This document shows positions 1 to 64,000 of a DNA stretch of 64,000 nt, piece by piece. A program made the translations under genes and the position numbers. Under the pieces are notes generated by a model, which saw only the letters and a list, made by a program, of their open reading frames with translations, ran no database searches and had not been told where the DNA came from. Origin of the DNA: Flavobacterium cauense R2A-7 (lineage in GTDB: Bacteria; Bacteroidota; Bacteroidia; Flavobacteriales; Flavobacteriaceae); NCBI RefSeq assembly GCF_000498475.1, contig NZ_AVBI01000019.1:124001-188000 (forward strand). The letters are read 5' to 3'. The number at the start of each line of letters is the position of its first letter. Positions within the stretch are counted from its first letter, which is position 1.

Positions 1-696
1 GCGGGTGCCTTTGTAATTGAAACTGTCCATTTTTGCATTCAAATCACTATCCTGAATTGCCAAGCGTAATACACGTCCTTGTGGTCCGTAAAAACCTCCG
101 GCAGTTCCTGTAAATCCTTTGTTTATGGAATCACTTCCGATAAGGTTCATTAATTTTTCACTTCCTTTTACCACATAAGGTCTTCCTTTTTTCATGTCCC
201 AATTGGTGTGGCTGATAAAAGCGTCTTCAATTTCCGAATCGGTAATCGAATCGATGACGTAGGAGCGAAGCATGTTGTCCAATCCTAATCCGTATTCCGA
301 CATTACAATACTGTCCACCGGAATATCAGCCTGTAACGAACCGGAAGTTCCGATGCGGATAATGTTTAACGAAGTCAGCTCTTTTTTAGGCTGGCGTGTT
401 ACCAAATCAATGTTAACCAACGCATCCAATTCGTTCATAACAATATCAATGTTGTCCGGCCCGATTCCGGTAGACATTACCGTTAAACGTTTGCCTTTAT
501 AAGTTCCGGTTTGCGTTTTGAATTCGCGTTTTTGGGTGGAAAATTCGATGTTGTCAAAGAATTGTGTGATTTTCTCCACACGGTTTTGATCGCCAACAAA
601 AATGATGTCGTGTGCAATATGTTCCGGTTTCAGGTTTAAGTGATAAACACTTCCGTCCGGGTTTAATATTAATTCTGATGATTTTATATTTGCCAT
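1..696 (-). CDS. Nucleoside phosphorylase (uridine phosphorylase-like), 3' end outside window
   Basis: Open reading frame continuing past the left edge; 232 codons are visible from an ATG at 694-696. The visible protein has the PNP/UDP phosphorylase layout: an early FVGDQNRV segment (phosphate/nucleoside loop), VMSTGIGPDNIDI, and IRIGTSGSLQ, which is the Arg and Gly-Thr-Ser-Gly phosphate-binding stretch. Enzymes of this family cleave a nucleoside with phosphate to a free base and ribose-1-phosphate in cytoplasmic salvage. The wording of the motifs is closest to uridine phosphorylases, but purine specificity cannot be excluded. An octanucleotide repeat sits directly upstream of the start. The C-terminus is not visible. 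Confidence 0.85.
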   Translation of the reverse strand, partial: MANIKSSELILNPDGSVYHLNLKPEHIAHDIIFVGDQNRVEKITQFFDNIEFSTQKREFKTQTGTYKGKRLTVMSTGIGPDNIDIVMNELDALVNIDLVTRQPKKELTSLNIIRIGTSGSLQADIPVDSIVMSEYGLGLDNMLRSYVIDSITDSEIEDAFISHTNWDMKKGRPYVVKGSEKLMNLIGSDSINKGFTGTAGGFYGPQGRVLRLAIQDSDLNAKMDSFNYKGTR

Positions 697-704
697 AATT
701 TTTT

Positions 705-766
705 TGAGTTACTTAGTTTCTGAGTTACTTAGTCGTGTGTTTATTAGTGGCTCAGTTGCTGTTGAG
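705..766 (-). repeat. Degenerate octanucleotide repeat in 5' UTR (copy 1)
   Basis: Read on the minus strand, this stretch holds units of the form ACTNAGNA repeated head to tail (ACTAAGTA, ACTCAGAA, ACTAAGTA, then ACTCAAA), with more degraded units further upstream. It ends 8 bases before the phosphorylase start codon. Two closely related copies lie at 1126-1167 and 14021-14062, also just upstream of minus-strand start codons. Confidence 0.75.
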
Positions 767-786
767 ATTGTAAACCTATGTATGAA

Positions 787-1119
787 TCATCCGCCAACGC
801 GTTTTACCTTGAATCCTTTTTCTTTAAGAATTTCCATTATTTTATCACGATAATCGCCCTGAATAATGATAGAATCGTCTTTGAAGCTTCCGCCAACACT
901 AAGTTTTGTCTTAATTTCTTTGGCTAAAAGTTTAAAATCTTCAACATCGCCTTCGTATCCTTCGATTATTGTGGTTGCTTTTCCTTTTCGTTTTTCATAC
1001 TTACAAATCATGGGTTCTTTTTGTATGAAAAGCGTATGTTCTTCATTTTGAGTTCCTTCCGGTTCATTGGAAGGAACATGATCAGGGAACAGGTTTTTTA
1101 ATTGGTCTTGTAAATCCAT
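787..1119 (-). CDS. yciH: SUI1/YciH-family translation factor homologue
   Basis: A 110-residue protein of the SUI1 (eIF1-like) family. The C-terminal half carries the typical core: a basic KRKGKATT segment, EGYEGD, LAKEIKTKLSVGGSFKD, and a final IIQGDYRDKIMEIL / GFKVKRVGG. The length (about 110) matches bacterial YciH. Family members bind the small ribosomal subunit and can influence start-codon fidelity; the role in Bacteroidota is not well defined. The N-terminal 35 residues are a variable tail. It lies downstream of the 2OG oxygenase on the same strand but a terminator separates them, and its own start is preceded by the second octanucleotide repeat. Confidence 0.9.
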   Translation of the reverse strand: MDLQDQLKNLFPDHVPSNEPEGTQNEEHTLFIQKEPMICKYEKRKGKATTIIEGYEGDVEDFKLLAKEIKTKLSVGGSFKDDSIIIQGDYRDKIMEILKEKGFKVKRVGG

Positions 1120-1125
1120 TTTATT

Positions 1126-1167
1126 TGAGTTGCTGAGTTACTAAGTGGCTAAGTAACTGAGTTTTTT
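1126..1167 (-). repeat. Octanucleotide repeat in 5' UTR (copy 2)
   Basis: A 42-base block that differs at only 2 positions from the block at 14021-14062. On the minus strand it reads as tandem ACTYAGNA units ending 6 bases before the yciH-like ATG. It occupies the place where a ribosome-binding site would be. Confidence 0.85.
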
Positions 1168-1204
1168 CTTTATACCACAGAAGCTAAGGAGCTTTTAATA
1201 AATC

Positions 1205-1240
1205 AAAAAGACATCAAGCATAAAACTCAATGTCTTTTTT
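1205..1240 (-). terminator. Rho-independent terminator after the 2OG oxygenase
   Basis: Inverted repeat AAAAAGACAT / ATGTCTTTTT with a loop of about 16 bases and a T-run on each side. It lies 22 bases past the stop codon of the minus-strand oxygenase gene. Confidence 0.7.
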
Positions 1241-1261
1241 ATAAGAGTATAAATTTAGGGA

Positions 1262-2215
1262 TTATTTTTTAATTAATCCTAAGTCTACCAAACGTTCGTA
1301 TAAGAAATCACCTGCGGTAATATCATCGTACAATTTAGGGTGATCCGCATCGATACAGTTTTCTAAGCAGTTTAGCGGCATATCGCCAACCGGGTGCATA
1401 AAGAACGGAATGGAATAACGCGAAGTACCCCACAATTCTCTTGGCGGATTCACAACCTGGTGAATGGTCGATTTTAATTTATTGTTGGTGTGACGCGATA
1501 ACATATCACCCACATTGATTACCAATTCGTCCGGTTGCGCAATGGCGTCAATCCATTGTCCGTCATGGTTTTGAACCTGTAATCCTTTACCCTGAGCACC
1601 CATTAAAAGCGTGATAAGGTTGATGTCGCCATGAGCAGCAGCACGAACAGCGCCGTCTTTAGGTTCATCTGTAATCGGAGGATAGTGAATTGGTCTTAAA
1701 ATACTGTTTCCGTCTTTGATGAATTTATCAAAGTAGAACTCATCCAATCCGATGTAAATTGCCAAAGCTCTCAACACATAAACACCTGTTTTTTCAAGCA
1801 TTTGGTAGGCTTCTTTTCCAACGGCATTAAATTTTGGTAATTCTTCAACAGTAACGTTGTCCGGATATTCGTCAGTATATTTAGAATCTTTGCTAACATA
1901 CTGGCCGAAATGCCAGAATTCTTTTAAGTCACCGGCTGAGCGGCCTTTCGCATGTTCTTTACCAAAAGAAACATAACCTCTTTGTCCGCCGATGCCCGGG
2001 ATTTCGTATTTGCTTTTCACCTCTAAAGGAAGGTTGAAGAAATTACGAACTTCACCATAAAGTTCATCAACTAATTTGTCATCTAAAAAATGACCTTTTA
2101 ATGCTACGAATCCGATTTCTTCGTAGGCTTTTCCGATTTCATTTACAAATTTTTGTTTACGTGCCGGGTCACCCGACAGGAAATCACGTAAGTCAACACT
2201 AGGAATGTTTTGCAT
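1262..2215 (-). CDS. Isopenicillin N synthase-like 2-oxoglutarate/Fe(II) dioxygenase
   Basis: A 317-residue protein with the two-domain layout of the isopenicillin-N-synthase family: an N-terminal DIOX_N-like region (IPSVDLRDF, residues 4-12) and a C-terminal jelly roll. The iron ligands are visible as H195-x-D197 (AAAHGDINL) and H252 (STIHQVV), and the 2-oxoglutarate-binding Arg as R266 in RYSIPFF. The family oxidises small molecules (hydroxylation, desaturation, ring formation); the substrate here cannot be read from sequence. It is a single-gene transcription unit with its own -7 box and terminator. The full catalytic set argues for an active enzyme. Confidence 0.85.
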   Translation of the reverse strand: MQNIPSVDLRDFLSGDPARKQKFVNEIGKAYEEIGFVALKGHFLDDKLVDELYGEVRNFFNLPLEVKSKYEIPGIGGQRGYVSFGKEHAKGRSAGDLKEFWHFGQYVSKDSKYTDEYPDNVTVEELPKFNAVGKEAYQMLEKTGVYVLRALAIYIGLDEFYFDKFIKDGNSILRPIHYPPITDEPKDGAVRAAAHGDINLITLLMGAQGKGLQVQNHDGQWIDAIAQPDELVINVGDMLSRHTNNKLKSTIHQVVNPPRELWGTSRYSIPFFMHPVGDMPLNCLENCIDADHPKLYDDITAGDFLYERLVDLGLIKK

Positions 2216-2265
2216 TGTACTTAGTTTTTGTTAATAACTTTTTCGGTATAAAACCATTATAAAAA

Positions 2266-2273
2266 CAAATGTA
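2266..2273 (-). promoter_or_regulatory. -7 box of the 2OG oxygenase promoter
   Basis: TACATTTG on the minus strand matches the Bacteroidota -7 consensus TAnnTTTG, about 50 bases before the start codon. No clear TTG is found 17-23 bases further upstream. Confidence 0.4.
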
Positions 2274-2323
2274 GAGAATAATTTCTGGATAAAAATAATA
2301 AAGTTGTAAACAATCCTTAAAAT

Positions 2324-2485
2324 TCACTTTTCAGGGTTTGAGTTTGTGGTTTTTTGATTCTGGGTTTCTTTATCGATACGGTATTCCGGTCGTAGCTCAG
2401 GGTTTTCCAAATAGCAAACCGGTGAAGCATTCTCAGGAAGTTCTGTTTTGTTTTTTGAATCTGATTTTTTGTCTAAATGACTCAT
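2324..2485 (-). CDS. Possible 53-residue small protein
   Basis: An ATG-initiated frame on the minus strand in an otherwise empty 392-base gap. It encodes a highly charged, hydrophilic peptide that begins MSHLDKKSDSKNKTELPE, has a central CYLENPELRPEYRID segment and ends in Gln/Asn/Thr-rich sequence. No signal peptide or membrane segment is present. The composition looks like a real flavobacterial soluble protein rather than a random frame, but I do not recognise a family. It lies upstream of, and codirectional with, the 2OG oxygenase, and is divergent from the E1 gene. The rest of the gap holds the two promoters listed. Confidence 0.4.
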   Translation of the reverse strand: MSHLDKKSDSKNKTELPENASPVCYLENPELRPEYRIDKETQNQKTTNSNPEK

Positions 2486-2555
2486 TTTAAAACGATTATT
2501 TGGTTCTTGTTAGGATTACTTAAAGTTAGTTACTATTTTGTTATAATTTAACGAA

Positions 2556-2582
2556 TTGACGTTGTTTTTATTCTTAATTTTG
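2556..2582 (+). promoter_or_regulatory. Candidate promoter of the E1 dehydrogenase gene
   Basis: TAATTTTG (2575-2582) matches TAnnTTTG; a TTG lies 16 bases upstream (2556-2558), one base short of the usual 17-23 spacing. The predicted transcript would start about 20 bases before the ATG. Confidence 0.45.
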
Positions 2583-2607
2583 ACAGCGTTTTATAAACCA
2601 AAATACA

Positions 2608-4584
2608 ATGAACTTCGAGAGAAAGAATCTATCCAACGAACAATTATTAGATTTATATAAAAGCTTACTTAAGCCAAGACTGATTGAGGAGAAAATGCTA
2701 ATCCTTATCCGTCAGGGAAAGGTTTCCAAATGGTTCTCCGGAATCGGGCAGGAGGCAATTTCTGTGGGAATTACTTCTGTTTTGGATAAAGACGAATACA
2801 TTTTACCGATGCACCGTAATTTAGGTGTGTTCACTACAAGAGAGATTCCTTTGCACCGTTTGTTTTCACAATGGCAGGGAAAAAGAAACGGATTCACAAA
2901 AGGACGTGACCGTTCGTTCCACTTTGGTACTCAGGAATATAAGATTATCGGAATGATATCGCATCTTGGTCCGCAGTTGGGAATTGCAGACGGAATCGCA
3001 TTAGCCAATAAATTAAAGAAAAACGGAAAAGTAACCGCAGTTTTCACCGGAGAAGGAGCAACTTCTGAAGGTGATTTCCACGAAGCGTTGAATATTGCTT
3101 CGGTTTGGGATTTACCGGTGTTATTCGTAATCGAAAATAACGGCTACGGATTATCCACGCCAACCAACGAGCAATACCGTTGCGAAAACCTTGCCGATAA
3201 AGGCGTAGGTTACGGAATGGAAAGCCATGTGGTAGACGGAAATAATATTTTGGAAGTGGTAAACCTTATTTCTGAATTGAAAGCGTCTATGGTTGAGAAC
3301 CCGCGTCCGGTGTTGTTGGAATTCAAAACGTTCCGTATGCGTGGACACGAAGAGGCGAGTGGTACGAAATACGTTCCTCAGGAATTGATGGACATGTGGG
3401 CTATTAAAGATCCTGTGGAGAATTACAGAAACTATTTAAAAGCTACAGCGGTTTTATCTGATGAACAAGATGAGGCTTTCCGTGCGGAAATAAAGAAAGA
3501 AATCGATACTGATTGGGCAAAAGTTCAGGAAGAGCCTGAAATTGTGGCCGATTTGCATGAAGAATTAAACGATGTTTACCGTCCGTGGGAATATGAAGAA
3601 TTCAACCATTCTGATGAAGTAGAGAATATTCGTGTGATTGATGCGATTTCAAACGGTTTGCGCCAATCGATGGAGCGTCATGAGAATTTGGTAATCATGG
3701 GTCAGGATATCGCAGAATACGGAGGAGCATTTAAAATTACGGATGGATTTGTAGCGCAGTTTGGAAAAGAACGTGTACGCAATACGCCAATCTGTGAAAG
3801 TGCTGTGGTTTCTGCGGCTAACGGTTTGTCGATTAACGGACATAAAGCGGTTGTGGAAATGCAGTTTGCTGATTTCGTGTCGACAGGATTTAACCCGATT
3901 GTGAATTTATTGGCAAAACAACATTACCGTTGGCAGGAGAATTCCGATGTGGTAGTGCGTATGCCTTGCGGTGGCGGTACTCAGGCAGGACCCTTTCACT
4001 CCCAAACCAATGAGGCATGGTTTACCAAAACTCCAGGGTTAAAAGTAGTTTATCCGGCATTCCCTTATGATGCAAAAGGATTGTTGGCTACAGCGATTAA
4101 TGATCCGAATCCGGTGATGTTCTTCGAGCACAAACAATTGTACAGAAGCGTTTATCAGGATGTGCCTAAAGATTATTACACGATTCCTTTCGGAAAAGCG
4201 GCGATGATTAAAGAAGGAGAAGATGTTACTGTTATCTCTTTTGGAGCAGGAGTTCACTGGGCTTTGGAAACTTTAGGAAAGCATCCGGAAATTAAAGCCG
4301 ATTTGATTGATTTAAGAACACTTCAGCCGTTGGATTTGGAAACAATCTATGCTTCGGTTAAGAAAACCAGCCGCGTAATCATTCTTCAGGAAGATACGTT
4401 GTTTGGTGGTGTAGCGAGTGATATTTCGGCAATGATTATGGAAAACTGTTTCGAATACCTTGATGCTCCGGTTCGCCGAGTGGGAAGTTTGGAATCAGCC
4501 ATTCCGTTTATGAAGTCGTTGGAAGATCAGTATTTACCGAAACAACGCTTTGAAACCGAGTTATTGGAATTGTTGAAATACTAA
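2608..4584 (+). CDS. Fused E1 alpha/beta subunit of a 2-oxoacid dehydrogenase complex
   Basis: A 658-residue, thiamine-diphosphate-dependent E1 in one chain. Residues 1 to about 330 are the alpha part, with the TPP motif GEGATSEGDFHEALN ending in N177-N178 (positions 148-178). Residues about 340-658 are the beta part (NGLRQSMERHENLVIMGQDIAEYGG, then the C-terminal transketolase domain with LIDLRTLQPLD). It decarboxylates a 2-oxoacid and passes the acyl group to lipoyl-E2. The fused form is common in Bacteroidota and resembles branched-chain 2-oxoacid E1 more than pyruvate E1, although substrate is an inference. E2 and E3 genes are not in the window. Monocistronic: it is followed by a strong terminator. 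Confidence 0.88.
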   Translation: MNFERKNLSNEQLLDLYKSLLKPRLIEEKMLILIRQGKVSKWFSGIGQEAISVGITSVLDKDEYILPMHRNLGVFTTREIPLHRLFSQWQGKRNGFTKGRDRSFHFGTQEYKIIGMISHLGPQLGIADGIALANKLKKNGKVTAVFTGEGATSEGDFHEALNIASVWDLPVLFVIENNGYGLSTPTNEQYRCENLADKGVGYGMESHVVDGNNILEVVNLISELKASMVENPRPVLLEFKTFRMRGHEEASGTKYVPQELMDMWAIKDPVENYRNYLKATAVLSDEQDEAFRAEIKKEIDTDWAKVQEEPEIVADLHEELNDVYRPWEYEEFNHSDEVENIRVIDAISNGLRQSMERHENLVIMGQDIAEYGGAFKITDGFVAQFGKERVRNTPICESAVVSAANGLSINGHKAVVEMQFADFVSTGFNPIVNLLAKQHYRWQENSDVVVRMPCGGGTQAGPFHSQTNEAWFTKTPGLKVVYPAFPYDAKGLLATAINDPNPVMFFEHKQLYRSVYQDVPKDYYTIPFGKAAMIKEGEDVTVISFGAGVHWALETLGKHPEIKADLIDLRTLQPLDLETIYASVKKTSRVIILQEDTLFGGVASDISAMIMENCFEYLDAPVRRVGSLESAIPFMKSLEDQYLPKQRFETELLELLKY

Positions 4585-4600
4585 GATTTTAATTTATATA

Positions 4601-4641
4601 GAAAAAGCTGTTTCGTTTTAATCAACGAAACGGCTTTTTTA
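4601..4641. terminator. Bidirectional terminator
   Basis: A long hairpin (AAAAAGCTGTTTCG paired with CGAAACGGCTTTTT, loop about 8-10 bases) flanked by A and T runs. It separates the convergent E1 gene and DUF2200 gene and can serve both. Confidence 0.85.
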
Positions 4642-4656
4642 TTGTTTTTAAATGTA

Positions 4657-5007
4657 TTACTGTCTCAAAATCTTCTCCATAGCTTTTCCTTTGGCTAATT
4701 CGTCAATCAGCTTGTCTAAATAGCGTATTTGCTGCATGAGTTTGTCTTCAATGTCTTCCACACGATAGCCGCAGATTACCCCGGTAATTTTAGCCGCATT
4801 CGGGTTGATTTGCGGAGCGTTGTTAAAGAAATCTTCAAAATTGGTTTTGTCTTCAAGATGTTGTTGCAGTTTTTGCTCATCGTAACCGGTTAGCCAAAAG
4901 ATGATTTCGTGTACTTCTGCCTGAGTACGTCCTTTCTTTTCGGCTTTGTTGATGTAGTGCGGATAGACACTTGCAAACGCCATTTTATATACTTTAGAGA
5001 AATCCAT
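4657..5007 (-). CDS. DUF2200 family protein
   Basis: A 116-residue soluble protein with the DUF2200 signature: an N-terminal [22 protein letters not shown] segment, then [13 protein letters not shown], and a central [22 protein letters not shown]. The length matches the family. The start is set by [11 protein letters not shown]; the longer overlapping frame upstream is in another phase. No catalytic motif is known to me and the function is uncharacterised. It ends against the shared terminator and is codirectional with the HD-domain gene 144 bases upstream, which is too far to be sure of an operon. Confidence 0.85.
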
Positions 5008-5151
5008 AATGCTGCTTTTGGGTAGTGTAAAAATAGGGAATAAATTGGAAAAGGAAAGACGGGTTTTGGTTTTCCGTAATCCGTTAGCATATTCAGTTGC
5101 ATGTGCCGTTTATTTGCGGGAGCTATTTATTCTTTGCCTATAGATGCTCTG

Positions 5152-5763
5152 CTAGAGTAAATCAATTTCCTTTTGAATGTTCATTTTTGCCTGTTCTTCG
5201 TATAGCTTTCGGAATGTTTCGGTTTGATAGATGTTTTCGTGTTCCAGAAAGTGTTGCAATGCTTTTTTACGCCCAGGATTGTAAAGGAAATCAGGATAGA
5301 TGCTGTATTCTTTTCGTATTTGCTTAAAATAAGTTTTATAAGCTTCCCAGTCTTTCGACAGTATCTTCAGATCGAAATCGATGAACCATTTTTCATCTTC
5401 TGTATTTTTTGGCTCATGGTTTTTGGTTGCCATTATCAGGTCGAAAACTACCTTTTTATCAATGATTGCATTTTCAGGCAGAATTCTGACGGCAAACTCA
5501 GCGCTTTTCAGTTCGTTGTCTTTTCGGGAACTGTTGTAAACATAATCGTGATAGAAAATAGCGTATAGTACCTCATCGGGAAACTGAAGCTCCGTTTTAT
5601 ACTTTTCGAAACAATAAATCATCTCTTGCAAATGCGTCAGATTATGATAATGTCTTGATTTATGCGAATAGGCTTTTTGAAGTTCGTTCCATCGAATCAT
5701 GGCAGCATCAGCGGTAAAACCGATTTTAGCAAGCAGTTCGATAAACAATTGTTGTACTTCCAT
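5152..5763 (-). CDS. HD-superfamily metal-dependent phosphohydrolase (predicted)
   Basis: A 203-residue helical protein of the stand-alone HD group (COG4339 type). Metal ligands are visible: H38/H40/H44 in RHYHNLTHL and the H72-D73 pair in IFYHDYVYN. The later I-MATKNH region supplies another helix with His (about 113-116). Such proteins are predicted to hydrolyse phosphate monoesters or nucleotides; no substrate is established. No signal peptide. The gene stands alone, with a long repeat-bearing gap upstream. Confidence 0.8.
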   Translation of the reverse strand: MEVQQLFIELLAKIGFTADAAMIRWNELQKAYSHKSRHYHNLTHLQEMIYCFEKYKTELQFPDEVLYAIFYHDYVYNSSRKDNELKSAEFAVRILPENAIIDKKVVFDLIMATKNHEPKNTEDEKWFIDFDLKILSKDWEAYKTYFKQIRKEYSIYPDFLYNPGRKKALQHFLEHENIYQTETFRKLYEEQAKMNIQKEIDLL

Positions 5764-6160
5764 TGGTGTAGTTTTATCAAAAATAACGTTCTTTTTTTAT
5801 AGCGTAAAATAATTATACTATTGCTTTTGGGTTTTTATGAAAACGAAAGAAGAACAGCGTGTGGGTTAACAGCAATAAAGCTATCGAAATGGCACTTCAT
5901 CATGCGATCTGTTAATTATGGCTGTTTTGCTCTTTGGTTGCAGTTCTCGTTCTTTCCGGTGCCTGAGGCTCTCGAAGGCAGGCTCTCGAAGCCATACCCT
6001 CAAAAGCTTTTAAAAATCACTAGATTTGGTGATTGTGTAGGTGTTTTTTTATTTATAGGTTTGTTGAATTGTAATTAAAAACTAAGTACTTCTGCCAACA
6101 GCAATTTAAAACTATTAATGGTTTAACACTTAAATAACCACTTAAAACATTCCAACCCTT
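5764..6160. other. Gene-free gap of about 400 bases
   Basis: No credible coding region. The forward frame at 5821-6078 would start at TTG, runs through a palindromic repeat and has no protein character. The gap contains the repeat at 5958-5993 and AT-rich sequence before the next gene. Confidence 0.6.
5958..5993. repeat. GGTGCCTGAG...CTCGAAGGC palindromic repeat (copy 1)
   Basis: A short imperfect palindrome, TGCCT-GAG-GCT-CTC-GAAGGCA, followed by a second right arm GGCTCTCGAAGCC. Related copies lie at 6619-6709, 6864-6885 and 16793-16819. Confidence 0.7.
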
Positions 6161-6562
6161 ATGAATCAATTTATAGAAATTAAGAAAAGTGTTCTCAGCT
6201 TACAATTGGAAATTATTGCTTTGGAAGAACAAAAAGAAGCTTTGGTTAAAAATCAGAAATATGAAAGTGCTGCTGATATAAACATCTTGATAAAGCAAAA
6301 AAGAGCTGTAATTGAATCGGCAGTTGAGAAGCTGAAAACAATTTTTAGAAACGGTGATTTAAACGATTTCGAAGAGAAAAGCCTTTTTATGTTCCTGCTT
6401 CAATTTGAAGACACCTATTACGATATCTTTCAAAAAATTAAGAAAGAGGAATATGCTAAACTATTAGAAGACTACGCGAAGCAAAAAGATACTGCTTTGC
6501 AAAACTTTGAATTTACCGAAGCGGAGCGAATTAGAGAACTGATGCGGGGAATAGGGAAGTAA
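6161..6562 (+). CDS. Coiled-coil protein with UVR-like motifs
   Basis: A 133-residue, strongly helical, charged protein. Two segments resemble the UVR (UvrB/UvrC) helical hairpin: NQKYESAADINILIKQKR (about residues 31-48) and LQNFEFTEAERIRELM (about 113-128). Both follow the pattern of small, acidic and basic residues seen in UVR motifs that mediate protein contacts. There is no nuclease or ATPase domain, so it is not UvrB or UvrC. The motif match is by eye. The start is the first ATG after an AT-rich leader. Function unknown; a binding or adaptor role is a guess. Confidence 0.55.
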   Translation: MNQFIEIKKSVLSLQLEIIALEEQKEALVKNQKYESAADINILIKQKRAVIESAVEKLKTIFRNGDLNDFEEKSLFMFLLQFEDTYYDIFQKIKKEEYAKLLEDYAKQKDTALQNFEFTEAERIRELMRGIGK

Positions 6563-6618
6563 GTTTCCTTTTCCCTGTTTCTTTTGTCTTGATATGCATT
6601 ATTGCCAAACTTTGTGCC

Positions 6619-6709
6619 CTCCGGTGCCTGAGGTTTTCGTTTTTTCGGTGCCTGAGGTTCTCTAAGGCAGGCTCTTGTTTTTCCGGTGGCTGAGGCTCTC
6701 GAAGCCACT
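6619..6709. repeat. Cluster of three GGTGNCTGAGG palindromic repeat units
   Basis: Three related units in a row (6622-6639, 6646-6675 and 6683-6709). The last, GTGGCTGAGGCTCTCGAAGCCAC, folds as GTGGCT/AGCCAC around a GAG/CTC inner stem. The cluster follows the UVR-like gene and may also end its transcript. Confidence 0.7.
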
Positions 6710-6747
6710 TTTTTGATGAACCCGTATCACTTTCTTCATAAGGCTTG

Positions 6748-6846
6748 CATGACGTTACCATGGCTTTACCATGGAGTAAGCATGGAGTAAGCATGGAGTA
6801 AGCATGGAGTAAGCATGACTTTACCATGGCTTTGATATGGCTTTAT
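6748..6846. repeat. Nine-unit tandem array with an 11-bp period
   Basis: Nine consecutive 11-base units without a gap. The order is catgacgttac, catggctttac, then catggagtaag four times perfectly (6770-6813), then catgactttac, catggctttga, tatggctttat. Every unit keeps the ATG core. The outer unit types recur on both sides of the identical core. No protein-coding frame is credible here. Confidence 0.9.
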
Positions 6847-6863
6847 TATTCTGTGGGGTGTAT

Positions 6864-6885
6864 GGTGGCTGAGGCACTCGAAGCC
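6864..6885. repeat. GGTGGCTGAGG palindromic repeat (single unit)
   Basis: GGTGGCTGAGGCACTCGAAGCC, same family as the units at 5958-5993 and 6619-6709. Together with the 11-bp array it fills the 376-base gap between 6563 and 6938. Confidence 0.65.
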
Positions 6886-6938
6886 GATTTTGTTTAGGTT
6901 TAGTCGTCACTTAGGCAATCTTTAAAAGTAAAAGGGAA

Positions 6939-7685
6939 TCACAAATTTGCTTTTAAATCCCCTCTTTCGCCCTCAATCCATCGTTGGAGCATTACTCTTT
7001 CAGACGGTGGTTGATGGGTTCCACCCGCCAAGATGTCTAAAAAAGTGTCCCAAAGATTTCTTTCTTCTTTAAACTCTTTTTTGAAAATTTTAAAAGCTTT
7101 TAAATATTCTTTTTCATATTTATCTGCTTCTTCAAAGCTGTAGTTTTCAGGGATATGGGCTATCAGTATCTGGGTTAATTGGTGGATTTCTTTAGGGGTG
7201 TATTTTTCCATCAACTGCAGTTCTGTTTTACAGGCTTCGGCGTGCGACACCAGTAAAGGTAAAATAGTGTCTTCAAAATTACAGATGTCTTTTTCCCAAT
7301 GTTTGTGTTCTTTTTCAGGCAGTATTTCAAACCCCAGATTTTCCAGATTCTTATTCGTTTCTTTCAACGTATTCAAATGCAGACTAAACTGTTCCCACAA
7401 TGTAGAGGAGTCGGACCGGTCATGGTTTTTGACTTTTTCCTTTGCAGTATTAAGTATCTCGTGAATTGCTTTTAAAGAATGGTTCATTTCTTTTAAGCCC
7501 ATTTTCCATTTTTCCTGCGCTTCGGGGGTACTGTGTACTTCAATTAACGCCAAAGCATGCTTGTTTAATTCTTCCAGATTATGCTCTATCTGAACCATTT
7601 GCGCATAGTGCTTTTCTAAAGCGCTGTTAAAATTTCTTATTGACAGTAGGGCTCTGAGTTCTGAGTGATAAGCTACATTTTTCAT
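6939..7685 (-). CDS. Uncharacterised helical protein
   Basis: A 248-residue protein that I do not recognise. It is rich in Glu, Lys, Leu and His and predicted by eye to be nearly all helical, with heptad-like stretches at about residues 25-85 (MVQIEHNLEELNKHALALIE and onward) and 105-160. No signal peptide, membrane segment, zinc motif or nucleotide-binding motif is visible. A TAAATTTG -7 box lies 45-52 bases upstream of the start. It is a single-gene unit bounded by repeats on the downstream side. Confidence 0.6.
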   Translation of the reverse strand: MKNVAYHSELRALLSIRNFNSALEKHYAQMVQIEHNLEELNKHALALIEVHSTPEAQEKWKMGLKEMNHSLKAIHEILNTAKEKVKNHDRSDSSTLWEQFSLHLNTLKETNKNLENLGFEILPEKEHKHWEKDICNFEDTILPLLVSHAEACKTELQLMEKYTPKEIHQLTQILIAHIPENYSFEEADKYEKEYLKAFKIFKKEFKEERNLWDTFLDILAGGTHQPPSERVMLQRWIEGERGDLKANL

Positions 7686-7729
7686 GGTTCCTCTGCTTTT
7701 ACTGTTTTTTTGATGTTGCTTTGTCCAAT

Positions 7730-7737
7730 CAAATTTA
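7730..7737 (-). promoter_or_regulatory. -7 box upstream of the helical protein gene
   Basis: TAAATTTG on the minus strand fits TAnnTTTG and would give a 5' UTR of about 40 bases. No good TTG at the -33 position. Confidence 0.4.
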
Positions 7738-7816
7738 CACAGAAAAAATGAGTTTAAAGTGGGTTGTAACTTTTATTTATGATTATAAATAATTGTTTTT
7801 CAGTTGATTAGCTCAA

Positions 7817-7906
7817 TCAAGGAGTTGGAATTAAACCGTGTTGTGTGGCTTGGGTAAAGAAGGTTTCAAAATTGGTTTGTTGGTTAGGATATCGGTTGTT
7901 GTCCAT
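7817..7906 (-). CDS. Very short open frame (29 residues), doubtful
   Basis: An ATG frame on the minus strand that starts 20 bases after the DUF1801 stop codon. It encodes MDNNRYPNQQTNFETFFTQ and ends in HGLIPTP. It may be a remnant of a longer gene or chance; nothing else is seen between 7686 and 7926 apart from the -7 box. Confidence 0.2.
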   Translation of the reverse strand: MDNNRYPNQQTNFETFFTQATQHGLIPTP

Positions 7907-7926
7907 GGAATTTTCGGTTTTGGGGA

Positions 7927-8355
7927 TTACTTCTGATTTCCGTACTTGTTATTCATATAAGCAATAGTCTCCTGCATTAGTTTTTTCAGAACCTCAAGGT
8001 TAATATCGGCTAATTTGTTGGCATAAATACAAGCTTTCCCCATTTTGAATTTGCCTAAACCTTCCAGAAACGGTTCGTGTTCTTTTAATCCGGTAAAAAC
8101 ATAGAGCGAAATGGCGGCTTTTCGGGGCGAAAAACCAAGTAGCGGAGCATCGCCTTCGTGACCGCTTTCGTATTTGTAATGATAGGAACCGAAACCGATG
8201 ATGGTTGGTCCCCACATTTTAGGTTTGTGACCGGAAACTTCCTGCATGAGTTGGAGCAATGTGTAACTGTCCTGCTTTTTTTGTTCGGACGTGGCGAAGG
8301 TTTCTATGAACTGAATTACGTTTTCGTTGGTTTGCGCCGTTTTGTTTTTTGCCAT
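7927..8355 (-). CDS. DUF1801 (YdhG-like) family protein
   Basis: A 142-residue soluble protein with DUF1801 features: KMWGPTIIGFGSYHYKYESG (about residues 46-65), then GFSPRKAAISLYV, and a C-terminal LGKFKMGKACIYANKLADIN. The family has a two-layer fold resembling frataxin/YdhG proteins and no proven activity. It lies 12 bases downstream of the DUF4256 gene, so the two are probably cotranscribed together with the SRPBCC gene further upstream. Such small 'stress-type' genes often group together in flavobacteria; a biochemical role cannot be given. Confidence 0.85.
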   Translation of the reverse strand: MAKNKTAQTNENVIQFIETFATSEQKKQDSYTLLQLMQEVSGHKPKMWGPTIIGFGSYHYKYESGHEGDAPLLGFSPRKAAISLYVFTGLKEHEPFLEGLGKFKMGKACIYANKLADINLEVLKKLMQETIAYMNNKYGNQK

Positions 8356-8367
8356 TTTTATCTGAAA

Positions 8368-8937
8368 TTATACTTTAAGCATTCCGCGAAAACCTCTCAC
8401 GGCATAGTAGGAATCTGCACCATTATGATATACAAAAACCGTATTGTAACGGCGATCGCAAAACAGGGCACCGCCTAATTTTCGGATGGGAGCAGGGGTT
8501 TGAATCCAGCTTGAGGTTTTGAGGTCAAAATTTCCTAATTGTTGTAACGTTCGGTATTGTTCTTCGGTTAAGAGTTCGATACCCATTGCAGTAGCCATAT
8601 TTATCGCGCTGTCTGCCGGTTTGTGCAATTTTCGGGCTTCTAATGCTTCCTGATCATAGCAAATGCTTCGGCGGCCTTTTGGTGTTTCCGGCGAGCAATC
8701 GCAGAAAATATATTCGTTGGTTTTGGAATCGTAACCGATTACATCCGGTTCGCCTTCGGTTCTTTCCATTTCATAGAGCGACCATAGTTTTTTGGGCGAT
8801 GCTTCCAGTTTTGCCTGAATGGCGGTCCAATCTAAACCTTCATGTCGGTCATTGTTTTTTTCAAAACGAAGTTTCAAAATGGTAAGCAGAGCTTCCTGTT
8901 GTGATGCCGTTAACGCTTTATTATTGTCTTTTGCCAT
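8368..8937 (-). CDS. DUF4256 family protein
   Basis: A 189-residue protein with a recognisable DUF4256 sequence: LTILKLRFEKNNDRHEGLDW near the N-terminus, MERTEGEPDVIGYD in the middle, FCDCSPETPKGRRSICYD with a CDC motif, and a C-terminal FVYHNGADSYYAVRGFRG. The length is typical. Function is unknown; no membrane segment or signal peptide. It is the middle gene of a tight minus-strand trio (SRPBCC, DUF4256, DUF1801) with gaps of 41 and 12 bases. Confidence 0.88.
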   Translation of the reverse strand: MAKDNNKALTASQQEALLTILKLRFEKNNDRHEGLDWTAIQAKLEASPKKLWSLYEMERTEGEPDVIGYDSKTNEYIFCDCSPETPKGRRSICYDQEALEARKLHKPADSAINMATAMGIELLTEEQYRTLQQLGNFDLKTSSWIQTPAPIRKLGGALFCDRRYNTVFVYHNGADSYYAVRGFRGMLKV

Positions 8938-8978
8938 ACGATGATTGTTTGATGATTATCGTTTATTGCTGTGCAACA

Positions 8979-9512
8979 TTATTGGTTTTCCAGAATGGTT
9001 TTTAAATTCATCAGGCTTATATTCATGTCTTTCGGAAGCATTTTTTCTATCATCGGGATCATTACATTCATTGGGTATTTTAGGGTGCTTGCGTTGCTCC
9101 ATTTCACTTTCGTTTGATTGTTTGCTGCGGTTTCCAGAATGTAATCGGCATAAGCGACTGCCATGAAAGAACCGGTGAAACGAATTTCGGTTGCAATACG
9201 TTTTCCTTCTTCAAGGGTTTTGATTTCCTGTTCGCCTTCGCTTGCTTTTTTGTTTCCCTTCCATGCATAAATAAAGCCTACGGTGCCGTCTGTTCCTGTA
9301 AATTTTCGTTCCATGTTGGGATCTACCATTACCCATTTGTTGAAGTTGTCCTGATTTTTGAGCTGTTTTAAATAATCAAAAACCTTTTCCCGAGGGGCAT
9401 TTATTATAATTTCTGATTGAGCATTATACTCTTTTTTCATGAAAAGCGCTATACCTAAGAGTAAGGCTATGATGCCGATTATTACAAGTAAAATGGTGAA
9501 TAGGATTGCCAT
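8979..9512 (-). CDS. Membrane-anchored SRPBCC (START/Bet v1-like) protein
   Basis: A 177-residue protein: one N-terminal hydrophobic helix (residues 3-25, FTILLVIIGIIALLLGIALF), then an SRPBCC domain beginning SEIIINAPREKVFDYLKQL. The domain ends in the long C-terminal helix MNVMIPMIEKMLPKDMNISL. SRPBCC domains form a cavity for hydrophobic ligands; some are cyclases but no catalytic residues can be assigned here. The anchor suggests that the domain sits at the inner membrane. First gene of the DUF4256/DUF1801 operon, with a TATATTTG -7 box 28 bases upstream. Confidence 0.82.
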   Translation of the reverse strand: MAILFTILLVIIGIIALLLGIALFMKKEYNAQSEIIINAPREKVFDYLKQLKNQDNFNKWVMVDPNMERKFTGTDGTVGFIYAWKGNKKASEGEQEIKTLEEGKRIATEIRFTGSFMAVAYADYILETAANNQTKVKWSNASTLKYPMNVMIPMIEKMLPKDMNISLMNLKTILENQ

Positions 9513-9540
9513 AGTAGTTTTTTTGATTTTGGGTGACTTA

Positions 9541-9548
9541 CAAATATA
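9541..9548 (-). promoter_or_regulatory. -7 box for the SRPBCC-DUF4256-DUF1801 operon
   Basis: TATATTTG on the minus strand fits TAnnTTTG; predicted 5' UTR about 25 bases. The -33 element is not clear. Confidence 0.45.
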
Positions 9549-9620
9549 TCGAAAAGTTGGAAAGAAAATTTGATTTTCGAAGTAGGGAAGTGTGTTTCGG
9601 AATTGGGTTTAAAACCAAGT

Positions 9621-10004
9621 TTAGTTGTTTAGAAGACGGTTTATGCAATACGGACCGATACTTACCCAGATGGGAATTAAAATCCAAAGTTTTCCTTTAG
9701 CGATGTTGTATTCCTGTACTAATACGGCCCAGGAATTTCCTCGGTATAAGCCAAAACCAAACTCGAAAACCAAGGTAAGGATTACCCAGAAAACACCAAT
9801 GAACAGTGCTTCGCTGTTGGAAACGGTTAAGGAATATTTAAACAGCACAAGAAAATAAAGCGTGAACAACAACAGTAATGTTAGCGTTGAAAGTTGTCTG
9901 GCGGCGAGTTCCCCTAAATAGTTAACATACCATAAATCCCTCGCGGTTCCGTTTAGTATGGCCAGGAACAACATGGGAAACCATAAAAGAAAGTACTTTA
10001 TCAT
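9621..10004 (-). CDS. Small integral membrane protein, unknown
   Basis: A 127-residue protein with four predicted membrane helices: residues 3-17, 39-57, 65-85 and 105-122. There is a conserved-looking NGTARD loop after the first helix and an ARQLSTLTLLLLF segment. I do not recognise a family. It begins 21 bases after the propeller lipoprotein gene on the same strand, so it is probably the second gene of a two-gene operon. The end is followed by a 100-base gap with no obvious terminator. Confidence 0.65.
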   Translation of the reverse strand: MIKYFLLWFPMLFLAILNGTARDLWYVNYLGELAARQLSTLTLLLLFTLYFLVLFKYSLTVSNSEALFIGVFWVILTLVFEFGFGLYRGNSWAVLVQEYNIAKGKLWILIPIWVSIGPYCINRLLNN

Positions 10005-10025
10005 GATGTGAGTTTTCAGATTTAA

Positions 10026-11144
10026 TTACTTGGGTATGGTAAATTCGGTGAAAGTATGACCATTGAATTTGCAGATCCCGTTTTCATCTGTTCCAAACCA
10101 AAGTTCGCCTTTTTTATCCTTGTAAATTGTATTTACGGCATTGCTTGTTAGTCCGTCTTTCGTGGTGTAATTGGTTAGCTTTTTGCCATCATAGGACCAA
10201 ACGCCGGCATCTACGGTTCCAATCCAAAGCGTTCCGTTGTGGTCTTCGTTTATGGCATAAATTCTGGCGATGTTGTTCAGACCGGATTTGCCTGTTGCTC
10301 TGAAATCAGCATTGCCAAGTCCTTTTTCTTCGGTGAAATTGATTAGCGCTTTACCGTCATAGCGGAATAAACCCGCGCCGTTATTTCCAAACCAGATGTT
10401 TCCTTTGCTGTCTTCGAATAAAGCGAGTACGGCAGGGCCTTTCAGTCCTTTTTCTGTGAACCAGGTCAGTGCTTTTCCATCATATTTGCAAACCCCTTGG
10501 GATTGGGTTCCGAACCATACATTTCCTTTTTTGTCTTTCAGAATAGAATAAACTGCATGGGCGCTGAGTTTGTAAGGCGAATTTTTATGATCGTTACTAT
10601 TGTAAGCGGTTTTTGTAAAAGTTAAGTAGGTGAGTGCATTATTGTTGAGACGATAGACACCTGCGCCGGCATAGAACCATAAATCGTTGGGTTCTGATTG
10701 CCAAATGTTAGCAGTATTGTTGTTGAGGTGATTGGAAAACGTTGTAAAGGTTTGTCCGTTAAACCTGCAAACGCCGAAAAGACCGGTGCCCAACCAAATG
10801 TTTCCGAATCGGTCTTCCTGAATGCTTTGAATCTGATTGTTTGCCAGTCCGTCTTTATCGGTAAATTGGGTCAATTTTACCCCATCGTAACGATATATTC
10901 CGGCGTTGTTGGTGCCAAACCAATACGTTCCGGTTTTATCCTGAAAGATGCTGCGGATGTTTTTGTCGATTTCGGTTGCCGGATTGCCAGGTAAGAGAGT
11001 AACGGGTTCAATTGTTTTTTGCTCCGGCTGACTGTTTGTTGTGCTTTTGGATTTGTTTTGTCCTTCACAGGAAGAAAAAGCGAAGCAAAACAGTAAAAGT
11101 GAAAAATTTACGGCCTGTCGTAATGGAGTGTTTGTATAAGCCAT
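10026..11144 (-). CDS. Lipoprotein with two-component-regulator propeller repeats
   Basis: A 372-residue lipoprotein: signal peptide ending FAFSSC with the lipid Cys at about residue 26, a Thr/Ser-rich linker, then about seven propeller blades. Each blade carries the Reg_prop pattern IRSIFQDKTGTYWFGT... / YRYDGVKLTQFT. In hybrid two-component systems such propellers sense ligands, but here the protein stops after the blades, with no kinase or output domain, so it is a free-standing lipid-anchored propeller. The start at 11142-11144 was chosen because the upstream ATG (11181-11183) would coincide with the transcription start predicted from the -7 box. It is followed closely by the small membrane protein gene. 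Confidence 0.82.
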   Translation of the reverse strand: MAYTNTPLRQAVNFSLLLFCFAFSSCEGQNKSKSTTNSQPEQKTIEPVTLLPGNPATEIDKNIRSIFQDKTGTYWFGTNNAGIYRYDGVKLTQFTDKDGLANNQIQSIQEDRFGNIWLGTGLFGVCRFNGQTFTTFSNHLNNNTANIWQSEPNDLWFYAGAGVYRLNNNALTYLTFTKTAYNSNDHKNSPYKLSAHAVYSILKDKKGNVWFGTQSQGVCKYDGKALTWFTEKGLKGPAVLALFEDSKGNIWFGNNGAGLFRYDGKALINFTEEKGLGNADFRATGKSGLNNIARIYAINEDHNGTLWIGTVDAGVWSYDGKKLTNYTTKDGLTSNAVNTIYKDKKGELWFGTDENGICKFNGHTFTEFTIPK

Positions 11145-11185
11145 ACTCTTTTTAAATAATGTTATTATTTTGTTGCCAATCATTA

Positions 11186-11193
11186 CAAATATA
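11186..11193 (-). promoter_or_regulatory. -7 box for the propeller lipoprotein operon
   Basis: TATATTTG on the minus strand. It places transcription start near 11182, which favours the ATG at 11144 over the one at 11183. Confidence 0.45.
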
Positions 11194-11217
11194 CCGAATA
11201 AATTAAGAGAAAAACCT

Positions 11218-11225
11218 TAGCTTTG
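11218..11225 (+). promoter_or_regulatory. -7 box for the metal-binding lipoprotein gene
   Basis: TAGCTTTG fits TAnnTTTG, 55 bases before the ATG. It is divergent from the box at 11186-11193 in the same short region. Confidence 0.4.
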
Positions 11226-11279
11226 AGAAGTTCTATTTATCCTTAAAAACATTGTTTATTTATAAAAAAAAAAGAGAAA

Positions 11280-11552
11280 ATGAAAAAATCGATTGCAATC
11301 GTAGCCTTTATGATGACCGTATTAACAGTTGTTTCCTGTGATAAAAAAACGGCACCCGAAACTACTCCAGCGCAAACCACTACGGAACAAACTACCCCTG
11401 AAAACAAGGAAAACGAAGCACATCAATTGGCTTATGCCTGTCCGATGGATTGTGAGAAGGGTAAAACTTATGATAAACCGGGAAAATGCCCTGTTTGTGA
11501 AATGGATTTGACCGAAGTAAAAGCAGAAGGTCACGACGGGCACGAGCATTAA
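11280..11552 (+). CDS. Lipoprotein with heavy-metal-binding domain
   Basis: A 90-residue lipoprotein: signal peptide with lipobox TVVSC (Cys about residue 20), a Thr/Pro/Glu-rich linker, and the heavy-metal-binding domain YACPMDCEKGKTYDKPGKCPVCEMDL (about residues 52-77, written here as CPMDC ... CPVCEMDL). A His-rich tail HDGHEH follows. The same Cys/Met domain occurs in copper efflux proteins and CusB-like adaptors. A periplasm-facing metal-binding or chaperone role is likely, with copper or a similar soft metal as the best guess. No efflux genes are adjacent. It is single-gene and ends at a strong terminator. Confidence 0.88.
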   Translation: MKKSIAIVAFMMTVLTVVSCDKKTAPETTPAQTTTEQTTPENKENEAHQLAYACPMDCEKGKTYDKPGKCPVCEMDLTEVKAEGHDGHEH

Positions 11553-11609
11553 CAGATGCTAATTTATATTACAGACTAAGTGTTTGTTTTTAGTCAATTT
11601 TGATTGAAT

Positions 11610-11640
11610 AAAAAAGGAGTTCGTTTTGAACTCCTTTTTT
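11610..11640. terminator. Bidirectional terminator
   Basis: AAAAAAGGAGTTC-GTTTT-GAACTCCTTTTTT: a perfect 7-bp GC-containing stem extended by A/T pairs. It serves both the lipoprotein gene and the convergent aromatic operon, whose last stop codon is 3 bases away. Confidence 0.9.
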
Positions 11641-11642
11641 AT

Positions 11643-12392
11643 TTAATATTTCCCGCTTAATAATTCGCCGCCAATAGCTGATTTTGCTTCAATGCCCAGT
11701 TTTTTCATCATTTCGTAGGTAGTACAAACCGCTGCCGAAGTTACCGGAATACCGATTTCTTTCTGAATTAAATCAATCGCTTCTAACGATGGCATTTGTA
11801 CGCAAGCTGATGCTACTAAAACATCCACTCCGGTTAAATCCAAACGTTTGTAGATTTCTAATAAATTCATCGGATCTTGTGCCGCTACTTCTAAATTGTC
11901 CGGAATTTCCAATGCGATGGAATCCACTACTTCAAATCCCTGATGTTCAATATAATCCACCACTAAATCTGTTAGCGGTCTCATGTACGGCGTAATTACG
12001 GCTACTTTTTTAGCCCCTAAAACTTTCAGTCCGTTAATCAAGGCTCCGGCAGACGTTACAATTGGAGTAGGGAAGTCGTTCGCCACAGTTTCCTGATGCA
12101 AGTTCACTTCCGAAACGCAGTGGTACCCGCGTCCCATGCTCATAATCGCTACCAAACAGGCGTAACCCATAACGTCTACGTGTGCATCGGATAATTCCTG
12201 AGCGCATTTCAAACTCATGGCGTCCATGGCTTCGAGTTCTTCTTTGGTTACTTTCTTCATGCGCATACGGCTTGAATGAAAGGTGAAACGCTCCGGTAAA
12301 ATGGTTTCGCGTGAACGGAAAAGCGCCGGTATTTCGGTTTCCATCGTTACGTTAGATGATGGAACTATTTGTCCTATTCTGTATTTTTTCAT
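11643..12392 (-). CDS. Maleate cis-trans isomerase (Asp/Glu racemase superfamily)
   Basis: A 249-residue protein matching maleate isomerases in length and motifs: IGQIVPSSNVTMETEIP at the N-terminus, the first catalytic Cys at C79 (GYACLVAIM) and the second at C197 (VASACVQMPS). It converts maleate to fumarate in the cytoplasm without a cofactor. It is the last gene of the aromatic operon and overlaps the methyltransferase gene by 4 bases (ATGA). A maleate-yielding pathway upstream in the same operon (bicupin dioxygenase, FAH-family hydrolase) makes this assignment coherent. Arylmalonate decarboxylase is a related alternative but fits the context less well. Confidence 0.88.
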   Translation of the reverse strand: MKKYRIGQIVPSSNVTMETEIPALFRSRETILPERFTFHSSRMRMKKVTKEELEAMDAMSLKCAQELSDAHVDVMGYACLVAIMSMGRGYHCVSEVNLHQETVANDFPTPIVTSAGALINGLKVLGAKKVAVITPYMRPLTDLVVDYIEHQGFEVVDSIALEIPDNLEVAAQDPMNLLEIYKRLDLTGVDVLVASACVQMPSLEAIDLIQKEIGIPVTSAAVCTTYEMMKKLGIEAKSAIGGELLSGKY

Positions 12393-13024
12393 TTTATTTT
12401 TTTTGCAATTAGTATTAAATCTGTTGTGTAGGTTCCGTTTTGTTCGGGAAATTTTTTCCGCTGCAAAGCTATTATTTTGAACCCGTTTTGTTTGAGGGCT
12501 TCCGCTAAATAATCTTCCTGATGGTAATGCATAAAGATTTCATCACCGGTACTTCCTTTTTTTAAACCCGACTTACCATAATCGTCTTCCATGGTACTCA
12601 AATATAAAACCCCGTTTTTGTTTAAACAGTTTCCAGCATCTTTTATCAACTGAATCGCTTCTTCTTTAGACAAATAAGGCAATCCGAAACCGCACATGAT
12701 TCCGTCAAATATTTTGTTCAATTTTAAAGAATCGCGACAATCCAACAATTGAAAAGTCGCTGTGGGATTGTTTTTCTGAGCCAGTTCAATCATGTTTGGT
12801 GCTAAATCGGTTCCCAGGATTTTAAAATCCGGTCGTTGCTGCAATAGGTGTTTTGTAATATTTCCGGGTCCGCAAGCCAATTCTAAAACTGCAGCGTTTT
12901 GATTTTCAATGGATTTGCAAAACAAATCGAAAGTATCGTTGTACAAATCAAAATCCATGAAACGTTCTTCATAGAGATTTGCACATTTGTTGAATACTTC
13001 GACCGCTTTTTGCGTTTTGTCCAT
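12389..13024 (-). CDS. Class I SAM-dependent methyltransferase
   Basis: A 211-residue Rossmann methyltransferase. Motif I is VLELACGPGNITKHLL (about residues 46-61), the acidic end of strand 2 is GTDLAPNMI, motif II is LLDCRD, and the post-motif region is DGIMCGFGLPYLSKEE. The target (small molecule or protein) is unknown. It overlaps the maleate isomerase gene by 4 bases and follows the FAH-family gene after an 81-base gap carrying a short repeat. It may detoxify or salvage an aromatic intermediate, but nothing in the predicted pathway requires a methyl transfer. Confidence 0.8.
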   Translation of the reverse strand: MDKTQKAVEVFNKCANLYEERFMDFDLYNDTFDLFCKSIENQNAAVLELACGPGNITKHLLQQRPDFKILGTDLAPNMIELAQKNNPTATFQLLDCRDSLKLNKIFDGIMCGFGLPYLSKEEAIQLIKDAGNCLNKNGVLYLSTMEDDYGKSGLKKGSTGDEIFMHYHQEDYLAEALKQNGFKIIALQRKKFPEQNGTYTTDLILIAKKIK

Positions 13025-13048
13025 CTTAACTGTTTATATGTTTTTGAA

Positions 13049-13068
13049 CGCGGATTTCCACGGATTTC
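13049..13068. repeat. CGCGGATTTCCACGGATTT short repeat
   Basis: A two-unit direct repeat (CGGATTTC-CACGGATTTC) of a type often dispersed in Bacteroidota intergenic DNA, located between the FAH and methyltransferase genes. Confidence 0.35.
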
Positions 13069-13105
13069 TCTATTTTCTTTGCTTTATTCTCTATTTTCTT
13101 AAAGT

Positions 13106-14014
13106 TTAAATCTCTTTTACGGTATTCACAATCGTTCCAATCCCTTCCACGGTAGCTTCTACCACATCACCGTTCCACATCCATTCCTGAGGGTTACGAC
13201 CTGCACCAACGCCCGCCGGAGTTCCCGTTGCAATGATATCACCCGGTTCTAAAGTGAAAACCGTACTCAAATCTTCAATTAAATCGTTGATATTGAACAA
13301 CATGAATTTTGTATTCGAATTCTGTTTTTCCACACCATTCAGTTTTAAGGATAAATTCAGGTTGTGCGGATTTGGAATTTCGTCTTTAGTAACCAAAACC
13401 GGTCCCATTGGGGCGAAAGTATCCTGACCTTTGGAAACAATCCATTGTCCGGAACGACGACAATCTCTGGCAGAAATATCATTAATTACGGTATATCCGA
13501 AAACATAGTCCATCGCATTTTCTTTCGGAACATATTTTCCTTCTTTTCCAATGATAACTGCTAATTCTACTTCCCAATCTAATTGTTGTGTCAGCTTCGG
13601 ATTGTGCAAAATCTCGGTATTGGTGCCGGTAACCGTTGTAGGCGGTTTGGAGAAAATTACCGGTTCCTGTGGTAAATCGTTCGAAGTGTCTAAAGTTCTG
13701 GCACTTTCGGCAACGTGTTCGGTATAATTCAATCCGATTCCGATGATGTTTTTTCTTGGTTTAGGAATAGGCGCCAGGAACGTTACATTTGATAACGGAT
13801 AGTAACAGTTGGTGCGTTCTTCTTCTGTTAAACTGTCGATTAATTCCTGGATTCGGCTTACTTCCGTCAGACCCAAATCGATCAATTCCAACATGGTTTG
13901 AGGTAGTACGGTTTTCTTGATTTTGGCAACATCTTCCAAATCAATCATGTGGTTATCCTGAACAACTCCTAATCTTGGAGCGGTATGGTTTATTTTATAA
14001 GTGGCTAGTTTCAT
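13106..14014 (-). CDS. FAH-family hydrolase, probable acylpyruvate (maleylpyruvate-type) hydrolase
   Basis: A 302-residue fumarylacetoacetate-hydrolase-family enzyme. The catalytic His is in GIGLNYTEH (H100), and the metal ligands are E148-x-E150 (LDWEVELAV) and D179 (GYTVINDISARD). The C-terminal substrate loop is GDIIATGTPAGVG. Such enzymes cleave acylpyruvates to pyruvate and an acid. Given the gentisate-type dioxygenase upstream and maleate isomerase downstream, the likely substrate is maleylpyruvate or its amide, giving maleate (or maleamate) plus pyruvate; this is inference. The start codon is preceded by the third octanucleotide repeat copy. Confidence 0.87.
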   Translation of the reverse strand: MKLATYKINHTAPRLGVVQDNHMIDLEDVAKIKKTVLPQTMLELIDLGLTEVSRIQELIDSLTEEERTNCYYPLSNVTFLAPIPKPRKNIIGIGLNYTEHVAESARTLDTSNDLPQEPVIFSKPPTTVTGTNTEILHNPKLTQQLDWEVELAVIIGKEGKYVPKENAMDYVFGYTVINDISARDCRRSGQWIVSKGQDTFAPMGPVLVTKDEIPNPHNLNLSLKLNGVEKQNSNTKFMLFNINDLIEDLSTVFTLEPGDIIATGTPAGVGAGRNPQEWMWNGDVVEATVEGIGTIVNTVKEI

Positions 14015-14020
14015 TTTTTT

Positions 14021-14062
14021 TGAGTTGCTGAGTTACTAAGTTGCTAAGTATCTGAGTTTTTT
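14021..14062 (-). repeat. Octanucleotide repeat in 5' UTR (copy 3)
   Basis: A 42-base block matching 1126-1167 at 40 of 42 positions. On the minus strand it reads as ACTYAGNA tandem units ending 6 bases before the FAH-family ATG. Although the gene is inside an operon, the spacing to the upstream bicupin gene (63 bases) is filled almost wholly by the repeat. Confidence 0.85.
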
Positions 14063-14077
14063 ATGTTTTGTAATTAT

Positions 14078-15187
14078 TTAAATCAAGTTTTGATATCCGT
14101 TGTTCTCGGTATATTCTCTTTCCTGATACAATCCCAACGATTCAATCACCGGTAAATCGTTGAAAGAGAACAAACAAGCGTCTTCCGTTTCAGATAAATT
14201 CACATGTTCATGCCAAGCCCAAGAAGGAACACAGAAAATATCGCGTTCTTTCCAGTCAAAACGTTTTCCGTTAATCACCGAATAACCATGACCTTTGGCA
14301 CATTGGTACACGAATGATCCTGTGTGTTTGTGGGCTTTCGTATGTTCTCCGGCACGCAATAGCTGCATCGAAGCGCCCATAGTCTGCATTACATGTCCGC
14401 CCGTGTTTGGATTGCTGTATTGCATGATGATACCGTCAAAGGGCGAGCCTTCATTCACTTTTGCCGCTTCCAACAAAGCAGGATATACATTTTTCCAGGA
14501 GTATTTGAATAATGGGGAATAGGGTTTATCCCAAGTTTTATCCGCTGGCAATAAACCGGCACCGCCAAAGGTCATCGGAGAATGATTAATCGGTGAAATC
14601 AACGGTTGTTTGCCATCGTAAACCGCATAATCATTCGCTTCGAGAGCATTTATGAGCGGAATATCCAAACCGTCCTGCCAAATACAAGTTTGACCATCGG
14701 CTTCTACACCATGTTCGTGCCAGGTTGAGTTTGGTGTAATCACAAAATCGTTGACTTCCAGCATGATTTTATTACCATCAACAACGGTGTAGCCTTTGCT
14801 TCCTTCCATAATAAAACGCAGGGCAGAAGCTTTGTGTCGGTGTGCCGACGTACTTTCGCCCGGACGCGTTACCTGAATTCCGGTATACAACCAACCTACA
14901 GCGGCGCTCACATCTTTACGTTTGTCGTTGACTAAATAAACCACACGGCGTCCCGCTTGTTCCGGAGTAACGAGTTCGGATGATTTTAAAACCAACGAAC
15001 GCAAATCGTCATATTTCCAAAGCATTGGTACCGATGAGGTACGCGGTTCCCAAGGCTCTATATCGTTGGCCACCGTCCATAAAGCACCGGCGCCAAGTCC
15101 TTCTAATTCTTTATAATAGGCTTCCAGCTCCGGAGTGTCCTGAACTCTGGCGCGACCAATTACGTCATCTGAAAATTTATCTTCCAT
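14078..15187 (-). CDS. Gentisate 1,2-dioxygenase-like bicupin ring-cleavage enzyme
   Basis: A 369-residue bicupin. The N-terminal cupin has H116-x-H118 (SAHRHKASALRF) and H157/H159 (TWHEHG). The C-terminal cupin has AHKHTGSFVYQ (H286/H288) and AWHEHVN (H326/H328). Length and motif pattern match gentisate 1,2-dioxygenases, which cleave gentisate to maleylpyruvate with Fe(II) and O2. Related enzymes accept 5-substituted or 2-amino analogues, so the exact substrate is open. The start at 15185-15187 is preferred: the frame extends 23 codons further upstream, but that part lies inside a dispersed repeat and gives a basic, non-homologous tail. Core enzyme of the operon. Confidence 0.83.
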   Translation of the reverse strand: MEDKFSDDVIGRARVQDTPELEAYYKELEGLGAGALWTVANDIEPWEPRTSSVPMLWKYDDLRSLVLKSSELVTPEQAGRRVVYLVNDKRKDVSAAVGWLYTGIQVTRPGESTSAHRHKASALRFIMEGSKGYTVVDGNKIMLEVNDFVITPNSTWHEHGVEADGQTCIWQDGLDIPLINALEANDYAVYDGKQPLISPINHSPMTFGGAGLLPADKTWDKPYSPLFKYSWKNVYPALLEAAKVNEGSPFDGIIMQYSNPNTGGHVMQTMGASMQLLRAGEHTKAHKHTGSFVYQCAKGHGYSVINGKRFDWKERDIFCVPSWAWHEHVNLSETEDACLFSFNDLPVIESLGLYQEREYTENNGYQNLI

Positions 15188-15200
15188 TTTGTTATTTTTT

Positions 15201-15281
15201 GGAGCGAATGGTTCGGGCTTTTTTGCCGTCCTTATTCCTGCTTTCCGCTTTTGCACGGCAACCGCTGCAATCAGGGCTAGA
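15201..15281 (-). repeat. TAGCCCTGAT...AAAGCGGAAAGCAGGAAT dispersed repeat (copy A)
   Basis: On the minus strand: TAGCCCTGATTGCAGCGG, a short spacer, AAAAGCGGAAAGCAGGAAT, then a GC-rich tail. It shares the TAGCCCyGAT start and the GCGGAAAGCrGGAAT end with the element at 16764-16854. It lies between the nitrilase-family and bicupin genes and creates the spurious N-terminal extension of the latter. Confidence 0.65.
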
Positions 15282-15304
15282 ATGGGAAATTATTCGCTTT
15301 TTTG

Positions 15305-16285
15305 TTATCGTTTGTTGAATTCTTCGTGATTGTCAATAAAAGTAATTTTTCGTGTTGGCGCTACATTCACACGCAAATCGAAAATATCAAAACGGTTATA
15401 ATGTCCGAGAATATCGTGCATTTGCTTCGGTTGGATGCATTTCTGCAAATCGATTTCCGCATAGGTAATACCTTCCTCATCAATCAACGGTTCGCCAATG
15501 ACAGCGCCATTCGGACCCACAAATCCGGAGAACGCCGAGTTTTTGCGCGTCAATAATTCCTCCACATTCGGAACGTCGTCGCGTAACGCATCCATGATTT
15601 CTTGCGAAATGGTCGAACACGAAACAATCGTAAACAATTTTCCTTCAAAAGAATGTGCTGCGGCACGGATTTTTATGGCTTCTGCCATGTTATAATCGGG
15701 TGGGGCAACTGGTAAGGAAATGTAATTCGCAATGTGAATCAGTTCGCCTTGTGATAGTAGTGTGAAACGCGCCAACGTATTGGTGTTTTCGCCACAAGCC
15801 AACGTTCCGATCGGACCAATTTCTGTATCGTATACTTTTAAGGACGAACCGTCTCCGGAGGTCCACGTTAGTTTTTCTGCCCAGGTGGGAACCAATTTTC
15901 TATGTTTCCCGATAACTGTTCCGGTGTTGTCAATAATTAAATTGGTATTGTAAATCTCGCCGTAGCTTTTGCCACGTTCGTTGATTCCGATTACAATATG
16001 AATATTATAGTCTTTTGCGGCCTGATATAAAGCTTGCATCGATTCGTCCTCAACAGCAACCGAATTCTTATACAATTCTTCATACCATTTGCTGCCCTGA
16101 ACCGGCGTCATAATCCAGTTCCAATAAGGGTAACCGGCGATGAAAACTTCGGGGAAGGCAATTAACTGCGCTCCGTTTGAACTGGCTTCTTTGATAAAAC
16201 CAATCGCTTTTTCAATTGTTTTTTCTACGTTTAGAAAAACTGGTGACGTTTGTACGGTAGCGGCTTTAAATTTTTTAAAATCCAT
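15305..16285 (-). CDS. Nitrilase-superfamily carbon-nitrogen hydrolase
   Basis: A 326-residue enzyme with the full nitrilase triad: E46 (FPEVFIAGYP), K130 (HRKLVPT) and C164 (LACGENTN). The CGEN environment and length resemble true nitrilases (branch 1) rather than amidases. Nitrilases turn a nitrile into an acid and ammonia, and some members act on amides. In this operon it may supply an aromatic acid from a nitrile, or hydrolyse a ring-cleavage amide to maleylpyruvate or maleate; the sequence alone cannot decide. Gaps to neighbours are 43 bases upstream and about 117 bases (filled by a repeat) downstream. No signal peptide, so cytoplasmic. Confidence 0.87.
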   Translation of the reverse strand: MDFKKFKAATVQTSPVFLNVEKTIEKAIGFIKEASSNGAQLIAFPEVFIAGYPYWNWIMTPVQGSKWYEELYKNSVAVEDESMQALYQAAKDYNIHIVIGINERGKSYGEIYNTNLIIDNTGTVIGKHRKLVPTWAEKLTWTSGDGSSLKVYDTEIGPIGTLACGENTNTLARFTLLSQGELIHIANYISLPVAPPDYNMAEAIKIRAAAHSFEGKLFTIVSCSTISQEIMDALRDDVPNVEELLTRKNSAFSGFVGPNGAVIGEPLIDEEGITYAEIDLQKCIQPKQMHDILGHYNRFDIFDLRVNVAPTRKITFIDNHEEFNKR

Positions 16286-16300
16286 GAATAGTATTTGTTA

Positions 16301-16327
16301 TGCCCTTCGACAAGCTCAGGGTGACGG
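16301..16327. repeat. CCCTTCGACAAGCTCAGGG dispersed repeat
   Basis: TGCCCTTCGACAAGCTCAGGGTGACGG, a short palindromic repeat with CCCT/AGGG arms, found in the 43-base gap between the thioesterase and nitrilase genes. The core TTCGA and the CTCAG resemble the other palindromic repeat family of this window. Confidence 0.6.
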
Positions 16328-16328
16328 A

Positions 16329-16751
16329 TTAGACAACGAATTTACTTATTTTATTTCTCATTTCCTCGGTAAAGGCTTCCGCTTTAATGCTGTCGCGGTT
16401 TTCTCCGAAGGCAATGTTTACTAAGGTTACTTCGCCTTCCACACAGGTTTTTCCTTGTTCGTCTTCGAAACGGAATCCGCATAGTAGGGAAGAATCGCCC
16501 AGTTTTTTTACCCAAAGTTTTTTGGTTAAGGTTTCGCCTAATCGTGCGGCTTTTTTGAATTGTACTTTCAAATCTACTGTTGGAATACCGTTGGTTTCGT
16601 GCATTTTGGAAAACGGACGGTCTAAGGCTTCTTCAAACCAATCTTCGACAATGCCGTTAAGCATTTCGAGAAATCTTGGGTAAAACACAATTCCGGCATA
16701 ATCAATATGTTGGAAACGGATTTTTTCTTCTTTAATAAAATAGTTGTTCAT
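16329..16751 (-). CDS. Hotdog-fold acyl-CoA thioesterase (4HBT-like)
   Basis: A 140-residue single hotdog domain. The catalytic Asp is D17 in HIDYAGIVFYPRFLEML, followed by the long helix and the strands DLKVQFKKAARLGETL and FRFEDEQGKTCVEGE typical of 4-hydroxybenzoyl-CoA thioesterase/YbgC-type enzymes. Expected role: release of the hydroxylated aromatic acid from its CoA thioester before ring cleavage. The start at MNNYFIKEEK was chosen because the 22 codons further upstream fall within a dispersed repeat. It lies between the FMN glutamate-synthase-like and nitrilase genes in the operon. Confidence 0.85.
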   Translation of the reverse strand: MNNYFIKEEKIRFQHIDYAGIVFYPRFLEMLNGIVEDWFEEALDRPFSKMHETNGIPTVDLKVQFKKAARLGETLTKKLWVKKLGDSSLLCGFRFEDEQGKTCVEGEVTLVNIAFGENRDSIKAEAFTEEMRNKISKFVV

Positions 16752-16763
16752 TGTTCTGTATTT

Positions 16764-16854
16764 TAGCCCCGATAGAGCCGGTATCCTTTTTTGGTTGCCT
16801 GAGGCTCTCGAAGGCAACCGAAAAAGATAAAGGCGAAAGCGGGAATTAGCTCCT
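16764..16854 (+). repeat. Composite dispersed repeat (copy B) with an internal palindrome
   Basis: Begins TAGCCCCGATAGAGCCGG, contains the perfect palindrome GGTTGCCT...AGGCAACC (16793-16819), and ends GCGAAAGCGGGAATTAGCTCC. The ends match copy A at 15201-15281 in the opposite orientation. The right end touches the stop codon of the FMN-binding glutamate-synthase-like gene. Confidence 0.7.
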
Positions 16855-18436
16855 AAAAATTTTCTGCCGATGCTTTTTTCCAGAAAAACTGATATTCCTT
16901 CGGAACAGTGTTTTCGTTGAGTAAGCAGCCCGGTTCGATTTCGGGAAACATTTCATAATAAGTTTCAATTTTTGATCCGCCAATGCGCGCACTGATAACG
17001 GTTCGGTCGACTTCATCCGGATGGCGCAAACCTGCCGAAGCCATTAGTTCCATGGCACTTTTCACGGTTTCGTGTTGGAAACGGGCTACGCGAACGCTTT
17101 TTTCTTCGGGAACCAAGCCTTTTGTTAATTTAGGATCTTGCGTGGCGACTCCGGTCGGACACGTATTGGCGTGACATTCCAAAGCCTGAATGCAACCCAG
17201 CGCGAACATCATGCCGCGTGCCGAATTGCAGACATCCGCTCCTATGGAAAGGCATTTTATGATGTCGAAACCAGTGATTACTTTTCCGCTGGCGATAATT
17301 TTGATTTCGTCTTTAATGCCAAATCCGTTCAAACTATCGTAAACAAACGCTAAAGCTTCGCGCAATGGCATTCCCACGTGATCGGAATATTCCTGTGGTG
17401 CTGCGCCTGTTCCGCCTTCGCCACCGTCTACCGTTATGAAATCGAAATAGGTTTTGGTAGCCACCATCGCTTTACAAATAGACATGAATTCGGATTTGTT
17501 TCCGATGCAGATTTTCATCCCGATGGGTTTTCCACCCGAACCTTTTCGTAATAATTTGATGAAATCCATCAGTTCCAAAGGATTGGAAAAAGCGGAATGT
17601 CTAGGAGGTGAAATGATATCGTTTCCTTTTTCGACCAAACGAATCGCTGCTATTTCATCGGTAACTTTTTGTTTTGGTAAAATACCGCCATGACCCGGTT
17701 TTGCGCCTTGGGAGAACTTGATTTCAATCATTTTTACGTTGTCCAGCGTGGCTCGTTTTGTAAACTCATCATAAGAGAATTTTCCATCTTTATCGCGACA
17801 GCTGAAATAACCGGTTCCGATATTCCAAACCACGTCGCCACCTGGTTCTAAATGATAGGGGGAAAGTCCGCCTTCACCGGTATTATGGTAAAAACCGCCT
17901 TGTTTTGCTCCCGAATTTAGGGCTAAAATGGCATTTTTACTTAGTGAACCGAAACTCATCGCACTGATGTTAAACAAACTAGCGTCATAAGGTTTCTCAC
18001 ACTGAGAAGAGCCGATTTTTATTTTGGGATTGGAATTGACTTCGGCAAACGGAATGGCTTTAATACTATGATTAATCCATTTATAGCCCGATTCATAAAC
18101 ATCTAATTGTGTTCCGAAAGGCATGGAATCGGTTTCCTTTTTACTTCTTTGGTATACCAAACTGCGTTGTAAGCGGTTAAAAGGTTTTCCGGTGGTGTCG
18201 CTTTCAATGAAGTATTGGCGCATTTCCGGTCCGATAGATTCCAGCAAATAGCGCATTCTACCTAAAAGCGGGAAATTTCTTTTGATGGTTTGTTTGGACT
18301 GATACATGTCGTACAATCCCATTAAAATCAAAGGAATGAAAATCAATAACAGCAAACTGAATTTCCAGTTTACATAAATAAGCATCCCTGTTAGAGACAA
18401 TACTGTAATGCTGATAATAATGAATGCTTTTCTCAT
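16853..18436 (-). CDS. FMN-binding glutamate-synthase-family protein, membrane-anchored
   Basis: A 527-residue protein. Two N-terminal hydrophobic helices (about residues 4-22 and 26-45) are followed by the FMN/TIM-barrel domain of the glutamate synthase large subunit (FNISAMSFGSLSKNAILALN; GEGGLSPYHLEPGGDVVWNIG; TVDGGEGGTGAAP). The iron-sulfur cysteines C-x5-C-x4-C (GCIQALECHANTCPTG) are present. It lacks the glutaminase and GXGXG domains, so it is not classical GltB. Archaeal-type and stand-alone forms transfer electrons to an unknown reaction. Its place inside an aromatic operon is unexplained. It lies 7 bases from the CoA ligase gene, so it is cotranscribed with it. Confidence 0.82.
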   Translation of the reverse strand: MRKAFIIISITVLSLTGMLIYVNWKFSLLLLIFIPLILMGLYDMYQSKQTIKRNFPLLGRMRYLLESIGPEMRQYFIESDTTGKPFNRLQRSLVYQRSKKETDSMPFGTQLDVYESGYKWINHSIKAIPFAEVNSNPKIKIGSSQCEKPYDASLFNISAMSFGSLSKNAILALNSGAKQGGFYHNTGEGGLSPYHLEPGGDVVWNIGTGYFSCRDKDGKFSYDEFTKRATLDNVKMIEIKFSQGAKPGHGGILPKQKVTDEIAAIRLVEKGNDIISPPRHSAFSNPLELMDFIKLLRKGSGGKPIGMKICIGNKSEFMSICKAMVATKTYFDFITVDGGEGGTGAAPQEYSDHVGMPLREALAFVYDSLNGFGIKDEIKIIASGKVITGFDIIKCLSIGADVCNSARGMMFALGCIQALECHANTCPTGVATQDPKLTKGLVPEEKSVRVARFQHETVKSAMELMASAGLRHPDEVDRTVISARIGGSKIETYYEMFPEIEPGCLLNENTVPKEYQFFWKKASAENF

Positions 18437-18443
18437 GGTTTCT

Positions 18444-20033
18444 TTATTTTAATTTGAAACGCTGAATTTTTCCGGTTTCCGTTTTTGGTAAATTCTCCAT
18501 AAAGTTAATAACTCTTGGGTATTTATACGGCGCAGCTACTTCTTTAAACCACAACTGAATAGCTTTTACTAATTCATCCGTTGCTTTATGTTTTTCTTTT
18601 AAAACGATATGAGCACAAACCAGCATTCCGCGTTCTTCATCGGGTAAACCCACTACGGCACATTCCAGAATTTCTTCGTGAGTTAAAAGTACGCTTTCTA
18701 CTTCAATTGCCGCAATATTATAGCCGGAAGAAATAATCATATCATCGCCACGTGCCACAAACCAAAAATATCCGTCTTCGTCCTGACGGAAAATATCGCC
18801 GGTTAAATTCCAACCGTTCTCGACATATTCGCGTTGTTTTTCTTCACGGTTTAGGTATTTGCAACCGGTGATTCCGCGAACGGCTAATCTTCCTGGTGTA
18901 TTTCTGGGTGCTTCATTTCCTTTGGAATCAATTATTTTGGCTTCATAACCCGTTACGGCTACACCGGTGGAACCCGGTTTCATATTTCCTTCGTTGGAAG
19001 AAATGAAGATGTGTAACATTTCCGTGGCTCCAATGCCGTCAATAATTTTTAAACCGGTTGCGTTGTACCAGTCTTCCCAAACTTTTAAAGGGAGTGTTTC
19101 TCCAGCCGATACACATTTACGCAGGCTGGAAATATCGTATTCTTTTACTTTTGTTGTGATGATGCGCCAAGCGGTAGGTGCTGTAAAACAAACAGTTACT
19201 TTATACTCCTGAATGGCCTGTAGAAGTAAATCGGGAGTAGGTTTTTCGATTAGAAATGTGGACGCTCCGAAATACATCGGAAACAAAACCAATCCGCCCA
19301 AGCCAAAGGTGAATCCGAGTGGCGGACTTCCGGTGAAAACATCGCTTGATGTCGGTTGTAATGAATACGGAGGAAAAGCTTCGCAGATGTTTAAAATATC
19401 TTTGTGGTAATGCGCCGTCATTTTAGGTAAACCCGTTGTTCCTGAGGTGAAACCAATTAAGGCGATACTATCGGATTTTGTGTGGTAATTGTTGAAGGTT
19501 TTTGGTTTGGACTGCATTAGGTCTTCTAATTCAGAATTTCGGAAATAGCAGCTGTTTCTCAAAAAAGGAGAGTCGACCAATTCCATTTCTTCGCAAAGTG
19601 AACTATCGCATAAAACATGGGATATTTCGGCACAGTCAATAATTGTGGTTAATTCTTTTGAACGCAACAAAGGCATTGTGGCTACAACAACTCCGCCAGC
19701 TTTCAGAATGGCATACCAGCAGGCGACCATCATTGGGTTATTTGCAGAGCGAATCAATACTCGATTTCCTGATTTCAGACCCAAATCATCTATTAAAACA
19801 TGCGCAATCTGGTTTGCTTTTTCATACAAATCATTGTATGTCCATTTTTCCTCAAACGTTTGGATGCAAGTTGCATTACCATGTCCGTTTTTGATATGAA
19901 AATCGAGTAACCGTTCCACACAATTCAGCATTTCCGGATGTTGGAATTGCGGTAGATTTTCAAAAATATAGTCCGGTTGTAATTCCGGAGCAGGTAAGCT
20001 ATTGTGAGCGAAATTATCTTCGTAATGTTTCAT
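18444..20033 (-). CDS. Aryl-CoA ligase (2-aminobenzoate/benzoate-CoA ligase type)
   Basis: A 529-residue AMP-forming ligase. The P-loop is FTSGTTGLPKM (about residues 195-205), and later motifs are DGIGATEM, LTGDIFRQDEDGYFWFVARGDD and YNIAAIEVE. The catalytic Lys is K522 in PKTETGKIQ. The length equals that of 2-aminobenzoate- and benzoate-CoA ligases (about 530). It activates an aromatic acid to its CoA thioester with ATP. The flavin monooxygenase/OYE fusion two genes upstream acts on salicylyl- or 2-aminobenzoyl-CoA in known systems, so salicylate or anthranilate is the likely substrate; the choice is open. Spacing to neighbours is 2-7 bases. Confidence 0.87.
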   Translation of the reverse strand: MKHYEDNFAHNSLPAPELQPDYIFENLPQFQHPEMLNCVERLLDFHIKNGHGNATCIQTFEEKWTYNDLYEKANQIAHVLIDDLGLKSGNRVLIRSANNPMMVACWYAILKAGGVVVATMPLLRSKELTTIIDCAEISHVLCDSSLCEEMELVDSPFLRNSCYFRNSELEDLMQSKPKTFNNYHTKSDSIALIGFTSGTTGLPKMTAHYHKDILNICEAFPPYSLQPTSSDVFTGSPPLGFTFGLGGLVLFPMYFGASTFLIEKPTPDLLLQAIQEYKVTVCFTAPTAWRIITTKVKEYDISSLRKCVSAGETLPLKVWEDWYNATGLKIIDGIGATEMLHIFISSNEGNMKPGSTGVAVTGYEAKIIDSKGNEAPRNTPGRLAVRGITGCKYLNREEKQREYVENGWNLTGDIFRQDEDGYFWFVARGDDMIISSGYNIAAIEVESVLLTHEEILECAVVGLPDEERGMLVCAHIVLKEKHKATDELVKAIQLWFKEVAAPYKYPRVINFMENLPKTETGKIQRFKLK

Positions 20034-20035
20034 GG

Positions 20036-20935
20036 TTAACTTTTTAGAAAGCGTTTTACAGCATTAAAATAAACGTCCTTAGCATCGAGCCAGCCGTAAT
20101 GACTGCAGTTTTTTATTGTAATTAATTCCGAATTAGGAAATGCGGTTTTGATTTCCTGAGCCGTTTCAATGCTGATAATATCGTTTTCTCCCTGAAGGAT
20201 TAAAACCGGTTTTTTAAAGTTTTTGAATTTGTCGGAACAATCAAAATTAGTGTTAATCAAGTTTTGAAAAACGATGGAATTGATGTCGAAATTTGCCTGA
20301 ATGAGTCGTTCTGCGATGATAGGCGCTTTGGTTTTATCGAAAACATAAGCGTTTGCTAAATACTTAGCTCTTAATTTTCTTGTTTTGAGCGAGTTGTCTC
20401 CATTGTTGATTTTAGCAGCATAAAAATCAACACTGTCTTTTTGGATTTTGGTTAAATTGTCGGCAATCCGTTTTTGAGCATATCTCGTAAAATTCATGTT
20501 AATGCCTCCAGAGGAAGAAAATATTATTTTTTCAACTGCATCCGGATGTTTTGAAGTGTAATAAGCAGCAAGCATTCCGCCGAATGAATGACCAAGGATT
20601 GTCCACTTTTCAATATTCAAATACTTCCGTAAATTTTCCATATCCTGAACCATCAAGTCCATTGTGATGTGTTCACTGTCAATTTTTTCCACGGTTGATT
20701 TTCCGGTTCCTCTTTGATCGTAAATAATGGTTTGGTACCCGAATTTGGAAATTTCATCCGCAATATAACTGAATCCTTCACAATTCATTCCCGGTCCGCC
20801 GTTAATGATTAAAATCGGTTGTCCTGAACCAAAGGTTTTGTAGTGCAATTTGGAGTTACCGCTGGTAATTGTTTTTTCTTTTTGAGAAAAAACATTTACA
20901 GAAACGAGAAGAAAAAGTAGCAACATTTGCTTCAT
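20036..20935 (-). CDS. Exported alpha/beta hydrolase (proline-iminopeptidase-like)
   Basis: A 299-residue alpha/beta hydrolase with an N-terminal signal peptide (MKQMLLLFLLVSVNVFSQ). Visible motifs are the oxyanion HGGP-type loop INGGPGMNCEG, YDQRGTGKS, the nucleophile elbow GHSFGG (Ser about 114), the acid in LQGENDIIS and the His in NCSHYGWLD. It resembles proline iminopeptidases but the substrate is unknown. The predicted periplasmic location is odd in an operon of cytoplasmic CoA enzymes; it might release the aromatic substrate from a conjugate (ester or peptide) before uptake, which is speculation. Gaps to both neighbours are 2 bases. Confidence 0.83.
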   Translation of the reverse strand: MKQMLLLFLLVSVNVFSQKEKTITSGNSKLHYKTFGSGQPILIINGGPGMNCEGFSYIADEISKFGYQTIIYDQRGTGKSTVEKIDSEHITMDLMVQDMENLRKYLNIEKWTILGHSFGGMLAAYYTSKHPDAVEKIIFSSSGGINMNFTRYAQKRIADNLTKIQKDSVDFYAAKINNGDNSLKTRKLRAKYLANAYVFDKTKAPIIAERLIQANFDINSIVFQNLINTNFDCSDKFKNFKKPVLILQGENDIISIETAQEIKTAFPNSELITIKNCSHYGWLDAKDVYFNAVKRFLKS

Positions 20936-20937
20936 GA

Positions 20938-23244
20938 TTAATCCTTTTTATTGCTCTTAGGTTTCAATGCTTTTTTCATTCCTTCCATCATTTTACGTTC
21001 CGAAGCCTTTAATGGATATGAATGGGTATTTCCGGCTTTGTATTGCTTTGGAACATCAGAAGTTTCCAATTGTTCATAGGCTTGAGCGTTTCGTACGAAA
21101 GAAGCATCAGCCAATAATGGTCGTCCCAGTGATACCAAATCGGCTCTTCCGTTTAAGAGTATGGTATTGATTTGATCGATATCCTGAATATAACCAGCTG
21201 TAATGGTAGGAATATGAACGGTATTTCGAACCATATCCGAAAAAGGAGTCTGCCACATTCTTCCGGTTTGCGGTTTTTGAGAAGCTACTGTATTTCCTGT
21301 AGACACGCTTATTATATCAGCTCCGACATCTTTAAAAGCTTGAGAAATGATGATAACATCGCTTTCTGAAATTCCGTTTTCTGCCCAATCGGAAGCGGAA
21401 ATTCGTACCGACATCGGTTTGGTTTGCGGAAAAGCTCTTCGCATTTCGGTAAAAACACGTAACGGAAATTTTAATCGGTTTTCGATGTTTCCTCCAAATT
21501 CGTCTTTACGGGTATTGGTAAGAGGTGAAAGGAAAGAAGCCAGTAAAAATCCGTGATGCGCCTGCAATTCAATCATGTCAAAACCGGCTTCGAGAGCATT
21601 TTTGGCGGCTTGTACGAATTCTGACGTCACTTTATCCATGTCTTCTAAAGTCATTTCTTTCGGACTGGCCATTTTTTCGTTAAACGGAATCGCTGAAGCG
21701 GAAATTAGTTCCCAGGCATTATCGATTGGTTCCGAAGTTCCTTCCCAAGGTTTCTTAAGAGCGCCTTTGCGTCCGGAATGTCCGAGTTGAATTCCTATCT
21801 TGGTTTTGGTATTTTTATGGATAAAATCTGTTGTTTTTTTCCATGCAATTATTTGTTCCTGAGTATATAAACCGGCACAACCTAAAGTAATGCGTCCGGT
21901 TTCTGAAATTGCGGTCATTTCTGCTATAATCAAGCCTACGCCACCTGTGGCACGACTTCCATAATGCACCAGATGCCAATCGTTAACCACACCGTTTTCT
22001 GCTGAATATTGCCCCATCGGTGACATTGCGATTCTGTTCTGCAAGGTCATATCACGTAAAGTGAAATCGGTAAAAGCTGCCGGAATACTTAAATTTAGAT
22101 TGTTTTGAAACGTGTTGAATTCGGCTAAAACCTTATCTGTAAAAGACTTGTCACGCAAACGCAGGTTTTCAAAAGTTACTTTTTTAGCACGCGTCATGCA
22201 TCCGAAAGCAAACTGATAAAACGGATGTTGCATGTTTCGGTCCATGTTTTCAAACCAGTCCAAAGATACTAATGCAGCGTGTTGAATCATTTCTACCGTA
22301 TTTCTTCGGGATTTGTCGTACTGCTCAAAAGCGGCCTGTACATTGTTTGGGTTTGCTATTACCGCATCAGATAGACCAATCGCGCAATCCATTGCCAGTT
22401 TTGTTCCTGAACCAATAGAGTAGTGGGCTGTAGCTTTCGCGTCACCCAATAAAACGATGTTGTTATGGTACCATTTTTCATTGGTTACATGCGGGAATTG
22501 ACGCCAGTGGGATTTGTTTGAAATTAGCGGATGTCCGTCCAATTCTTCTTTGAATATTTCAGCTATTTTTTGAATAGTATCTTCTTCGTTGGTGATTTCA
22601 AATCCGTGTTTTTTCCAGGTTTCATCGCTGCATTCGAAAATCCAGGTGCTCATTCCTTTTTCGTATTGGTACGAATGCGCCACAATCGTTCCGTGAGGTG
22701 TAGAACGGAAAAAATAGGTAAATGCATCCAAAGGTTTGGTTGAACCTAACCAAACGAAACGGTTCTTCTTTAAGGTGATTTTGGTTCCGAACGCTTTCTC
22801 GTTGGCGGTTCGTATGCCGCTGGCAATTCCGTCGGCAGCCAAAATGATATCGGCGTCTTTGTATTGGGAAACATCCTCGATATTTTGTTCGAAATGAAGG
22901 TTTACGCCTTCTTCGATGCAGCGTTGTTGTAATAATTGAAGTAGTGTTTTTCGGGAACAACCGCAAAAACCGTTTCCGGCAATGCTTACGTTTTCTCCGT
23001 CGCGTGCCACTACAATATCATCCCAATAAGCGAATTTACTGCGAATCAGCTCATAAGATTTCATATCACGTTTCAGGAATTCTCCTAGAGTTTCATCGGA
23101 GAATACTACGCCGAAACCAAAACTGTCATCGGGTTTGTTCCGTTCGTAAACATCAATTTGGCAATGCGGCATTGCTTTTTTGGTAAGTATTGAAAAATAA
23201 AGTCCGCCTGGACCACCACCTATAACTGCTATTTTCATATTCAA
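20938..23244 (-). CDS. Flavin monooxygenase/old-yellow-enzyme fusion acting on an aryl-CoA
   Basis: A 768-residue two-domain enzyme. Residues 1 to about 385 form a FAD-dependent aromatic monooxygenase (GGGPGGLYFS near the start; LLGDAKATAHYSIGSGTKLA as the second FAD motif). Residues about 395-768 form an OYE-like NADH:flavin oxidoreductase (LRDMTLQNRIAMSPMGQYSA; GIQLGHSGRKG; ELQAHHGFLLASFLSPLTN). This architecture is known from salicylyl-CoA 5-hydroxylase and 2-aminobenzoyl-CoA monooxygenase/reductase. Predicted role: 5-hydroxylation (and possibly reduction) of the CoA-activated ring. A second Met two codons in, at 23238, may be the true start. Confidence 0.88.
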   Translation of the reverse strand: MNMKIAVIGGGPGGLYFSILTKKAMPHCQIDVYERNKPDDSFGFGVVFSDETLGEFLKRDMKSYELIRSKFAYWDDIVVARDGENVSIAGNGFCGCSRKTLLQLLQQRCIEEGVNLHFEQNIEDVSQYKDADIILAADGIASGIRTANEKAFGTKITLKKNRFVWLGSTKPLDAFTYFFRSTPHGTIVAHSYQYEKGMSTWIFECSDETWKKHGFEITNEEDTIQKIAEIFKEELDGHPLISNKSHWRQFPHVTNEKWYHNNIVLLGDAKATAHYSIGSGTKLAMDCAIGLSDAVIANPNNVQAAFEQYDKSRRNTVEMIQHAALVSLDWFENMDRNMQHPFYQFAFGCMTRAKKVTFENLRLRDKSFTDKVLAEFNTFQNNLNLSIPAAFTDFTLRDMTLQNRIAMSPMGQYSAENGVVNDWHLVHYGSRATGGVGLIIAEMTAISETGRITLGCAGLYTQEQIIAWKKTTDFIHKNTKTKIGIQLGHSGRKGALKKPWEGTSEPIDNAWELISASAIPFNEKMASPKEMTLEDMDKVTSEFVQAAKNALEAGFDMIELQAHHGFLLASFLSPLTNTRKDEFGGNIENRLKFPLRVFTEMRRAFPQTKPMSVRISASDWAENGISESDVIIISQAFKDVGADIISVSTGNTVASQKPQTGRMWQTPFSDMVRNTVHIPTITAGYIQDIDQINTILLNGRADLVSLGRPLLADASFVRNAQAYEQLETSDVPKQYKAGNTHSYPLKASERKMMEGMKKALKPKSNKKD

Positions 23245-23277
23245 ATTTCTATTGCTTTTCTATCGGCAATTTCATAA

Positions 23278-23733
23278 TTATTTTTTCATAAAATCGAAGG
23301 CTCCTTTTCTCAGATTGATGCCGTATTCGAGATAGGCTTTCAAACAGGCAAGAAAATTAGACCAACCGAACGAGTTGCCGGATAACCATTTTAAACCGGC
23401 TTCATTATTGTCCATGTCTTTTTCGGATATGGAAACTAAAGTTGAGTTGTTTAAGCTTTCAGACAGCTTAATTTCAACTAAAAGTTCTTTACCGGAATTC
23501 TCCCAATAATAGGAAATGTATTTGTCTTTTTCGATTTTACCAACGCGAACAGGACATTCGAAATCAAATTCGGGGAATTTCCAGATTAGATTTTTGCCTT
23601 CTTCCATTATTCCGGTGCTTTGAGAAATGAAATAATGGGTCATTTTTTCCGGATTGACAATCGCTTCAAATACCTCATTTATAGGTTTTTGAATTTGCAT
23701 TGCGACATTGATTTCTAATTTTTCGGGACTCAT
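23278..23733 (-). CDS. SRPBCC (AHSA1-like) domain protein
   Basis: A 151-residue single-domain protein with an SRPBCC/AHSA1 layout: MQIQKPINEVFEAIVNPEKMTHYF at the N-terminus, IWKFPEFDFECPVRVGKI in the middle, and a C-terminal helix GWSNFLACLKAYLEYG. The family binds hydrophobic ligands or acts as a co-chaperone-like module; no active site can be assigned. It lies between the flavin reductase and the monooxygenase genes (2 and 33 bases), so it may handle the aromatic substrate, which is inference from position only. Confidence 0.78.
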   Translation of the reverse strand: MSPEKLEINVAMQIQKPINEVFEAIVNPEKMTHYFISQSTGIMEEGKNLIWKFPEFDFECPVRVGKIEKDKYISYYWENSGKELLVEIKLSESLNNSTLVSISEKDMDNNEAGLKWLSGNSFGWSNFLACLKAYLEYGINLRKGAFDFMKK

Positions 23734-23735
23734 GG

Positions 23736-24341
23736 TTAACTTCTTTTGATGGAGAATATTTCGCCTAATTTAGAATAATTGGAACCAGCTAAACGCGCTA
23801 CGGGTTTGTAGGTTTCCATGTTGATTTTGAAATCGTCCAATAAAACGCTTTCATCTATGTGGAACATTACAATTCTTCCTATAATTATGGTGGCACCACC
23901 GTGTTTGTTGTCTTCTAAAGTGTAATGGTGAACGAGTTCGCACTCCATGTTTATTGGGCTTTCTTTGACTCTTGGCGCTTTTACCTTTAAAGATGGGATT
24001 GCCGTTAAACCTGCCAGTTCAAACTCGTTGACATCGGGTGCAACCGATTGAGAGGTGGTGTTCATTTGTTCAACAATATCTTCCACAACCATATTGACTA
24101 CGAATTGCCCCGTTTCCAAAACATTATTTAAAGTGTCTTTGTTGGAATTATTCGGACGTACAGTCGAAAATAGTACATGTGGCGGATCTTCACCCACAGC
24201 GTTAAAAAAAGAAAAAGGAGCCAGATTGGGAATTCCATCTTTGCTGACGCTTGAAATCCATCCGATTGGTCGCGGAATTACTGCGCCTGTCAGTAATTTA
24301 TAAGTTGCTTTTTGGTCTATTAAATCAGGGTCAAAGTGCAT
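23736..24341 (-). CDS. Flavin reductase-like FMN-binding protein
   Basis: A 201-residue split-barrel flavin protein: TGAVIPRPIGWISSVSKDG (FMN phosphate binding), NLAPFSFFNAVGEDPPHVLFS, and the C-terminal AIARLAG-type segment KPVARLAGSNYSKLG. Related proteins reduce FMN or FAD with NAD(P)H, or bind flavin without reductase activity. It is the first gene of the aromatic operon, and may supply reduced flavin or act on a pathway intermediate. Upstream DNA is AT-rich and divergent from the HTH gene. No perfect TAnnTTTG box was found directly upstream. Confidence 0.83.
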   Translation of the reverse strand: MHFDPDLIDQKATYKLLTGAVIPRPIGWISSVSKDGIPNLAPFSFFNAVGEDPPHVLFSTVRPNNSNKDTLNNVLETGQFVVNMVVEDIVEQMNTTSQSVAPDVNEFELAGLTAIPSLKVKAPRVKESPINMECELVHHYTLEDNKHGGATIIIGRIVMFHIDESVLLDDFKINMETYKPVARLAGSNYSKLGEIFSIKRS

Positions 24342-24562
24342 GGTGTTGTTATATATTACAAATAAAAGAAAAAATAGTTATCAAAACTTAGGGAATTTGT
24401 GGTAAAAAATGAGTTTTTGGAGGTTTGAAAGCGCTTTTGTTATAGCTATAGTCTTGTTTTTCAGTAGGGAACAAGAAGATTGTAAATTTGTTTATCAATA
24501 AAAAAATTAAATATATTTTAGTGATACTGTAAATTTTATCCATAAAAATTACGATATGTGTT

Positions 24563-24591
24563 TTTGAATTGTTGCTAAATTACTATATTTA
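24563..24591 (+). promoter_or_regulatory. Candidate promoter of the HTH gene
   Basis: TTTG (24563-24566) followed after 17 bases by TATATTTA (24584-24591), one mismatch to TAnnTTTG. It predicts a very short leader before the ATG at 24608. The region 24342-24562 shows nothing else identifiable. Confidence 0.35.
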
Positions 24592-24607
24592 TACAAAATT
24601 TATATAC

Positions 24608-25027
24608 ATGGAGCTAGCAGCCTGTCCAAAATGTGGTGGTGATAAAATCGTAAAAAGTGGTATTATATCCAACAGACAAAGGTATTTATGTAAAAAATGC
24701 AATTATTATTTTACCGTAAACAAGTTGGGTAAAAAGATCGATAATTACTACGTAACTAAGGCGTTGCAATTGTATCTTGAAGGATTGAGTTTTCGTGAAA
24801 TTGAGCGTATTATAGGGGTTTCCCATGTTACGGTAAGCAACTGGATTAAAGAGTTCAACATCAAAAAGCCTTCTCACGCCGATTATCATCCTACCTACAA
24901 GATTTTTAGTCATTTAGAGCTTGTGGAGTATTTGAAAAACAAGTCACAATTATCAGGTGCCGGGATGATTATCACCGAGCTTGGCGATAAATTTATGCTT
25001 ATAAAATGGGAGCGTTTTAAAGATTAG
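24608..25027 (+). CDS. Zinc-ribbon plus helix-turn-helix DNA-binding protein (IS1 InsA-like)
   Basis: A 139-residue protein. An N-terminal zinc ribbon C6-x2-C9 ... C28-x2-C31 is followed by a helix-turn-helix (ALQLYLEGLSFREIERIIGV, SHVTVSNWIKEF, about residues 53-85) of the type in IS1 InsA proteins, then a short C-terminal domain (YHPTYKIFSHLELVEYLKNK). No transposase catalytic domain, partner InsB frame or terminal inverted repeats are visible, so it looks like a domesticated regulator rather than a mobile element. It stands directly before the porin/transporter/sensor block and could regulate it; that is inference. The start at MELAACPKCGG is preferred over an upstream TTG that overlaps the promoter. 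Confidence 0.7.
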   Translation: MELAACPKCGGDKIVKSGIISNRQRYLCKKCNYYFTVNKLGKKIDNYYVTKALQLYLEGLSFREIERIIGVSHVTVSNWIKEFNIKKPSHADYHPTYKIFSHLELVEYLKNKSQLSGAGMIITELGDKFMLIKWERFKD

Positions 25028-25121
25028 CTATAGTTGTTTACAAATATATATACATAATTATTCTTTTTTCATTTCAATTTTAGAATATTGGTTCAACAAA
25101 CAACCCCAATTTCTAAATGTT

Positions 25122-26360
25122 ATGAAAAGAATCGCATTAACCGCCACCGTACTTTTGATGTCCATATGCGGCATGGCACAAGGCTCTCAGGAATACGGAG
25201 GAGGCTTGAAAGTAAATATTAACGAAGATGGTTCAAAGTATTTTCGATTGATTACCTGGGCCCAGTTTTGGGCACAACATAATCCCGACAAACCTTTAGA
25301 TGCAAACGGAAACGAACAGGAAGATTTGACTTTTTCTGTTCGAAGAGCCAGAATGTTACTTTATGCTCAGTTAAATCAGAATTTTTTAATCGTGACGCAT
25401 TTCGGTTTGAACAGTTTAAATGCAGATAATATGAGTCCGACCGGAACAAAAGACAATGCACAGTTGTTTTTGCACGATGCTTACGTTCAGTACAATTTGA
25501 ACAAGAACCACGCTTTGGGTGGCGGATTGCATTATTTCAACGGAATTTCCCGCTTAAACAGCAGTAGTACGTTAAATATGCTTACCCTTGATAATCATCG
25601 TCAAACCTGGGCTACTTTAGGTTTGTCGGATCAGTTTGGCAGAAGTATGGGCGTTTTTGCCAAAGGAACTTTGAGTAAACTGCAATACCGCATTTCCATT
25701 AATGATGCTCTAACGAATAATTTTCAGGCAGCCGCAGTTCCGGTAAACGGTGGTGATGCGGTGTATGCCGGAAAACGGTTATTAGGTTCGAAAGCTGCCG
25801 GAAAAACCTATGCCGGATATTTTGAATATAATTTCCTTGATACTGAAAGTAATTTTTTACCTTACAAAGTGGGAAGTTATTTGGGAAGTAAGAAAGTATT
25901 TAACGTAGGAGCAGGGTTTTATGTTCATCCAAAAGGTTCTGTTGTGGCGGATTTAGCAGGGAATTTAAAAGGTGAAGATGTGAAAATATTCGGTTTGGAT
26001 GCTTTTTATGATGCCCCGATAGGGAAAAACGGCGGCGCAATTACTGCTTACGGATTATACCAAAACAACGATTATGGAAAAAATTACACTTTCGGAACTA
26101 CTTATGAAACCGGTGCTATGATTTATGGTCATGTAGGGTATCTGATTCCGATGAAATCCAAAACAAAATTACAGCCTTATGTATCGTATAACGACAGACA
26201 CATCGATACATTAAATGATAAGGCCAGTCAGATTGGAGTCGGAGCGAATTTGTTTTTCAGTGCGCATCATTCCAAATTAACGTTAGAATACAGCAATTTA
26301 AAATATGCCAACAGTGACGCCGTGGGAACCGTGACACTTCAGGCAATGATTTACCTGTAA
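25122..26360 (+). CDS. Outer-membrane porin
   Basis: A 412-residue outer-membrane protein: signal peptide (MKRIALTATVLLMSICGMAQG), then alternating strands throughout (FRLITWAQFWAQHN, ARMLLYAQLNQNFLIVTHFG, LTLEYSNLKYAN) and a terminal strand ending LQAMIYL, as in beta-barrels. It resembles phosphate-selective-porin-type proteins often paired with solute uptake genes. It lies 48 bases before the MHS transporter gene, suggesting that it provides outer-membrane passage for the same small carboxylates. The specificity is inferred from context only. Confidence 0.82.
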   Translation: MKRIALTATVLLMSICGMAQGSQEYGGGLKVNINEDGSKYFRLITWAQFWAQHNPDKPLDANGNEQEDLTFSVRRARMLLYAQLNQNFLIVTHFGLNSLNADNMSPTGTKDNAQLFLHDAYVQYNLNKNHALGGGLHYFNGISRLNSSSTLNMLTLDNHRQTWATLGLSDQFGRSMGVFAKGTLSKLQYRISINDALTNNFQAAAVPVNGGDAVYAGKRLLGSKAAGKTYAGYFEYNFLDTESNFLPYKVGSYLGSKKVFNVGAGFYVHPKGSVVADLAGNLKGEDVKIFGLDAFYDAPIGKNGGAITAYGLYQNNDYGKNYTFGTTYETGAMIYGHVGYLIPMKSKTKLQPYVSYNDRHIDTLNDKASQIGVGANLFFSAHHSKLTLEYSNLKYANSDAVGTVTLQAMIYL

Positions 26361-26408
26361 TAAACCAACAAAACAAACAAAAAACAAAAACAACTAACAC
26401 TGTAAATT

Positions 26409-27947
26409 ATGAGTAACAAATCTACAAAAGGCATCTGGAAAGTAATTTCCGCCTCGTCTATGGGAACGATGATCGAGTGGTACGACTTCTACATCTTCGG
26501 AAGTTTAGCCGTAGTTTTATCGACTAAATTTTTCCCTTCCGATAATCCAACCGCAGCATTTTTATCCACGTTGGCAACTTTTGCGGCAGGATTCGTTGTT
26601 CGTCCGTTCGGAGCATTGTTCTTCGGTCGTTTGGGCGATTTAATCGGAAGAAAATATACTTTCATGGTCACTTTGATGTTAATGGGAGGCGCCACTTTTA
26701 TCATAGGATGTATTCCAAGTTATGAAACCATCGGATTTATGGCTCCGGTTTTGGTTTTAGTCTTGCGATTGCTTCAGGGATTGGCATTAGGAGGAGAATA
26801 TGGTGGAGCGGCAACATATGTGGCGGAACATGCTCCAAAAAATCAAAAAGGGTATTGGACTTCCTGGATTCAAACCACGGCGACAGTAGGATTGTTCATT
26901 TCATTAGTGGTAATTCTGCTTACAAAATCAATGTTGTCAAAAGAAGCTTTTGATGAGTGGGGATGGCGTGTACCGTTCTGGGTTTCAATTGTAATGGTTT
27001 ATGTTTCTTTCCTGATTCGTAAAAATATGCACGAATCGCCGGTATTTGCCAAAGCCAAATCCGAAGGAAAAACCAGTACGAACCCATTAAAAGAAAGTTT
27101 CGGAAACAAATACAACTTAAAATTCGTACTTTTAGCTTTGTTTGGTGCTACTATGGGGCAGGGAGTAGTTTGGTATACAGGACAGTTTTATGCGATGAAT
27201 TTCTTAAAAACAGTTCAGAGTATTGATTCCTCTCAAGTTGATACCCTTTTAGGAATCGCCTTAATTTTAGGAACGCCGTTCTTTGTGGTTTTCGGATGGT
27301 TGAGTGATAAAATCGGACGAAAATCAATTATGATGGGAGGGATGTTGTTGGCAATTTTGCTATACCGACCAATTTATCGGGCGATGTATTCCTCAACTGA
27401 TTTAGCCTTAAAAACGGAAATCGTTGATCAGACGAAAGTAGTCCCTTCTGTAAAAACGTTGGATGCTGTAAAGATGGATTCTGTTTACACTACTACAAAA
27501 GCCTATACAGATGGCACAACAGTAGAGGAAATCAAAACCATCCATTTTGAAAACGGAAAAGTGATGTTGGACGATAACGGAAAAGAGAAAATTGAAACCA
27601 AAGTGTCCAAAACGATCAATAGTAGTGATAAATGGTTCTTAATTTTAATGGTTTTCATTCAGGTGATTTTTGTAACGATGGTTTACGGTCCGATAGCCGC
27701 TTTCCTTGTGGAAATGTTTCCGGTAAAAATCCGATACACCTCGATGTCATTGCCTTATCATGTTGGAAACGGAATTTTCGGAGGATTGCTACCGGCCATT
27801 TCAACCTATTTTGTTACCACAGCTAAAGAAGCCGGTGATGTAGAATTTTATTTGGAAGGATTATGGTATCCGATAGGTATTGCAGCGGTTTGCTTTATAA
27901 TCGGTATGATTTACATTGACAGAAAAAACAACACTTTACACGACTAA
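26409..27947 (+). CDS. MHS-family MFS transporter with an extra 80-residue loop
   Basis: A 512-residue major facilitator. Typical metabolite:H+ symporter features are TMIEWYDFYIFGSLA in helix 1, GRLGDLIGRKYTF in loop 2-3, RLLQGLALGGEYGG in helix 4 and GWLSDKIGRKS in the loop after helix 8. An extra polar segment at about residues 328-407 (Thr/Lys/Glu-rich) interrupts the second half between the helix GMLLAILLYRPIYRAMY and KWFLILMVFIQVIF; usual members lack it. Likely substrate is a short-chain carboxylate such as acetate or propionate, judging from the two CoA synthetases in the block. Same transcription unit as the porin and small membrane gene. Confidence 0.85.
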   Translation: MSNKSTKGIWKVISASSMGTMIEWYDFYIFGSLAVVLSTKFFPSDNPTAAFLSTLATFAAGFVVRPFGALFFGRLGDLIGRKYTFMVTLMLMGGATFIIGCIPSYETIGFMAPVLVLVLRLLQGLALGGEYGGAATYVAEHAPKNQKGYWTSWIQTTATVGLFISLVVILLTKSMLSKEAFDEWGWRVPFWVSIVMVYVSFLIRKNMHESPVFAKAKSEGKTSTNPLKESFGNKYNLKFVLLALFGATMGQGVVWYTGQFYAMNFLKTVQSIDSSQVDTLLGIALILGTPFFVVFGWLSDKIGRKSIMMGGMLLAILLYRPIYRAMYSSTDLALKTEIVDQTKVVPSVKTLDAVKMDSVYTTTKAYTDGTTVEEIKTIHFENGKVMLDDNGKEKIETKVSKTINSSDKWFLILMVFIQVIFVTMVYGPIAAFLVEMFPVKIRYTSMSLPYHVGNGIFGGLLPAISTYFVTTAKEAGDVEFYLEGLWYPIGIAAVCFIIGMIYIDRKNNTLHD

Positions 27948-27959
27948 CACTAAGAAATT

Positions 27960-28175
27960 ATGAATGCATTAAAAAAATATTTAGGTATCGTTTGGATTGC
28001 GCTGGCTATAGTGGTCGCGTATTATGCAATCGGGATTTTCGGAGGAAAATTAACATCAGGAAAACAAGACGATTTAGTTTTCGGAATCATAGTATTTTTC
28101 ATTCTTTTACCAATGATTGTAACGGGTTTAACCATTTTCGGATGGTATGCCATTACCAACGAATACGAAGAATAA
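27960..28175 (+). CDS. Small two-helix membrane protein
   Basis: A 71-residue protein with two membrane helices (about residues 8-28 and 40-63) joined by a short polar loop GGKLTSGKQDD, and a C-terminal acidic tail NEYEE. It starts 12 bases after the transporter gene. I believe it belongs to a small uncharacterised family seen next to transporters in flavobacteria (possibly DUF6814). The position is like that of the DUF485 protein beside the acetate permease ActP in proteobacteria; an accessory transport role is an analogy, not shown. Confidence 0.7.
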   Translation: MNALKKYLGIVWIALAIVVAYYAIGIFGGKLTSGKQDDLVFGIIVFFILLPMIVTGLTIFGWYAITNEYEE

Positions 28176-28188
28176 ACTATAAAATAGC

Positions 28189-28219
28189 CTTAAAGCTCTT
28201 CCGGTAAGGGCTTTAGGGT
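28189..28219 (+). terminator. Intra-operon hairpin, possible attenuating terminator
   Basis: A 13-bp stem with two G-T pairs, CCTTAAAGCTCTT / AAGGGCTTTAGGG, followed by TTTT then AAAAAAT. It lies between the transporter-side genes and the sensor genes and may reduce read-through or stabilise the upstream transcript. Confidence 0.5.
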
Positions 28220-28229
28220 TTTAAAAAAT

Positions 28230-28424
28230 ATGAAAAGACGTCACGAACAGAAATTGATAATTTTAGCCTTGTTATTGCTTATCTGCTTTAACCTGCCGAT
28301 CGTATTGTTATTCGATTCGGCGCAATCGTTAGCAGGCATTCCGGTTATTTATTTTTATTTGTTTTCGGTTTGTGTTTTTTCAATTCTGATTTCCTTGTAC
28401 ATCGTAAACCGTTACCATGAGTAG
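28230..28424 (+). CDS. Small two-helix membrane protein preceding the sensor kinase
   Basis: A 64-residue protein: basic N-terminus MKRRHEQK, two membrane helices (about residues 9-29 and 36-58) and a short C-terminal NRYHE. Its last 8 bases overlap the start of the symporter-kinase gene, implying translational coupling and a stoichiometric partner role. It resembles the tiny partner subunits that accompany some SSS symporters. I do not recognise a named family. Confidence 0.65.
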   Translation: MKRRHEQKLIILALLLLICFNLPIVLLFDSAQSLAGIPVIYFYLFSVCVFSILISLYIVNRYHE

Positions 28425-31113
28425 CCTCGGACTGTTACTAATATTAGGACTCTATTTGGGTATGCTTTTTTTTATCGCGCATTGGGCGGAAAAAAAGAGC
28501 AATACGAAATGGACAAACAATCCCTATGTTTATACTTTTTCGTTGGCGGTGTATTGTACTGCCTGGACGTATTACGGGAGTATCGGAGTAGCAGCAAAAT
28601 CGGGACTGAGTTATTTAACGGTGTATTTAGGTCCAATTATAATTATTCCGGCATGGATTATTATTCTAAAGAAGATTATCCGCATTTCAAGAGTGAATAA
28701 GATTTCAAGTATTGCCGATTTTATTTCACTTCGCTACGGAAACAGTAGGTTTTTAGGCGCTGTAGTCACACTGGTTTGTCTTTTCGGAATTTTACCTTAT
28801 ATCGCTTTACAGCTGAAAGCGATTTCGGAAACGTTTCATATTGTAACCGGTACAACGTTCAGTTCCAATATTTTTAATGATACAACAACTTACGTCGCTA
28901 TTGCTTTAGCACTTTTCGCGTCGTATTACGGCACCCGTTATGTGGATGCTTCCGAAAAACGAAGAGGAATCGTTACGGCAGTTGCTATGGAATCGGTTTT
29001 GAAATTGTTCTTTTTCCTTTTGGTAGGAGTTTATGTTACGTTCTTTGTCTTTGATGGTTTTGATGATATTTATTCAAAAGCAAGTGTTTTGGAAGGTTTT
29101 CAGCAAAAAAATACCATTGGTGGTGTTCCGGAAGCGTTAAATTGGTTCTTTTTATGTGTACTTTCTTTATTTGCGATATTCTTGTTGCCACGTCAGTTTC
29201 AAATGGCGGTAATCGAAAACAACCGTGAAAATCACATTAAAACAGCCATTTGGTTGTTCCCTTTGTATTTGTTGTTGTTTAATCTTTTCGTTTATCCGAT
29301 TGCATGGGGCGGAAATATTCTGTTTGACGGACAAAACGTAAATGCCTATAATTATTCGCTTTTAATTCCGCAATTCTTAGGAAATGAATTCATCACAGTT
29401 TTGGTTTTCCTTGGCGGATTTTCAGCAGCGATTTCGATGATTATTGTTTCTTCCATCGGATTATCAACAATGCTGAGTAATAACTTACTGATTCCGTATG
29501 GTTTTTTAGGAAGTTTGCAGAGTGAGGAACAGGATAAGAACAACAAGCGAATCGTAAACATCCGTAAGATTGGAATCTTCTCTTTGATTATTCTGTCTTA
29601 CATCATTTACCGCTTTTATGTTGTCGATTACAACCTGTTTTCCATCGGATTGGTTTCTTTTGTGGTTATTGCCCAATTGGCACCGGCTTTTTTTGGTGCT
29701 TTGTTATGGAGAAGAGGGTCGCTCAACGGAGCGGTAACCGGAATCATTATCGGATTTCTGATTTGTGTGTACACGTTGCTAATTCCTTACACAATAGGAA
29801 TTTCCAATTATGAAAGCACTTTCATATCCGATGGACTGTTCGGAATTGCACTTCTGAAACCTTTTGAATTGTTCGGATTGGATTATTTGTCGCCAATTGC
29901 ACACGCTTTATTTTGGAGCTTATTTTTCAACGTAATGGCGTATTTCGGGATTTCCGTAAGTTTTAAAGGAAATTACCGCGAACGCAATTATGCTGAAATG
30001 TTTGTGGACATCGACAAATACATAACCATGCACGAAAACGCATTCGTTTGGAAAGGAACGGCGTATACTTCTGATATTCAGAAAGTATTGGTGCGTTTTT
30101 TAGGCGAAGAAAGAACGAAACGAGCGCTAAACCTGTTCCATTTAAAATACAATTTAGATAAAAAGGAATTGGCCGATGCACGTTTAATCAAGTTTGCCGA
30201 AAATCTGCTAACCGGTCATATCGGTACGGCTTCCGCGAGAATTCTAATTTCCAACGTGGTGAAGGAAGACAAAATTTCGCTGAAAGAAGTACTGAATATT
30301 CTGGAGGAATCCAAAGAGAATATCATCATCAATAAAAAGCTCACGGAAACTTCCAATGAACTGAAAGCGATTACCGGTAAGTTACAGGAAGCCAACGAGC
30401 AACTGATGGAAAAAGACAAACAGAAAGATGAGTTTTTAGACACAGTTACGCACGAACTTAGAACGCCAATTACGGCAATCAAAGCGGCGAGTGAAATTTT
30501 ACACGATGATGATGACGTTCCGGAAGAACTGAGAAAACAGTTTCTGCAGAACATTATTTCCGAATCGGATCGTTTGAACCGACTGATTGATAAGATTTTA
30601 GATTTAGAAAAGTTTGAAACAGGTAAACAAAAAATCACCTTGTCAAAAAACAATCTGATTCAAACCATCAGCAAGGCCATCGAACCAATGCAGCAGTTGA
30701 TTAAGAATAAAAATATTGAAGTTGTTTTTGATAAAAACCGGGAAATTATTACGTATTTTGATTACGACAGAATCACACAGGTAGTCACAAATTTACTGTC
30801 GAATGCTGTGAAATTCTGTCCCAATGAAAACGGAAAAATTGAAATTTCCATAGCAGAAAATGAAAATGAGATTATTACGAAAATCAGTGATAACGGAAAA
30901 GGAATTGGCGAGCAGGATTTGGAAATGATATTCGACAAGTTTTATCAGTCTAAAAATCAAAACATTAAAAAACCAATTGGCAGCGGATTAGGATTGGCCA
31001 TCTGCAAACAAATTATAGAACATCACAAAGGAAAAATATGGGCCGAGAATTCAAAAGAAGGCGCGGTTTTATTGTTCACTTTGCCAAAATACAACACCAC
31101 AACACATGAGTAA
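28417..31113 (+). CDS. Sodium:solute symporter-histidine kinase fusion (CrbS-like)
   Basis: An 898-residue sensor. Residues 1 to about 515 form an SSS (SLC5) symporter-like domain with about 13 helices. Residues about 540-625 look like the STAC linker (WKGTAYTSDIQKVLVRFLG ... FAENLLTGHIGTASARI). Next comes a coiled coil (635-670), the HisKA box with H679 (DTVTHELRTPIT), and the ATPase with VVTNLLSNAVKF, DNGKGIG and GSGLGLAIC. In gamma-proteobacteria CrbS proteins of this layout control acetyl-CoA synthetase. Here too acs-type genes follow. No PAS domain is visible, unlike many CrbS proteins. The gene overlaps both neighbours by 8 bases. Confidence 0.88.
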   Translation: MSSLGLLLILGLYLGMLFFIAHWAEKKSNTKWTNNPYVYTFSLAVYCTAWTYYGSIGVAAKSGLSYLTVYLGPIIIIPAWIIILKKIIRISRVNKISSIADFISLRYGNSRFLGAVVTLVCLFGILPYIALQLKAISETFHIVTGTTFSSNIFNDTTTYVAIALALFASYYGTRYVDASEKRRGIVTAVAMESVLKLFFFLLVGVYVTFFVFDGFDDIYSKASVLEGFQQKNTIGGVPEALNWFFLCVLSLFAIFLLPRQFQMAVIENNRENHIKTAIWLFPLYLLLFNLFVYPIAWGGNILFDGQNVNAYNYSLLIPQFLGNEFITVLVFLGGFSAAISMIIVSSIGLSTMLSNNLLIPYGFLGSLQSEEQDKNNKRIVNIRKIGIFSLIILSYIIYRFYVVDYNLFSIGLVSFVVIAQLAPAFFGALLWRRGSLNGAVTGIIIGFLICVYTLLIPYTIGISNYESTFISDGLFGIALLKPFELFGLDYLSPIAHALFWSLFFNVMAYFGISVSFKGNYRERNYAEMFVDIDKYITMHENAFVWKGTAYTSDIQKVLVRFLGEERTKRALNLFHLKYNLDKKELADARLIKFAENLLTGHIGTASARILISNVVKEDKISLKEVLNILEESKENIIINKKLTETSNELKAITGKLQEANEQLMEKDKQKDEFLDTVTHELRTPITAIKAASEILHDDDDVPEELRKQFLQNIISESDRLNRLIDKILDLEKFETGKQKITLSKNNLIQTISKAIEPMQQLIKNKNIEVVFDKNREIITYFDYDRITQVVTNLLSNAVKFCPNENGKIEISIAENENEIITKISDNGKGIGEQDLEMIFDKFYQSKNQNIKKPIGSGLGLAICKQIIEHHKGKIWAENSKEGAVLLFTLPKYNTTTHE

Positions 31114-31474
31114 GAAAATTTTAATTGTCGACGATGAACCCAATATTGTAATGTCGCTGGAATACACTTTTAAGAAAAATAATTTTGAAGTGTTTATTGC
31201 GCGTGATGGTCAGGAAGCATTGGATATTTTAAAAGTACAACTGCCGGATATCATCATTCTGGATATTATGATGCCTTTGGTAGACGGTTATGCCACGTTA
31301 GAGCAAATCAAAAAAGACGAACGCTTGCAGCATTGTAAAGTGGTCTTTTTATCGGCCAAAAATAAGGAAAGCGATATTGAAAAAGGACTTTCTTTGGGTG
31401 CAGACGCCTACATGCTGAAGCCTTTTTCAGTTAAAAAATTAGTAGAACAGGTGAATGATTTACTATCGAATTAA
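31106..31474 (+). CDS. CheY-like single-domain response regulator
   Basis: A 122-residue receiver: acidic pair D9-D10 (LIVDDEPN), phosphoacceptor D53 (IIILDIMMP), FLSAKN switch residue region and K105 in MLKPF. The chain ends with the receiver fold; there is no DNA-binding or enzymatic output domain, in contrast to CrbR, which has a LuxR-type HTH. It overlaps the kinase gene by 8 bases, so it is the probable phosphorylation partner. The output must go through another protein, as yet unidentified. Confidence 0.9.
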   Translation: MSKKILIVDDEPNIVMSLEYTFKKNNFEVFIARDGQEALDILKVQLPDIIILDIMMPLVDGYATLEQIKKDERLQHCKVVFLSAKNKESDIEKGLSLGADAYMLKPFSVKKLVEQVNDLLSN

Positions 31475-31489
31475 ACAGCAAACAAAACA

Positions 31490-33385
31490 ATGAATTATTC
31501 AGATTTTTATAAGGAAAGCATCGAAAATCCGGAAGGTTTCTGGAAAAAGCAAGCCGATGGTATTGACTGGTTCACAAAACCGCAAACCACACTATCAAAA
31601 GACGCAAACGATTACCCGCTTTGGTTTAAAGATGGCGAACTGAACGCTTGTTATTTGGCTTTGGATAAGCATATTAATGATGGTCATGGCGATGAATTTG
31701 CCCTGATATACGATTCTCCCGTCACACAAACAATCAAGAAATTTACATTTACCGAAGTTAGAACCGAAGTAGCAAAATTGGCCGGAGGGTTACTTTCATT
31801 AGGTTTGAAAAAAGGCGACACGGCGGTGATTTACATGCCGATGATTCCGCAAGCTGCGTTTGCCATGTTGGCTTGTGCACGAATTGGAGTAACGCATTCG
31901 GTGGTTTTTGGTGGATTTGCACCGCATGAATTAGCCATCCGAATTGACGATTCCAAACCAAAAGCGATAATTACTGCTTCTTCCGGAATTGAAATCGATC
32001 GATTAATTGCCTACAAACCTTTAGTGGATGAAGCCATCGCTTTAGCCGAACACAAACCGGATAATGTGGTGATTTTTAACAGAAAATTAGGCGCAAGGGT
32101 TCCGTTTAAAAAATACGATATTGATTATGATGCTTTGGTCTACGGTTCGGAAGAAGCTGATTGTGTTCCTGTAAATGCCACACATCCGTTATATATTTTG
32201 TATACTTCGGGTACTACAGGAAAACCAAAAGGAATCGTCAGAGATACAGGAGGTCACGCCGCCGCACTTAAATTTTCAATGCAATACATTTATGGTGTAA
32301 AAGAAGGCGAAGTTTTCTGGGCAGCTTCCGATATCGGTTGGGCTGTCGGACACAGTTATACGATTTACGGTCCGTTATTCAACCGAAATACGTCCATCAT
32401 ATTTGAAGGGAAACCGGTTCGTACTCCGGATGCTTCAACTTTTTGGAGAATCATTTCGGAACACAAAGTAAGCGTGATGTTTACGGCGCCAACTGCCATC
32501 AGAGCCATTAAAAAAGAAGATCCAAACGGTGAATTCATCAAACAATATGATTTAAGCAGTTTGCGTACGCAGTTTTTGGCGGGCGAACGTTGCGATGTGG
32601 CGACTTTAGAATGGTACCGCGAACACATTCCGATTCCGGTTATCGATCACTGGTGGCAAACCGAATCCGGATGGCCAATGATTGCTAACATGATGGGAGT
32701 GGAGTATTTACCGATAAAACCGGGTTCTTCTGGGAAACCGGTATCAGGTTACGACATCAGAATTTTTGGTGAAAACGGTGAAGAATTAGGCCCGAACGAA
32801 GAAGGATATGTAGTAATTAAATTACCTTTACCGCCAGGAACCATGCTGGATATATGGAATGACAGCGAACGTTTCAAAGCGGGTTATCTGACTAAATTCC
32901 CGGGATATTATTTCTCTGGAGATGGTGGTTTTATCGATAACGATGGCTATGTATTCATTACAGGACGCGTGGATGATGTAATCAACGTAGCCGGACACCG
33001 TTTGTCTACTGCCGAAATGGAAGAAATCGTAGCCTCGCATTCTTCAGTTGCCGAATGTGCTGTGATTGGAATTAACGATGCATTAAAAGGTCAGATTCCA
33101 TTGGCGTTGGTGGTGATTAAATCCGGTGACGATATGGAAAGTTTCCAATTGGAACACGAGATTGTACACTTGGTAAGAGAAAAAATAGGGGCAGTGGCTT
33201 CGTTGCGAAATGTAATAATAATGCAGCGTTTGCCGAAAACCCGTTCAGGAAAAATTCTCAGAAAACTAATGCGCAGTATTGTTGATGGTGATTCCTATCA
33301 GATTCCATCTACTATTGATGATGAAGCGATTGTTGAGGAATTAAAGACTGTTTTAAGCGAATATAAAATTGGAGCCTTCAAATAA
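31490..33385 (+). CDS. prpE: Propionyl-CoA synthetase-like acyl-CoA ligase
   Basis: A 631-residue AMP-forming acyl-CoA synthetase. It starts MNYSDFYKESIENPEGFW, like PrpE proteins (about 628 residues), with motifs YTSGTTGKPKG (about 238-248), DIGWAVGHSY, WWQTESGWP, FSGDGGFIDNDGYVFITGRVDDVINVAGHRLST and the catalytic Lys in LPKTRSGKILRK. It makes acyl-CoA from a short-chain acid, ATP and CoA. The PrpE-like wording of the N-terminus and GGHAAAL region suggests propionate, but acetate is possible. It lies 15 bases after the regulator gene and 23 before acs. Confidence 0.82.
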   Translation: MNYSDFYKESIENPEGFWKKQADGIDWFTKPQTTLSKDANDYPLWFKDGELNACYLALDKHINDGHGDEFALIYDSPVTQTIKKFTFTEVRTEVAKLAGGLLSLGLKKGDTAVIYMPMIPQAAFAMLACARIGVTHSVVFGGFAPHELAIRIDDSKPKAIITASSGIEIDRLIAYKPLVDEAIALAEHKPDNVVIFNRKLGARVPFKKYDIDYDALVYGSEEADCVPVNATHPLYILYTSGTTGKPKGIVRDTGGHAAALKFSMQYIYGVKEGEVFWAASDIGWAVGHSYTIYGPLFNRNTSIIFEGKPVRTPDASTFWRIISEHKVSVMFTAPTAIRAIKKEDPNGEFIKQYDLSSLRTQFLAGERCDVATLEWYREHIPIPVIDHWWQTESGWPMIANMMGVEYLPIKPGSSGKPVSGYDIRIFGENGEELGPNEEGYVVIKLPLPPGTMLDIWNDSERFKAGYLTKFPGYYFSGDGGFIDNDGYVFITGRVDDVINVAGHRLSTAEMEEIVASHSSVAECAVIGINDALKGQIPLALVVIKSGDDMESFQLEHEIVHLVREKIGAVASLRNVIIMQRLPKTRSGKILRKLMRSIVDGDSYQIPSTIDDEAIVEELKTVLSEYKIGAFK

Positions 33386-33408
33386 AAATAAACAAAACAA
33401 ACAAGAAT

Positions 33409-35316
33409 ATGAGTTACTATAAAATTAAAAACCTGGAAGAATATTTCAAGCATTATAAGAAATCCATTCGGGAACCGAGAAAATTCTGGGGTAAAATTGC
33501 CGAAGAAAATTTCATCTGGTACCAAGGTTGGGATAAAGTGGTTGATTTTAACATGGGAGAGGCCGATGTAAAATGGTTTGTGAATGCGAAAGTAAACATC
33601 ACTAAAAACTGTATCGACAGGCATTTAGCAAAACGCGGTGATAAAACAGCCATTATTTTCGAACCTAATAATCCTAATGAAGGAGCACTGCATATTTCGT
33701 ATAACGAATTGTATGACCGCGTAGCAAAAATGGCTAATGTTCTTAGAGAACAAGGCGTTAAAAAAGGAGATCGCGTTTGTATCTATTTGCCAATGATTCC
33801 GGAATTAGCGATTGCTGTTTTAGCCTGTGCGCGAATCGGAGCGATACATTCTGTGGTTTTTGCAGGATTTTCCGCTTCGGCAGTTACTTCCCGTATAAAC
33901 GACTGTGAGTGTAAAATGGTTATTACTTCTGATGGTGGTTTCAGAGGAAACAAATCGATTGATTTAAAAGGAATTATCGACGAAGCTTTGGAAAAATGTC
34001 CTTCGGTGGAAAAAGTTTTAGTAGCTAACAGAACAAATACAGATGTAAACATGAAAGAAGGTCGCGATCAGTGGTTGCAACCGCTTTTGGATGCTGCAAT
34101 TCCGAATAATGTTGCTGAAATCATGGATGCGGAAGATCCGTTGTTTATTCTGTATACTTCAGGCTCAACCGGAAAACCGAAAGGAATGTTGCATACTACC
34201 GCGGGATACATGGTTCAGACGGCTTATTCTTTTAAAAACATATTCAATTACGAAGAAAATGACGTTTTCTGGTGTACGGCTGATATCGGCTGGATTACAG
34301 GACATTCCTATATTTTATACGGACCATTGTTAAACGGTGCTACAACCGTAATTTTCGAAGGTGTTCCGTCATATCCGGATTTCGGACGTTTCTGGGAAGT
34401 GATTGACAAACATAAAGTTTCTCAGTTTTACACAGCCCCAACAGCAATTCGTTCCTTAGCTAAGGAAAGTGATGAATGGGTGGATAAATACGATTTATCG
34501 TCCTTAAAAGTTATCGGATCGGTAGGGGAGCCTATCAACGAAGAGGCTTGGCACTGGTACAACGATCATGTTGGAAAGAAAAAATGTCCGGTTGTGGATA
34601 CTTGGTGGCAAACTGAAACCGGAAGTATCATGATTTCACCGGTTCCGTTTGTAACACCTACAAAACCAACCTATGCGACGTTACCGTTACCAGGAATTCA
34701 ACCGGTTTTAATGGATGAAAAGCGTAACGAAATCGAAGGAAACCAGGTAGTGGGAAGTTTGTGTATTAAATTCCCGTGGCCATCTATGGCGAGAACCATT
34801 TGGGGCGACCACGAACGTTATAAAGAAACGTATTTCTCGGCATTTCCGGGTAAATATTTCACGGGTGACGGCGCTTTGCGTGATGAAGTAGGGTATTACC
34901 GAATTACCGGAAGGGTAGACGATGTGGTAATTGTTTCCGGACATAATTTAGGAACCGCACCAATTGAAGATGCGATTAACGAACATCCGGCTGTAGCGGA
35001 ATCTGCAATTGTTGGTTTCCCTCATGATATCAAAGGGAATGCACTTTACGGATTTATTATTCTGAAAGAAACCGGAGAATATCGTGATCGTGATAATTTA
35101 ACGAGAGAGATAAACGAACACGTTTCGAGTCATATCGGACCGATTGCAAAATTAGATAAGATTCAGTTTGTGAGTGGTTTGCCGAAAACACGTTCGGGAA
35201 AAATCATGCGACGTATTCTGCGTAAAATTGCCGAAGGTGATTTCTCGAATTTCGGAGATACATCAACGTTATTGAATCCTGAAATTGTGGATGAAATTAA
35301 AGATAATAAGATTTAA
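33409..35316 (+). CDS. acs: Acetyl-CoA synthetase
   Basis: A 635-residue AMP-forming acetate-CoA ligase: YTSGSTGKPKGMLHTTAGY (about 249-267), TADIGWITGHSYILYGPL, the Trp of the acetate pocket in DTWWQTETGS, FTGDGALRDEVGYYRITGRVDDVVIVSGH, and the acetylatable Lys in LPKTRSGKIMRR. The length is close to Acs (about 650). It converts acetate to acetyl-CoA in the cytoplasm. It is the last plus-strand gene of the block and is followed by an inverted repeat. Regulation by the upstream sensor pair is likely by analogy to CrbSR. Confidence 0.9.
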   Translation: MSYYKIKNLEEYFKHYKKSIREPRKFWGKIAEENFIWYQGWDKVVDFNMGEADVKWFVNAKVNITKNCIDRHLAKRGDKTAIIFEPNNPNEGALHISYNELYDRVAKMANVLREQGVKKGDRVCIYLPMIPELAIAVLACARIGAIHSVVFAGFSASAVTSRINDCECKMVITSDGGFRGNKSIDLKGIIDEALEKCPSVEKVLVANRTNTDVNMKEGRDQWLQPLLDAAIPNNVAEIMDAEDPLFILYTSGSTGKPKGMLHTTAGYMVQTAYSFKNIFNYEENDVFWCTADIGWITGHSYILYGPLLNGATTVIFEGVPSYPDFGRFWEVIDKHKVSQFYTAPTAIRSLAKESDEWVDKYDLSSLKVIGSVGEPINEEAWHWYNDHVGKKKCPVVDTWWQTETGSIMISPVPFVTPTKPTYATLPLPGIQPVLMDEKRNEIEGNQVVGSLCIKFPWPSMARTIWGDHERYKETYFSAFPGKYFTGDGALRDEVGYYRITGRVDDVVIVSGHNLGTAPIEDAINEHPAVAESAIVGFPHDIKGNALYGFIILKETGEYRDRDNLTREINEHVSSHIGPIAKLDKIQFVSGLPKTRSGKIMRRILRKIAEGDFSNFGDTSTLLNPEIVDEIKDNKI

Positions 35317-35352
35317 AACAATATAAGGCAGTCCAGTGTAATCAAATAGGCT

Positions 35353-35426
35353 GTCATTCCGACGTAAGGAGGAATCTCATAACGTTAACAACTGATAATG
35401 AGATTTCTCCCTATGGTCGAAATGAC
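35353..35426. repeat. GTCATTCCGACG... inverted repeat element (full)
   Basis: Left arm 35353-35380 begins GTCATTCCGACGTAAGG and ends GGAATCTCAT; right arm 35398-35426 is its near-perfect inverse (ATGAGATTTCTCC ... TCGAAATGAC). The loop is 17 bases. A half copy lies in the his operon at 60479-60505. Placed between the convergent acs and exonuclease genes, the long hairpin may also act as a terminator. Confidence 0.8.
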
Positions 35427-35463
35427 AAAAATAACGTTTAGTTTTACTTTTTAAACTACTTTT

Positions 35464-36069
35464 TTATTTCATTTTGAGTTTTCGCTTCAGTTTTAAAAAG
35501 AGTAACGCTGTTATATACGCATCGTTTGAAGCGGTATGACGGTGGCTTTTTTTGACTTTAAAAAGATCGCATAATTCGTCCAAAGTATGGTGCTGGTCTT
35601 CCGGAAGATTTTTAAAACGTTGGTACATCACATTGATATCCAGTACGTTGTTTTTTATCTTACCGAGATTCATTCGTTTTAGTGCTTGGTTCATCATTTC
35701 AATGTCCAGATTGGTGTTGTGCCCGATGAGTGTGGCATTTTTAATGTGTCCCAGAAAATGCATCATTGCTTCGGCTTCGGTAACCGCTTCAGTCGAGTCG
35801 GCTTTAAAAAGTTTTTCTACAGCTTCATTTTGTTGGATTCGATTTTCCTGTTTGATGAATACTTCCAGAAAATCTCCAATTTCAATCTGATCATTGGTAA
35901 CTCCAACACAACCAATGGATAAAATAACATCTTGTTTCCAATCCAATCCGGTTCTTTCGCAATCAAAAATAACATAGCGTGTAGGAGTGTTAGGAGCTTC
36001 TTTTTCAAAATGCTCCAAATATGCTTTCCAGAATGTCGGATCGCCTTTACCTGTTAACCAATCTAGCAT
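35464..36069 (-). CDS. DnaQ-like 3'-5' exonuclease
   Basis: A 201-residue DEDDh exonuclease: motif I FDCERTGLD (D and E of DxE), motif II GHNTNLDIEMM (the Asp), and motif III HTASNDAYITALL (His-x4-Asp). Proofreading-type nucleases of this family remove nucleotides from DNA or RNA 3' ends. It starts 3 bases after the cNMP/CBS/DUF294 gene, so they form an operon. The same pair accompanies acetate permease and crbSR genes in other bacteria, which supports a functional link with carboxylate metabolism, of unknown nature. Confidence 0.85.
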   Translation of the reverse strand: MLDWLTGKGDPTFWKAYLEHFEKEAPNTPTRYVIFDCERTGLDWKQDVILSIGCVGVTNDQIEIGDFLEVFIKQENRIQQNEAVEKLFKADSTEAVTEAEAMMHFLGHIKNATLIGHNTNLDIEMMNQALKRMNLGKIKNNVLDINVMYQRFKNLPEDQHHTLDELCDLFKVKKSHRHTASNDAYITALLFLKLKRKLKMK

Positions 36070-36072
36070 AAA

Positions 36073-37992
36073 TTAGGTGAAATAAGTTAATTGGAATCGG
36101 TTTTTAATCAAATCCTGAATTTCATTTATCGGTTGAAAACAGTTCTTAAGCTTTACTTTATCAACTTTTGTAAGTTCTTCAATGTTCAGATAACTTCCGT
36201 TAGAATCCGTTTTTAAACCATCTTCCGTTCTAAACCAATGTAGCGTATGAAACGCTTCGGCACATTCTAAATACAAATCGGCATTTTGAGGTTCTAAATC
36301 TGCTAGTTTTTTATAACGCTGATAGGTATTTGTGATGTTTTTAATGCCTTTACTGATGGCAAAAACCCTTGCAGCGTCCACTAAAGGCGTGATAGCTCTG
36401 TTTTTGATGTCGAAAGTATCTTTGTGTTCTTCATCCTGTTCTACCAAAAATTGTCGGAAGAAGCCCAATGGCGCAGGTTTTTTAATTGCATCCGTGCCTA
36501 AAAAAGCATAGAACAATTGGTTGTTGTTTGTTTTGGTGAAAATCTCTTCGGTTAGTGTTTTTTCGATACTGGAATCACCGTAAATGAAATCATAATCGAA
36601 GAAAATGGAACTCGTTTGCACGCCTTTTTCACCTGGAGTATTAATCCAGGTATTGTATTGTTTTATCCAGTCAGTCAACGATTTACACCACAATTCGTTA
36701 TTTGCATTTAGTCCTTGTGCACTTTTTTCGTAACCTATTTTTTCAAAGGTTTCCAGAACGCGTTCCGCTAATCTTAAGAAATAGCTTTTAACTTCATCGT
36801 ATTGTTCGGCAGGAACATCTTCAAAGACCAATGAATTATTAACATCCGTTAGTAATAATTGTTCTTTTCTTCCTTGGCTTCCCAGGTTAAACCAAGCAAA
36901 TTTAGCCGGTGGCGGACCTACTTTTTCTATAGCCAATTCAATCGCTCGTTTTGTAATGGCAATCGTAATTTCAGAAGCTACATTGGTAATATGAGAAATC
37001 GGAATGTTTTTATCAATCGAATTTTGAATCAAATCCGTCAGTTTATCTCGAACCACTTTTAATTCTTTGGAACGATCGGCGCGTTTTATCTGTTTTAACA
37101 AAACTCCCGGATTATTCGCCTGAGCTGCAACCACATCATGTTCTGAAATGATTCCGGAAATGGCGCCTTTTTCGGTTCCGTCGCGGGTTACACATAAATA
37201 ACCAACGTTGTGTTTCAGCATCATCATTTGAGCTTCGGCAATGGAAATGTCTTCGGGTACCGTAACTACAGGAACCGTCATGATTTTATCGACCGTAACG
37301 TCTATTGTATGAAGTCCCGTAGCAATTTTGGAACGCAAATCGTTATCGGTTACAATTCCGATCGGCATTTGATTTTCCTGAATGATTACACTTCCGATTT
37401 GTCGGCTCGACATGGTTTGTGCAATGTATTTTACAATATCGGTCGGACTGGCCGTAATAGGTTTTTTGGTGTATTTTATAGGTTGGAAATACTGAATGTC
37501 TGTAGCGCTCTGTTCGTTGTACAGCACGTTTTCGGAGATTAATTTTCCGCGATTGTCTTTATCGTAAGGGTTACGGGTATTGGAAGCAAAACTTTCCAAA
37601 AGGAAGCTTAAAACACTGGCGTTTCCGGTAACATAGGGTTTAAAAACCTGAATAGGAATCGCATAAATAATGGAATCCTCTCTGGATTTTGCCGTCATTA
37701 AATAATTGTTTTTGGCAAAAAACGGACGCAAACCAAGGATATCACCTTCATCACATTTATCAATTAGAGTTTCTTCGGCATCTGAAATAACCGAAAGACC
37801 AATAGCACCGGAAGCCACAACGTAAAAAGAGTCATGGGTTGGATCTCCGATTTTGAATAAAACCTGATTTTTTTCAAGATAAACGACTTTTATCTGCTCG
37901 GAAATCGTTACCAATTCCACATAAGTCAAACTGGTAAATGGCGGATAATGCTTTAAAAAATCGGCTATTCGCTCTGCGATAGGGTTTCTCAT
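36073..37992 (-). CDS. cNMP-binding/CBS/DUF294 nucleotidyltransferase-like protein
   Basis: A 639-residue regulatory protein: a cyclic-nucleotide-binding-type domain (about 1-130, FKIGDPTHDSFYVVASGAIGL), a CBS pair (about 175-295, MPIGIVTDNDLRSKIA and ISGIISEHDVVAA), the DUF294 NTase-like domain (about 325-450, NLGSQGRKEQLLLTDVNNSL) and a C-terminal DUF294_C helical domain. In the NTase motif the second acidic residue is Asn (TDVNN instead of the usual TDQDN), so catalysis is doubtful. PII-uridylyltransferase-like roles are suggested for the family, unproven. Cotranscribed with the exonuclease, beside the acetate block. Confidence 0.85.
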   Translation of the reverse strand: MRNPIAERIADFLKHYPPFTSLTYVELVTISEQIKVVYLEKNQVLFKIGDPTHDSFYVVASGAIGLSVISDAEETLIDKCDEGDILGLRPFFAKNNYLMTAKSREDSIIYAIPIQVFKPYVTGNASVLSFLLESFASNTRNPYDKDNRGKLISENVLYNEQSATDIQYFQPIKYTKKPITASPTDIVKYIAQTMSSRQIGSVIIQENQMPIGIVTDNDLRSKIATGLHTIDVTVDKIMTVPVVTVPEDISIAEAQMMMLKHNVGYLCVTRDGTEKGAISGIISEHDVVAAQANNPGVLLKQIKRADRSKELKVVRDKLTDLIQNSIDKNIPISHITNVASEITIAITKRAIELAIEKVGPPPAKFAWFNLGSQGRKEQLLLTDVNNSLVFEDVPAEQYDEVKSYFLRLAERVLETFEKIGYEKSAQGLNANNELWCKSLTDWIKQYNTWINTPGEKGVQTSSIFFDYDFIYGDSSIEKTLTEEIFTKTNNNQLFYAFLGTDAIKKPAPLGFFRQFLVEQDEEHKDTFDIKNRAITPLVDAARVFAISKGIKNITNTYQRYKKLADLEPQNADLYLECAEAFHTLHWFRTEDGLKTDSNGSYLNIEELTKVDKVKLKNCFQPINEIQDLIKNRFQLTYFT

Positions 37993-38111
37993 ATCAATTT
38001 TTTGTGTTTAATAGCTCATTTTCAGATGCATAATATGTTTATGTAAATCGGATAATGATTCTTTAAAAGTACTAAAATTCTCCAAATGTAAAAAGGAGGG
38101 AAGCTCAAACT

Positions 38112-38990
38112 TCAAATTGCATACAATTGAGAGGCTGTAATGATAATAACTGCCGTTAATGCTAACGCAATTCCGATATAATTTATTTTGGATATTTTTT
38201 CTTTAAAAACTACGATTCCGATAATACTTCCGATAATAATGACTCCGAAATTCATGGCTGCAAAAACAGTAGAAGGATTGTTAGCCAAGGCTTTATGTGC
38301 TTTCAGATAAAATAAGATATTCCCGAAATTGAAAATACCCAACAGAATCCCAAAGAAAAAACTTTTCAGTTCCAAGGCGGTTTTTTTAATCAGAACCGAA
38401 TACAGACTAATTAAGGACGAGATGGTAAAAGCGCCGCAAAAAATGATAAACAGTGATGTTGTAAACGGAACATCTTTATTTAAGGCAATTTGTTTGAACA
38501 ACACATCGATTATTCCAAATCCTAATAAAACGATTAACGGAAAAATCCAGCGTCTTTTTTCATCTGTAGCATCATTTTTTTTGTTCAGTGTAAGGAAAAT
38601 GGCCAAAAAACCAATGGAAAGACCGATTAATTTTAGCTGACTGATGGATTCGTTAAAAATGAAATACGATGCCAAAATTGGTATAAATAGCGACAAACGT
38701 TGGGCAATATCTGTTTTTACAATTCCGATATAGCGAATCGAAATTGCCAGCAAAACAAATACTGTGGGCAATAAAATACTTAAAGGAATATAAAATTTCC
38801 AAGGTAAAGAATTTGATAGTTCAGCAAGGTTTGGTGAAAACGAAAAAAAGCATAACAACAATGCCGATAAATAATTCCAATTAATACTTTGCTGTATGTT
38901 AATTCCGAAGCGGCGAGCAGTTTTTAATAATACCGCAACAGTGACACTGCAACAGATACTTAGGATGATGTAAATCATGGAGTGGGACAA
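38112..38990 (-). CDS. EamA/DMT-family transporter
   Basis: A 292-residue protein with ten hydrophobic helices in two five-helix EamA repeats; the signature of the second half is NFGVIIIGSIIGIVVFKEKISKINYIGIALALTAVIII (about 248-285). The first repeat ends FIFNESISQLKLIGLSIGFLAIFLTL. Drug/metabolite transporters of this family export amino acids or other metabolites. No substrate can be read. The gene is monocistronic with its own good promoter (39005-39036) and a nearly leaderless transcript. A 119-base gap to the cNMP/CBS gene holds nothing recognisable. Confidence 0.83.
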   Translation of the reverse strand: MSHSMIYIILSICCSVTVAVLLKTARRFGINIQQSINWNYLSALLLCFFSFSPNLAELSNSLPWKFYIPLSILLPTVFVLLAISIRYIGIVKTDIAQRLSLFIPILASYFIFNESISQLKLIGLSIGFLAIFLTLNKKNDATDEKRRWIFPLIVLLGFGIIDVLFKQIALNKDVPFTTSLFIIFCGAFTISSLISLYSVLIKKTALELKSFFFGILLGIFNFGNILFYLKAHKALANNPSTVFAAMNFGVIIIGSIIGIVVFKEKISKINYIGIALALTAVIIITASQLYAI

Positions 38991-39004
38991 ATTTCATTAA
39001 AAAG

Positions 39005-39036
39005 CAAAGTTATGTGATTTTTTGAATTAGATACAA
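39005..39036 (-). promoter_or_regulatory. Promoter of the EamA transporter gene
   Basis: On the minus strand TTG (39036-39034), a 21-base spacer, then TAACTTTG (39012-39005). This fits the flavobacterial TTG-N17-23-TAnnTTTG consensus and predicts a transcription start about 10 bases before the ATG. Confidence 0.65.
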
Positions 39037-39318
39037 GAAAAGAAATTTTCTATTTTACATAATGTATATTATAGTTCAAAAAGGAATATGCCAAAATCAC
39101 CAAAAAAGCATGCATTTCATCGATGAAAATATGCTGTTTGTCTAAAATTGACTTTTTTGAAAAAATACCCTACTACAATTCTTACTTATTTAAATTGTAA
39201 ATGCTTGATAATTAATTAATTGAAAATAAATAATGTTAATAAAAACTAAACATGTTCCGATTTTTCGTACTTCAAAATCTTAAAATCTGATGTATACTCT
39301 TATGAAATTTGTTAAAAA

Positions 39319-39358
39319 GTGTATTTTGGCGATAAAAAGCGCATTTTAACGATAAAAA
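39319..39358 (+). repeat. Two tandem 20-bp direct repeats upstream of the promoter
   Basis: Units GTGTATTTTGGCGATAAAAA and GCGCATTTTAACGATAAAAA match at 16 of 20 positions. The conserved CGATAAAAA cores are spaced 20 bases apart, close to two helical turns, and lie about 40-80 bases before the predicted transcription start, as expected for an activator site. Confidence 0.55.
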
Positions 39359-39383
39359 AGTTTTTTTATTTGAAGCTAACGTA

Positions 39384-39391
39384 TAGATTTG
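39384..39391 (+). promoter_or_regulatory. -7 box of the T9SS protein gene
   Basis: TAGATTTG fits TAnnTTTG and would give a 5' UTR of about 50 bases. No TTG at the usual distance, consistent with a promoter that needs an activator. Confidence 0.5.
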
Positions 39392-39446
39392 CAATGAGTT
39401 ACAATTGAAATGAAACTCGAAACAATAACAACTAAACAGAAGATTT

Positions 39447-41069
39447 ATGAAGAAGAGCATTTTAACCTTAGTTTTACTATTTTCGATTATTGGTTTTGCC
39501 CAAACTACGAACGTAACCTACACAGCTTCATCCGATAATTTTTCAAATCCTGAAAGAGGTTTGTATCACCACACTGAAACACACTCAACCGGATACACAA
39601 GTTTAAGTCAATCTACATTGACCAATTACAGAAACAACGAAAATATTTCATTGATATTGCGTGTTTTCTATTTGGAAAATTTCAGATCGACTGCAATTTC
39701 TCAGGATTATTTAAATAAAGTTCAAGCCGATTTTAATACCATCCGAAATGCGGGTTTAAAATGTATAGTACGTTTTGCATATTCTGATACCGATACTGCC
39801 GGACAACGCGATGCTTCCAAAGCTCAGATTTTAGCTCATATTGAACAACTTAGACCATTATTGCAGAATAACGTTGATATTATCGCCGTTATGCAGGCCG
39901 GTTTCATCGGTTCTTGGGGAGAATGGTACTATACCGATTATTTCGGAATGTCGCCAACTTCAACAGATTATGCTAACAGAAAAGCGGTTGTAGACGGAAT
40001 TTTAAGTGCTTTACCTGCCTCAAGAATGGTACAGATCAGAACACCTAAATTAAAACAAAACACCTATTCTACAACAACTGCAATTACGCAAACTCAGGCT
40101 TACAACGGTACGGCTTTATCAAGAATTGGTCACCATAACGATTGTTTTTTGGCAAGTTCAACGGATTTTGGAACCTATACAAATACATCGTCAGAATACC
40201 CATATTTAGAGCAGGAAACTAAATTTTTACCAATGGGTGGCGAAACCTGTGCTGTTAACGAACCGCGTTCAGGTTGTACTTCGGCTTTATCCGAAATGCA
40301 AAAATTCCACTGGTCTTATATGAATACTGATTATAATGCGTCTGTTATTAGTGGTTTTTCATCAAGCGGTTGTTTTAACGACATTAAAAATAAATTGGGA
40401 TATCGTTTTGAATTGGTTAACGGAAGTTTTCCTCAAATGACTAATATTGGCGGTACAATGGCGGTAACGTTGAAAATTAAAAACTCTGGTTTTGCAACGC
40501 CTTACAACCAAAGGACAGCTTATATCGTTTTCAAAAATACGGTTACCAATGATGTATATACTAAAGCTTTAGCTTCAGATCCGAGATTATGGACAAGTCA
40601 GGCAGAAACAACAATTTCAGAAAACATTGCTTTACCGTCAAATATCATTCAGGGAAGCTACCGTTTGTATTTGGTTATTCCTGATGCAGCAACCGGATTA
40701 AGTTCCCGCCCGGAATATTCAATCAGAATGGCGAATGCTAACACTTGGGATGCAGCAACCGGATACAATAATTTAAATGCTATTGTTACTGTTGGAAGTC
40801 AGAATAACCTTGGAACAGCAGACAATACATTGGTTAATGCATTAATTTATCCGGTTCCGGCAAACAATGAAATCTTTGTTGAAATGGAAAACCTTGATCA
40901 ATATGCAATTGTAATGTACAATTCGTTGGGTCAGAAAATAAATGTAAAATCGCAATTGAGCGCTAATAAAATGACAATCGATACGGAAAGTTTAAGTGAT
41001 GGAATTTATTACATCAAATTTACTAACGGTTCAATAAACGACACCAGACGTTTGGTTGTTAAACACTAA
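39447..41069 (+). CDS. T9SS-secreted DUF4874/DUF4832-like protein
   Basis: A 540-residue secreted protein. A signal peptide (MKKSILTLVLLFSIIGFAQ) is followed by a DUF4874-type region (NPERGLYHHTETHS; ILRVFYLENF; GLKCIVRFAYSD) and a DUF4832-type region (GHHNDCFLAS; LGYRFELVNGSFP; AYIVFKNTV). The C-terminal type A sorting signal (IYPVPANNEIFVEMENL ... SDGIYYIKFTNGS ... RRLVVKH, about 465-540) directs export by the type IX system. The DUF4874/4832 pair resembles a TIM-barrel glycoside hydrolase with an accessory beta domain; the substrate is unknown. It converges on the Pel-like operon, so a role on that polymer is possible. Confidence 0.8.
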   Translation: MKKSILTLVLLFSIIGFAQTTNVTYTASSDNFSNPERGLYHHTETHSTGYTSLSQSTLTNYRNNENISLILRVFYLENFRSTAISQDYLNKVQADFNTIRNAGLKCIVRFAYSDTDTAGQRDASKAQILAHIEQLRPLLQNNVDIIAVMQAGFIGSWGEWYYTDYFGMSPTSTDYANRKAVVDGILSALPASRMVQIRTPKLKQNTYSTTTAITQTQAYNGTALSRIGHHNDCFLASSTDFGTYTNTSSEYPYLEQETKFLPMGGETCAVNEPRSGCTSALSEMQKFHWSYMNTDYNASVISGFSSSGCFNDIKNKLGYRFELVNGSFPQMTNIGGTMAVTLKIKNSGFATPYNQRTAYIVFKNTVTNDVYTKALASDPRLWTSQAETTISENIALPSNIIQGSYRLYLVIPDAATGLSSRPEYSIRMANANTWDAATGYNNLNAIVTVGSQNNLGTADNTLVNALIYPVPANNEIFVEMENLDQYAIVMYNSLGQKINVKSQLSANKMTIDTESLSDGIYYIKFTNGSINDTRRLVVKH

Positions 41070-41098
41070 AAAAGAAATGGTTTGATTTTTGATTTTGA

Positions 41099-41137
41099 AG
41101 TAGGAGCTGTCTTTTTATACAGTTCCTACTTTTTTTG
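41099..41137. terminator. Bidirectional terminator between T9SS gene and Pel-like operon
   Basis: A 13-bp stem, AAGTAGGAGCTGT / ACAGTTCCTACTT, with an 8-base loop and a T-run. The right arm overlaps the stop codon of the minus-strand 1290-residue protein. Confidence 0.85.
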
Positions 41138-44100
41138 TTTTCGTTTCAGATTATGTTTTATGCCCACCTGAAACGCATTAGAATAAAATTTATTCTGAAG
41201 GTAAAATTCAAATGACGTCGTAAGAGCGGTATAATCAAAAATCTGATAATTGCAATTTCCGATCAGTCGTGTAAATTCCGAAGCATAATCATCATTAAAC
41301 CACGCTCCTTCCACTCTCATGTTAAAATCATCTTCCGCTTTTCCGATGGCAAAACCGAGTCCGCCACCAATATAGAAACGTTCATCAATCATCCAATACG
41401 GATAACCGGATGATAACGGAACGGTAGATTTCCCTAAGGAACCTTCTGATTTGGAAGATTCTATAAAAGGCAGAAAGCGGTATTTTTTCTCTGCCCAACG
41501 GTCAAAAATTATTTTTCCTGTGGCGCTTCCTTCGTAGGATTCATAAGCATAATAATCTTTGTTGAGCACTTCACTCCTGTTGTAATAATTGCCTTCGAGG
41601 GACAAACTGGTGTTGAAATATTTAAAAAAGGTATAGTCCTGGTACAAATTAAGTTGAAAGCGATAAATACTTTTACTGTGACTCGGACCATTTTCTACCG
41701 GAGCAATTCTAAATTCGGCAGATGAAAAACTTTTGTTTTTGGAATAATTTGCTCCGGCACCAAACTGTATGAATGATTTTTTAAAATGACTATATTCGTA
41801 TCTGAAATTAGACCAATATTGCAATTTTTCATAAGCTTTCGGATTATTAAACTGATATTGTAATCCGAAAACATTATGGGTTCTGTTATCGATATAATCA
41901 GGAAGATCATTTTCAAGCCGGTACATCGAACTGTAGGTAATTGCCACGCCGTGCAGGTTTTTCTTTTTATCATACATATTATACGACAAAACGTTTTTAT
42001 AGGACGACAGGTCTTTTCGGTTACTTTCCATTTCGGTTACATAATTTATGAAATTCCCGTATTCGAGTCGGTCGGTTTTTAATACTTTTTCGAGCACATC
42101 CGGATAAAATAAGGCGGAATAATGATTCGCCAGATCTTCCTGAATATCGGCTTCTTCATAGATAACATCGGTATTCAGCATTTTTCGTAGCGGTTCCTTG
42201 TCGGAAGCTTCGTCCGGTAATTCATTGGCGAGAATCCAGGATTCCTTAAATTTTCCCATGTCGTGATAGGCCGTACTCATTTGAGCTTTAACTCTGTAAT
42301 CGTCAGGGTTTTTACTGATGTAATCATTGTATTCCCGAATTAATTTCGGATTGTCTTTCAGTTCAATAAGCCATTGCATTTTGGAATAAAAATCAATTTC
42401 GGTACTGAATTCCGACCAATTATAGGCTTTCTGAAACTCATTTTGATCGGCATAAAGCCAGCAGATTGCGGTTGCCAAATCTTTATATTCTTCGGAAGGT
42501 TTTAGTTTATCCAGTTCAATGATAGCGTTTTGCGGTTCATAATTAATCAGATAATCAATGTACTTCAGGAAACTTTCTTGCGTTGTATCTACTTTAAGCA
42601 GGTTGATTAACGCTTTCTTGATTTTTTCCTGATTTTCAGCCGTATAAAAATAGGCTACGTAGCTGTTAAGCAAGTCTTTGTCGTTTGGTGTTACCAGCAT
42701 TTGTGCGCTCATCCATTTTTCCTGAATCAGATCATTAGGATAATAGACAAGTTTGCTCAATCGTTTGGAATACATCACATTTTCGGCCAAAGGATATTTT
42801 ATACAGTGTTCTTCGAGCATTTTCCACACGTCTTCAGCTTTGTCTTCCCAAGAAAGATATTCAGTGTATTTGTCCCAGACTTCCGGATTAATTTTAGGTT
42901 CCGAAAGCATTCTTTTTCTCAAACCTTCAATTTCCAAAGCCAGTTTTTCATCAGAATCATCGTGCCAGATTTCTTCTTTGGCCAATCGTTTTACTTCTTC
43001 TTTGTATAATTTGAAATCCCGATTAACATTGGCTACAACCAAATTTAAGTCAACGGAAGCTAAATCAGATTTAAAATCGGGCATTACCAATTTTGGTTTA
43101 CTGGTTCGAACGGAGTATAAATAACCTTCCAGAAAAGGCGATTTTTTAAAGCCTGCTCCCTGTCTTTTCAGTTGTTCTTCAATCCGCGCCGCTTTTTCGT
43201 TACTACCGTACAGGAACCAATCCTGTTGGGAATAATTGGATTCTTCCGGCTTTAATTTTTCCACGGTATACATTCCAAACGCCGATTTATGATTGAAATA
43301 AGATGCTCTCCAATCGTTCGTCATTAAACCGCTTTCACGGGCGTCCATATAACGGATATTAGGAAAATCGGTTCGGAACGTTTTTAACAATTTGTCAAAT
43401 TCGGCATACATCGAGCGGCTACTGTTTGGGGTTTTGTACCATCCTAGATTATCATAATTGCGTAAATCGTATTCCCATTTACTCACAGTTGTACTTGGAA
43501 TTTGGTAAATATCATCCGGATGGAGAAAATGCGACCAAATTCCGGTATACATATACATAGAATACATTGCGAATTTTAAATCCGGATCTACATAAAATCC
43601 GCTCGAAATTCGTGGAAAATCAAATAAATCAGGTTCATAAGGATCAAAATCAAACTCCCGGTTACCGCCATCTTTTTTTTCACCAACTACAATACTACAC
43701 ATGAATGTTAAAGAAGGCATTCCCTTTTTTAGTTGTTTCAGCCCTACTCTGTCAATGTAATTGGATGGCGGCACATAGGTTACGGGCAAATCACCAAAAT
43801 CACTCGCTTCCCATTTTTTCTCTGCAGCTTTAAGCGAAGTGACCATAAAATCAGGATTTTTCCAATCCGAAACGAGTAATGAAACATGGTTATAGCCATG
43901 AAAAGCCAGTTCGTGCCCTTTTTTTGCAACATCATTAACAAGCCAATTACTAAGACCTAATTCTTTATCGCCAATTTTTACTTTTTTAGCATCCCATTCC
44001 CGAAATAAAAAGGGCGGTTTAATATTTACGTTGTAATCAAATGTGGTCATGGCAGTGTAATTGATATCGTGCTTTTTTCCCAATTTCACCAAATCCGGCC

Positions 44101-44998
44101 ACCAAACATTATGTACAAAATCCGTTATGGTAAGATTCATTTCAGAAGCAACCGGTTCTTTTTTGATATCGTAAAGCGGAGCGGGAAAATCATCTAAGAA
44201 AATAACACCGGTATTTATTATCGGGTACGGAATTCCTTCCAGCCCGTCAAGAATTCCGGACAACAGCAATCCCCTATCCTCTTTGATGAAGAAGTAGGTT
44301 GAATTGAAATAAATAACCTTTCCTTTTCCGATATTGTTTTTAACGATTAAAGGATAATTCGGATTGTTTTCCGCTGTGGCTAAAACTTTAATTTTATTTG
44401 AAAAAACACTTCCTTTTAAACCGTAAAATTTCAGTCCTTTTTTATAAACATGATCTTTAAATCCCGGTAAAACAGGATCTTTAAATAAAAAACCCGCCGC
44501 AACAGCATCCGTTTCATAATCATTTTCCGGTTTCATTCCGACTAAAAACGAAAACCGTTTGTCTTCACTGCCAAAAGGCATGTATAAGGTTCCGCCTTTT
44601 GCAACAAATTCGGTAATAACATCGATACTTTTATTGCTGAGTTTTTTGGTGTTCAACAAACTTAAAACCCGAACATTATCCCCTATTTTTGGATTTTTGT
44701 TCCAATCTTCAAGTGTGATGCTCTGAAAAGGAATTTTAGTATAATCACAAACTTTTCTCATGTTGCTGTTAAGTGTGAGACTTTCAATATCACCTTTATC
44801 GGATATGAATTGCACTAACGGAGGAATGTTTAACGGTAAACCGGAGTATCTGCGCAATGATAATTCTCCATTACGTTTGTTAAAAGCGTTTGCACCGGTA
44901 ATTTCATCGATTTTCATGCAGCCTGAAGCGATTGTTAGCAATAAAACTGCAAACAAGACATAGAATTTTGATGAAGTATTTTGTGTTACCTTATTCAT
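41126..44998 (-). CDS. Lipoprotein fusing PelA-like deacetylase (DUF2194), TPR scaffold and outer-membrane barrel
   Basis: A 1290-residue lipoprotein (lipobox LTIASGC, Cys27). Residues about 50-260 form an alpha/beta domain with a glutamine-amidotransferase-like look. About 260-560 is a NodB-like polysaccharide deacetylase: metal Asp pair in IFLDDFPAP (D269-D270), H367-x3-H371 (FHGYNH), PPSNYID (410-416) and HPDD (493-496). About 690-990 are helical TPR-like repeats. About 1000-1290 are amphipathic strands of a beta-barrel. Known Pel systems encode the deacetylase (PelA) and the TPR-barrel exporter (PelB) separately. Likely role: deacetylation and outer-membrane export of an amino-sugar polymer. 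Last gene of the operon, 2 bases from the membrane protein gene. Confidence 0.75.
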   Translation of the reverse strand: MNKVTQNTSSKFYVLFAVLLLTIASGCMKIDEITGANAFNKRNGELSLRRYSGLPLNIPPLVQFISDKGDIESLTLNSNMRKVCDYTKIPFQSITLEDWNKNPKIGDNVRVLSLLNTKKLSNKSIDVITEFVAKGGTLYMPFGSEDKRFSFLVGMKPENDYETDAVAAGFLFKDPVLPGFKDHVYKKGLKFYGLKGSVFSNKIKVLATAENNPNYPLIVKNNIGKGKVIYFNSTYFFIKEDRGLLLSGILDGLEGIPYPIINTGVIFLDDFPAPLYDIKKEPVASEMNLTITDFVHNVWWPDLVKLGKKHDINYTAMTTFDYNVNIKPPFLFREWDAKKVKIGDKELGLSNWLVNDVAKKGHELAFHGYNHVSLLVSDWKNPDFMVTSLKAAEKKWEASDFGDLPVTYVPPSNYIDRVGLKQLKKGMPSLTFMCSIVVGEKKDGGNREFDFDPYEPDLFDFPRISSGFYVDPDLKFAMYSMYMYTGIWSHFLHPDDIYQIPSTTVSKWEYDLRNYDNLGWYKTPNSSRSMYAEFDKLLKTFRTDFPNIRYMDARESGLMTNDWRASYFNHKSAFGMYTVEKLKPEESNYSQQDWFLYGSNEKAARIEEQLKRQGAGFKKSPFLEGYLYSVRTSKPKLVMPDFKSDLASVDLNLVVANVNRDFKLYKEEVKRLAKEEIWHDDSDEKLALEIEGLRKRMLSEPKINPEVWDKYTEYLSWEDKAEDVWKMLEEHCIKYPLAENVMYSKRLSKLVYYPNDLIQEKWMSAQMLVTPNDKDLLNSYVAYFYTAENQEKIKKALINLLKVDTTQESFLKYIDYLINYEPQNAIIELDKLKPSEEYKDLATAICWLYADQNEFQKAYNWSEFSTEIDFYSKMQWLIELKDNPKLIREYNDYISKNPDDYRVKAQMSTAYHDMGKFKESWILANELPDEASDKEPLRKMLNTDVIYEEADIQEDLANHYSALFYPDVLEKVLKTDRLEYGNFINYVTEMESNRKDLSSYKNVLSYNMYDKKKNLHGVAITYSSMYRLENDLPDYIDNRTHNVFGLQYQFNNPKAYEKLQYWSNFRYEYSHFKKSFIQFGAGANYSKNKSFSSAEFRIAPVENGPSHSKSIYRFQLNLYQDYTFFKYFNTSLSLEGNYYNRSEVLNKDYYAYESYEGSATGKIIFDRWAEKKYRFLPFIESSKSEGSLGKSTVPLSSGYPYWMIDERFYIGGGLGFAIGKAEDDFNMRVEGAWFNDDYASEFTRLIGNCNYQIFDYTALTTSFEFYLQNKFYSNAFQVGIKHNLKRKQKK

Positions 44999-45000
44999 AA

Positions 45001-46971
45001 TCAGAATATTAAATCGTCTGTTTTGCTTTGCCCCGGAACGTTTTCAATCTCAAAAACTTTAATGAGGCTGCTTTCATAAAATACACTCACTTTACGCCCT
45101 CTTTTTTTTAGCACCTCAAGTTTTGAGAGTATCAAAGGTGTTATTTCGCAGTTTACAATGATGCGATTGCTCTTGTCGTCTGCTTTTTTATAAATAAATA
45201 CCAAAACACTATTGGGCAGTACGTACTCCGGATTTTTTTTGAGGAATTTTTTATTCTTTTTGTTTTTAAAATAAACAGAATCTCTTTTTAAATAGTTCGC
45301 GGTAAAATCGGTATAATGAATAAAAAAATGCTTGTTAATGCTGATGGGTTGTGTGGTGTAATCGTTTACAACCGCATACGAATACGGATAAAAACTCAAC
45401 GTGATTTTTTCATAAACATTGATTAAGTCTCTCGGAACATTATCGGTTTTATGCAATTTTCTGAATTCCTTTTCCTGATAATGAAACGCCGAATACAAAA
45501 CGCCCGCTATTAAAAACACTGCAAAAGCCGGCTTGATAACTTCTGTTTTGGTGTAAAAGAAATAAGTAATCCGAATGATGAGTGCGATTGAAATTCCCAA
45601 TACCACAGGAATGAAAATCCCAAGCGATAATTTCACCAAATCGTTGTCAATCCAATTGTGATTGATTTCGGATAAAAACACCAGGAAATTAAAGTAAAGC
45701 AGAAAACACAAGGCGGCGTTCCATTTTTCATTTTTAAAGAAAAGGAGTAGCAAGCAGCAAATTATGGAGCCGTAACTTAAATACTGATAATAAATCATCA
45801 ATTGTTCGTAGGAAACAATCAGATGCGAGAAATAGGTATAAGCACTAACCGACATTAATCCGGAGTGGATGAATAATTTAAAATCGTCGCCAAAATGGTT
45901 ACAGGCAATTCCGTAAACGGCAAAAAGTATTGCCAACGCTATGATATAGGCTGAAATGGCAACTAAATTCTGAATTTTGTGTTTAAAAGACGATGTTAAC
46001 AACCCAATAATCAGAAAAGGAAAAATAAGTACAATCAAAGTGAAAATATCAATTAACCCAATAGCAGTAAAAGCAAGGATATAATTGATGAAACTGTTGA
46101 TGTTGTTGCTGTGCATGAATCCGGGTTTCAGGTAGATAACCATTGCCGGTAGTGCAAAACTGATTGCTAAAAACAAAGATTGGTGCTGTAAAATATAAGT
46201 GATGTTTACCGGCATTATGGTATAGCTGACACTAAAAAAAAGTGCTGCAACCAATGGCGCAATGATTTTGGAATGTGAAATCGTATTGATTACCCAAAAT
46301 AGTAAAACGCTTATTAACACCGCTTCTAAAATTCCTGCTGATTGTAAAGCGGCTTCCGGACTAATACTTACAAACTTTCCGTAAAAATTAATCATGGCTA
46401 GTTCGCCAATTGGTACCACGCCGTTGGTAAACCACTGTTGAGAGTCGAAATCAATAATACTTTCAAGATCGGAAATCCAGGAACCGGATAAGGAAAACAT
46501 GTCGAATTGATAGAAGATGTACCGACTGTAAAAGGCTACAACCCCAAGAGTTGAAAGTAAAAAAAGATACCAAAGTCGGTTGTTTCGCTCTTCCGGGTTG
46601 GATCTTGTTAAAACAAAAAATCCGATTGGTTTTTTGAGCTCAATATTTTGAATCAGCTCAAAAATGTTTCTTTTTACTTTTTGCGAGGTAATGTTAATCG
46701 ATTGCGGTATGTTTTTGATACCGAAATAATCCAGATAAATAACCAACAAAAGAAGAATAACAGTATTCAGTAAGTTGTAAATACCAAGTTGTACAAGTCC
46801 GAAAACAAGTAGTATTATAATGCTACCGTATTTGAACCACTGTTTGGCAATAAAATCGAAATAAGTAACTGATTTGGTATATGATATGAATTTCCGGTTC
46901 ATATAAAACAAAAATAAAATCATGAGACACAGCCTCACAAAACCTGTTATTATGGAACTTGAAATTATCAT
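45001..46971 (-). CDS. Large polytopic membrane protein of the Pel-like operon, unknown
   Basis: A 656-residue protein with about 13-14 membrane helices (residues 1-95, then about 130-500) and a C-terminal soluble region of about 150 residues (from KLHKTDNVPRDLINVYEKI). A large loop after the helix near 140 (SLSGSWISDLESIIDFDSQQWFTNG, about 180-204) contains acidic residues like those of GT-C glycosyltransferases, but I cannot identify a family. It lies between the hydrolase (9 bases) and the lipoprotein fusion (2 bases). It could replace PelE/PelD as an inner-membrane scaffold or modify the polymer; both are inferences. Confidence 0.6.
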   Translation of the reverse strand: MIISSSIITGFVRLCLMILFLFYMNRKFISYTKSVTYFDFIAKQWFKYGSIIILLVFGLVQLGIYNLLNTVILLLLVIYLDYFGIKNIPQSINITSQKVKRNIFELIQNIELKKPIGFFVLTRSNPEERNNRLWYLFLLSTLGVVAFYSRYIFYQFDMFSLSGSWISDLESIIDFDSQQWFTNGVVPIGELAMINFYGKFVSISPEAALQSAGILEAVLISVLLFWVINTISHSKIIAPLVAALFFSVSYTIMPVNITYILQHQSLFLAISFALPAMVIYLKPGFMHSNNINSFINYILAFTAIGLIDIFTLIVLIFPFLIIGLLTSSFKHKIQNLVAISAYIIALAILFAVYGIACNHFGDDFKLFIHSGLMSVSAYTYFSHLIVSYEQLMIYYQYLSYGSIICCLLLLFFKNEKWNAALCFLLYFNFLVFLSEINHNWIDNDLVKLSLGIFIPVVLGISIALIIRITYFFYTKTEVIKPAFAVFLIAGVLYSAFHYQEKEFRKLHKTDNVPRDLINVYEKITLSFYPYSYAVVNDYTTQPISINKHFFIHYTDFTANYLKRDSVYFKNKKNKKFLKKNPEYVLPNSVLVFIYKKADDKSNRIIVNCEITPLILSKLEVLKKRGRKVSVFYESSLIKVFEIENVPGQSKTDDLIF

Positions 46972-46980
46972 ATTTATGTT

Positions 46981-47790
46981 TTAATCGTTAAAAAGTGGAA
47001 ATTTTTGAAGATCAATCGATCCAATAAAATACAAAAAATTGGTTTTCGAAATTCGCTTCTTGATGTCGTTATATAGTGCTAATGAATCAGCATATTCAAC
47101 CAGTATTATGGGGAACTTATATTTTTTGCGCAATTGGTTGAGCTTTTTAAGGTATTCGTTGTATTCTTTTTCGTCACGGAGTTTATAAGAATTGTCGGGG
47201 AACGTATAATTGCTTGCCACAGACTCTACCACTACTCCATCTACAAAATTGTGTGTGGCGTCAATTAGTTCAATTCCGGCATTTTGAAGAATGAAATGCT
47301 GCGGATATTTTGCATTGAGTTTTTCAATGAAACCCACAACTTCCGATTGTTGATCTTTCTGAAAGCCAAATGAGGTAAAGTTGTCGATATTGTCTAAAAA
47401 TAAGCCGTCATATCCATCGGCTAACATTCTGTCAATTTCAGTGAAAAGTACTTGGGAAGTCGAATCGGATTTTAAATCCAAATAGTAGCTGTCCCAGTTT
47501 TCGTTTTTACCTAAAGTAATGTCTTTTAATTTGTTAAAATGTTTTGATTGACTGTTTACTTCACCTAAGCTAATATAGGCCAATACTTTTCCGTTTAGCT
47601 TTTTTACTTTTTTAATGTCGGATGGATTGTAATGTTTCGATTCGAGAATTACATAATCATAACCTTTAATTTCAATCGGATTCAGTTTGCCGTAGCAAAA
47701 AAAAACATTTGGCTTTTGCAAACTGCCTGCGAAAGCCTGAAATCCTAACAATGAAGGAAGTACACACAAGAAAAGTTTAATATGCTGCAT
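46981..47790 (-). CDS. PelA-type glycoside hydrolase (GH114/GH166-like)
   Basis: A 269-residue exported protein: signal peptide (MQHIKLFLCVLPSLLGFQAFAG) and a TIM-barrel with the hallmarks of endo-alpha-1,4-polygalactosaminidases and the PelA hydrolase domain. These are YDYVILESKHYNP, VLAYISLGEVN, DGLFLDNIDNF and DGVVVESVASNY, with acidic residues at strand ends as catalytic candidates. In Pseudomonas PelA the hydrolase is the N-terminal domain of a larger protein that also carries the deacetylase; here it is separate. It overlaps pelG by 14 bases. Predicted to trim or clear the polymer in the periplasm. Confidence 0.82.
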   Translation of the reverse strand: MQHIKLFLCVLPSLLGFQAFAGSLQKPNVFFCYGKLNPIEIKGYDYVILESKHYNPSDIKKVKKLNGKVLAYISLGEVNSQSKHFNKLKDITLGKNENWDSYYLDLKSDSTSQVLFTEIDRMLADGYDGLFLDNIDNFTSFGFQKDQQSEVVGFIEKLNAKYPQHFILQNAGIELIDATHNFVDGVVVESVASNYTFPDNSYKLRDEKEYNEYLKKLNQLRKKYKFPIILVEYADSLALYNDIKKRISKTNFLYFIGSIDLQKFPLFND

Positions 47791-49393
47791 AATAGTAATA
47801 GTCTAGATTTTTAAAAAAAACGATATTTGCTTTTAATGTCAGCAACATGAAGGTCAGCGCGCCAATAAACAATCCGCCTACACTGTATTCGTAAGAAACA
47901 AAACGACTGAGTAGAAACCCTGTGAACACATTAACCAAACATGCAATTATTATGGCTCGCAATGGCTGTACCGGTTGCCCTAAAGTGAACAGATAAAGCG
48001 TGTTGAGCATTCCCCATGCCAGAAAAAAATAAGCCACTCCGCCAATGAGACAAACCCGCAAGCTGACTTCCTGAAATACTTCGTTAAATTGGGCCTGATA
48101 ACCCCATGAAGAAGTGATGATGAAATAAATCAAAATAAAAATCAGTAGTGCCGACACGAGAAGAATTGAGATGTGTTGCCAATACATTTTATAAAGACTT
48201 CCGTTATATTTTTCCGGACAACTGTAAGAAGTGTTTTTTTGACCGATATCGATGAACTTTGAAAATGCTGCCAAACTGTATTCCAAAACACCGGAAAGCA
48301 ATAAAAACACGAGAATAGCCATGTCCATTCCCAATTCGTAATTTTTCTCAAAATAAATGGCATAGGGAATTGTTCCGCTAACATCTGCAGACCAGGCTAA
48401 AATGCGGTCGGTAAAAATGAATATGTAGATGAAAAATCCGTAAAAAAAATAATGATAATTCTGATACAACATTACCGGTGTTTTGATTTCCATATTGCAG
48501 TCTACCTGACGTTTGTCGATTTTATTCTTTAAAAAAAAGTACAAATAGGCTTTGGATGTAATGATGGCAATGGTAATCCCGATCCAATGGGTCAGGTAAA
48601 CGGAAATTGAGGTAAATTTTTCAAGTAAAATTGCAATGGTTGTGGCCAGAAAAATGGCAATGGAAATGAACCAGCGTTGTTTGACGGTATGCAGCGGTGC
48701 AATAACCAATAGCAACATTCCCACCATAAAGGCATAGGTGAATAAAACAAACAAGAGTTTCATGGGAAACACATGGAAAAAAAAGTTGGTAAAAAAAATC
48801 ACGGTCAAAACCATAAAAATAGATTTGGCTCCCATCATGACTAAATAATCAATGGTTTTTCGCGTCATGGTATAATCTTCATAATTCCAGTAAAACGAAG
48901 CCTGACGGCCAATAACCTGAACAAAACCACCGGTTGATATCAATCCCACAATTACGCCTAAAACCACTGCGGTGGATTGCATATGGTTGAACCCAACGTA
49001 AGTCCACAACGAATATCCGAAGAAAATGATGGCGATAATTTGAACAAAAATCGGCAGCAGATGTAAAATTCCCATTGGATAATATTTTGCGAATATTTTG
49101 GCCTTAATCATTAAATAATCAGACGCCTGAAAGATTTTGGTTGCTGTTGAATTATCCAATTCTCTTTCTTTTTTATTTTGTATCGTAATGTAATCCGGAG
49201 CGGAAACAATTTTCTTAAAAACAAAATCGGCCAAAGCTCTGATGGAAACCATTCCAAAATCATTCATCGTGTCTTTATCGCGAATTCCCAATGATTCAAT
49301 AGTAGCTGCCACCACGCGATTGCTCACGGGTTTGCCAATTTTCTCCTTGATTGAGTTGATAAGGTTTTCGATATTTTGACTATGATTGTCCAT
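47777..49393 (-). CDS. pelG: PelG-like polysaccharide transporter with N-terminal extension
   Basis: A 538-residue membrane protein of the PelG/MOP type with about 12 helices from residue 105 onward (MGILHLLPIFVQIIAIIFFG; STGGFVQVIGRQASFYWNYEDY; YFFYGFFIYIFIFTDRILAWSAD). Pseudomonas PelG has about 456 residues and begins near the first helices; here about 90 cytosolic residues precede them (VVAATIESLGIRDKDTMNDFGMVSIRALADFVFKK). It is predicted to move the growing polymer across the inner membrane with PelF. It overlaps the hydrolase gene by 14 bases and follows pelF by 15. Confidence 0.82.
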   Translation of the reverse strand: MDNHSQNIENLINSIKEKIGKPVSNRVVAATIESLGIRDKDTMNDFGMVSIRALADFVFKKIVSAPDYITIQNKKERELDNSTATKIFQASDYLMIKAKIFAKYYPMGILHLLPIFVQIIAIIFFGYSLWTYVGFNHMQSTAVVLGVIVGLISTGGFVQVIGRQASFYWNYEDYTMTRKTIDYLVMMGAKSIFMVLTVIFFTNFFFHVFPMKLLFVLFTYAFMVGMLLLVIAPLHTVKQRWFISIAIFLATTIAILLEKFTSISVYLTHWIGITIAIITSKAYLYFFLKNKIDKRQVDCNMEIKTPVMLYQNYHYFFYGFFIYIFIFTDRILAWSADVSGTIPYAIYFEKNYELGMDMAILVFLLLSGVLEYSLAAFSKFIDIGQKNTSYSCPEKYNGSLYKMYWQHISILLVSALLIFILIYFIITSSWGYQAQFNEVFQEVSLRVCLIGGVAYFFLAWGMLNTLYLFTLGQPVQPLRAIIIACLVNVFTGFLLSRFVSYEYSVGGLFIGALTFMLLTLKANIVFFKNLDYYYYAAY

Positions 49394-49408
49394 AAGTTAA
49401 TACATTAG

Positions 49409-50944
49409 TTATGACGCTTCCATAGCTTTTCTTTCTGCAAAATGCAGCTTTAATGATTCCGGCATACTATTTCCCATAATCTTTTCATAGGCTTCTTCAT
49501 ATTCTTTTATAAATTTTCCTATGGTGAAATTTTCAATCACTTTTCGTCGGGCGTTTATTCCCATTTGTTTACGTAATTGTTCGTTTTGTAAAAGATGAAT
49601 CACGCATTTGCCAATTTCTTCGTAATCTTTAGGTTTGCAGAGGAATCCGCAGTTTTCATCTAAAGCTTCATAAACGCCACCCACATCTGTTGCTACCACC
49701 GGAATCCCGCAACTCATCGATTCTAAAACAGTATATGGGAATCCTTCCGAAATAGACGTCAGTATGGAGATATCGCCTTCGCAAAACAATTGGTGTGGTT
49801 TGCTGTGATATCCGGCTAATTTAAAGTTGTCCTGTAGTTGCAGTTCAGCAATTAAATCTTCGCATTCTTTGGTATATTCCGGAACTGCATTATTATCGCC
49901 GTAAACCAAATATTGTACGTTTGGAATTTGCCGTTTTACAACCTCGCAGGATTTTATCATCGTAATGATGTCTTTCAGATCAAAAATACGGGCAGCGGCA
50001 ACTACTGTCGGAATTCCTTCAAGTGCTTTGGGTTTGGGTGCGGGAACGAAAAGATTGTGATCAATCCCGTTGTAAATCACCTCAATAATTTCCGGATTTG
50101 CACCATAGAATTTTTCCCAGATCATGTTGAATTTATTAACCGAAAGAATCAAATCGGCTTTATAATAAACCAATTCGGTTATGCTTTCTGAGAATTTAAT
50201 CAGTAATTTTTTAAGGAAATAGGAATACTCCGATGAATTGATGGCCAGTAACCGTTCCCGTATGAAAACGCCGTGCTCCGTGGCAATTATTGGTGTATTG
50301 TATTTGTATTTCAGTACCAGTGCCGGGATGACCGGAAAACCGGAAATGGTTAAGTGCGAAATATCGGCCTTGGGAACATCAATGGAAAGTGGTATGAGGA
50401 ACCGATAAATCCAACGCATTCCGAAAGTAAGGTCGTTTAGGGTCGCCTCTTCTTTTGTGTTTCGGCTTAATTCTACCACCAAATTGCAAAATGCTCTCCA
50501 TACAGCCATACTTTGCATGGTTTTTTTATAATCGTGTGATTGAAAAAAACACCACATTCTGAAAATGACATCGTCAAAATCTTCAGCTTTTCGGGTGTCT
50601 GAATATATATTGGTAATCATTCGTTTAAAAACAGGAACGAATTCTTCTTTGATGATTGTTTCATTCAGCTCTTCTTTTTCATCAACAATCGTGTAAAAAT
50701 GTTTTCCGTAATTTATCATTTCCTGCGGTTCTAAAGGCGACCACAACGGAACCTGAACAATCTCTTTAACATTTTCACTCAGTTCATATTTAGATTTGCT
50801 TTCGTACTGCGCATTGATGGAATATAAAATGAAATTGGCGTTTTTTATGTCGTTACAAAGCATGTGAGACCACGTTGAAACACCGCCACCGTTATAAGGA
50901 TAAGTCCCTTCAAGGATTAAAAGTACATCGTATTTCTTGTTCAT
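49409..50944 (-). CDS. pelF: PelF-like GT4 glycosyltransferase
   Basis: A 511-residue cytoplasmic GT-B glycosyltransferase. The N-terminus VLLILEGTYPYNGGGVSTW is nearly diagnostic of PelF, and the C-terminal donor-site motifs are VAAARIFDLKDI, KLAGYHSKPH, TSISEGFPYTVLESMSCGIPVVATDVGG. PelF of Pseudomonas (about 507 residues) uses UDP-sugars to build the Pel polymer of N-acetylgalactosamine-type residues. The first gene of the five-gene operon, with a TAAATTTG box about 130 bases upstream. An alternative start lies 4 codons upstream at 50956. Confidence 0.87.
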   Translation of the reverse strand: MNKKYDVLLILEGTYPYNGGGVSTWSHMLCNDIKNANFILYSINAQYESKSKYELSENVKEIVQVPLWSPLEPQEMINYGKHFYTIVDEKEELNETIIKEEFVPVFKRMITNIYSDTRKAEDFDDVIFRMWCFFQSHDYKKTMQSMAVWRAFCNLVVELSRNTKEEATLNDLTFGMRWIYRFLIPLSIDVPKADISHLTISGFPVIPALVLKYKYNTPIIATEHGVFIRERLLAINSSEYSYFLKKLLIKFSESITELVYYKADLILSVNKFNMIWEKFYGANPEIIEVIYNGIDHNLFVPAPKPKALEGIPTVVAAARIFDLKDIITMIKSCEVVKRQIPNVQYLVYGDNNAVPEYTKECEDLIAELQLQDNFKLAGYHSKPHQLFCEGDISILTSISEGFPYTVLESMSCGIPVVATDVGGVYEALDENCGFLCKPKDYEEIGKCVIHLLQNEQLRKQMGINARRKVIENFTIGKFIKEYEEAYEKIMGNSMPESLKLHFAERKAMEAS

Positions 50945-51079
50945 CTCAAAAACCATTTGTTCTTTGTTGTAGCGGTATTCGCTAAAACATCAAAAATTAA
51001 ATAAATCGGTTCTTGGGCTGTTTTTGAAATAAAGACAGTTTGTGGTTAACTGTTTAAGGTGTTGAAACCTTGATTACTA

Positions 51080-51087
51080 CAAATTTA
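51080..51087 (-). promoter_or_regulatory. -7 box of the Pel-like operon
   Basis: TAAATTTG on the minus strand, matching TAnnTTTG. It implies a leader of about 125-130 bases before pelF, long compared with the other transcripts of this window, so there is room for control of translation. No TTG at the usual -33 distance. The rest of 50945-51262 shows no gene. Confidence 0.45.
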
Positions 51088-51262
51088 CAGTAAACGTTTT
51101 TGTTATGTAAAATATTGAAAGTAAATTAGTTAAATCCGAAAAAAACACCGATGAAATGCAGTTGTCTGTGAATTCTAAAGCGATAATTTGCGATTCCCTT
51201 TTTAAAATGAAAATTGTGAAAAATAAATGAACCATTTTTATTCCTGAAAAGAGAATAAAGTT

Positions 51263-51270
51263 TATTTTTG
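51263..51270 (+). promoter_or_regulatory. -7 box deciding the start of the next gene
   Basis: TATTTTTG fits TAnnTTTG. It overlaps a possible TTG start at 51268, which therefore cannot be in the transcript; the GTG at 51310 becomes the likely initiation codon. Confidence 0.5.
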
Positions 51271-51309
51271 CAAACCAATTTCAAGTTCTTAACTAATCAA
51301 CTTATTACC

Positions 51310-51678
51310 GTGGAAAATCCAACTGCACAAAAATTAATCAACAAAATCCAATTAGATTTATTCAAAAATGGATTTAATGCTGACACTTTAATTACAGATT
51401 TGAAAAAATTAAGAGAATATGCTCTTGAAGAACAAAATCCTGTATTGGTTAAGGCAATTCGTTTAACGTATGAGCACATTGAAGCCAATAACGCTTTTTT
51501 AATTGCCATCCCGGACGATGAACCGATTGAAGGATTTGACGGAACTTCCTCCAACGTAACGGAAGATGCAACGAATATGGAAAGTCTGGAATATTTGATT
51601 TCGCTTTTCGCGGATTTGAAAAACAAAAATAATTTAGCCGATTTAAAAGAATACAACAAATCTTTTTTAGCGTTCTAA
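51310..51678 (+). CDS. Small acidic protein, unknown
   Basis: A 122-residue acidic, helical soluble protein that starts at GTG (V/MENPTAQKLINKIQLDLF). It has a central FLIAIPDDEPIEGFDG segment and a helical end MESLEYLISLFADLKNKNNLADLKEYNKSFLAF. I do not recognise a family. The start was chosen because the -7 promoter box overlaps the only earlier in-frame start (TTG at 51268). A strong terminator follows, so it is monocistronic, and it is divergent from the Pel-like operon. Function not assigned. Confidence 0.65.
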   Translation: MENPTAQKLINKIQLDLFKNGFNADTLITDLKKLREYALEEQNPVLVKAIRLTYEHIEANNAFLIAIPDDEPIEGFDGTSSNVTEDATNMESLEYLISLFADLKNKNNLADLKEYNKSFLAF

Positions 51679-51708
51679 TTCCTTTAAAACGATATTTTAC
51701 ATTATATT

Positions 51709-51737
51709 AAACTACGCTATACGGCGTAGTTTTTTTA
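51709..51737 (+). terminator. Rho-independent terminator
   Basis: AAACTACGC-TATACG-GCGTAGTTT, a perfect 9-bp stem followed by T residues, 30 bases after the small acidic protein gene. Confidence 0.88.
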
Positions 51738-51861
51738 TAAGTTTTAGTTAAAAACCAATCGAATCAGTAGTTTCTGTGCTACATTTGAGCTGTTTTTTGA
51801 TAAAAATATAATTTAAAAACCAAAGCAAAAGGTATTGCTTTAATTTTCAATCATTTATCCT

Positions 51862-52137
51862 ATGATGCGTATTTTTAAAATTGTTGCTTTCCTGGAAGGA
51901 ATTTCACTTTTAGTATTATTTTCCAACATGATTTTCTTAAAACCAACCAACATGGAGTTGTACAAAACCCTACTCTTCCCTGTCGGAATGGCGCACGGCT
52001 TATTGTTTATTGGTTATATAATTTTGGCCACAATGTTCAAAATGGAAGAAAACTGGCCGTTTAAAAAATACTTTCAGGTTTGTATCGCATCGGTAATTCC
52101 GTTCGGAACGTTTTATGTTGAGAAAAAAATATTGTAA
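51862..52137 (+). CDS. DUF3817 membrane protein
   Basis: A 91-residue protein with three membrane helices and the DUF3817 pattern: FKIVAFLEGISLLVLFSNMIF (EG in helix 1), PVGMAHGLLFIGYIILA (MAHG in helix 2), and a final ASVIPFGTFYVEKKIL. The length is typical. The family function is unknown. It precedes the MscS-type channel gene by 19 bases, and the two are probably cotranscribed. Confidence 0.87.
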   Translation: MMRIFKIVAFLEGISLLVLFSNMIFLKPTNMELYKTLLFPVGMAHGLLFIGYIILATMFKMEENWPFKKYFQVCIASVIPFGTFYVEKKIL

Positions 52138-52156
52138 TTTGTAGCAATAAAATTTT

Positions 52157-53395
52157 ATGAAAATCTTCAATTGGGCATACAAGCTCCTTAAATCCTGGGA
52201 CTTTAACGACAATCTTGCAGAGTACATTAATCTCGCGGTTAATATCGTTGTGCTTGTTGTTGTTGCTTATATTTTAGATTATCTCTTCAAAAAGATTTTA
52301 ATTATTCTGATGGCTATCATTGCCGAGAGAACCAAATCGACCTTCGATGATTTTCTGGTAGCCAATAAAACGGCTAAATATGTAGCCCATCTTTTTACAC
52401 TTTCGTTTGTCTATAAAACTGTTCCGATTATTCTGAAAGAATTCGTGTATTGGGAAAGTTTTTTTACAAAAGGAGTAAAATTTTACATCATCATTTTATC
52501 CCTTTGGATCATTCGAAGCGTTTTTCATTCGCTTAAAGATTATCTAAAAGAACAACCAAAATTCAAAGACAAACCGATTGACAGTTACATTCAGGTAATT
52601 ATGATTGGTCTATGGGTTTACGGGATTGTTTATTTTATTCTGATTCTTTTTGATACAAATATGAATAAGCTTTTGGCCACATTCGGAGCCATTTCAGCTT
52701 TGATTATTTTGATTTTCCGTGACACGATTTTGGGATTCGTGGCTAGTATTCAGGTAACCGTTAACGATATGGTTCGTATTGGTGACTGGATTACGATGGA
52801 AAAATACGGTGCCGATGGTGATGTAATCGAAATCAATCTGGCAACAGTAAAAGTTCAGAATTTCGACAATACCATTACAACTATTCCCACCTATTTCCTG
52901 ATTTCGGATTCCTTTAAAAACTGGCGCGGGATGCTGGATTCTGATGGAAGACGGCTAAAACGTTCCATACTTTTAAAATCCAGCAGCATTCGTTTCTTAA
53001 ATGATGAAGAGATTGAAAACCTAAAGCGAATTCAGTTAATCAAACCTTACTTAGACCACCGTCAAACGGATATTGATAAGTTCAATAAAACGAATGCAAT
53101 TGACAAATCAGTATTAATTAACGGACGAAATCTGACCAATTTCGGTATTTTCAGAAAATATATCGATCAGTACATTGCCAACCATCCCGGAATTAATAAA
53201 GATATGTTGTTCATGTGCCGACAATTGCAACCCACACAAAACGGTATGCCTTTGGAAATTTACGCCTTTGTAAACGACAAACGTTTGGTGGAATACGAAC
53301 ACATTATGGCCGATATTTTTGACCATATTTTAGCGTCTGTTCGTTATTTTGATATGGAGATTAATGAAACCGGAGCGATAAAAATCGAATATTAA
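52157..53395 (+). CDS. MscS-family mechanosensitive ion channel (YbdG-like)
   Basis: A 412-residue channel protein. It has about five N-terminal helices, the pore-lining helix (LLATFGAISALIILIFRDTILGFVASIQV, about residues 173-201), and the beta domain VRIGDWITMEKYGADGDVIEINLATVKVQNFDNTITTIPTYF typical of the MscS family. The long C-terminal cytosolic domain (LYMLMFMCRQLQP-type region: DMLFMCRQLQPTQNGMPLEIYAF) resembles YbdG/MscM. It releases solutes on osmotic downshock at the inner membrane. Its stop codon directly abuts that of the convergent thioesterase gene. Confidence 0.87.
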   Translation: MKIFNWAYKLLKSWDFNDNLAEYINLAVNIVVLVVVAYILDYLFKKILIILMAIIAERTKSTFDDFLVANKTAKYVAHLFTLSFVYKTVPIILKEFVYWESFFTKGVKFYIIILSLWIIRSVFHSLKDYLKEQPKFKDKPIDSYIQVIMIGLWVYGIVYFILILFDTNMNKLLATFGAISALIILIFRDTILGFVASIQVTVNDMVRIGDWITMEKYGADGDVIEINLATVKVQNFDNTITTIPTYFLISDSFKNWRGMLDSDGRRLKRSILLKSSSIRFLNDEEIENLKRIQLIKPYLDHRQTDIDKFNKTNAIDKSVLINGRNLTNFGIFRKYIDQYIANHPGINKDMLFMCRQLQPTQNGMPLEIYAFVNDKRLVEYEHIMADIFDHILASVRYFDMEINETGAIKIEY

Positions 53396-53764
53396 TTATT
53401 CTTCTACTGCTGTCATTCCATGAATGGCCGGTTGTCCGAAACTGTCTAAATTCACCATTGTAATTGCGTCAACAGTAATAATTACCGCTTTTGTCATTAC
53501 ATTACGTACTTCACAGCGCATGGTAATGGAGGTTTTTCCGAATTTTACAATGTCTAAACCGATTTCAATAATATCGCCTTGTCGCGCCGAACTCATAAAA
53601 TTGATTTCCGACATAAACTTGGTTACAATGCGATTGTTTTTTAAAAGAATGATGGAATATAAAGCGGCTTCATCGTCAATCCACGATAACAGTTTTCCTC
53701 CGAATAAGGTACCGTTGGCATTTAAATCTTCGGGTCTGACCCATTTTTTGGTCTGGTAATTCAT
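53396..53764 (-). CDS. Acyl-CoA thioesterase (YciA-type hotdog)
   Basis: A 122-residue hotdog protein with the YciA/BFIT pattern: VRPEDLNANGTLFGGKLLSWIDDEAA (N-x-x-G-x-x-F-G-G and the catalytic Asp), FMSEINFMSSARQGDIIEIG and ITVDAITMVNLD. It hydrolyses acyl-CoA esters, probably of medium or long chain. Its start overlaps the NUDIX stop by 4 bases. It is the downstream gene of a two-gene operon and abuts the mscS-like gene end to end. Confidence 0.87.
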   Translation of the reverse strand: MNYQTKKWVRPEDLNANGTLFGGKLLSWIDDEAALYSIILLKNNRIVTKFMSEINFMSSARQGDIIEIGLDIVKFGKTSITMRCEVRNVMTKAVIITVDAITMVNLDSFGQPAIHGMTAVEE

Positions 53765-54177
53765 AATTGAAACTTTTGTAAGGTCAAAGTTACAATATCC
53801 AAATGATCAAATGCTAATTTTGGCAAATCTTTCACAGAAAACCAACCGGTTTCTTTAGCATCATCGGCTGCGACAGCTACAGTGTTTTCAGGAACAATTC
53901 CGAAATAAGCTACCGAAACCATGTGTCCTCTCGGATCGCGAAACGGTTTTCCAAAAGCACCAATCTGTTCCAAATCAGCGACTTTAATTTGGGTTTCTTC
54001 TTCTAGTTCCCGAATCGCGGCCGTTTTTAAATCTTCGTTTTCATCAACAAATCCGCCCGGTAAAGCCCAGCAATCCTTAAAAGGTTCATTTTTCCGTTTA
54101 ATCAAAAGTAATTCAAAATCACCTGATTTTCTAAGGATAAAGGCATCAACAGTTACAAATATTTTGGATGTTCTCAT
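53761..54177 (-). CDS. NUDIX hydrolase
   Basis: A 138-residue NUDIX protein with a complete box: GGFVDENEDLKTAAIRELEEETQI (G-x5-E-x7-RE-x2-EE-x-x). The N-terminal FVTVDAFILR and LLLIKRKNEPFKDCWALPG are typical of ADP-ribose- or nucleotide-sugar-type NUDIX enzymes and of the NrtR catalytic domain, but no winged helix follows, so it is not a regulator. It hydrolyses a nucleoside diphosphate linked to another moiety; substrate unknown. Overlaps the thioesterase gene by 4 bases. Confidence 0.88.
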   Translation of the reverse strand: MRTSKIFVTVDAFILRKSGDFELLLIKRKNEPFKDCWALPGGFVDENEDLKTAAIRELEEETQIKVADLEQIGAFGKPFRDPRGHMVSVAYFGIVPENTVAVAADDAKETGWFSVKDLPKLAFDHLDIVTLTLQKFQL

Positions 54178-54275
54178 GTTTCAAAGTTTTCAACACGAAA
54201 CTACTAATAACTTTTTAAATGCAGTTATAAATTGGCATTTCATAATTCGTAATTTTAATACAAAGAACAAAAACC

Positions 54276-54671
54276 ATGGAAAATCGCGACACTTTTCTTA
54301 TTGATTTGAGAGGTGAACCTCTTGGAACGATTTCGGCTCAGTCAACTTCTGAAGAAGTATTTCAGAACAGGACTTTACGACCTATACTGGTTTTACAGAA
54401 CGAACTTTTCATTGAAGTTTTTCTGAATTATGCGATAAAGCAAAAGAATGTGTTTTTCTCGATGCCACCCGATAAAAAAATGGCATACATTGAAAATGTG
54501 ATTCAGCGCGACATCAAATTCAGAAATTCACTGAAAGGTATCATTATTGGACTTTTTACGGTGGAAGAATACAAAGAATACATCAAAAATTCCTCCAACA
54601 TCAACAAACGAATGATGAACATGCTGATTGAACGGTTGAAAAGTCAGGTTATGATTTTAAATATGGATTAA
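54276..54671 (+). CDS. Small conserved protein, unknown
   Basis: A 131-residue soluble protein: MENRDTFLIDLRGEPLGTI, then RTLRPILVLQNELFIEVFLNYAIKQKN, FFSMPPDKKMAYIENVIQRD and a helical C-terminus NKRMMNMLIERLKSQVMIL. I recall similar flavobacterial proteins annotated as 'glyoxalase', but no glyoxalase metal ligands (paired His/Glu) are visible, so that label is not supported. Monocistronic, ended by a strong terminator. Function not assigned. Confidence 0.7.
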   Translation: MENRDTFLIDLRGEPLGTISAQSTSEEVFQNRTLRPILVLQNELFIEVFLNYAIKQKNVFFSMPPDKKMAYIENVIQRDIKFRNSLKGIIIGLFTVEEYKEYIKNSSNINKRMMNMLIERLKSQVMILNMD

Positions 54672-54700
54672 TTTAACTCAGATTGCAAATACCACAAACT

Positions 54701-54730
54701 AAAAAGCTGTCCGTTACGACAGCTTTTTTT
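54701..54730. terminator. Bidirectional terminator
   Basis: AAAAAGCTGTC-CGTTAC-GACAGCTTTTTTT, an 11-bp stem flanked by A and T runs, between the convergent small protein gene and the DUF2461 gene. Confidence 0.9.
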
Positions 54731-54733
54731 ATT

Positions 54734-55399
54734 TTAATAAAGACTTTCTCCGTTTAAATTGGTGCCGAGCACGTCGCTCATATAGTCGAAAAACGGGCGC
54801 ATGGCTTTAAAAGTAGCCAAGACTTCGGTTTTGAAATTTTCACTAGTGATTTCCTTGTCGGTAAAGCTTCGGGAAATCAGGTATTGTTTTTTACGAATTA
54901 GATCGATGGCCGGATGGGTTTTATCGAAACCTTTTGGTGCGGTTTTCAATTCCTCACCTTTTAATTCTCCGAAATACTTTTTGAAATTCTCATCGGCAAT
55001 AATTGCACGGATTTCTTCATCGTCCATTTCAAATTCCTTACGGATTCGGTTTAAATCTTCAGCATTGGGTTCCCAAAAACCGCCACCAACAAAACTGCCA
55101 CCGGGCTGAATGTGAAGGTAATAACCGCCTCGTAAATAAGGTTTGGTTCGGTCAAAACTCACACTGAAATTGATTTTATACGGCGTTTTGTCTTTAGAAA
55201 ACCGGATATCGCGATAAATTCTATGAATCTGCATTTTTTCGATACTGTCCTGTTTTCCAAATTCTTCGTTGATTTCCTGAAAGAAGTTTTTAATTACTTT
55301 CTGATGGTTTTCAAATCGTTTTTTATTGTCGGTAAACCAATCCCGGTTGTTATTTTTTTCTAATTCGGAAAGGAAATCCAGTTCGGCTTTTGAAATCAT
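54734..55399 (-). CDS. DUF2461 family protein
   Basis: A 221-residue protein with clear DUF2461 (TIGR02453) features: LSELEKNNNRDWFTDNKKRFE at the N-terminus, IHRIYRDIRFSKDKTPYKIN (Arg/Lys-rich), GGYYLHIQPGGSFVGGGFW, and GFDKTHPAIDLIRKKQYLISR. The function is unknown. It lies 41 bases downstream of hisIE on the same strand; it may be read through from the his operon but a link to histidine synthesis is not expected. Confidence 0.9.
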   Translation of the reverse strand: MISKAELDFLSELEKNNNRDWFTDNKKRFENHQKVIKNFFQEINEEFGKQDSIEKMQIHRIYRDIRFSKDKTPYKINFSVSFDRTKPYLRGGYYLHIQPGGSFVGGGFWEPNAEDLNRIRKEFEMDDEEIRAIIADENFKKYFGELKGEELKTAPKGFDKTHPAIDLIRKKQYLISRSFTDKEITSENFKTEVLATFKAMRPFFDYMSDVLGTNLNGESLY

Positions 55400-55440
55400 T
55401 TTTTCTTTTAAAAGTACACTATTTTGGCAATTCCGAAAAA

Positions 55441-56040
55441 TTATTTTTCACGGGACTGCAATACTTTTACGATGTCGTTCAGCTGAAATCCCTTTGCCTG
55501 CAACAAAATTAAATAGTGAAACAGTAAATCAGCGCTTTCATTCAGAAATAAATCATTGTTGGAATCTTTGGCTTCGATAACGACTTCTATAGCTTCCTCG
55601 CCTACTTTCTGGGCAATTTTATTGATGCCTTTTGTGAACAAAGAAGCTATATAACTGTTTTCCGAATTTGCGTTTTCCTTCCGTTCTTTAATCGTGTTTT
55701 CCAATTTTGAAAGAAAACCAAACTCCTGATTGTTAACTTCCTGCCAGCAAGTATCGGAACCGGTGTGACAGATTGGTCCTGCCGGTCGTGCTTTGATTAA
55801 AAGTGTATCGTTGTCGCAATCTTCTTTAATACTAACCAATTTTAAAAAGTTGCCACTCTCCTCGCCTTTTGTCCACAATCGGTTTTTGGTTCTGCTGAAG
55901 AAGGTCACTTTATTGGTTTCCAGGGTTTTGTTTAACGCCTCCTGATTCATGTAGCCTAACATGAGTACGTTTTTGGTTTCGCTATCCTGAACAATTACAG
56001 GAAGTAAACCGTCTGTGTTTTTGGTGAAATCTAATTTCAT
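55441..56040 (-). CDS. hisI: HisIE: phosphoribosyl-AMP cyclohydrolase / phosphoribosyl-ATP pyrophosphatase
   Basis: A 199-residue fusion. The HisI part (1 to about 110) has MLGYMNQEALNKT, SRTKNRLWTKGEESGN and the zinc cysteines of DCDNDTLLIKARPAGPICHTGSDTCW. The HisE part (about 115-199) has ASLFTKGINKIAQKVGEEAIEVVIEAKD and NESADLLFHYLILL. It carries out steps 2 and 3 of histidine synthesis. The start at MKLDFTKNTDG (56038-56040) is chosen; the frame runs 21 codons further into a pyrimidine-rich spacer. Last gene of the his operon. Confidence 0.95.
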   Translation of the reverse strand: MKLDFTKNTDGLLPVIVQDSETKNVLMLGYMNQEALNKTLETNKVTFFSRTKNRLWTKGEESGNFLKLVSIKEDCDNDTLLIKARPAGPICHTGSDTCWQEVNNQEFGFLSKLENTIKERKENANSENSYIASLFTKGINKIAQKVGEEAIEVVIEAKDSNNDLFLNESADLLFHYLILLQAKGFQLNDIVKVLQSREK

Positions 56041-56089
56041 TTTGTGTTCTTTTCTGTTTTTTCTTCCTTTTCCCTTTTCCCTTTTCTTT

Positions 56090-56845
56090 CTATATCCTAA
56101 CACTCACATTCTTTTCTTTCAAAAACTGTTTCAGTTGTGGAATTTCGATTTCCTGATAATGAAAAACACTAGCGGCAAGAGCTGCATCGGCTTTCCCGTT
56201 TATGAAGGCATCGGCAAAATGCTGCATTGTTCCTGCGCCACCACTGGCAATAATCGGAATGTTTACAGTTTCCGACAGTTTGGCTAAAGCTTCATTGGCG
56301 AACCCTTTTTTTGTTCCGTCGTTGTTCATGGAAGTGAATAAAATTTCACCGGCGCCTCTATCTTGTGCTTCTTTCGCCCATTGGAATAAGTCCAATTTCG
56401 CTGCAGTTTTTCCGCCCATTAAATGCACTTTCCATTGATTGTCAATCAATTTAGCATCGATGGCAACCACAACGCACTGACTCCCGAATTCCTGCGCCAA
56501 TTCAGTAATCAGGCTCGGATTTTTTACAGCCGATGAGTTTATGGATACTTTGTCGGCGCCGTTTTGAAGTAGTAATTTTACGTCTTCTGCGGAAGAAATG
56601 CCGCCACCAACGGTAAACGGTATATTGATGGCTTTTGCCACTTCACGAACCAATGGGATGAGGGTTTTTCGGCGTTCTTCGGTTGCGGAAATGTCTAAGA
56701 AAACGAGTTCATCGGCACCGGTTTCTGTATACTTTTTGGCTAATTCTACTGGGTCTCCGGCATCTTTTAGATCAATGAAATTGACCCCTTTAACTGTTCT
56801 TCCGTTTTTGATATCGAGACAGGGAATTATTCTTTTTGTTAGCAT
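56090..56845 (-). CDS. hisF: Imidazole glycerol phosphate synthase, cyclase subunit
   Basis: A 251-residue (beta/alpha)8 barrel with catalytic D11 ([15 protein letters not shown]) and the second Asp in [11 protein letters not shown], phosphate loops GGGISS and IASGGAG. Together with HisH it makes imidazole glycerol phosphate and AICAR. Overlaps hisA by 7 bases. Confidence 0.96.
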
Positions 56846-57567
56846 GGTTGAATGATATAATGTTCGAGTTCTTTTAATGTAATTCTACCTTCGTAAATAG
56901 CTTTCCCGATAATGGTTCCTTCACTGCCCAATTCGGCTAATTTTGGAAGTTCTTCAAACGTTGAAATGCCTCCCGAAGCAATCAGTTTTAGGTCTGAAAC
57001 CGTTTCTAGAATCTCCTGATACAGCTCGAAACTTGGGCCTTCCAACATGCCGTCTTTCGCGATATCTGTGCAGATAACGGTTGTAATTCCTTTTTTCAGA
57101 TAGTTTTCGATAAAAGGAATCAAGTCTTCCGAACTTTCTTCCAACCAACCGGAAACGGCTATTTTTCGATTGTTGACATCTGCGCCGAGAATTATTTTTT
57201 CGGCACCGTATTTTGAAATCCATTCCTGAAATAATTCCGGATTTTTTACGGCAATACTTCCGCCGGTGATTTGGTTGGCGCCACATTCGAAAGCGATTTG
57301 TAAATCGGCATCCGATTTTATACCGCCACCGAAATCAATTTGTAACGCTGTTTTAGAGGCGATTTGTTCCAGAACTTTATAATTTACAATTTGATTCGAT
57401 TTTGCGCCGTCTAAGTCGACTAAGTGTAAATATTGGATTCCGTGTGCTTCGAATTGTTTGGCTACTTCCAACGGATTTTCGTTGTATGTTTTCTGAGTGG
57501 CGTAATCGCCTTTGGATAAACGCACGCATTTTCCGTCGATGATGTCTATGGCGGGTATGATTTTCAT
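56839..57567 (-). CDS. hisA: ProFAR isomerase
   Basis: A 242-residue barrel related to HisF: D8 in [15 protein letters not shown] and the second acid in [16 protein letters not shown], with the phosphate loops DFGGGIKS and IASGGIS. It converts ProFAR to PRFAR. Separated from hisH by a 139-base spacer that holds a dispersed repeat, and coupled to hisF by a 7-base overlap. Confidence 0.96.
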
Positions 57568-57616
57568 TATATTTCAGATTGTGGATTTTTATTTAATTGT
57601 GATTGCAATTCGATGT

Positions 57617-57703
57617 TGCGTTAGGGATTGCAGTGGAAATCCTTTTGTTTTTTCCTTAAAAAAAAAAACAAAAGATTGCAACGTAAAGCCCGCCCGAACG
57701 CCC
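57617..57703 (-). repeat. GGGCGTTCGGGCGGGC... dispersed repeat in the his operon
   Basis: On the minus strand it begins GGGCGTTCGGGCGGGCTTTA and ends GGATTTCCACTGCAATCCC. In the middle CTTTTGTTTTTTT pairs with AAAAAACAAAAG, giving a long A/T hairpin. It fills most of the hisH-hisA spacer and could affect expression of the distal genes. Confidence 0.65.
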
Positions 57704-57706
57704 AAA

Positions 57707-58288
57707 TTATAAGCTCAAAAAATTCGATAAAATTTGTGCTCCGATTTTTCCGCTCTTTTCAGGATGAAATTGTACGCCGTAAAAATTCTCTTTTTGCAAA
57801 GCCGACGCATATTCTTGTCCGTACTGCGTTACCGCGATTGCATTTTCGTTTAGCGGCGCATAAAAACTGTGTACCAAATACAGGTATTCGTTTTCCGGAA
57901 TTCCTGTAAATAAAGGCGAGTTCAGATTGTAAATGGTATTCCAACCCATTTGCGGAACCTTAACAGTGTTTGGGAATTTAAGTACGTTAACCTCGAAAAT
58001 CCCTAAACCTTTAGTATTGCTTTCTTCGGTAGTGTTGCACATTAACTGCATTCCCAGGCAAATGCCCAAAACCGGTTGTTGCAAGGTTGGAATTACTAAG
58101 TCTAAACCACTTTCCTGCAGTTTTTTCATGGCACTTCCCGCCTCGCCCACACCTGGGAAAATCACTTTGTCGGCTGTTGTGATTTCGTCTTTGTCTTTGG
58201 TGATGATTCCTGTAAAACCAAGGCTTTCCAATGCAAACAGTACACTTTGGGTATTTCCGGAATCGTAATCTATAATGGCTATTTTCAT
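57707..58288 (-). CDS. hisH: Imidazole glycerol phosphate synthase, glutaminase subunit
   Basis: A 193-residue class I glutamine amidotransferase: DYDSGNTQSV at the N-terminus, nucleophile Cys in VLGICLGMQLM, and the His-x-Glu pair in GVQFHPEKS. It supplies ammonia to HisF. It ends one base before the hisB gene's 3' neighbour: the hisB stop lies 1 base upstream of the hisH start. Confidence 0.96.
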   Translation of the reverse strand: MKIAIIDYDSGNTQSVLFALESLGFTGIITKDKDEITTADKVIFPGVGEAGSAMKKLQESGLDLVIPTLQQPVLGICLGMQLMCNTTEESNTKGLGIFEVNVLKFPNTVKVPQMGWNTIYNLNSPLFTGIPENEYLYLVHSFYAPLNENAIAVTQYGQEYASALQKENFYGVQFHPEKSGKIGAQILSNFLSL

Positions 58289-58289
58289 G

Positions 58290-59429
58290 TTATAACATTC
58301 CTTTTGTGGAGGGCAAAATCATTTTTTCGGCATCGCGTTTTACGGCGGCTTTTATCGCTTTGGCAAACGCTTTAAAAATGGCTTCGATTTTATGATGTTC
58401 GTTGGTGCCTTCGGCTTTGATGTTCAGATTTGCTTTGGCGCCGTCGGTGAAGGATTTGAAAAAATGAAAGAACATTTCCGTGGGCATTTCCCCTATTTTT
58501 TCCCGTTTGAAATCGGCTTCCCAAACCAACCAGTTTCTGCCACCGAAATCAATGGTTACTTGTGCCAGACAATCGTCCATCGGCAGACAGAATCCGTAGC
58601 GTTCGATGCCCAGTTTGTTTCCCAAAGCATTTGCGAAGGCTTCTCCCAAGGCAATTGCCGTGTCTTCTATGGTGTGGTGTTCGTCTACTTCCAAATCGCC
58701 TTTGACTTGAATTTCCAAATCCATTTGTCCGTGACGGGCGATTTGATCCAGCATATGATCGAAAAAGGCCAAACCGGTTTTGATGTTGCTTTTTCCGATT
58801 CCGTCGAGATTTATAGTAATTGCGATATCTGTTTCATTGGTTTTCCGGATTACGGTTGCCGTTCGGTTTTTCAATTTCAGAAACTCGTAAATTGCTTTCC
58901 ATGACGTGGTTTTCAAAGTGATTTGTTTTTCCAGTTCGGTTTTTTCAAAAGAAATTTCGTTGCTACCCAAAGCCTCGTGAGCTGTTATGAAAATCGCTTT
59001 ACTGCCAATGTTTTTCGCCAATTCCACGTCGGTTAAACGGTCGCCGATTACGAAAGAATTTTTTAAATCGTAGTTTGAATTGTTCAAATATTTGGTCAGC
59101 ATTCCGGTTCCGGGTTTTCGGGTTGGCGCGTTGTCTTGAGGGAAACTTCGGTCGATAAAAACTTCCTTGAATGTTATTCCTTCATTTTCAAGGGTTTTCA
59201 GGATAAAATTTTGAACAGGCCAAAACGTTTCTTCGGGAAAATTTGTTGTACCGAGTCCGTCCTGATTGGTTACCATGACCAATTCAAAGTCCAATTCCTT
59301 AGCGATTTTTGACAGGTATTGAAAGACTTCCGGATAAAATTCCAATTTTGAAAAACTGTCCAATTGGTAGTCGTCCGGTTCTAAAACAAGCGTTCCGTCT
59401 CTGTCTATAAATAAAACTTTTTGTGCCAT
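58290..59429 (-). CDS. hisB: Bifunctional histidinol-phosphatase / imidazoleglycerol-phosphate dehydratase
   Basis: A 379-residue fusion. The HAD-type phosphatase (1 to about 165) has [21 protein letters not shown], and [10 protein letters not shown]. The dehydratase (about 190-379) has [27 protein letters not shown] and [17 protein letters not shown], with the manganese-binding His clusters. It performs steps 6 and 8 of the pathway. The start at [12 protein letters not shown] is chosen; the ATG overlaps the hisC stop by one base (TAATG). Confidence 0.95.
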
Positions 59430-60466
59430 TAGAGTGTTTTTAGTGCGTTGATTAATAGTTGGTTTTCTTCTGGAGTGCCGATGGAAATTCGCAAGCAATT
59501 TTTACATAACGGCTGATTGCTTCGGTTTCGGACTACAATGCCTTTTTCTAAAAGCTGATTGTATCTTTTGTGTGCATCATCTACTTTAATCAAGATGTAA
59601 TTCGCCTCTGAAGGATATGTTTTTTGAATAAATTTTACTTCAAGTAATTGTTTAAGTAAAACCTTTTTTTCTGCTTTAATTAAAGTTATTCTATCATCTG
59701 TTGTTTTATTTTCGGTTAACACTTCTAGCGCTTTTTGTTGCGACAGATTGTTCAGATTGTAAGGGGGTTTAATTTTGTTTAAAACCGAAATAATTTCCGC
59801 CGACGCATACAAAATTCCCATTCGAATTCCGGCCAAACCATAAGCTTTCGAAAATGTTTGTGTGATGACCAGATTCGGATACTCCTTTAATTTTGCTAGC
59901 CAACTTTCGTTTTCGGAAAAATCAATGTAGGCTTCATCTAAAACCACCAAACCGTTGAAATACTGTATTAAAGTTACGATACTTTCCTTGGAAAAGGAAT
60001 TTCCCGTGGGATTGTTAGGCGAACAAAGGAAAATCATTTTGGTATTGGTATCGATTGTTTTCAGAATTACTTCAGTTTGAGGCTGAAAATCATCTGCCGA
60101 AAGCAAAACTTCTCTGTTTTCTACGGCATTAAGATTGGCCAAAACGCCATACATACCATAAGTTGGTGGAAGTGTAATCACGTTGTCGCGATTCGGTTCG
60201 CAAAAAACGCGGAACAGCAAATCCAATACTTCATCACTTCCATTTCCGAGAAGAATTTGGTTAGCATGCACCCCTTTTTGATCAGCCAAAAGTCTTTTTA
60301 CCGATTTTTGCTGCGGATCAGGATATCGGTTTACGCCATTTTCGAACGGACTTTCATTCGCGTCCAGAAAGATCATTTTTTGTTCAAAATCCTTGAATTC
60401 ATCCCGCGCCGAGGAATAAGGTTGCATCGTTTTTATGTTGTTTCGGATTAGTTTATCTAAGTTCAT
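59429..60466 (-). CDS. hisC: Histidinol-phosphate aminotransferase
   Basis: A 345-residue PLP enzyme of fold type [12 protein letters not shown] substrate region, [33 protein letters not shown], the PLP Lys in [16 protein letters not shown] and [11 protein letters not shown] at the end. It makes histidinol phosphate. The gap to hisD (41 bases) contains a half copy of the dispersed inverted repeat. Confidence 0.95.
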
Positions 60467-60478
60467 TGTTATTGATTA

Positions 60479-60505
60479 TGAGATTTCTCCTTTGTCGAAA
60501 TGACA
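60479..60505. repeat. Half copy of the GTCATTTCGA inverted repeat element
   Basis: ATGAGATTTCTCC-TTTG-TCGAAATGAC corresponds to the right arm of the element at 35398-35426. It lies between hisD and hisC, without the left arm, so it forms no long hairpin. Confidence 0.7.
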
Positions 60506-60507
60506 AA

Positions 60508-61803
60508 CTATATATTTTTGTTTTTTAACGCGTTTAATCGTAAGGTTACCGCGTTTTTGTGTGCTTGCAAACCTTCGGCTTCCGCCATGATTTCTATGGT
60601 TTTACCGATGTTTTGAAGGCCTTTTTCAGTAATCTTCTGAAAAGTCATCGCTTTTAGAAAATTGTCCAGATTTACTCCGCTGTAATTCTTAGCAAAACCG
60701 TTGGTTGGCAAGGTGTGATTCGTTCCGGAAGCGTAATCACCGGCACTTTCCGGAGTATACTTCCCAACGAAAACCGAACCGGCATTCTGAATTCCATCAA
60801 CATAAAAATCTTCATTTGCTGTTGCGATAATAAAGTGTTCCGGCGCATATTCATTGATAAAATCCAAAGCAATAGTGTCGTTTTCAACATAAATTAATTT
60901 TGAATTGCCAATGGCTTTTTCGGCTATGTCTTTTCGCGGAAGTTTGTTTAGCTGTTCTTCCACCTCTTTTTCAACGGCAGTAATCATTTTTTTTGAGGTG
61001 GAAACCAAAATTACCTGGCTGTCCGAACCGTGTTCCGCCTGACTTAATAAATCGGAAGCCACAAAAGCCGGAATTGCTGAATCATCTGCTACGACTAACA
61101 ATTCTGAAGGACCGGCAGGCAGATCGATGGCTATACCGAACTGTGTCGCCACTTGTTTAGCCACAGTTACAAACTGATTCCCGGGACCGAAAATTTTAGA
61201 TACTTTCGGAATCGATTCCGTTCCAAATGTCATCCCTGCGATGGCTTGAATACCGCCTACTTTTAAAATTTTCGTCACACCGCATAAATTTGCCGCATAT
61301 AAAATAGCTGAATTGATTTTCCCATCTTTATTAGGCGGTGAACACAATATAATTTCTTGACAACCTGCTAATTGTGCCGGAACAGCCAGCATTAAAACCG
61401 TTGAAAACAAAGGCGCTGAACCACCTGGAATGTATAAGCCTACTTTTTGAATCGGGCGTTTTTCCTGCCAACAACTAACACCTTCGGTAGTTTCAATTGT
61501 TATACGTTCGGTTTTTTGAGCGCTGTGAAACGCTTCGATGTTGGTTTTGGCTTGCTTTATGGCGTCTTTCAATTCGTTCGGAACTAATGCGATTCCTTCT
61601 TTGAGTTCAACATCTGAAACGCTGATTTTTGACAATTCGATTCCGTCAAAAAAAGATGTGTATTTTGCTACCGCGACATCGCCTTTTTGCTGGATTTCTT
61701 TAAAAATCTGAGTCACAGTTGCTTCAATTTCCTTGAAGTTTCTTGTGGGACGTTGCATTAAAGCAGACCATTCGTTTTTGTTTGGATTTAGTATTTTTTT
61801 CAT
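60508..61803 (-). CDS. hisD: Histidinol dehydrogenase
   Basis: A 431-residue zinc enzyme: YIPGGSAPLFSTVLMLAVPAQ, KIFGPGNQFVTVAKQ, IDLPAGPSELLVVAD, DLLSQAEHGSDSQVILV (zinc Gln/His) and NHTLPTNGFAKNYSGV near the C-terminus. It carries out the last two oxidations to histidine with NAD+. The full length and motif set show an intact gene. Second in the operon. Confidence 0.96.
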   Translation of the reverse strand: MKKILNPNKNEWSALMQRPTRNFKEIEATVTQIFKEIQQKGDVAVAKYTSFFDGIELSKISVSDVELKEGIALVPNELKDAIKQAKTNIEAFHSAQKTERITIETTEGVSCWQEKRPIQKVGLYIPGGSAPLFSTVLMLAVPAQLAGCQEIILCSPPNKDGKINSAILYAANLCGVTKILKVGGIQAIAGMTFGTESIPKVSKIFGPGNQFVTVAKQVATQFGIAIDLPAGPSELLVVADDSAIPAFVASDLLSQAEHGSDSQVILVSTSKKMITAVEKEVEEQLNKLPRKDIAEKAIGNSKLIYVENDTIALDFINEYAPEHFIIATANEDFYVDGIQNAGSVFVGKYTPESAGDYASGTNHTLPTNGFAKNYSGVNLDNFLKAMTFQKITEKGLQNIGKTIEIMAEAEGLQAHKNAVTLRLNALKNKNI

Positions 61804-61839
61804 ATTTCTATTTTCTATGTTTTCTTTTCTTGAATCTAT

Positions 61840-62697
61840 TTACAGCACCATTTTTTCTATTGGGCAAACCAGAATTCCTTCTGCTCCGGCGGCTTTCAGT
61901 TGGTCAATGACCTCCCAGAAAAGCGCTTCATTGATTACCGAATGCACACTGCTCCAGCCTTTTTCGGCTAATGGCATCACGGTTGGACTTTTTAAAACGG
62001 GCAATATTTTACTGATTTCCGGAATTTTCTCATTTGGAACATTCATCAGTATGTATTTCGATTTCCGAGCCTTCAAAACCGATTGAATCCGAAAGCGAAG
62101 CTTATCTAGAACGGCTTGTTTTTCTTCCGAAATTTTAGGTGAAATGGCAAGGACTGCTTCACTTTTCAGGATGACTTCCACTTCTTTCAGGTTGTTTTTA
62201 AAAAGCGTACTTCCGGTGGAAACGATATCTACAATAGCATCTGAAAGTCCGATATTAGGCGCTATTTCAACGGAACCCGAGATTTCATGAAGTTCTACAG
62301 CAACATTTTTGGAGTTGAAGTAATTTTGAACGGTATTCGGATAGGAAGTGGCGATGCGTAATCCGTTCAGATCTTTCAGATTGTTGTATTCAAAGGTTTT
62401 AGGAACAGCTATTGAAACGCTGCATTTTGAAAATCCCAAACGTTCTGCAATGGTGATATTTGTCCCTTTTTCGACAAGTAAATTATCACCTACGATAGCG
62501 ATATCTGCCACTCCGTCAATCAGATACTGAGGAATGTCGGAGTTTCGGAGAAATAAGATTTCCAGCGGAAAATTTGATGCTGTGGCTTTGAGTTGGTCGT
62601 TACCGTTTTCTACCGAGATGCCACAGTCTTTCAAGATTTTTAGGCTGTCTTCGTTAAGACGTCCAGATTTTTGAATTGCAATTTTTAATGTACTCAT
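61840..62697 (-). CDS. hisG: ATP phosphoribosyltransferase (long form)
   Basis: A 285-residue HisG: LKIAIQKSGRLNEDSLKILKD, DIAIVGDNLLVEKGTNI, RIATSYPNTVQNYF, VDIVSTGSTLFKNNL and a C-terminal regulatory domain ending HSVINEALFWEVIDQLKAAGAEGILVCPIEKMV. The length and the C-terminal ACT-like domain identify the long, histidine-inhibited form, which does not need HisZ. First enzyme gene of the operon, preceded by leader peptide and attenuator. Confidence 0.96.
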   Translation of the reverse strand: MSTLKIAIQKSGRLNEDSLKILKDCGISVENGNDQLKATASNFPLEILFLRNSDIPQYLIDGVADIAIVGDNLLVEKGTNITIAERLGFSKCSVSIAVPKTFEYNNLKDLNGLRIATSYPNTVQNYFNSKNVAVELHEISGSVEIAPNIGLSDAIVDIVSTGSTLFKNNLKEVEVILKSEAVLAISPKISEEKQAVLDKLRFRIQSVLKARKSKYILMNVPNEKIPEISKILPVLKSPTVMPLAEKGWSSVHSVINEALFWEVIDQLKAAGAEGILVCPIEKMVL

Positions 62698-62741
62698 TGT
62701 TTTGGATTGAAAAGTCTGAGTACAACGTAACGTGTGGAAAT

Positions 62742-62774
62742 AAAAAACCCGTTTGATGTACTCAAACGGGTTTT
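62742..62774 (-). terminator. his operon attenuator (terminator hairpin)
   Basis: On the minus strand AAAACCCGTTTGA / TCAAACGGGTTTT, a perfect 13-bp stem with a 5-base loop, then TT. It lies between the leader peptide and hisG. The segment CGTTTGAG (62768-62761) can instead pair with CTCAAGCG (62818-62811) further upstream, an 8-bp antiterminator with one G-U pair. Confidence 0.88.
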
Positions 62775-62804
62775 AAAAATATATGATTTATACACATACC
62801 ATTA

Positions 62805-62858
62805 TCACTTCGCTTGAGCGGAGAAATAATGATGATGATGTAACTGGTTTAAAAACAT
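62805..62858 (-). CDS. hisL: Histidine operon leader peptide
   Basis: A 17-codon frame, MFLNQLHHHHYFSAQAK, with four consecutive His codons (CAT, 62829-62840). A hairpin CTCCGC-TCAA-GCGAAG overlaps its 3' part and the stop codon. A ribosome that stalls on the His codons leaves CTCAAGCG free to form the antiterminator; one that reaches the stop codon covers it and allows termination. This is classical transcription attenuation by histidyl-tRNA shortage. Confidence 0.88.
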   Translation of the reverse strand: MFLNQLHHHHYFSAQAK

Positions 62859-62879
62859 TTTTTGTTTGTTTTGATGTTG

Positions 62880-62911
62880 CAAATGTAAAGTCATTCTTTG
62901 TTATAAAACAA
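62880..62911 (-). promoter_or_regulatory. his operon promoter
   Basis: On the minus strand TTG (62911-62909), a 21-base spacer and TACATTTG (62887-62880): full agreement with TTG-N17-23-TAnnTTTG. Transcription should start near 62876, about 18 bases before the leader peptide ATG. Confidence 0.75.
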
Positions 62912-62936
62912 CTTTTTTTGAAATTTTATATTTTGT

Positions 62937-63440
62937 TTAATGCTCATCGTCAGTGGTTTCTGTTCCGTTTGTTTGCGATGAAGCTTCATTATTGCTGGCG
63001 TTTTCGCGAATTTCAGTATGACGGATTTCGCCACCGGAAGTACCAACATTTTTTGATAAAACGGCTGTTCCGATTGCTAAAATCAAAGTCGCATAGGCAA
63101 AAAACTTGGCTTTTGCATGGTTTTTAAAGGACATGAATAACGATAATAATGCCACCGCTCCGGTCAGGTATAGCAGGATTACAAATTTCTCGGCAATCTC
63201 TTCGTGTTCGTGGATGATTTGCTTGCCTACGTTTGGTAAATCTTCTACCATTTCTTCTGCTCCTTCTCCTGTATTCATTGATAATAACCCGAAAATGGCT
63301 GCAATGGTAAACAATACATAAGCCGTATGTTGCACTGATTTATTTTTCAGCAATAATCCTGCAATTAAAATTCCCAATCCTAAAATGGTTCCGATAATCG
63401 GAAAATGGTTTACAACCATGTGTAAATGTGCGTCGTTCAT
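62937..63440 (-). CDS. Four-helix membrane protein, unknown
   Basis: A 167-residue protein beginning MNDAHLHMVVNHFPIIGTILGLGILIAG, with helices at about 13-31, 38-54, 82-104 and 111-128. It has several His residues near helix ends (H5, H7, H12, H38) that could bind haem or metal, and a polar Asn/Thr/Glu-rich C-terminal tail ending DDEH. The pattern resembles DUF2231-type membrane proteins, but that is only a weak impression. It follows the VIT-type gene by 32 bases on the same strand, so they may be cotranscribed and share a metal-related role. Confidence 0.6.
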   Translation of the reverse strand: MNDAHLHMVVNHFPIIGTILGLGILIAGLLLKNKSVQHTAYVLFTIAAIFGLLSMNTGEGAEEMVEDLPNVGKQIIHEHEEIAEKFVILLYLTGAVALLSLFMSFKNHAKAKFFAYATLILAIGTAVLSKNVGTSGGEIRHTEIRENASNNEASSQTNGTETTDDEH

Positions 63441-63472
63441 GATAAAATAGTTTTAATTTGTTTATAGATTAG

Positions 63473-64000
63473 TTAACCTGCAATGGAAACGCCAATCAGC
63501 GCTCCGATTCCGTAAGTCACCGCTGCTGCAGCGAGACCAAAAAATACTTGTCGGATACCAGAAAAAAGAATGCTTTTCCCGGTAAAAAGTGTAATTGCCG
63601 ATCCGATTCCGAATAGCCCGACCACCGCACTTGCAATGCTTAAATATATGGCGTTTCTACCATCAAGAAACATGAACGGATACAACGGAATGATGGCACC
63701 AACCGCAAATAAAATAAATGAGGTGATGGCAGCTTCCCAAGCTGATCCTTCGAGTTCTTCTTTATTGATATTCAGTTCTTCCGTGATTAAGGTTTCGATG
63801 GCTGACTCATTTGTTTCAAAAGCTTTGTTGGCCAATTTCATCGCTTCTTCTGCATTCATACCTTTGGCTTGGTACAATAGCGCCAATTCTTTCTTTTCTT
63901 CTTCCGGAGAAGCTTCTAATTCCTGTGTTTCAAGGGCGATTTGGTTTTCGTATAATTCTTTTGAACTCTGAACCGATAACCATTCCCCCAAAGCCATTGA
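63473..64000 (-). CDS. VIT1/CCC1-family iron/manganese transporter, 5' end outside window
   Basis: Reading frame open to the right edge; about 175 residues of the C-terminal part are visible. GMALGEWLSVQSSKELYENQI-type sequence (visible from MALGEWLSVQS) is the conserved region after helix 2 of VIT1/CCC1 proteins. It is followed by the long acidic cytosolic segment with Glu residues that bind metal (ELEASPEEEKKELALLYQAKGMN, EEAMKLANKAF) and three C-terminal helices (SFILFAVGAIIPLYPFMF; IASAVVGLFGIGSAI; VFFGLAAAAVTYGIGALIG). The family moves Fe(II) or Mn(II) out of the cytosol. The first helices and true start lie beyond 64000. Confidence 0.87.
   Translation of the reverse strand, partial: SMALGEWLSVQSSKELYENQIALETQELEASPEEEKKELALLYQAKGMNAEEAMKLANKAFETNESAIETLITEELNINKEELEGSAWEAAITSFILFAVGAIIPLYPFMFLDGRNAIYLSIASAVVGLFGIGSAITLFTGKSILFSGIRQVFFGLAAAAVTYGIGALIGVSIAG

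Follow-up and report, generated by a model that had tools for sequence, protein, structure and literature searches.

A Pel-like locus of Flavobacterium cauense in which deacetylase and predicted outer-membrane barrel appear to be joined in one lipoprotein

In well-studied bacteria, the enzyme that trims acetyl groups from an exopolysaccharide and the outer-membrane pore that exports it are separate proteins. In the Flavobacterium group they appear to be one. The locus at 41126–50956 (minus strand) of the window, the whole 64,000-nucleotide stretch of F. cauense R2A-7 DNA that was analysed, raises the question of whether such a fusion belongs to a Pel-type machine. The Discussion of PMC13254593 calls the link of the Gram-negative inner-membrane Pel machinery to deacetylation and export unclear. 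Where nature has joined deacetylase, scaffold and pore, their order and stoichiometry are set, and the coupling of deacetylation to export becomes testable by cutting one linker.

We consider it likely that the locus encodes a Pel-type machine for exopolysaccharide, with a single polypeptide responsible for both modification and outer-membrane export; activity, substrate, localisation and pore function are inferred. Families, predicted folds, catalytic residues, conserved gene order and co-occurrence are established by computation. Both the identity of the polymer as Pel and its deacetylation at the pore are inferences.

The operon and its Pel-type enzymes

Five packed genes are present on the minus strand, as the earlier note had described. 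Their products are PelF, a divergent PelG, a stand-alone hydrolase of the PelA type, a 656-residue membrane protein and a 1290-residue lipoprotein (open reading frame list and family searches). The gene pelF (49409–50956, minus strand) codes for a GT4 glycosyltransferase with a DUF3492 N-domain; it matches NF038011 with 169.2 bits (cut-off 100) and DUF3492 (PF11997) with 197 bits. Both 50956 and the in-frame ATG at 50944 are possible starts. A promoter-like element, TAAATTTG, is located 123 bases before the pelF ATG (51080–51087, minus strand). It was seen in the sequence without a chance estimate and agrees with TAnnTTTG, the -7 element of Bacteroidota promoters.

The PelG-like polysaccharide transporter (47777–49393, minus strand) begins with a conserved extension of roughly 80 residues. 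With PF16933 it scores 16.3 bits, under the cut-off of 29. Within the PelG alignment, which includes the window, PF16933 is matched by 12 of 23 members at E ≤ 0.01 (best 1.6e-9) and the other 11 have no match at 0.01. Comparison with the Cetobacterium PelG gave a probability of 0.2%, and no solved structure was matched by the PelG profile at 0.1.

The gene of the free hydrolase, a putative PelA-type endo-alpha-1,4-galactosaminidase with an N-terminal signal (46981–47790, minus strand), overlaps pelG by 14 bases. The protein matches PF03537 with 80.9 bits, and its best matches in the PDB are the PelA entries 9cgy (8e-18) and 5tcb (4.3e-17). Asp133, Asp136 and Glu189 are invariant in 23 sequences. 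Glu189 aligns with a Glu of PelA, which we take to be the catalytic one. As judged from sequence, PelF and the PelA-type hydrolase of a Pel biosynthesis locus are present.

The fused lipoprotein

The last gene (41126–44998, minus strand) codes for the 1290-residue lipoprotein, composed of a CBM114-like domain, a CE26-like deacetylase, helical repeats and a 16-strand β-barrel. Residues 1–27 (44918–44998, minus strand) form a signal peptide with a lipobox cysteine, identified from the alignment with the lipobox judged by eye. Cys27 is present in 73 of 75 aligned sequences and is replaced by Gly in L081 and L091. The structural model covers residues 91–1290 only (pLDDT 89) and consists of the deacetylase, about nine helix pairs and the 16-strand barrel. 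The pTM of 0.54 does not establish the mutual placement of head, scaffold and barrel.

DUF2194 is matched with 218.8 bits by residues 199–603. The N-terminal α/β domain (residues ~60–255; 44234–44821, minus strand) was assigned as CBM114-like from alignments with 9ZAU and Agd3. It is followed by the NodB-fold deacetylase domain (residues ~260–566; 43301–44221, minus strand), which was assigned by VIA, conserved residues and the 9ZAU alignment. The proposed catalytic centre, Asp269-Asp270 with His367-x3-His371, holds up in the alignment: the two Asp are found in 75 of 75 sequences and the two His in 74 of 75. Taken together with Arg463, His493 and Asp496, each of these residues is kept in 74 or 75 of the 75. 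A profile search of the PDB matches the deacetylase to Bacillus cereus PelADA (CE26/CBM114, 9ZAU) at 6.8e-69, and according to this alignment the CE26 set (Asp base, Asp-His-His metal site, Arg, and His acid with Asp) is complete. The roles of the catalytic residues in PelADA are described in PMC13254593. By VIA, the deacetylase fold matches HP0310 (Z 19.1), and an alignment of 473 residues, starting at model residue 1, relates the head to Agd3 (Z 15.6).

Homology to the CE21 deacetylase of PelA was not detected: the profile search of the PDB (E ≤ 1) returned 9ZAU and not PelA (9cgy). Furthermore, base and metal Asp are adjacent in the 1290-residue protein, whereas they are D528 and D530 in PelA (PMC12022489). 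On sequence grounds, the deacetylase belongs with B. cereus PelADA (CE26/CBM114) and not detectably with CE21; a distant relation of the folds is not excluded. The earlier description of the protein as a PelA deacetylase fused to PelB is thus appropriate for function but not for descent. PelADA shares the deacetylase family, the N-domain and the catalytic residues. Its anchor is a transmembrane helix with a proposed contact to PelG, whereas the Flavobacterium protein carries a lipobox cysteine and has the outer-membrane pore fused to it. Additionally, the B. cereus operon (pelDEADAFG) differs in that no PelD was recognised in Flavobacterium.

The TPR-like scaffold (residues 648–980; 42059–43057, minus strand) and the β-barrel (residues 983–1283; 41150–42052, minus strand) are both defined by the model. 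They agree with the prior reading of TPR-like helices followed by about 290 residues of strands, and the structure prediction proposed as a check returned both the barrel, resembling those of BcsC, PgaA and PelB, and the NodB-fold deacetylase. The scaffold has a net charge of -22 and matches OGT by VIA (Z 13.0 over model residues 591–882, r.m.s. deviation 12.6). The best VIA matches of the barrel are BcsC (Z 22.7), 4y25 (22.6) and PelB (22.0; chain 9h80_M, 321 residues, r.m.s. deviation 4.3), and the next barrel follows at 15.3. The top ranks in Foldseek are BcsC, BcsC and 4y25, which we take to be PgaA. Helical repeats followed by a 16-strand barrel are common to the BcsC (cellulose) and PgaA (PNAG) secretins. 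These have no deacetylase in the chain and export polymers other than Pel. A BcsZ-BcsC fusion of Zymomonas likewise joins a periplasmic modifying enzyme to an exopolysaccharide pore, but the enzyme is a hydrolase, not a deacetylase, and the polymer is cellulose, not Pel (PMC7112194).

In the model, a short helix is placed between strands 7 and 8 of the barrel, as in PelB, where it is Plug-I (PMC12141448). The net charge of the barrel is close to zero (window +2, median 0, range -12 to +14), in contrast to the anionic PelB barrel (PMC12141448). The scaffold with its nine or so helix pairs is shorter than that of PelB with 19 TPRs (PMC12022489). PelB-type helical repeats and a 16-strand barrel are present as predicted folds; a pore function is not shown by them. 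Families, predicted folds and gene order all agree with the earlier proposal of a free hydrolase and of deacetylase, scaffold and barrel in a single chain.

Three orphan copies, L122 among them, lack the two histidines of the HxxxH motif and keep the barrel, so the pore can exist without an active enzyme. The lipobox cysteine would also fit a surface lipoprotein or adhesin with its deacetylase outside the cell and no export function, and surface lipoproteins are frequent in Bacteroidota. We regard this as very improbable. With an even number of strands, both ends of the barrel should lie on one side (an inference), helices precede the barrel as in BcsC and PelB, and the gene is linked to synthesis genes in 61 complete named loci.

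The GT-C-fold membrane protein and the missing Pel components

The gene between those of the hydrolase and the lipoprotein (45001–46971, minus strand) had been reported merely as coding for a large membrane protein. It is a membrane protein; the fold left unnamed then is now assigned as GT-C by Foldseek and VIA. In the AF2 model (pLDDT 85.6, pTM 0.86) the GT-C fold spans residues 120–646 of the 656 and is preceded by four extra N-terminal helices. VIA matches STT3 (Z 20.4, 436 residues, r.m.s. deviation 9.1), ArnT (17.4) and DPY19 (17.2). Rows 1–15 of Foldseek, which we assume to be GT-C proteins throughout, have E-values of 1.3e-5 to 0.029 and query TM-scores of 0.23–0.41 (best row: 1.3e-5, TM-score 0.37). 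The profile of the protein has no sequence match among solved structures at E ≤ 10. PelD and PelE chains are absent among the VIA rows, which proves nothing. Going by the model, the protein has a GT-C fold and may be a stranger part of the operon than the fusion. A GT-C-fold component of Pel systems was not found described in the open-licence literature (titles and abstracts among the matches listed, preprints excluded).

GT-C enzymes usually have an acidic residue (Asp or Glu) ahead of an aromatic one in the first extracytoplasmic loop. At the expected D/E position of this loop, 91 of 93 family sequences have S/T-x-x-W, and the alignment suggests that the protein is possibly without the usual catalytic acid. 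This replacement weighs against the reading that the protein is active in the periplasm as a glycosyltransferase and uses an undecaprenyl-phosphate sugar to decorate or cap the polymer. Such an activity is doubtful for two further reasons: of the 20 sequences beyond the window and the named loci, the 19 that lie outside the class all lack Asp157 and only the same-class L176 keeps it, and none of the five operon genes can be recognised as coding for a lipid-sugar synthase. It retains some support from the top fold rows, all of which are GT-C including the extracytoplasmic domain, and from Asp157 (73 of 73 in the window and named loci), Asp442 (92 of 93) and Asp564 (93 of 93).

The absence of the acidic signature speaks for a non-catalytic hub that holds PelF and PelG in place of PelD and PelE. 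No PelD-type gene was recognised in the operon, and the fold matches include the GPI-transamidase chains 9ub7_B and 7w72_U, presumably PIG-U, GT-C-like and non-catalytic. A fold match cannot separate catalysis from a scaffold, however, and the conserved Asp442 and Asp564 could be catalytic. We hold the hub to be neither probable nor improbable.

The open reading frame list and the family search revealed no recognisable gene for PelC, PelD or PelE in the five-gene operon, and its packed layout leaves no room for pelC or pelE genes (no dedicated family search). A PelD_GGDEF search gave no match, but its control also stayed silent in all 14. Searching the genome for GGDEF proteins gave none either, with a control that was detected in 8 of 14. 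Control of the PelD type by c-di-GMP is therefore unlikely.

Distribution and proposed mechanism

The five-gene order, which had been suggested as a search target in Bacteroidota, is complete in 61 of 80 named loci. Thirteen are incomplete by contig ends (L052, L054, L058, L065, L066, L069, L075, L077, L079, L092, L093, L094 and L098). In L081 the hydrolase and membrane genes are widely separated, in L091 four genes are missing apart from a fragment, the frames of L097 are broken, the last gene of L111 and pelF of L114 are split, and L122 is an orphan. The distances between sequences correlate from gene to gene with coefficients of 0.69–0.97 (62 named loci), compared to a maximum of 0.19 in 200 permutations. 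Ten of 16 flavobacterial loci are complete; L031, L032 and L041 end at the contig, L043 and L044 are orphans and L045 is a chance match. In 20 further loci the order is kept in 19, with an inserted gene in 18. The environmental species F. saliperosum is another carrier of the operon.

Among 395 Bacteroidota genomes, PelF and a strong DUF2194 match are found in the same 27 (sets compared by eye), and all 27 strong matches are in frames of 1268–1349 residues. The fusion is thus not peculiar to the F. cauense genome, and an artefact of sequencing or gene calling was rejected. Not counted were G542 (30.8 bits, above the cut-off, profile positions 59–153 only, frame of 696 residues) and 18 genomes with DUF2194 matches below the cut-off and partial profile cover. 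The loci of 24 of the 27 genomes were examined (20 plus G000, G091, G219 and G235, without G407, G625 and G639).

Whether only Bacteroidota have the fusion cannot be stated, because 55 of 135 relatives were not covered and no genome comparison was centred on Fusobacteriota. In plasmid records, three fusobacterial places cover 30–34% of the query, all in the deacetylase part; the barrel alone and the membrane protein alone have no match there. Cetobacterium somerae (Fusobacteriota, L046) has hydrolase, DUF2194 protein, PelF and PelG in one cluster, but its DUF2194 protein of 609 residues is too short for a barrel and a GAF-domain gene is present, as in PelD. Neither the fusion nor a Bacteroidota Pel system was found described in the open-licence literature (titles and abstracts among the matches listed, preprints excluded).

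PelF, a PelG-like transporter, a PelA-type hydrolase, a deacetylase, a helical scaffold and a 16-strand barrel are common to this locus and P. aeruginosa pelABCDEFG. In Flavobacterium, however, the hydrolase is free, the deacetylase is CE26-like instead of detectably CE21 and is joined to scaffold and barrel, and a GT-C-fold protein is added to an operon without recognisable PelC, PelD or PelE. In the proposed mechanism, PelF would polymerise an amino sugar in the cytosol. Passage of the chain over the inner membrane would fall to PelG, and the GT-C-fold protein would be the membrane partner of PelG, taking the position of PelD and PelE. The chain would enter the CBM114/CE26 head of the lipoprotein and be partially de-N-acetylated there. 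As a cationic polymer it could then run along the short, negatively charged helical scaffold and leave through the 16-strand barrel. The free hydrolase might cut periplasmic chains, either releasing cell-free polymer or clearing failed export. The covalent fusion would fix a contact that P. aeruginosa makes by docking of the PelA deacetylase on TPRs 9–15 of PelB (PMC12022489), and control would not be exerted via a PelD-type c-di-GMP sensor.

Against a Pel-type machine stand the PelG score under the Pfam cut-off, the unmatched PelG members and the Cetobacterium comparison, the low pTM of the lipoprotein model, the neutral barrel, the orphan barrels without the two HxxxH histidines, the silent control of the PelD search and the lack of sugar evidence. 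Possibly, the product of the five genes is another amino-sugar polymer, made and exported by them, on which the same deacetylase-pore acts, and the name Pel would mislead. The divergent PelG, the operon without recognisable PelC, PelD or PelE, the GT-C-fold protein present instead and a second PelF-like glycosyltransferase in distant loci (Pfam-checked in one, L163), which suggests variation of the polymer, would fit this. It is nevertheless unlikely, since the closest PDB entries of hydrolase and deacetylase are PelA and PelADA, respectively, both reported active on alpha-1,4-GalNAc (PMC12022489, PMC13254593), and Agd3, a GAG deacetylase, is among the fold matches.

With the Pel-type reading preferred, Bacteroidota gain a Pel-type route with an added GT-C-fold component. 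It is a tentative suggestion only that this machine forms a third class, alongside the Pel machines of proteobacteria and of Gram-positive bacteria. Such a machine would work without c-di-GMP control of the PelD type, its new inner-membrane component of GT-C fold would handle or decorate the chain, and its tethered deacetylase would gate the pore so that only deacetylated polymer leaves.

Downstream, a 14-bp hairpin with a T run (41097–41132, no strand assigned) was found by pattern scan between two convergent genes. It is a probable terminator common to both; the scan yielded 12 such sites compared to 8.1 expected, which is not proof. The convergent neighbour (39447–41069, plus strand) encodes DUF4874, DUF4832 and a type IX secretion tail (family search). 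Of 70 loci with sufficient flanking sequence, 29 have a DUF4874/DUF4832 gene beside them, which is probably an accessory gene of the Pel-like locus.

Deacetylase head of the lipoprotein

The 1290-residue lipoprotein contains a DUF2194 match. Its match in the PDB is the B. cereus PelADA (pdb entry 9ZAU; 6.8e-69 with a 14-sequence profile and 2e-34 with residues 28–602 of the window protein as query), which is described as the founder of CE26 and CBM114 (PMC13254593). The residues named there for PelADA (D262, D263, HxxxH, R458, H488 and D491) correspond to D269, D270, H367, H371, R463, H493 and D496 of the lipoprotein, counted through the 9ZAU alignment. D269, D270, R463 and D496 are conserved in all 75 aligned sequences (the window and 74 named loci, i.e. 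relatives from the scan of named species genomes), and H367, H371 and H493 in 74/75. The single exception is the orphan copy L122. In the VIA structure comparison of the predicted model, the head matched a Helicobacter deacetylase (Z 19.1); its alignment with Agd3 spans 473 residues (Z 15.6, rmsd 6.0).

Orphan lipoprotein genes without other pel genes nearby are found at L122:9908–13834, L043:12214–16140 and L044:3933–7877. All have R and D in place of H367 and H371; L043 and L044 lie outside the 75-sequence alignment. A PelF match is absent from G345 and G134, the genomes of L043 and L044. The pore may have been retained after loss of the enzyme, or these proteins may have acquired a new role.

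Barrel, scaffold and proposed coupling to export

The AF2 model of lipoprotein residues 91–1290 (60 sequences, pLDDT 89.0, pTM 0.54) has 16 strands at model residues 893–1193, with one short helix separating strands 7 and 8. In the VIA ranking of barrels, BcsC (22.7), 4y25 (22.6) and PelB (22.0; 321 residues, rmsd 4.3) are followed by the next barrel at 15.3. The record of 4y25 is titled as a polysaccharide secretin, which we take to be PgaA. Owing to the even number of strands both ends of the barrel are on one side, from which a periplasmic position of head and helices is inferred. PelB likewise has 16 strands, its helix Plug-I occupies the corresponding position, and its Tyr-1103 is conserved (PMC12141448). 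A P-Y-W motif precedes strand 12 of the lipoprotein directly (P1200 in 75/75, Y1201 and W1202 in 69/75 each) and, judged by strand counting, lies near the site of this tyrosine. The net charge of the scaffold is -22 in the window (median -12, range -40 to +14) and that of the barrel is about neutral (+2, median 0), which suits a cationic chain only in part.

In P. aeruginosa, TPRs 9–15 of PelB are the dock for the PelA deacetylase domain in a predicted complex, and contact with TPRs 9–14 increases the deacetylase and decreases the hydrolase activity (PMC12022489). In the window, the deacetylase forms one chain with its scaffold, which has about nine helix pairs. These would correspond roughly to the PelB segment from dock to pore, and the TPRs reaching towards the inner membrane would be missing.

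Fusion of an enzyme with a pore is itself already known from Zymomonas BcsZ-BcsC (PMC7112194). Among the papers listed in the literature search, none was seen to describe the fusion of a deacetylase with a Pel-type pore, the constancy of this fusion across the Bacteroidota sample or a GT-C-fold partner of the Pel machinery, and these features are new as far as that search extends. In the diderm Fusobacteriota the pel cluster (L046:6528–15762) resembles that of Gram-positive bacteria, and its DUF2194 protein is short. No barrel gene that could take the polymer across the outer membrane is annotated in this cluster.

Membrane protein and probable lack of PelD-type c-di-GMP control

For the 656-residue membrane protein there is neither a Pfam family at cut-off nor a PDB chain matched by sequence. 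With its model (51 sequences, pLDDT 85.6, pTM 0.86) the first 15 Foldseek rows are GT-C proteins; the match is remote, since the query TM-scores are only 0.23–0.41. VIA aligned STT3 (Z 20.4, rmsd 9.1), ArnT (17.4, 7.7) and DPY19 (17.2, 10.3). Most fold matches do not cover the first four helices. Among 93 sequences, Y560 and D564 never vary and D442 is present in 92. D157 is found in all 73 that come from the window or a named locus, but in only one of 20 further sequences, that of L176, which belongs to the same class. GT-C enzymes usually carry a D/E-x-x-aromatic motif. S/T-x-x-W (S/T at 162 and W at 165 in 91/93) is taken here to stand at this site and, as S/T would replace D/E, catalysis is possibly absent.

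The search of the genome for GGDEF domains gave no match, with a control that was positive in 8/14 genomes. PelD-type c-di-GMP control of the operon is therefore unlikely, but not excluded. The PelD_GGDEF search is uninformative on PelD, as its control was silent.

Operon layout, spread and neighboring genes

The genes for PelF, the PelG-like protein, the PelA-type hydrolase, the membrane protein and the lipoprotein are arranged head to tail in this order of transcription on the minus strand (41126–50956). Their gaps are 15, -14, 9 and 2 bases (medians 24, -14, 5 and 1 in 61 complete named loci), which fits a single operon. PelG has an N-terminal extension of ~80 residues (49154–49393) ahead of the Pfam match, which begins at residue 112; P22, A30, E33 and S34 are invariant in 23 sequences.

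The scan of named species genomes yielded 135 relatives, by which the window can be assigned to a Flavobacterium genome. Among the best 80 of these, from Flavobacterium, Maribacter, Roseivirga, Aquimarina, Salegentibacter and other genera, F. saliperosum is nearest (85% over the full length of the 1290-residue protein) and 61 loci have all five genes in the same order. In 62 named loci the pairwise distances are correlated between the five proteins (0.69–0.97, permutation maximum 0.19), which is consistent with joint inheritance. The lipoprotein is present in 4/60 genomes of the genus and order sample (own, 36 genus and 23 order genomes) and in 14/299 family genomes, including the own genome and one chance match. 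In the phylum sample of 395 genomes, strong DUF2194 matches (193–256 bits) and PelF matches occur in the identical 27 genomes.

Of 20 loci read from these 27 genomes, L176 has the plain five genes, L158 is rearranged and 18 distant relatives (L159–L175 and L177) have a second PelF-like glycosyltransferase gene (~395 residues) and a ~540-residue gene between pelG and the hydrolase gene. For the additional genes, the Pfam search covered L163, L169 and L173 only; an HD domain was found in L163 and L173 and DUF3492 in the second glycosyltransferase of L163. Response regulators were likewise identified upstream in the loci covered. In L175 pelG is short and the hydrolase frames are split. A second pel copy in pieces (membrane protein, hydrolase and pelG; L168:15774–18901) precedes a complete copy on its upstream side. 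The F. davisii record (L097) has interrupted frames for pelF and the membrane protein, and its pelG frame of 786 residues equals about pelG plus hydrolase; in the F. columnare record (L104) all five frames are open. Sequencing error cannot be ruled out here. Metagenome-bin contigs titled Sphingobacterium thalpophilum (L054) and Bifidobacterium breve (L093) contain Flavobacterium-type pel genes and are probably mis-binned or mislabelled.

Convergent with the operon, a gene at 39447–41069 encodes a DUF4874/DUF4832 protein with a type IX secretion tail, which may be secreted and act as an enzyme or binder in the matrix. Except for the tail, no solved relative was found. DUF4832 genes adjoin streptococcal and clostridial pel loci (PMC7112168). 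The convergent gene adjoins 29 of the 70 loci with enough flank. Within the genus, strong DUF4832 matches occur in 3/4 lipoprotein-positive versus 1/33 negative genomes; the remaining positive genome has a completeness of 60%, and among the negative ones there is a single genome with a match below the cut-off. In marine relatives a TM1410-type hydrolase gene of circularly permuted order adjoins pelF (L084:2761–3816, L033:13855–14847, L112:2740–3708). In L084, query residues 202–348 align with chain residues 11–151 and residues 49–175 with 156–279; the hydrolases of L033 and L112 have the same partial C-terminal GH114 match as that of L084.
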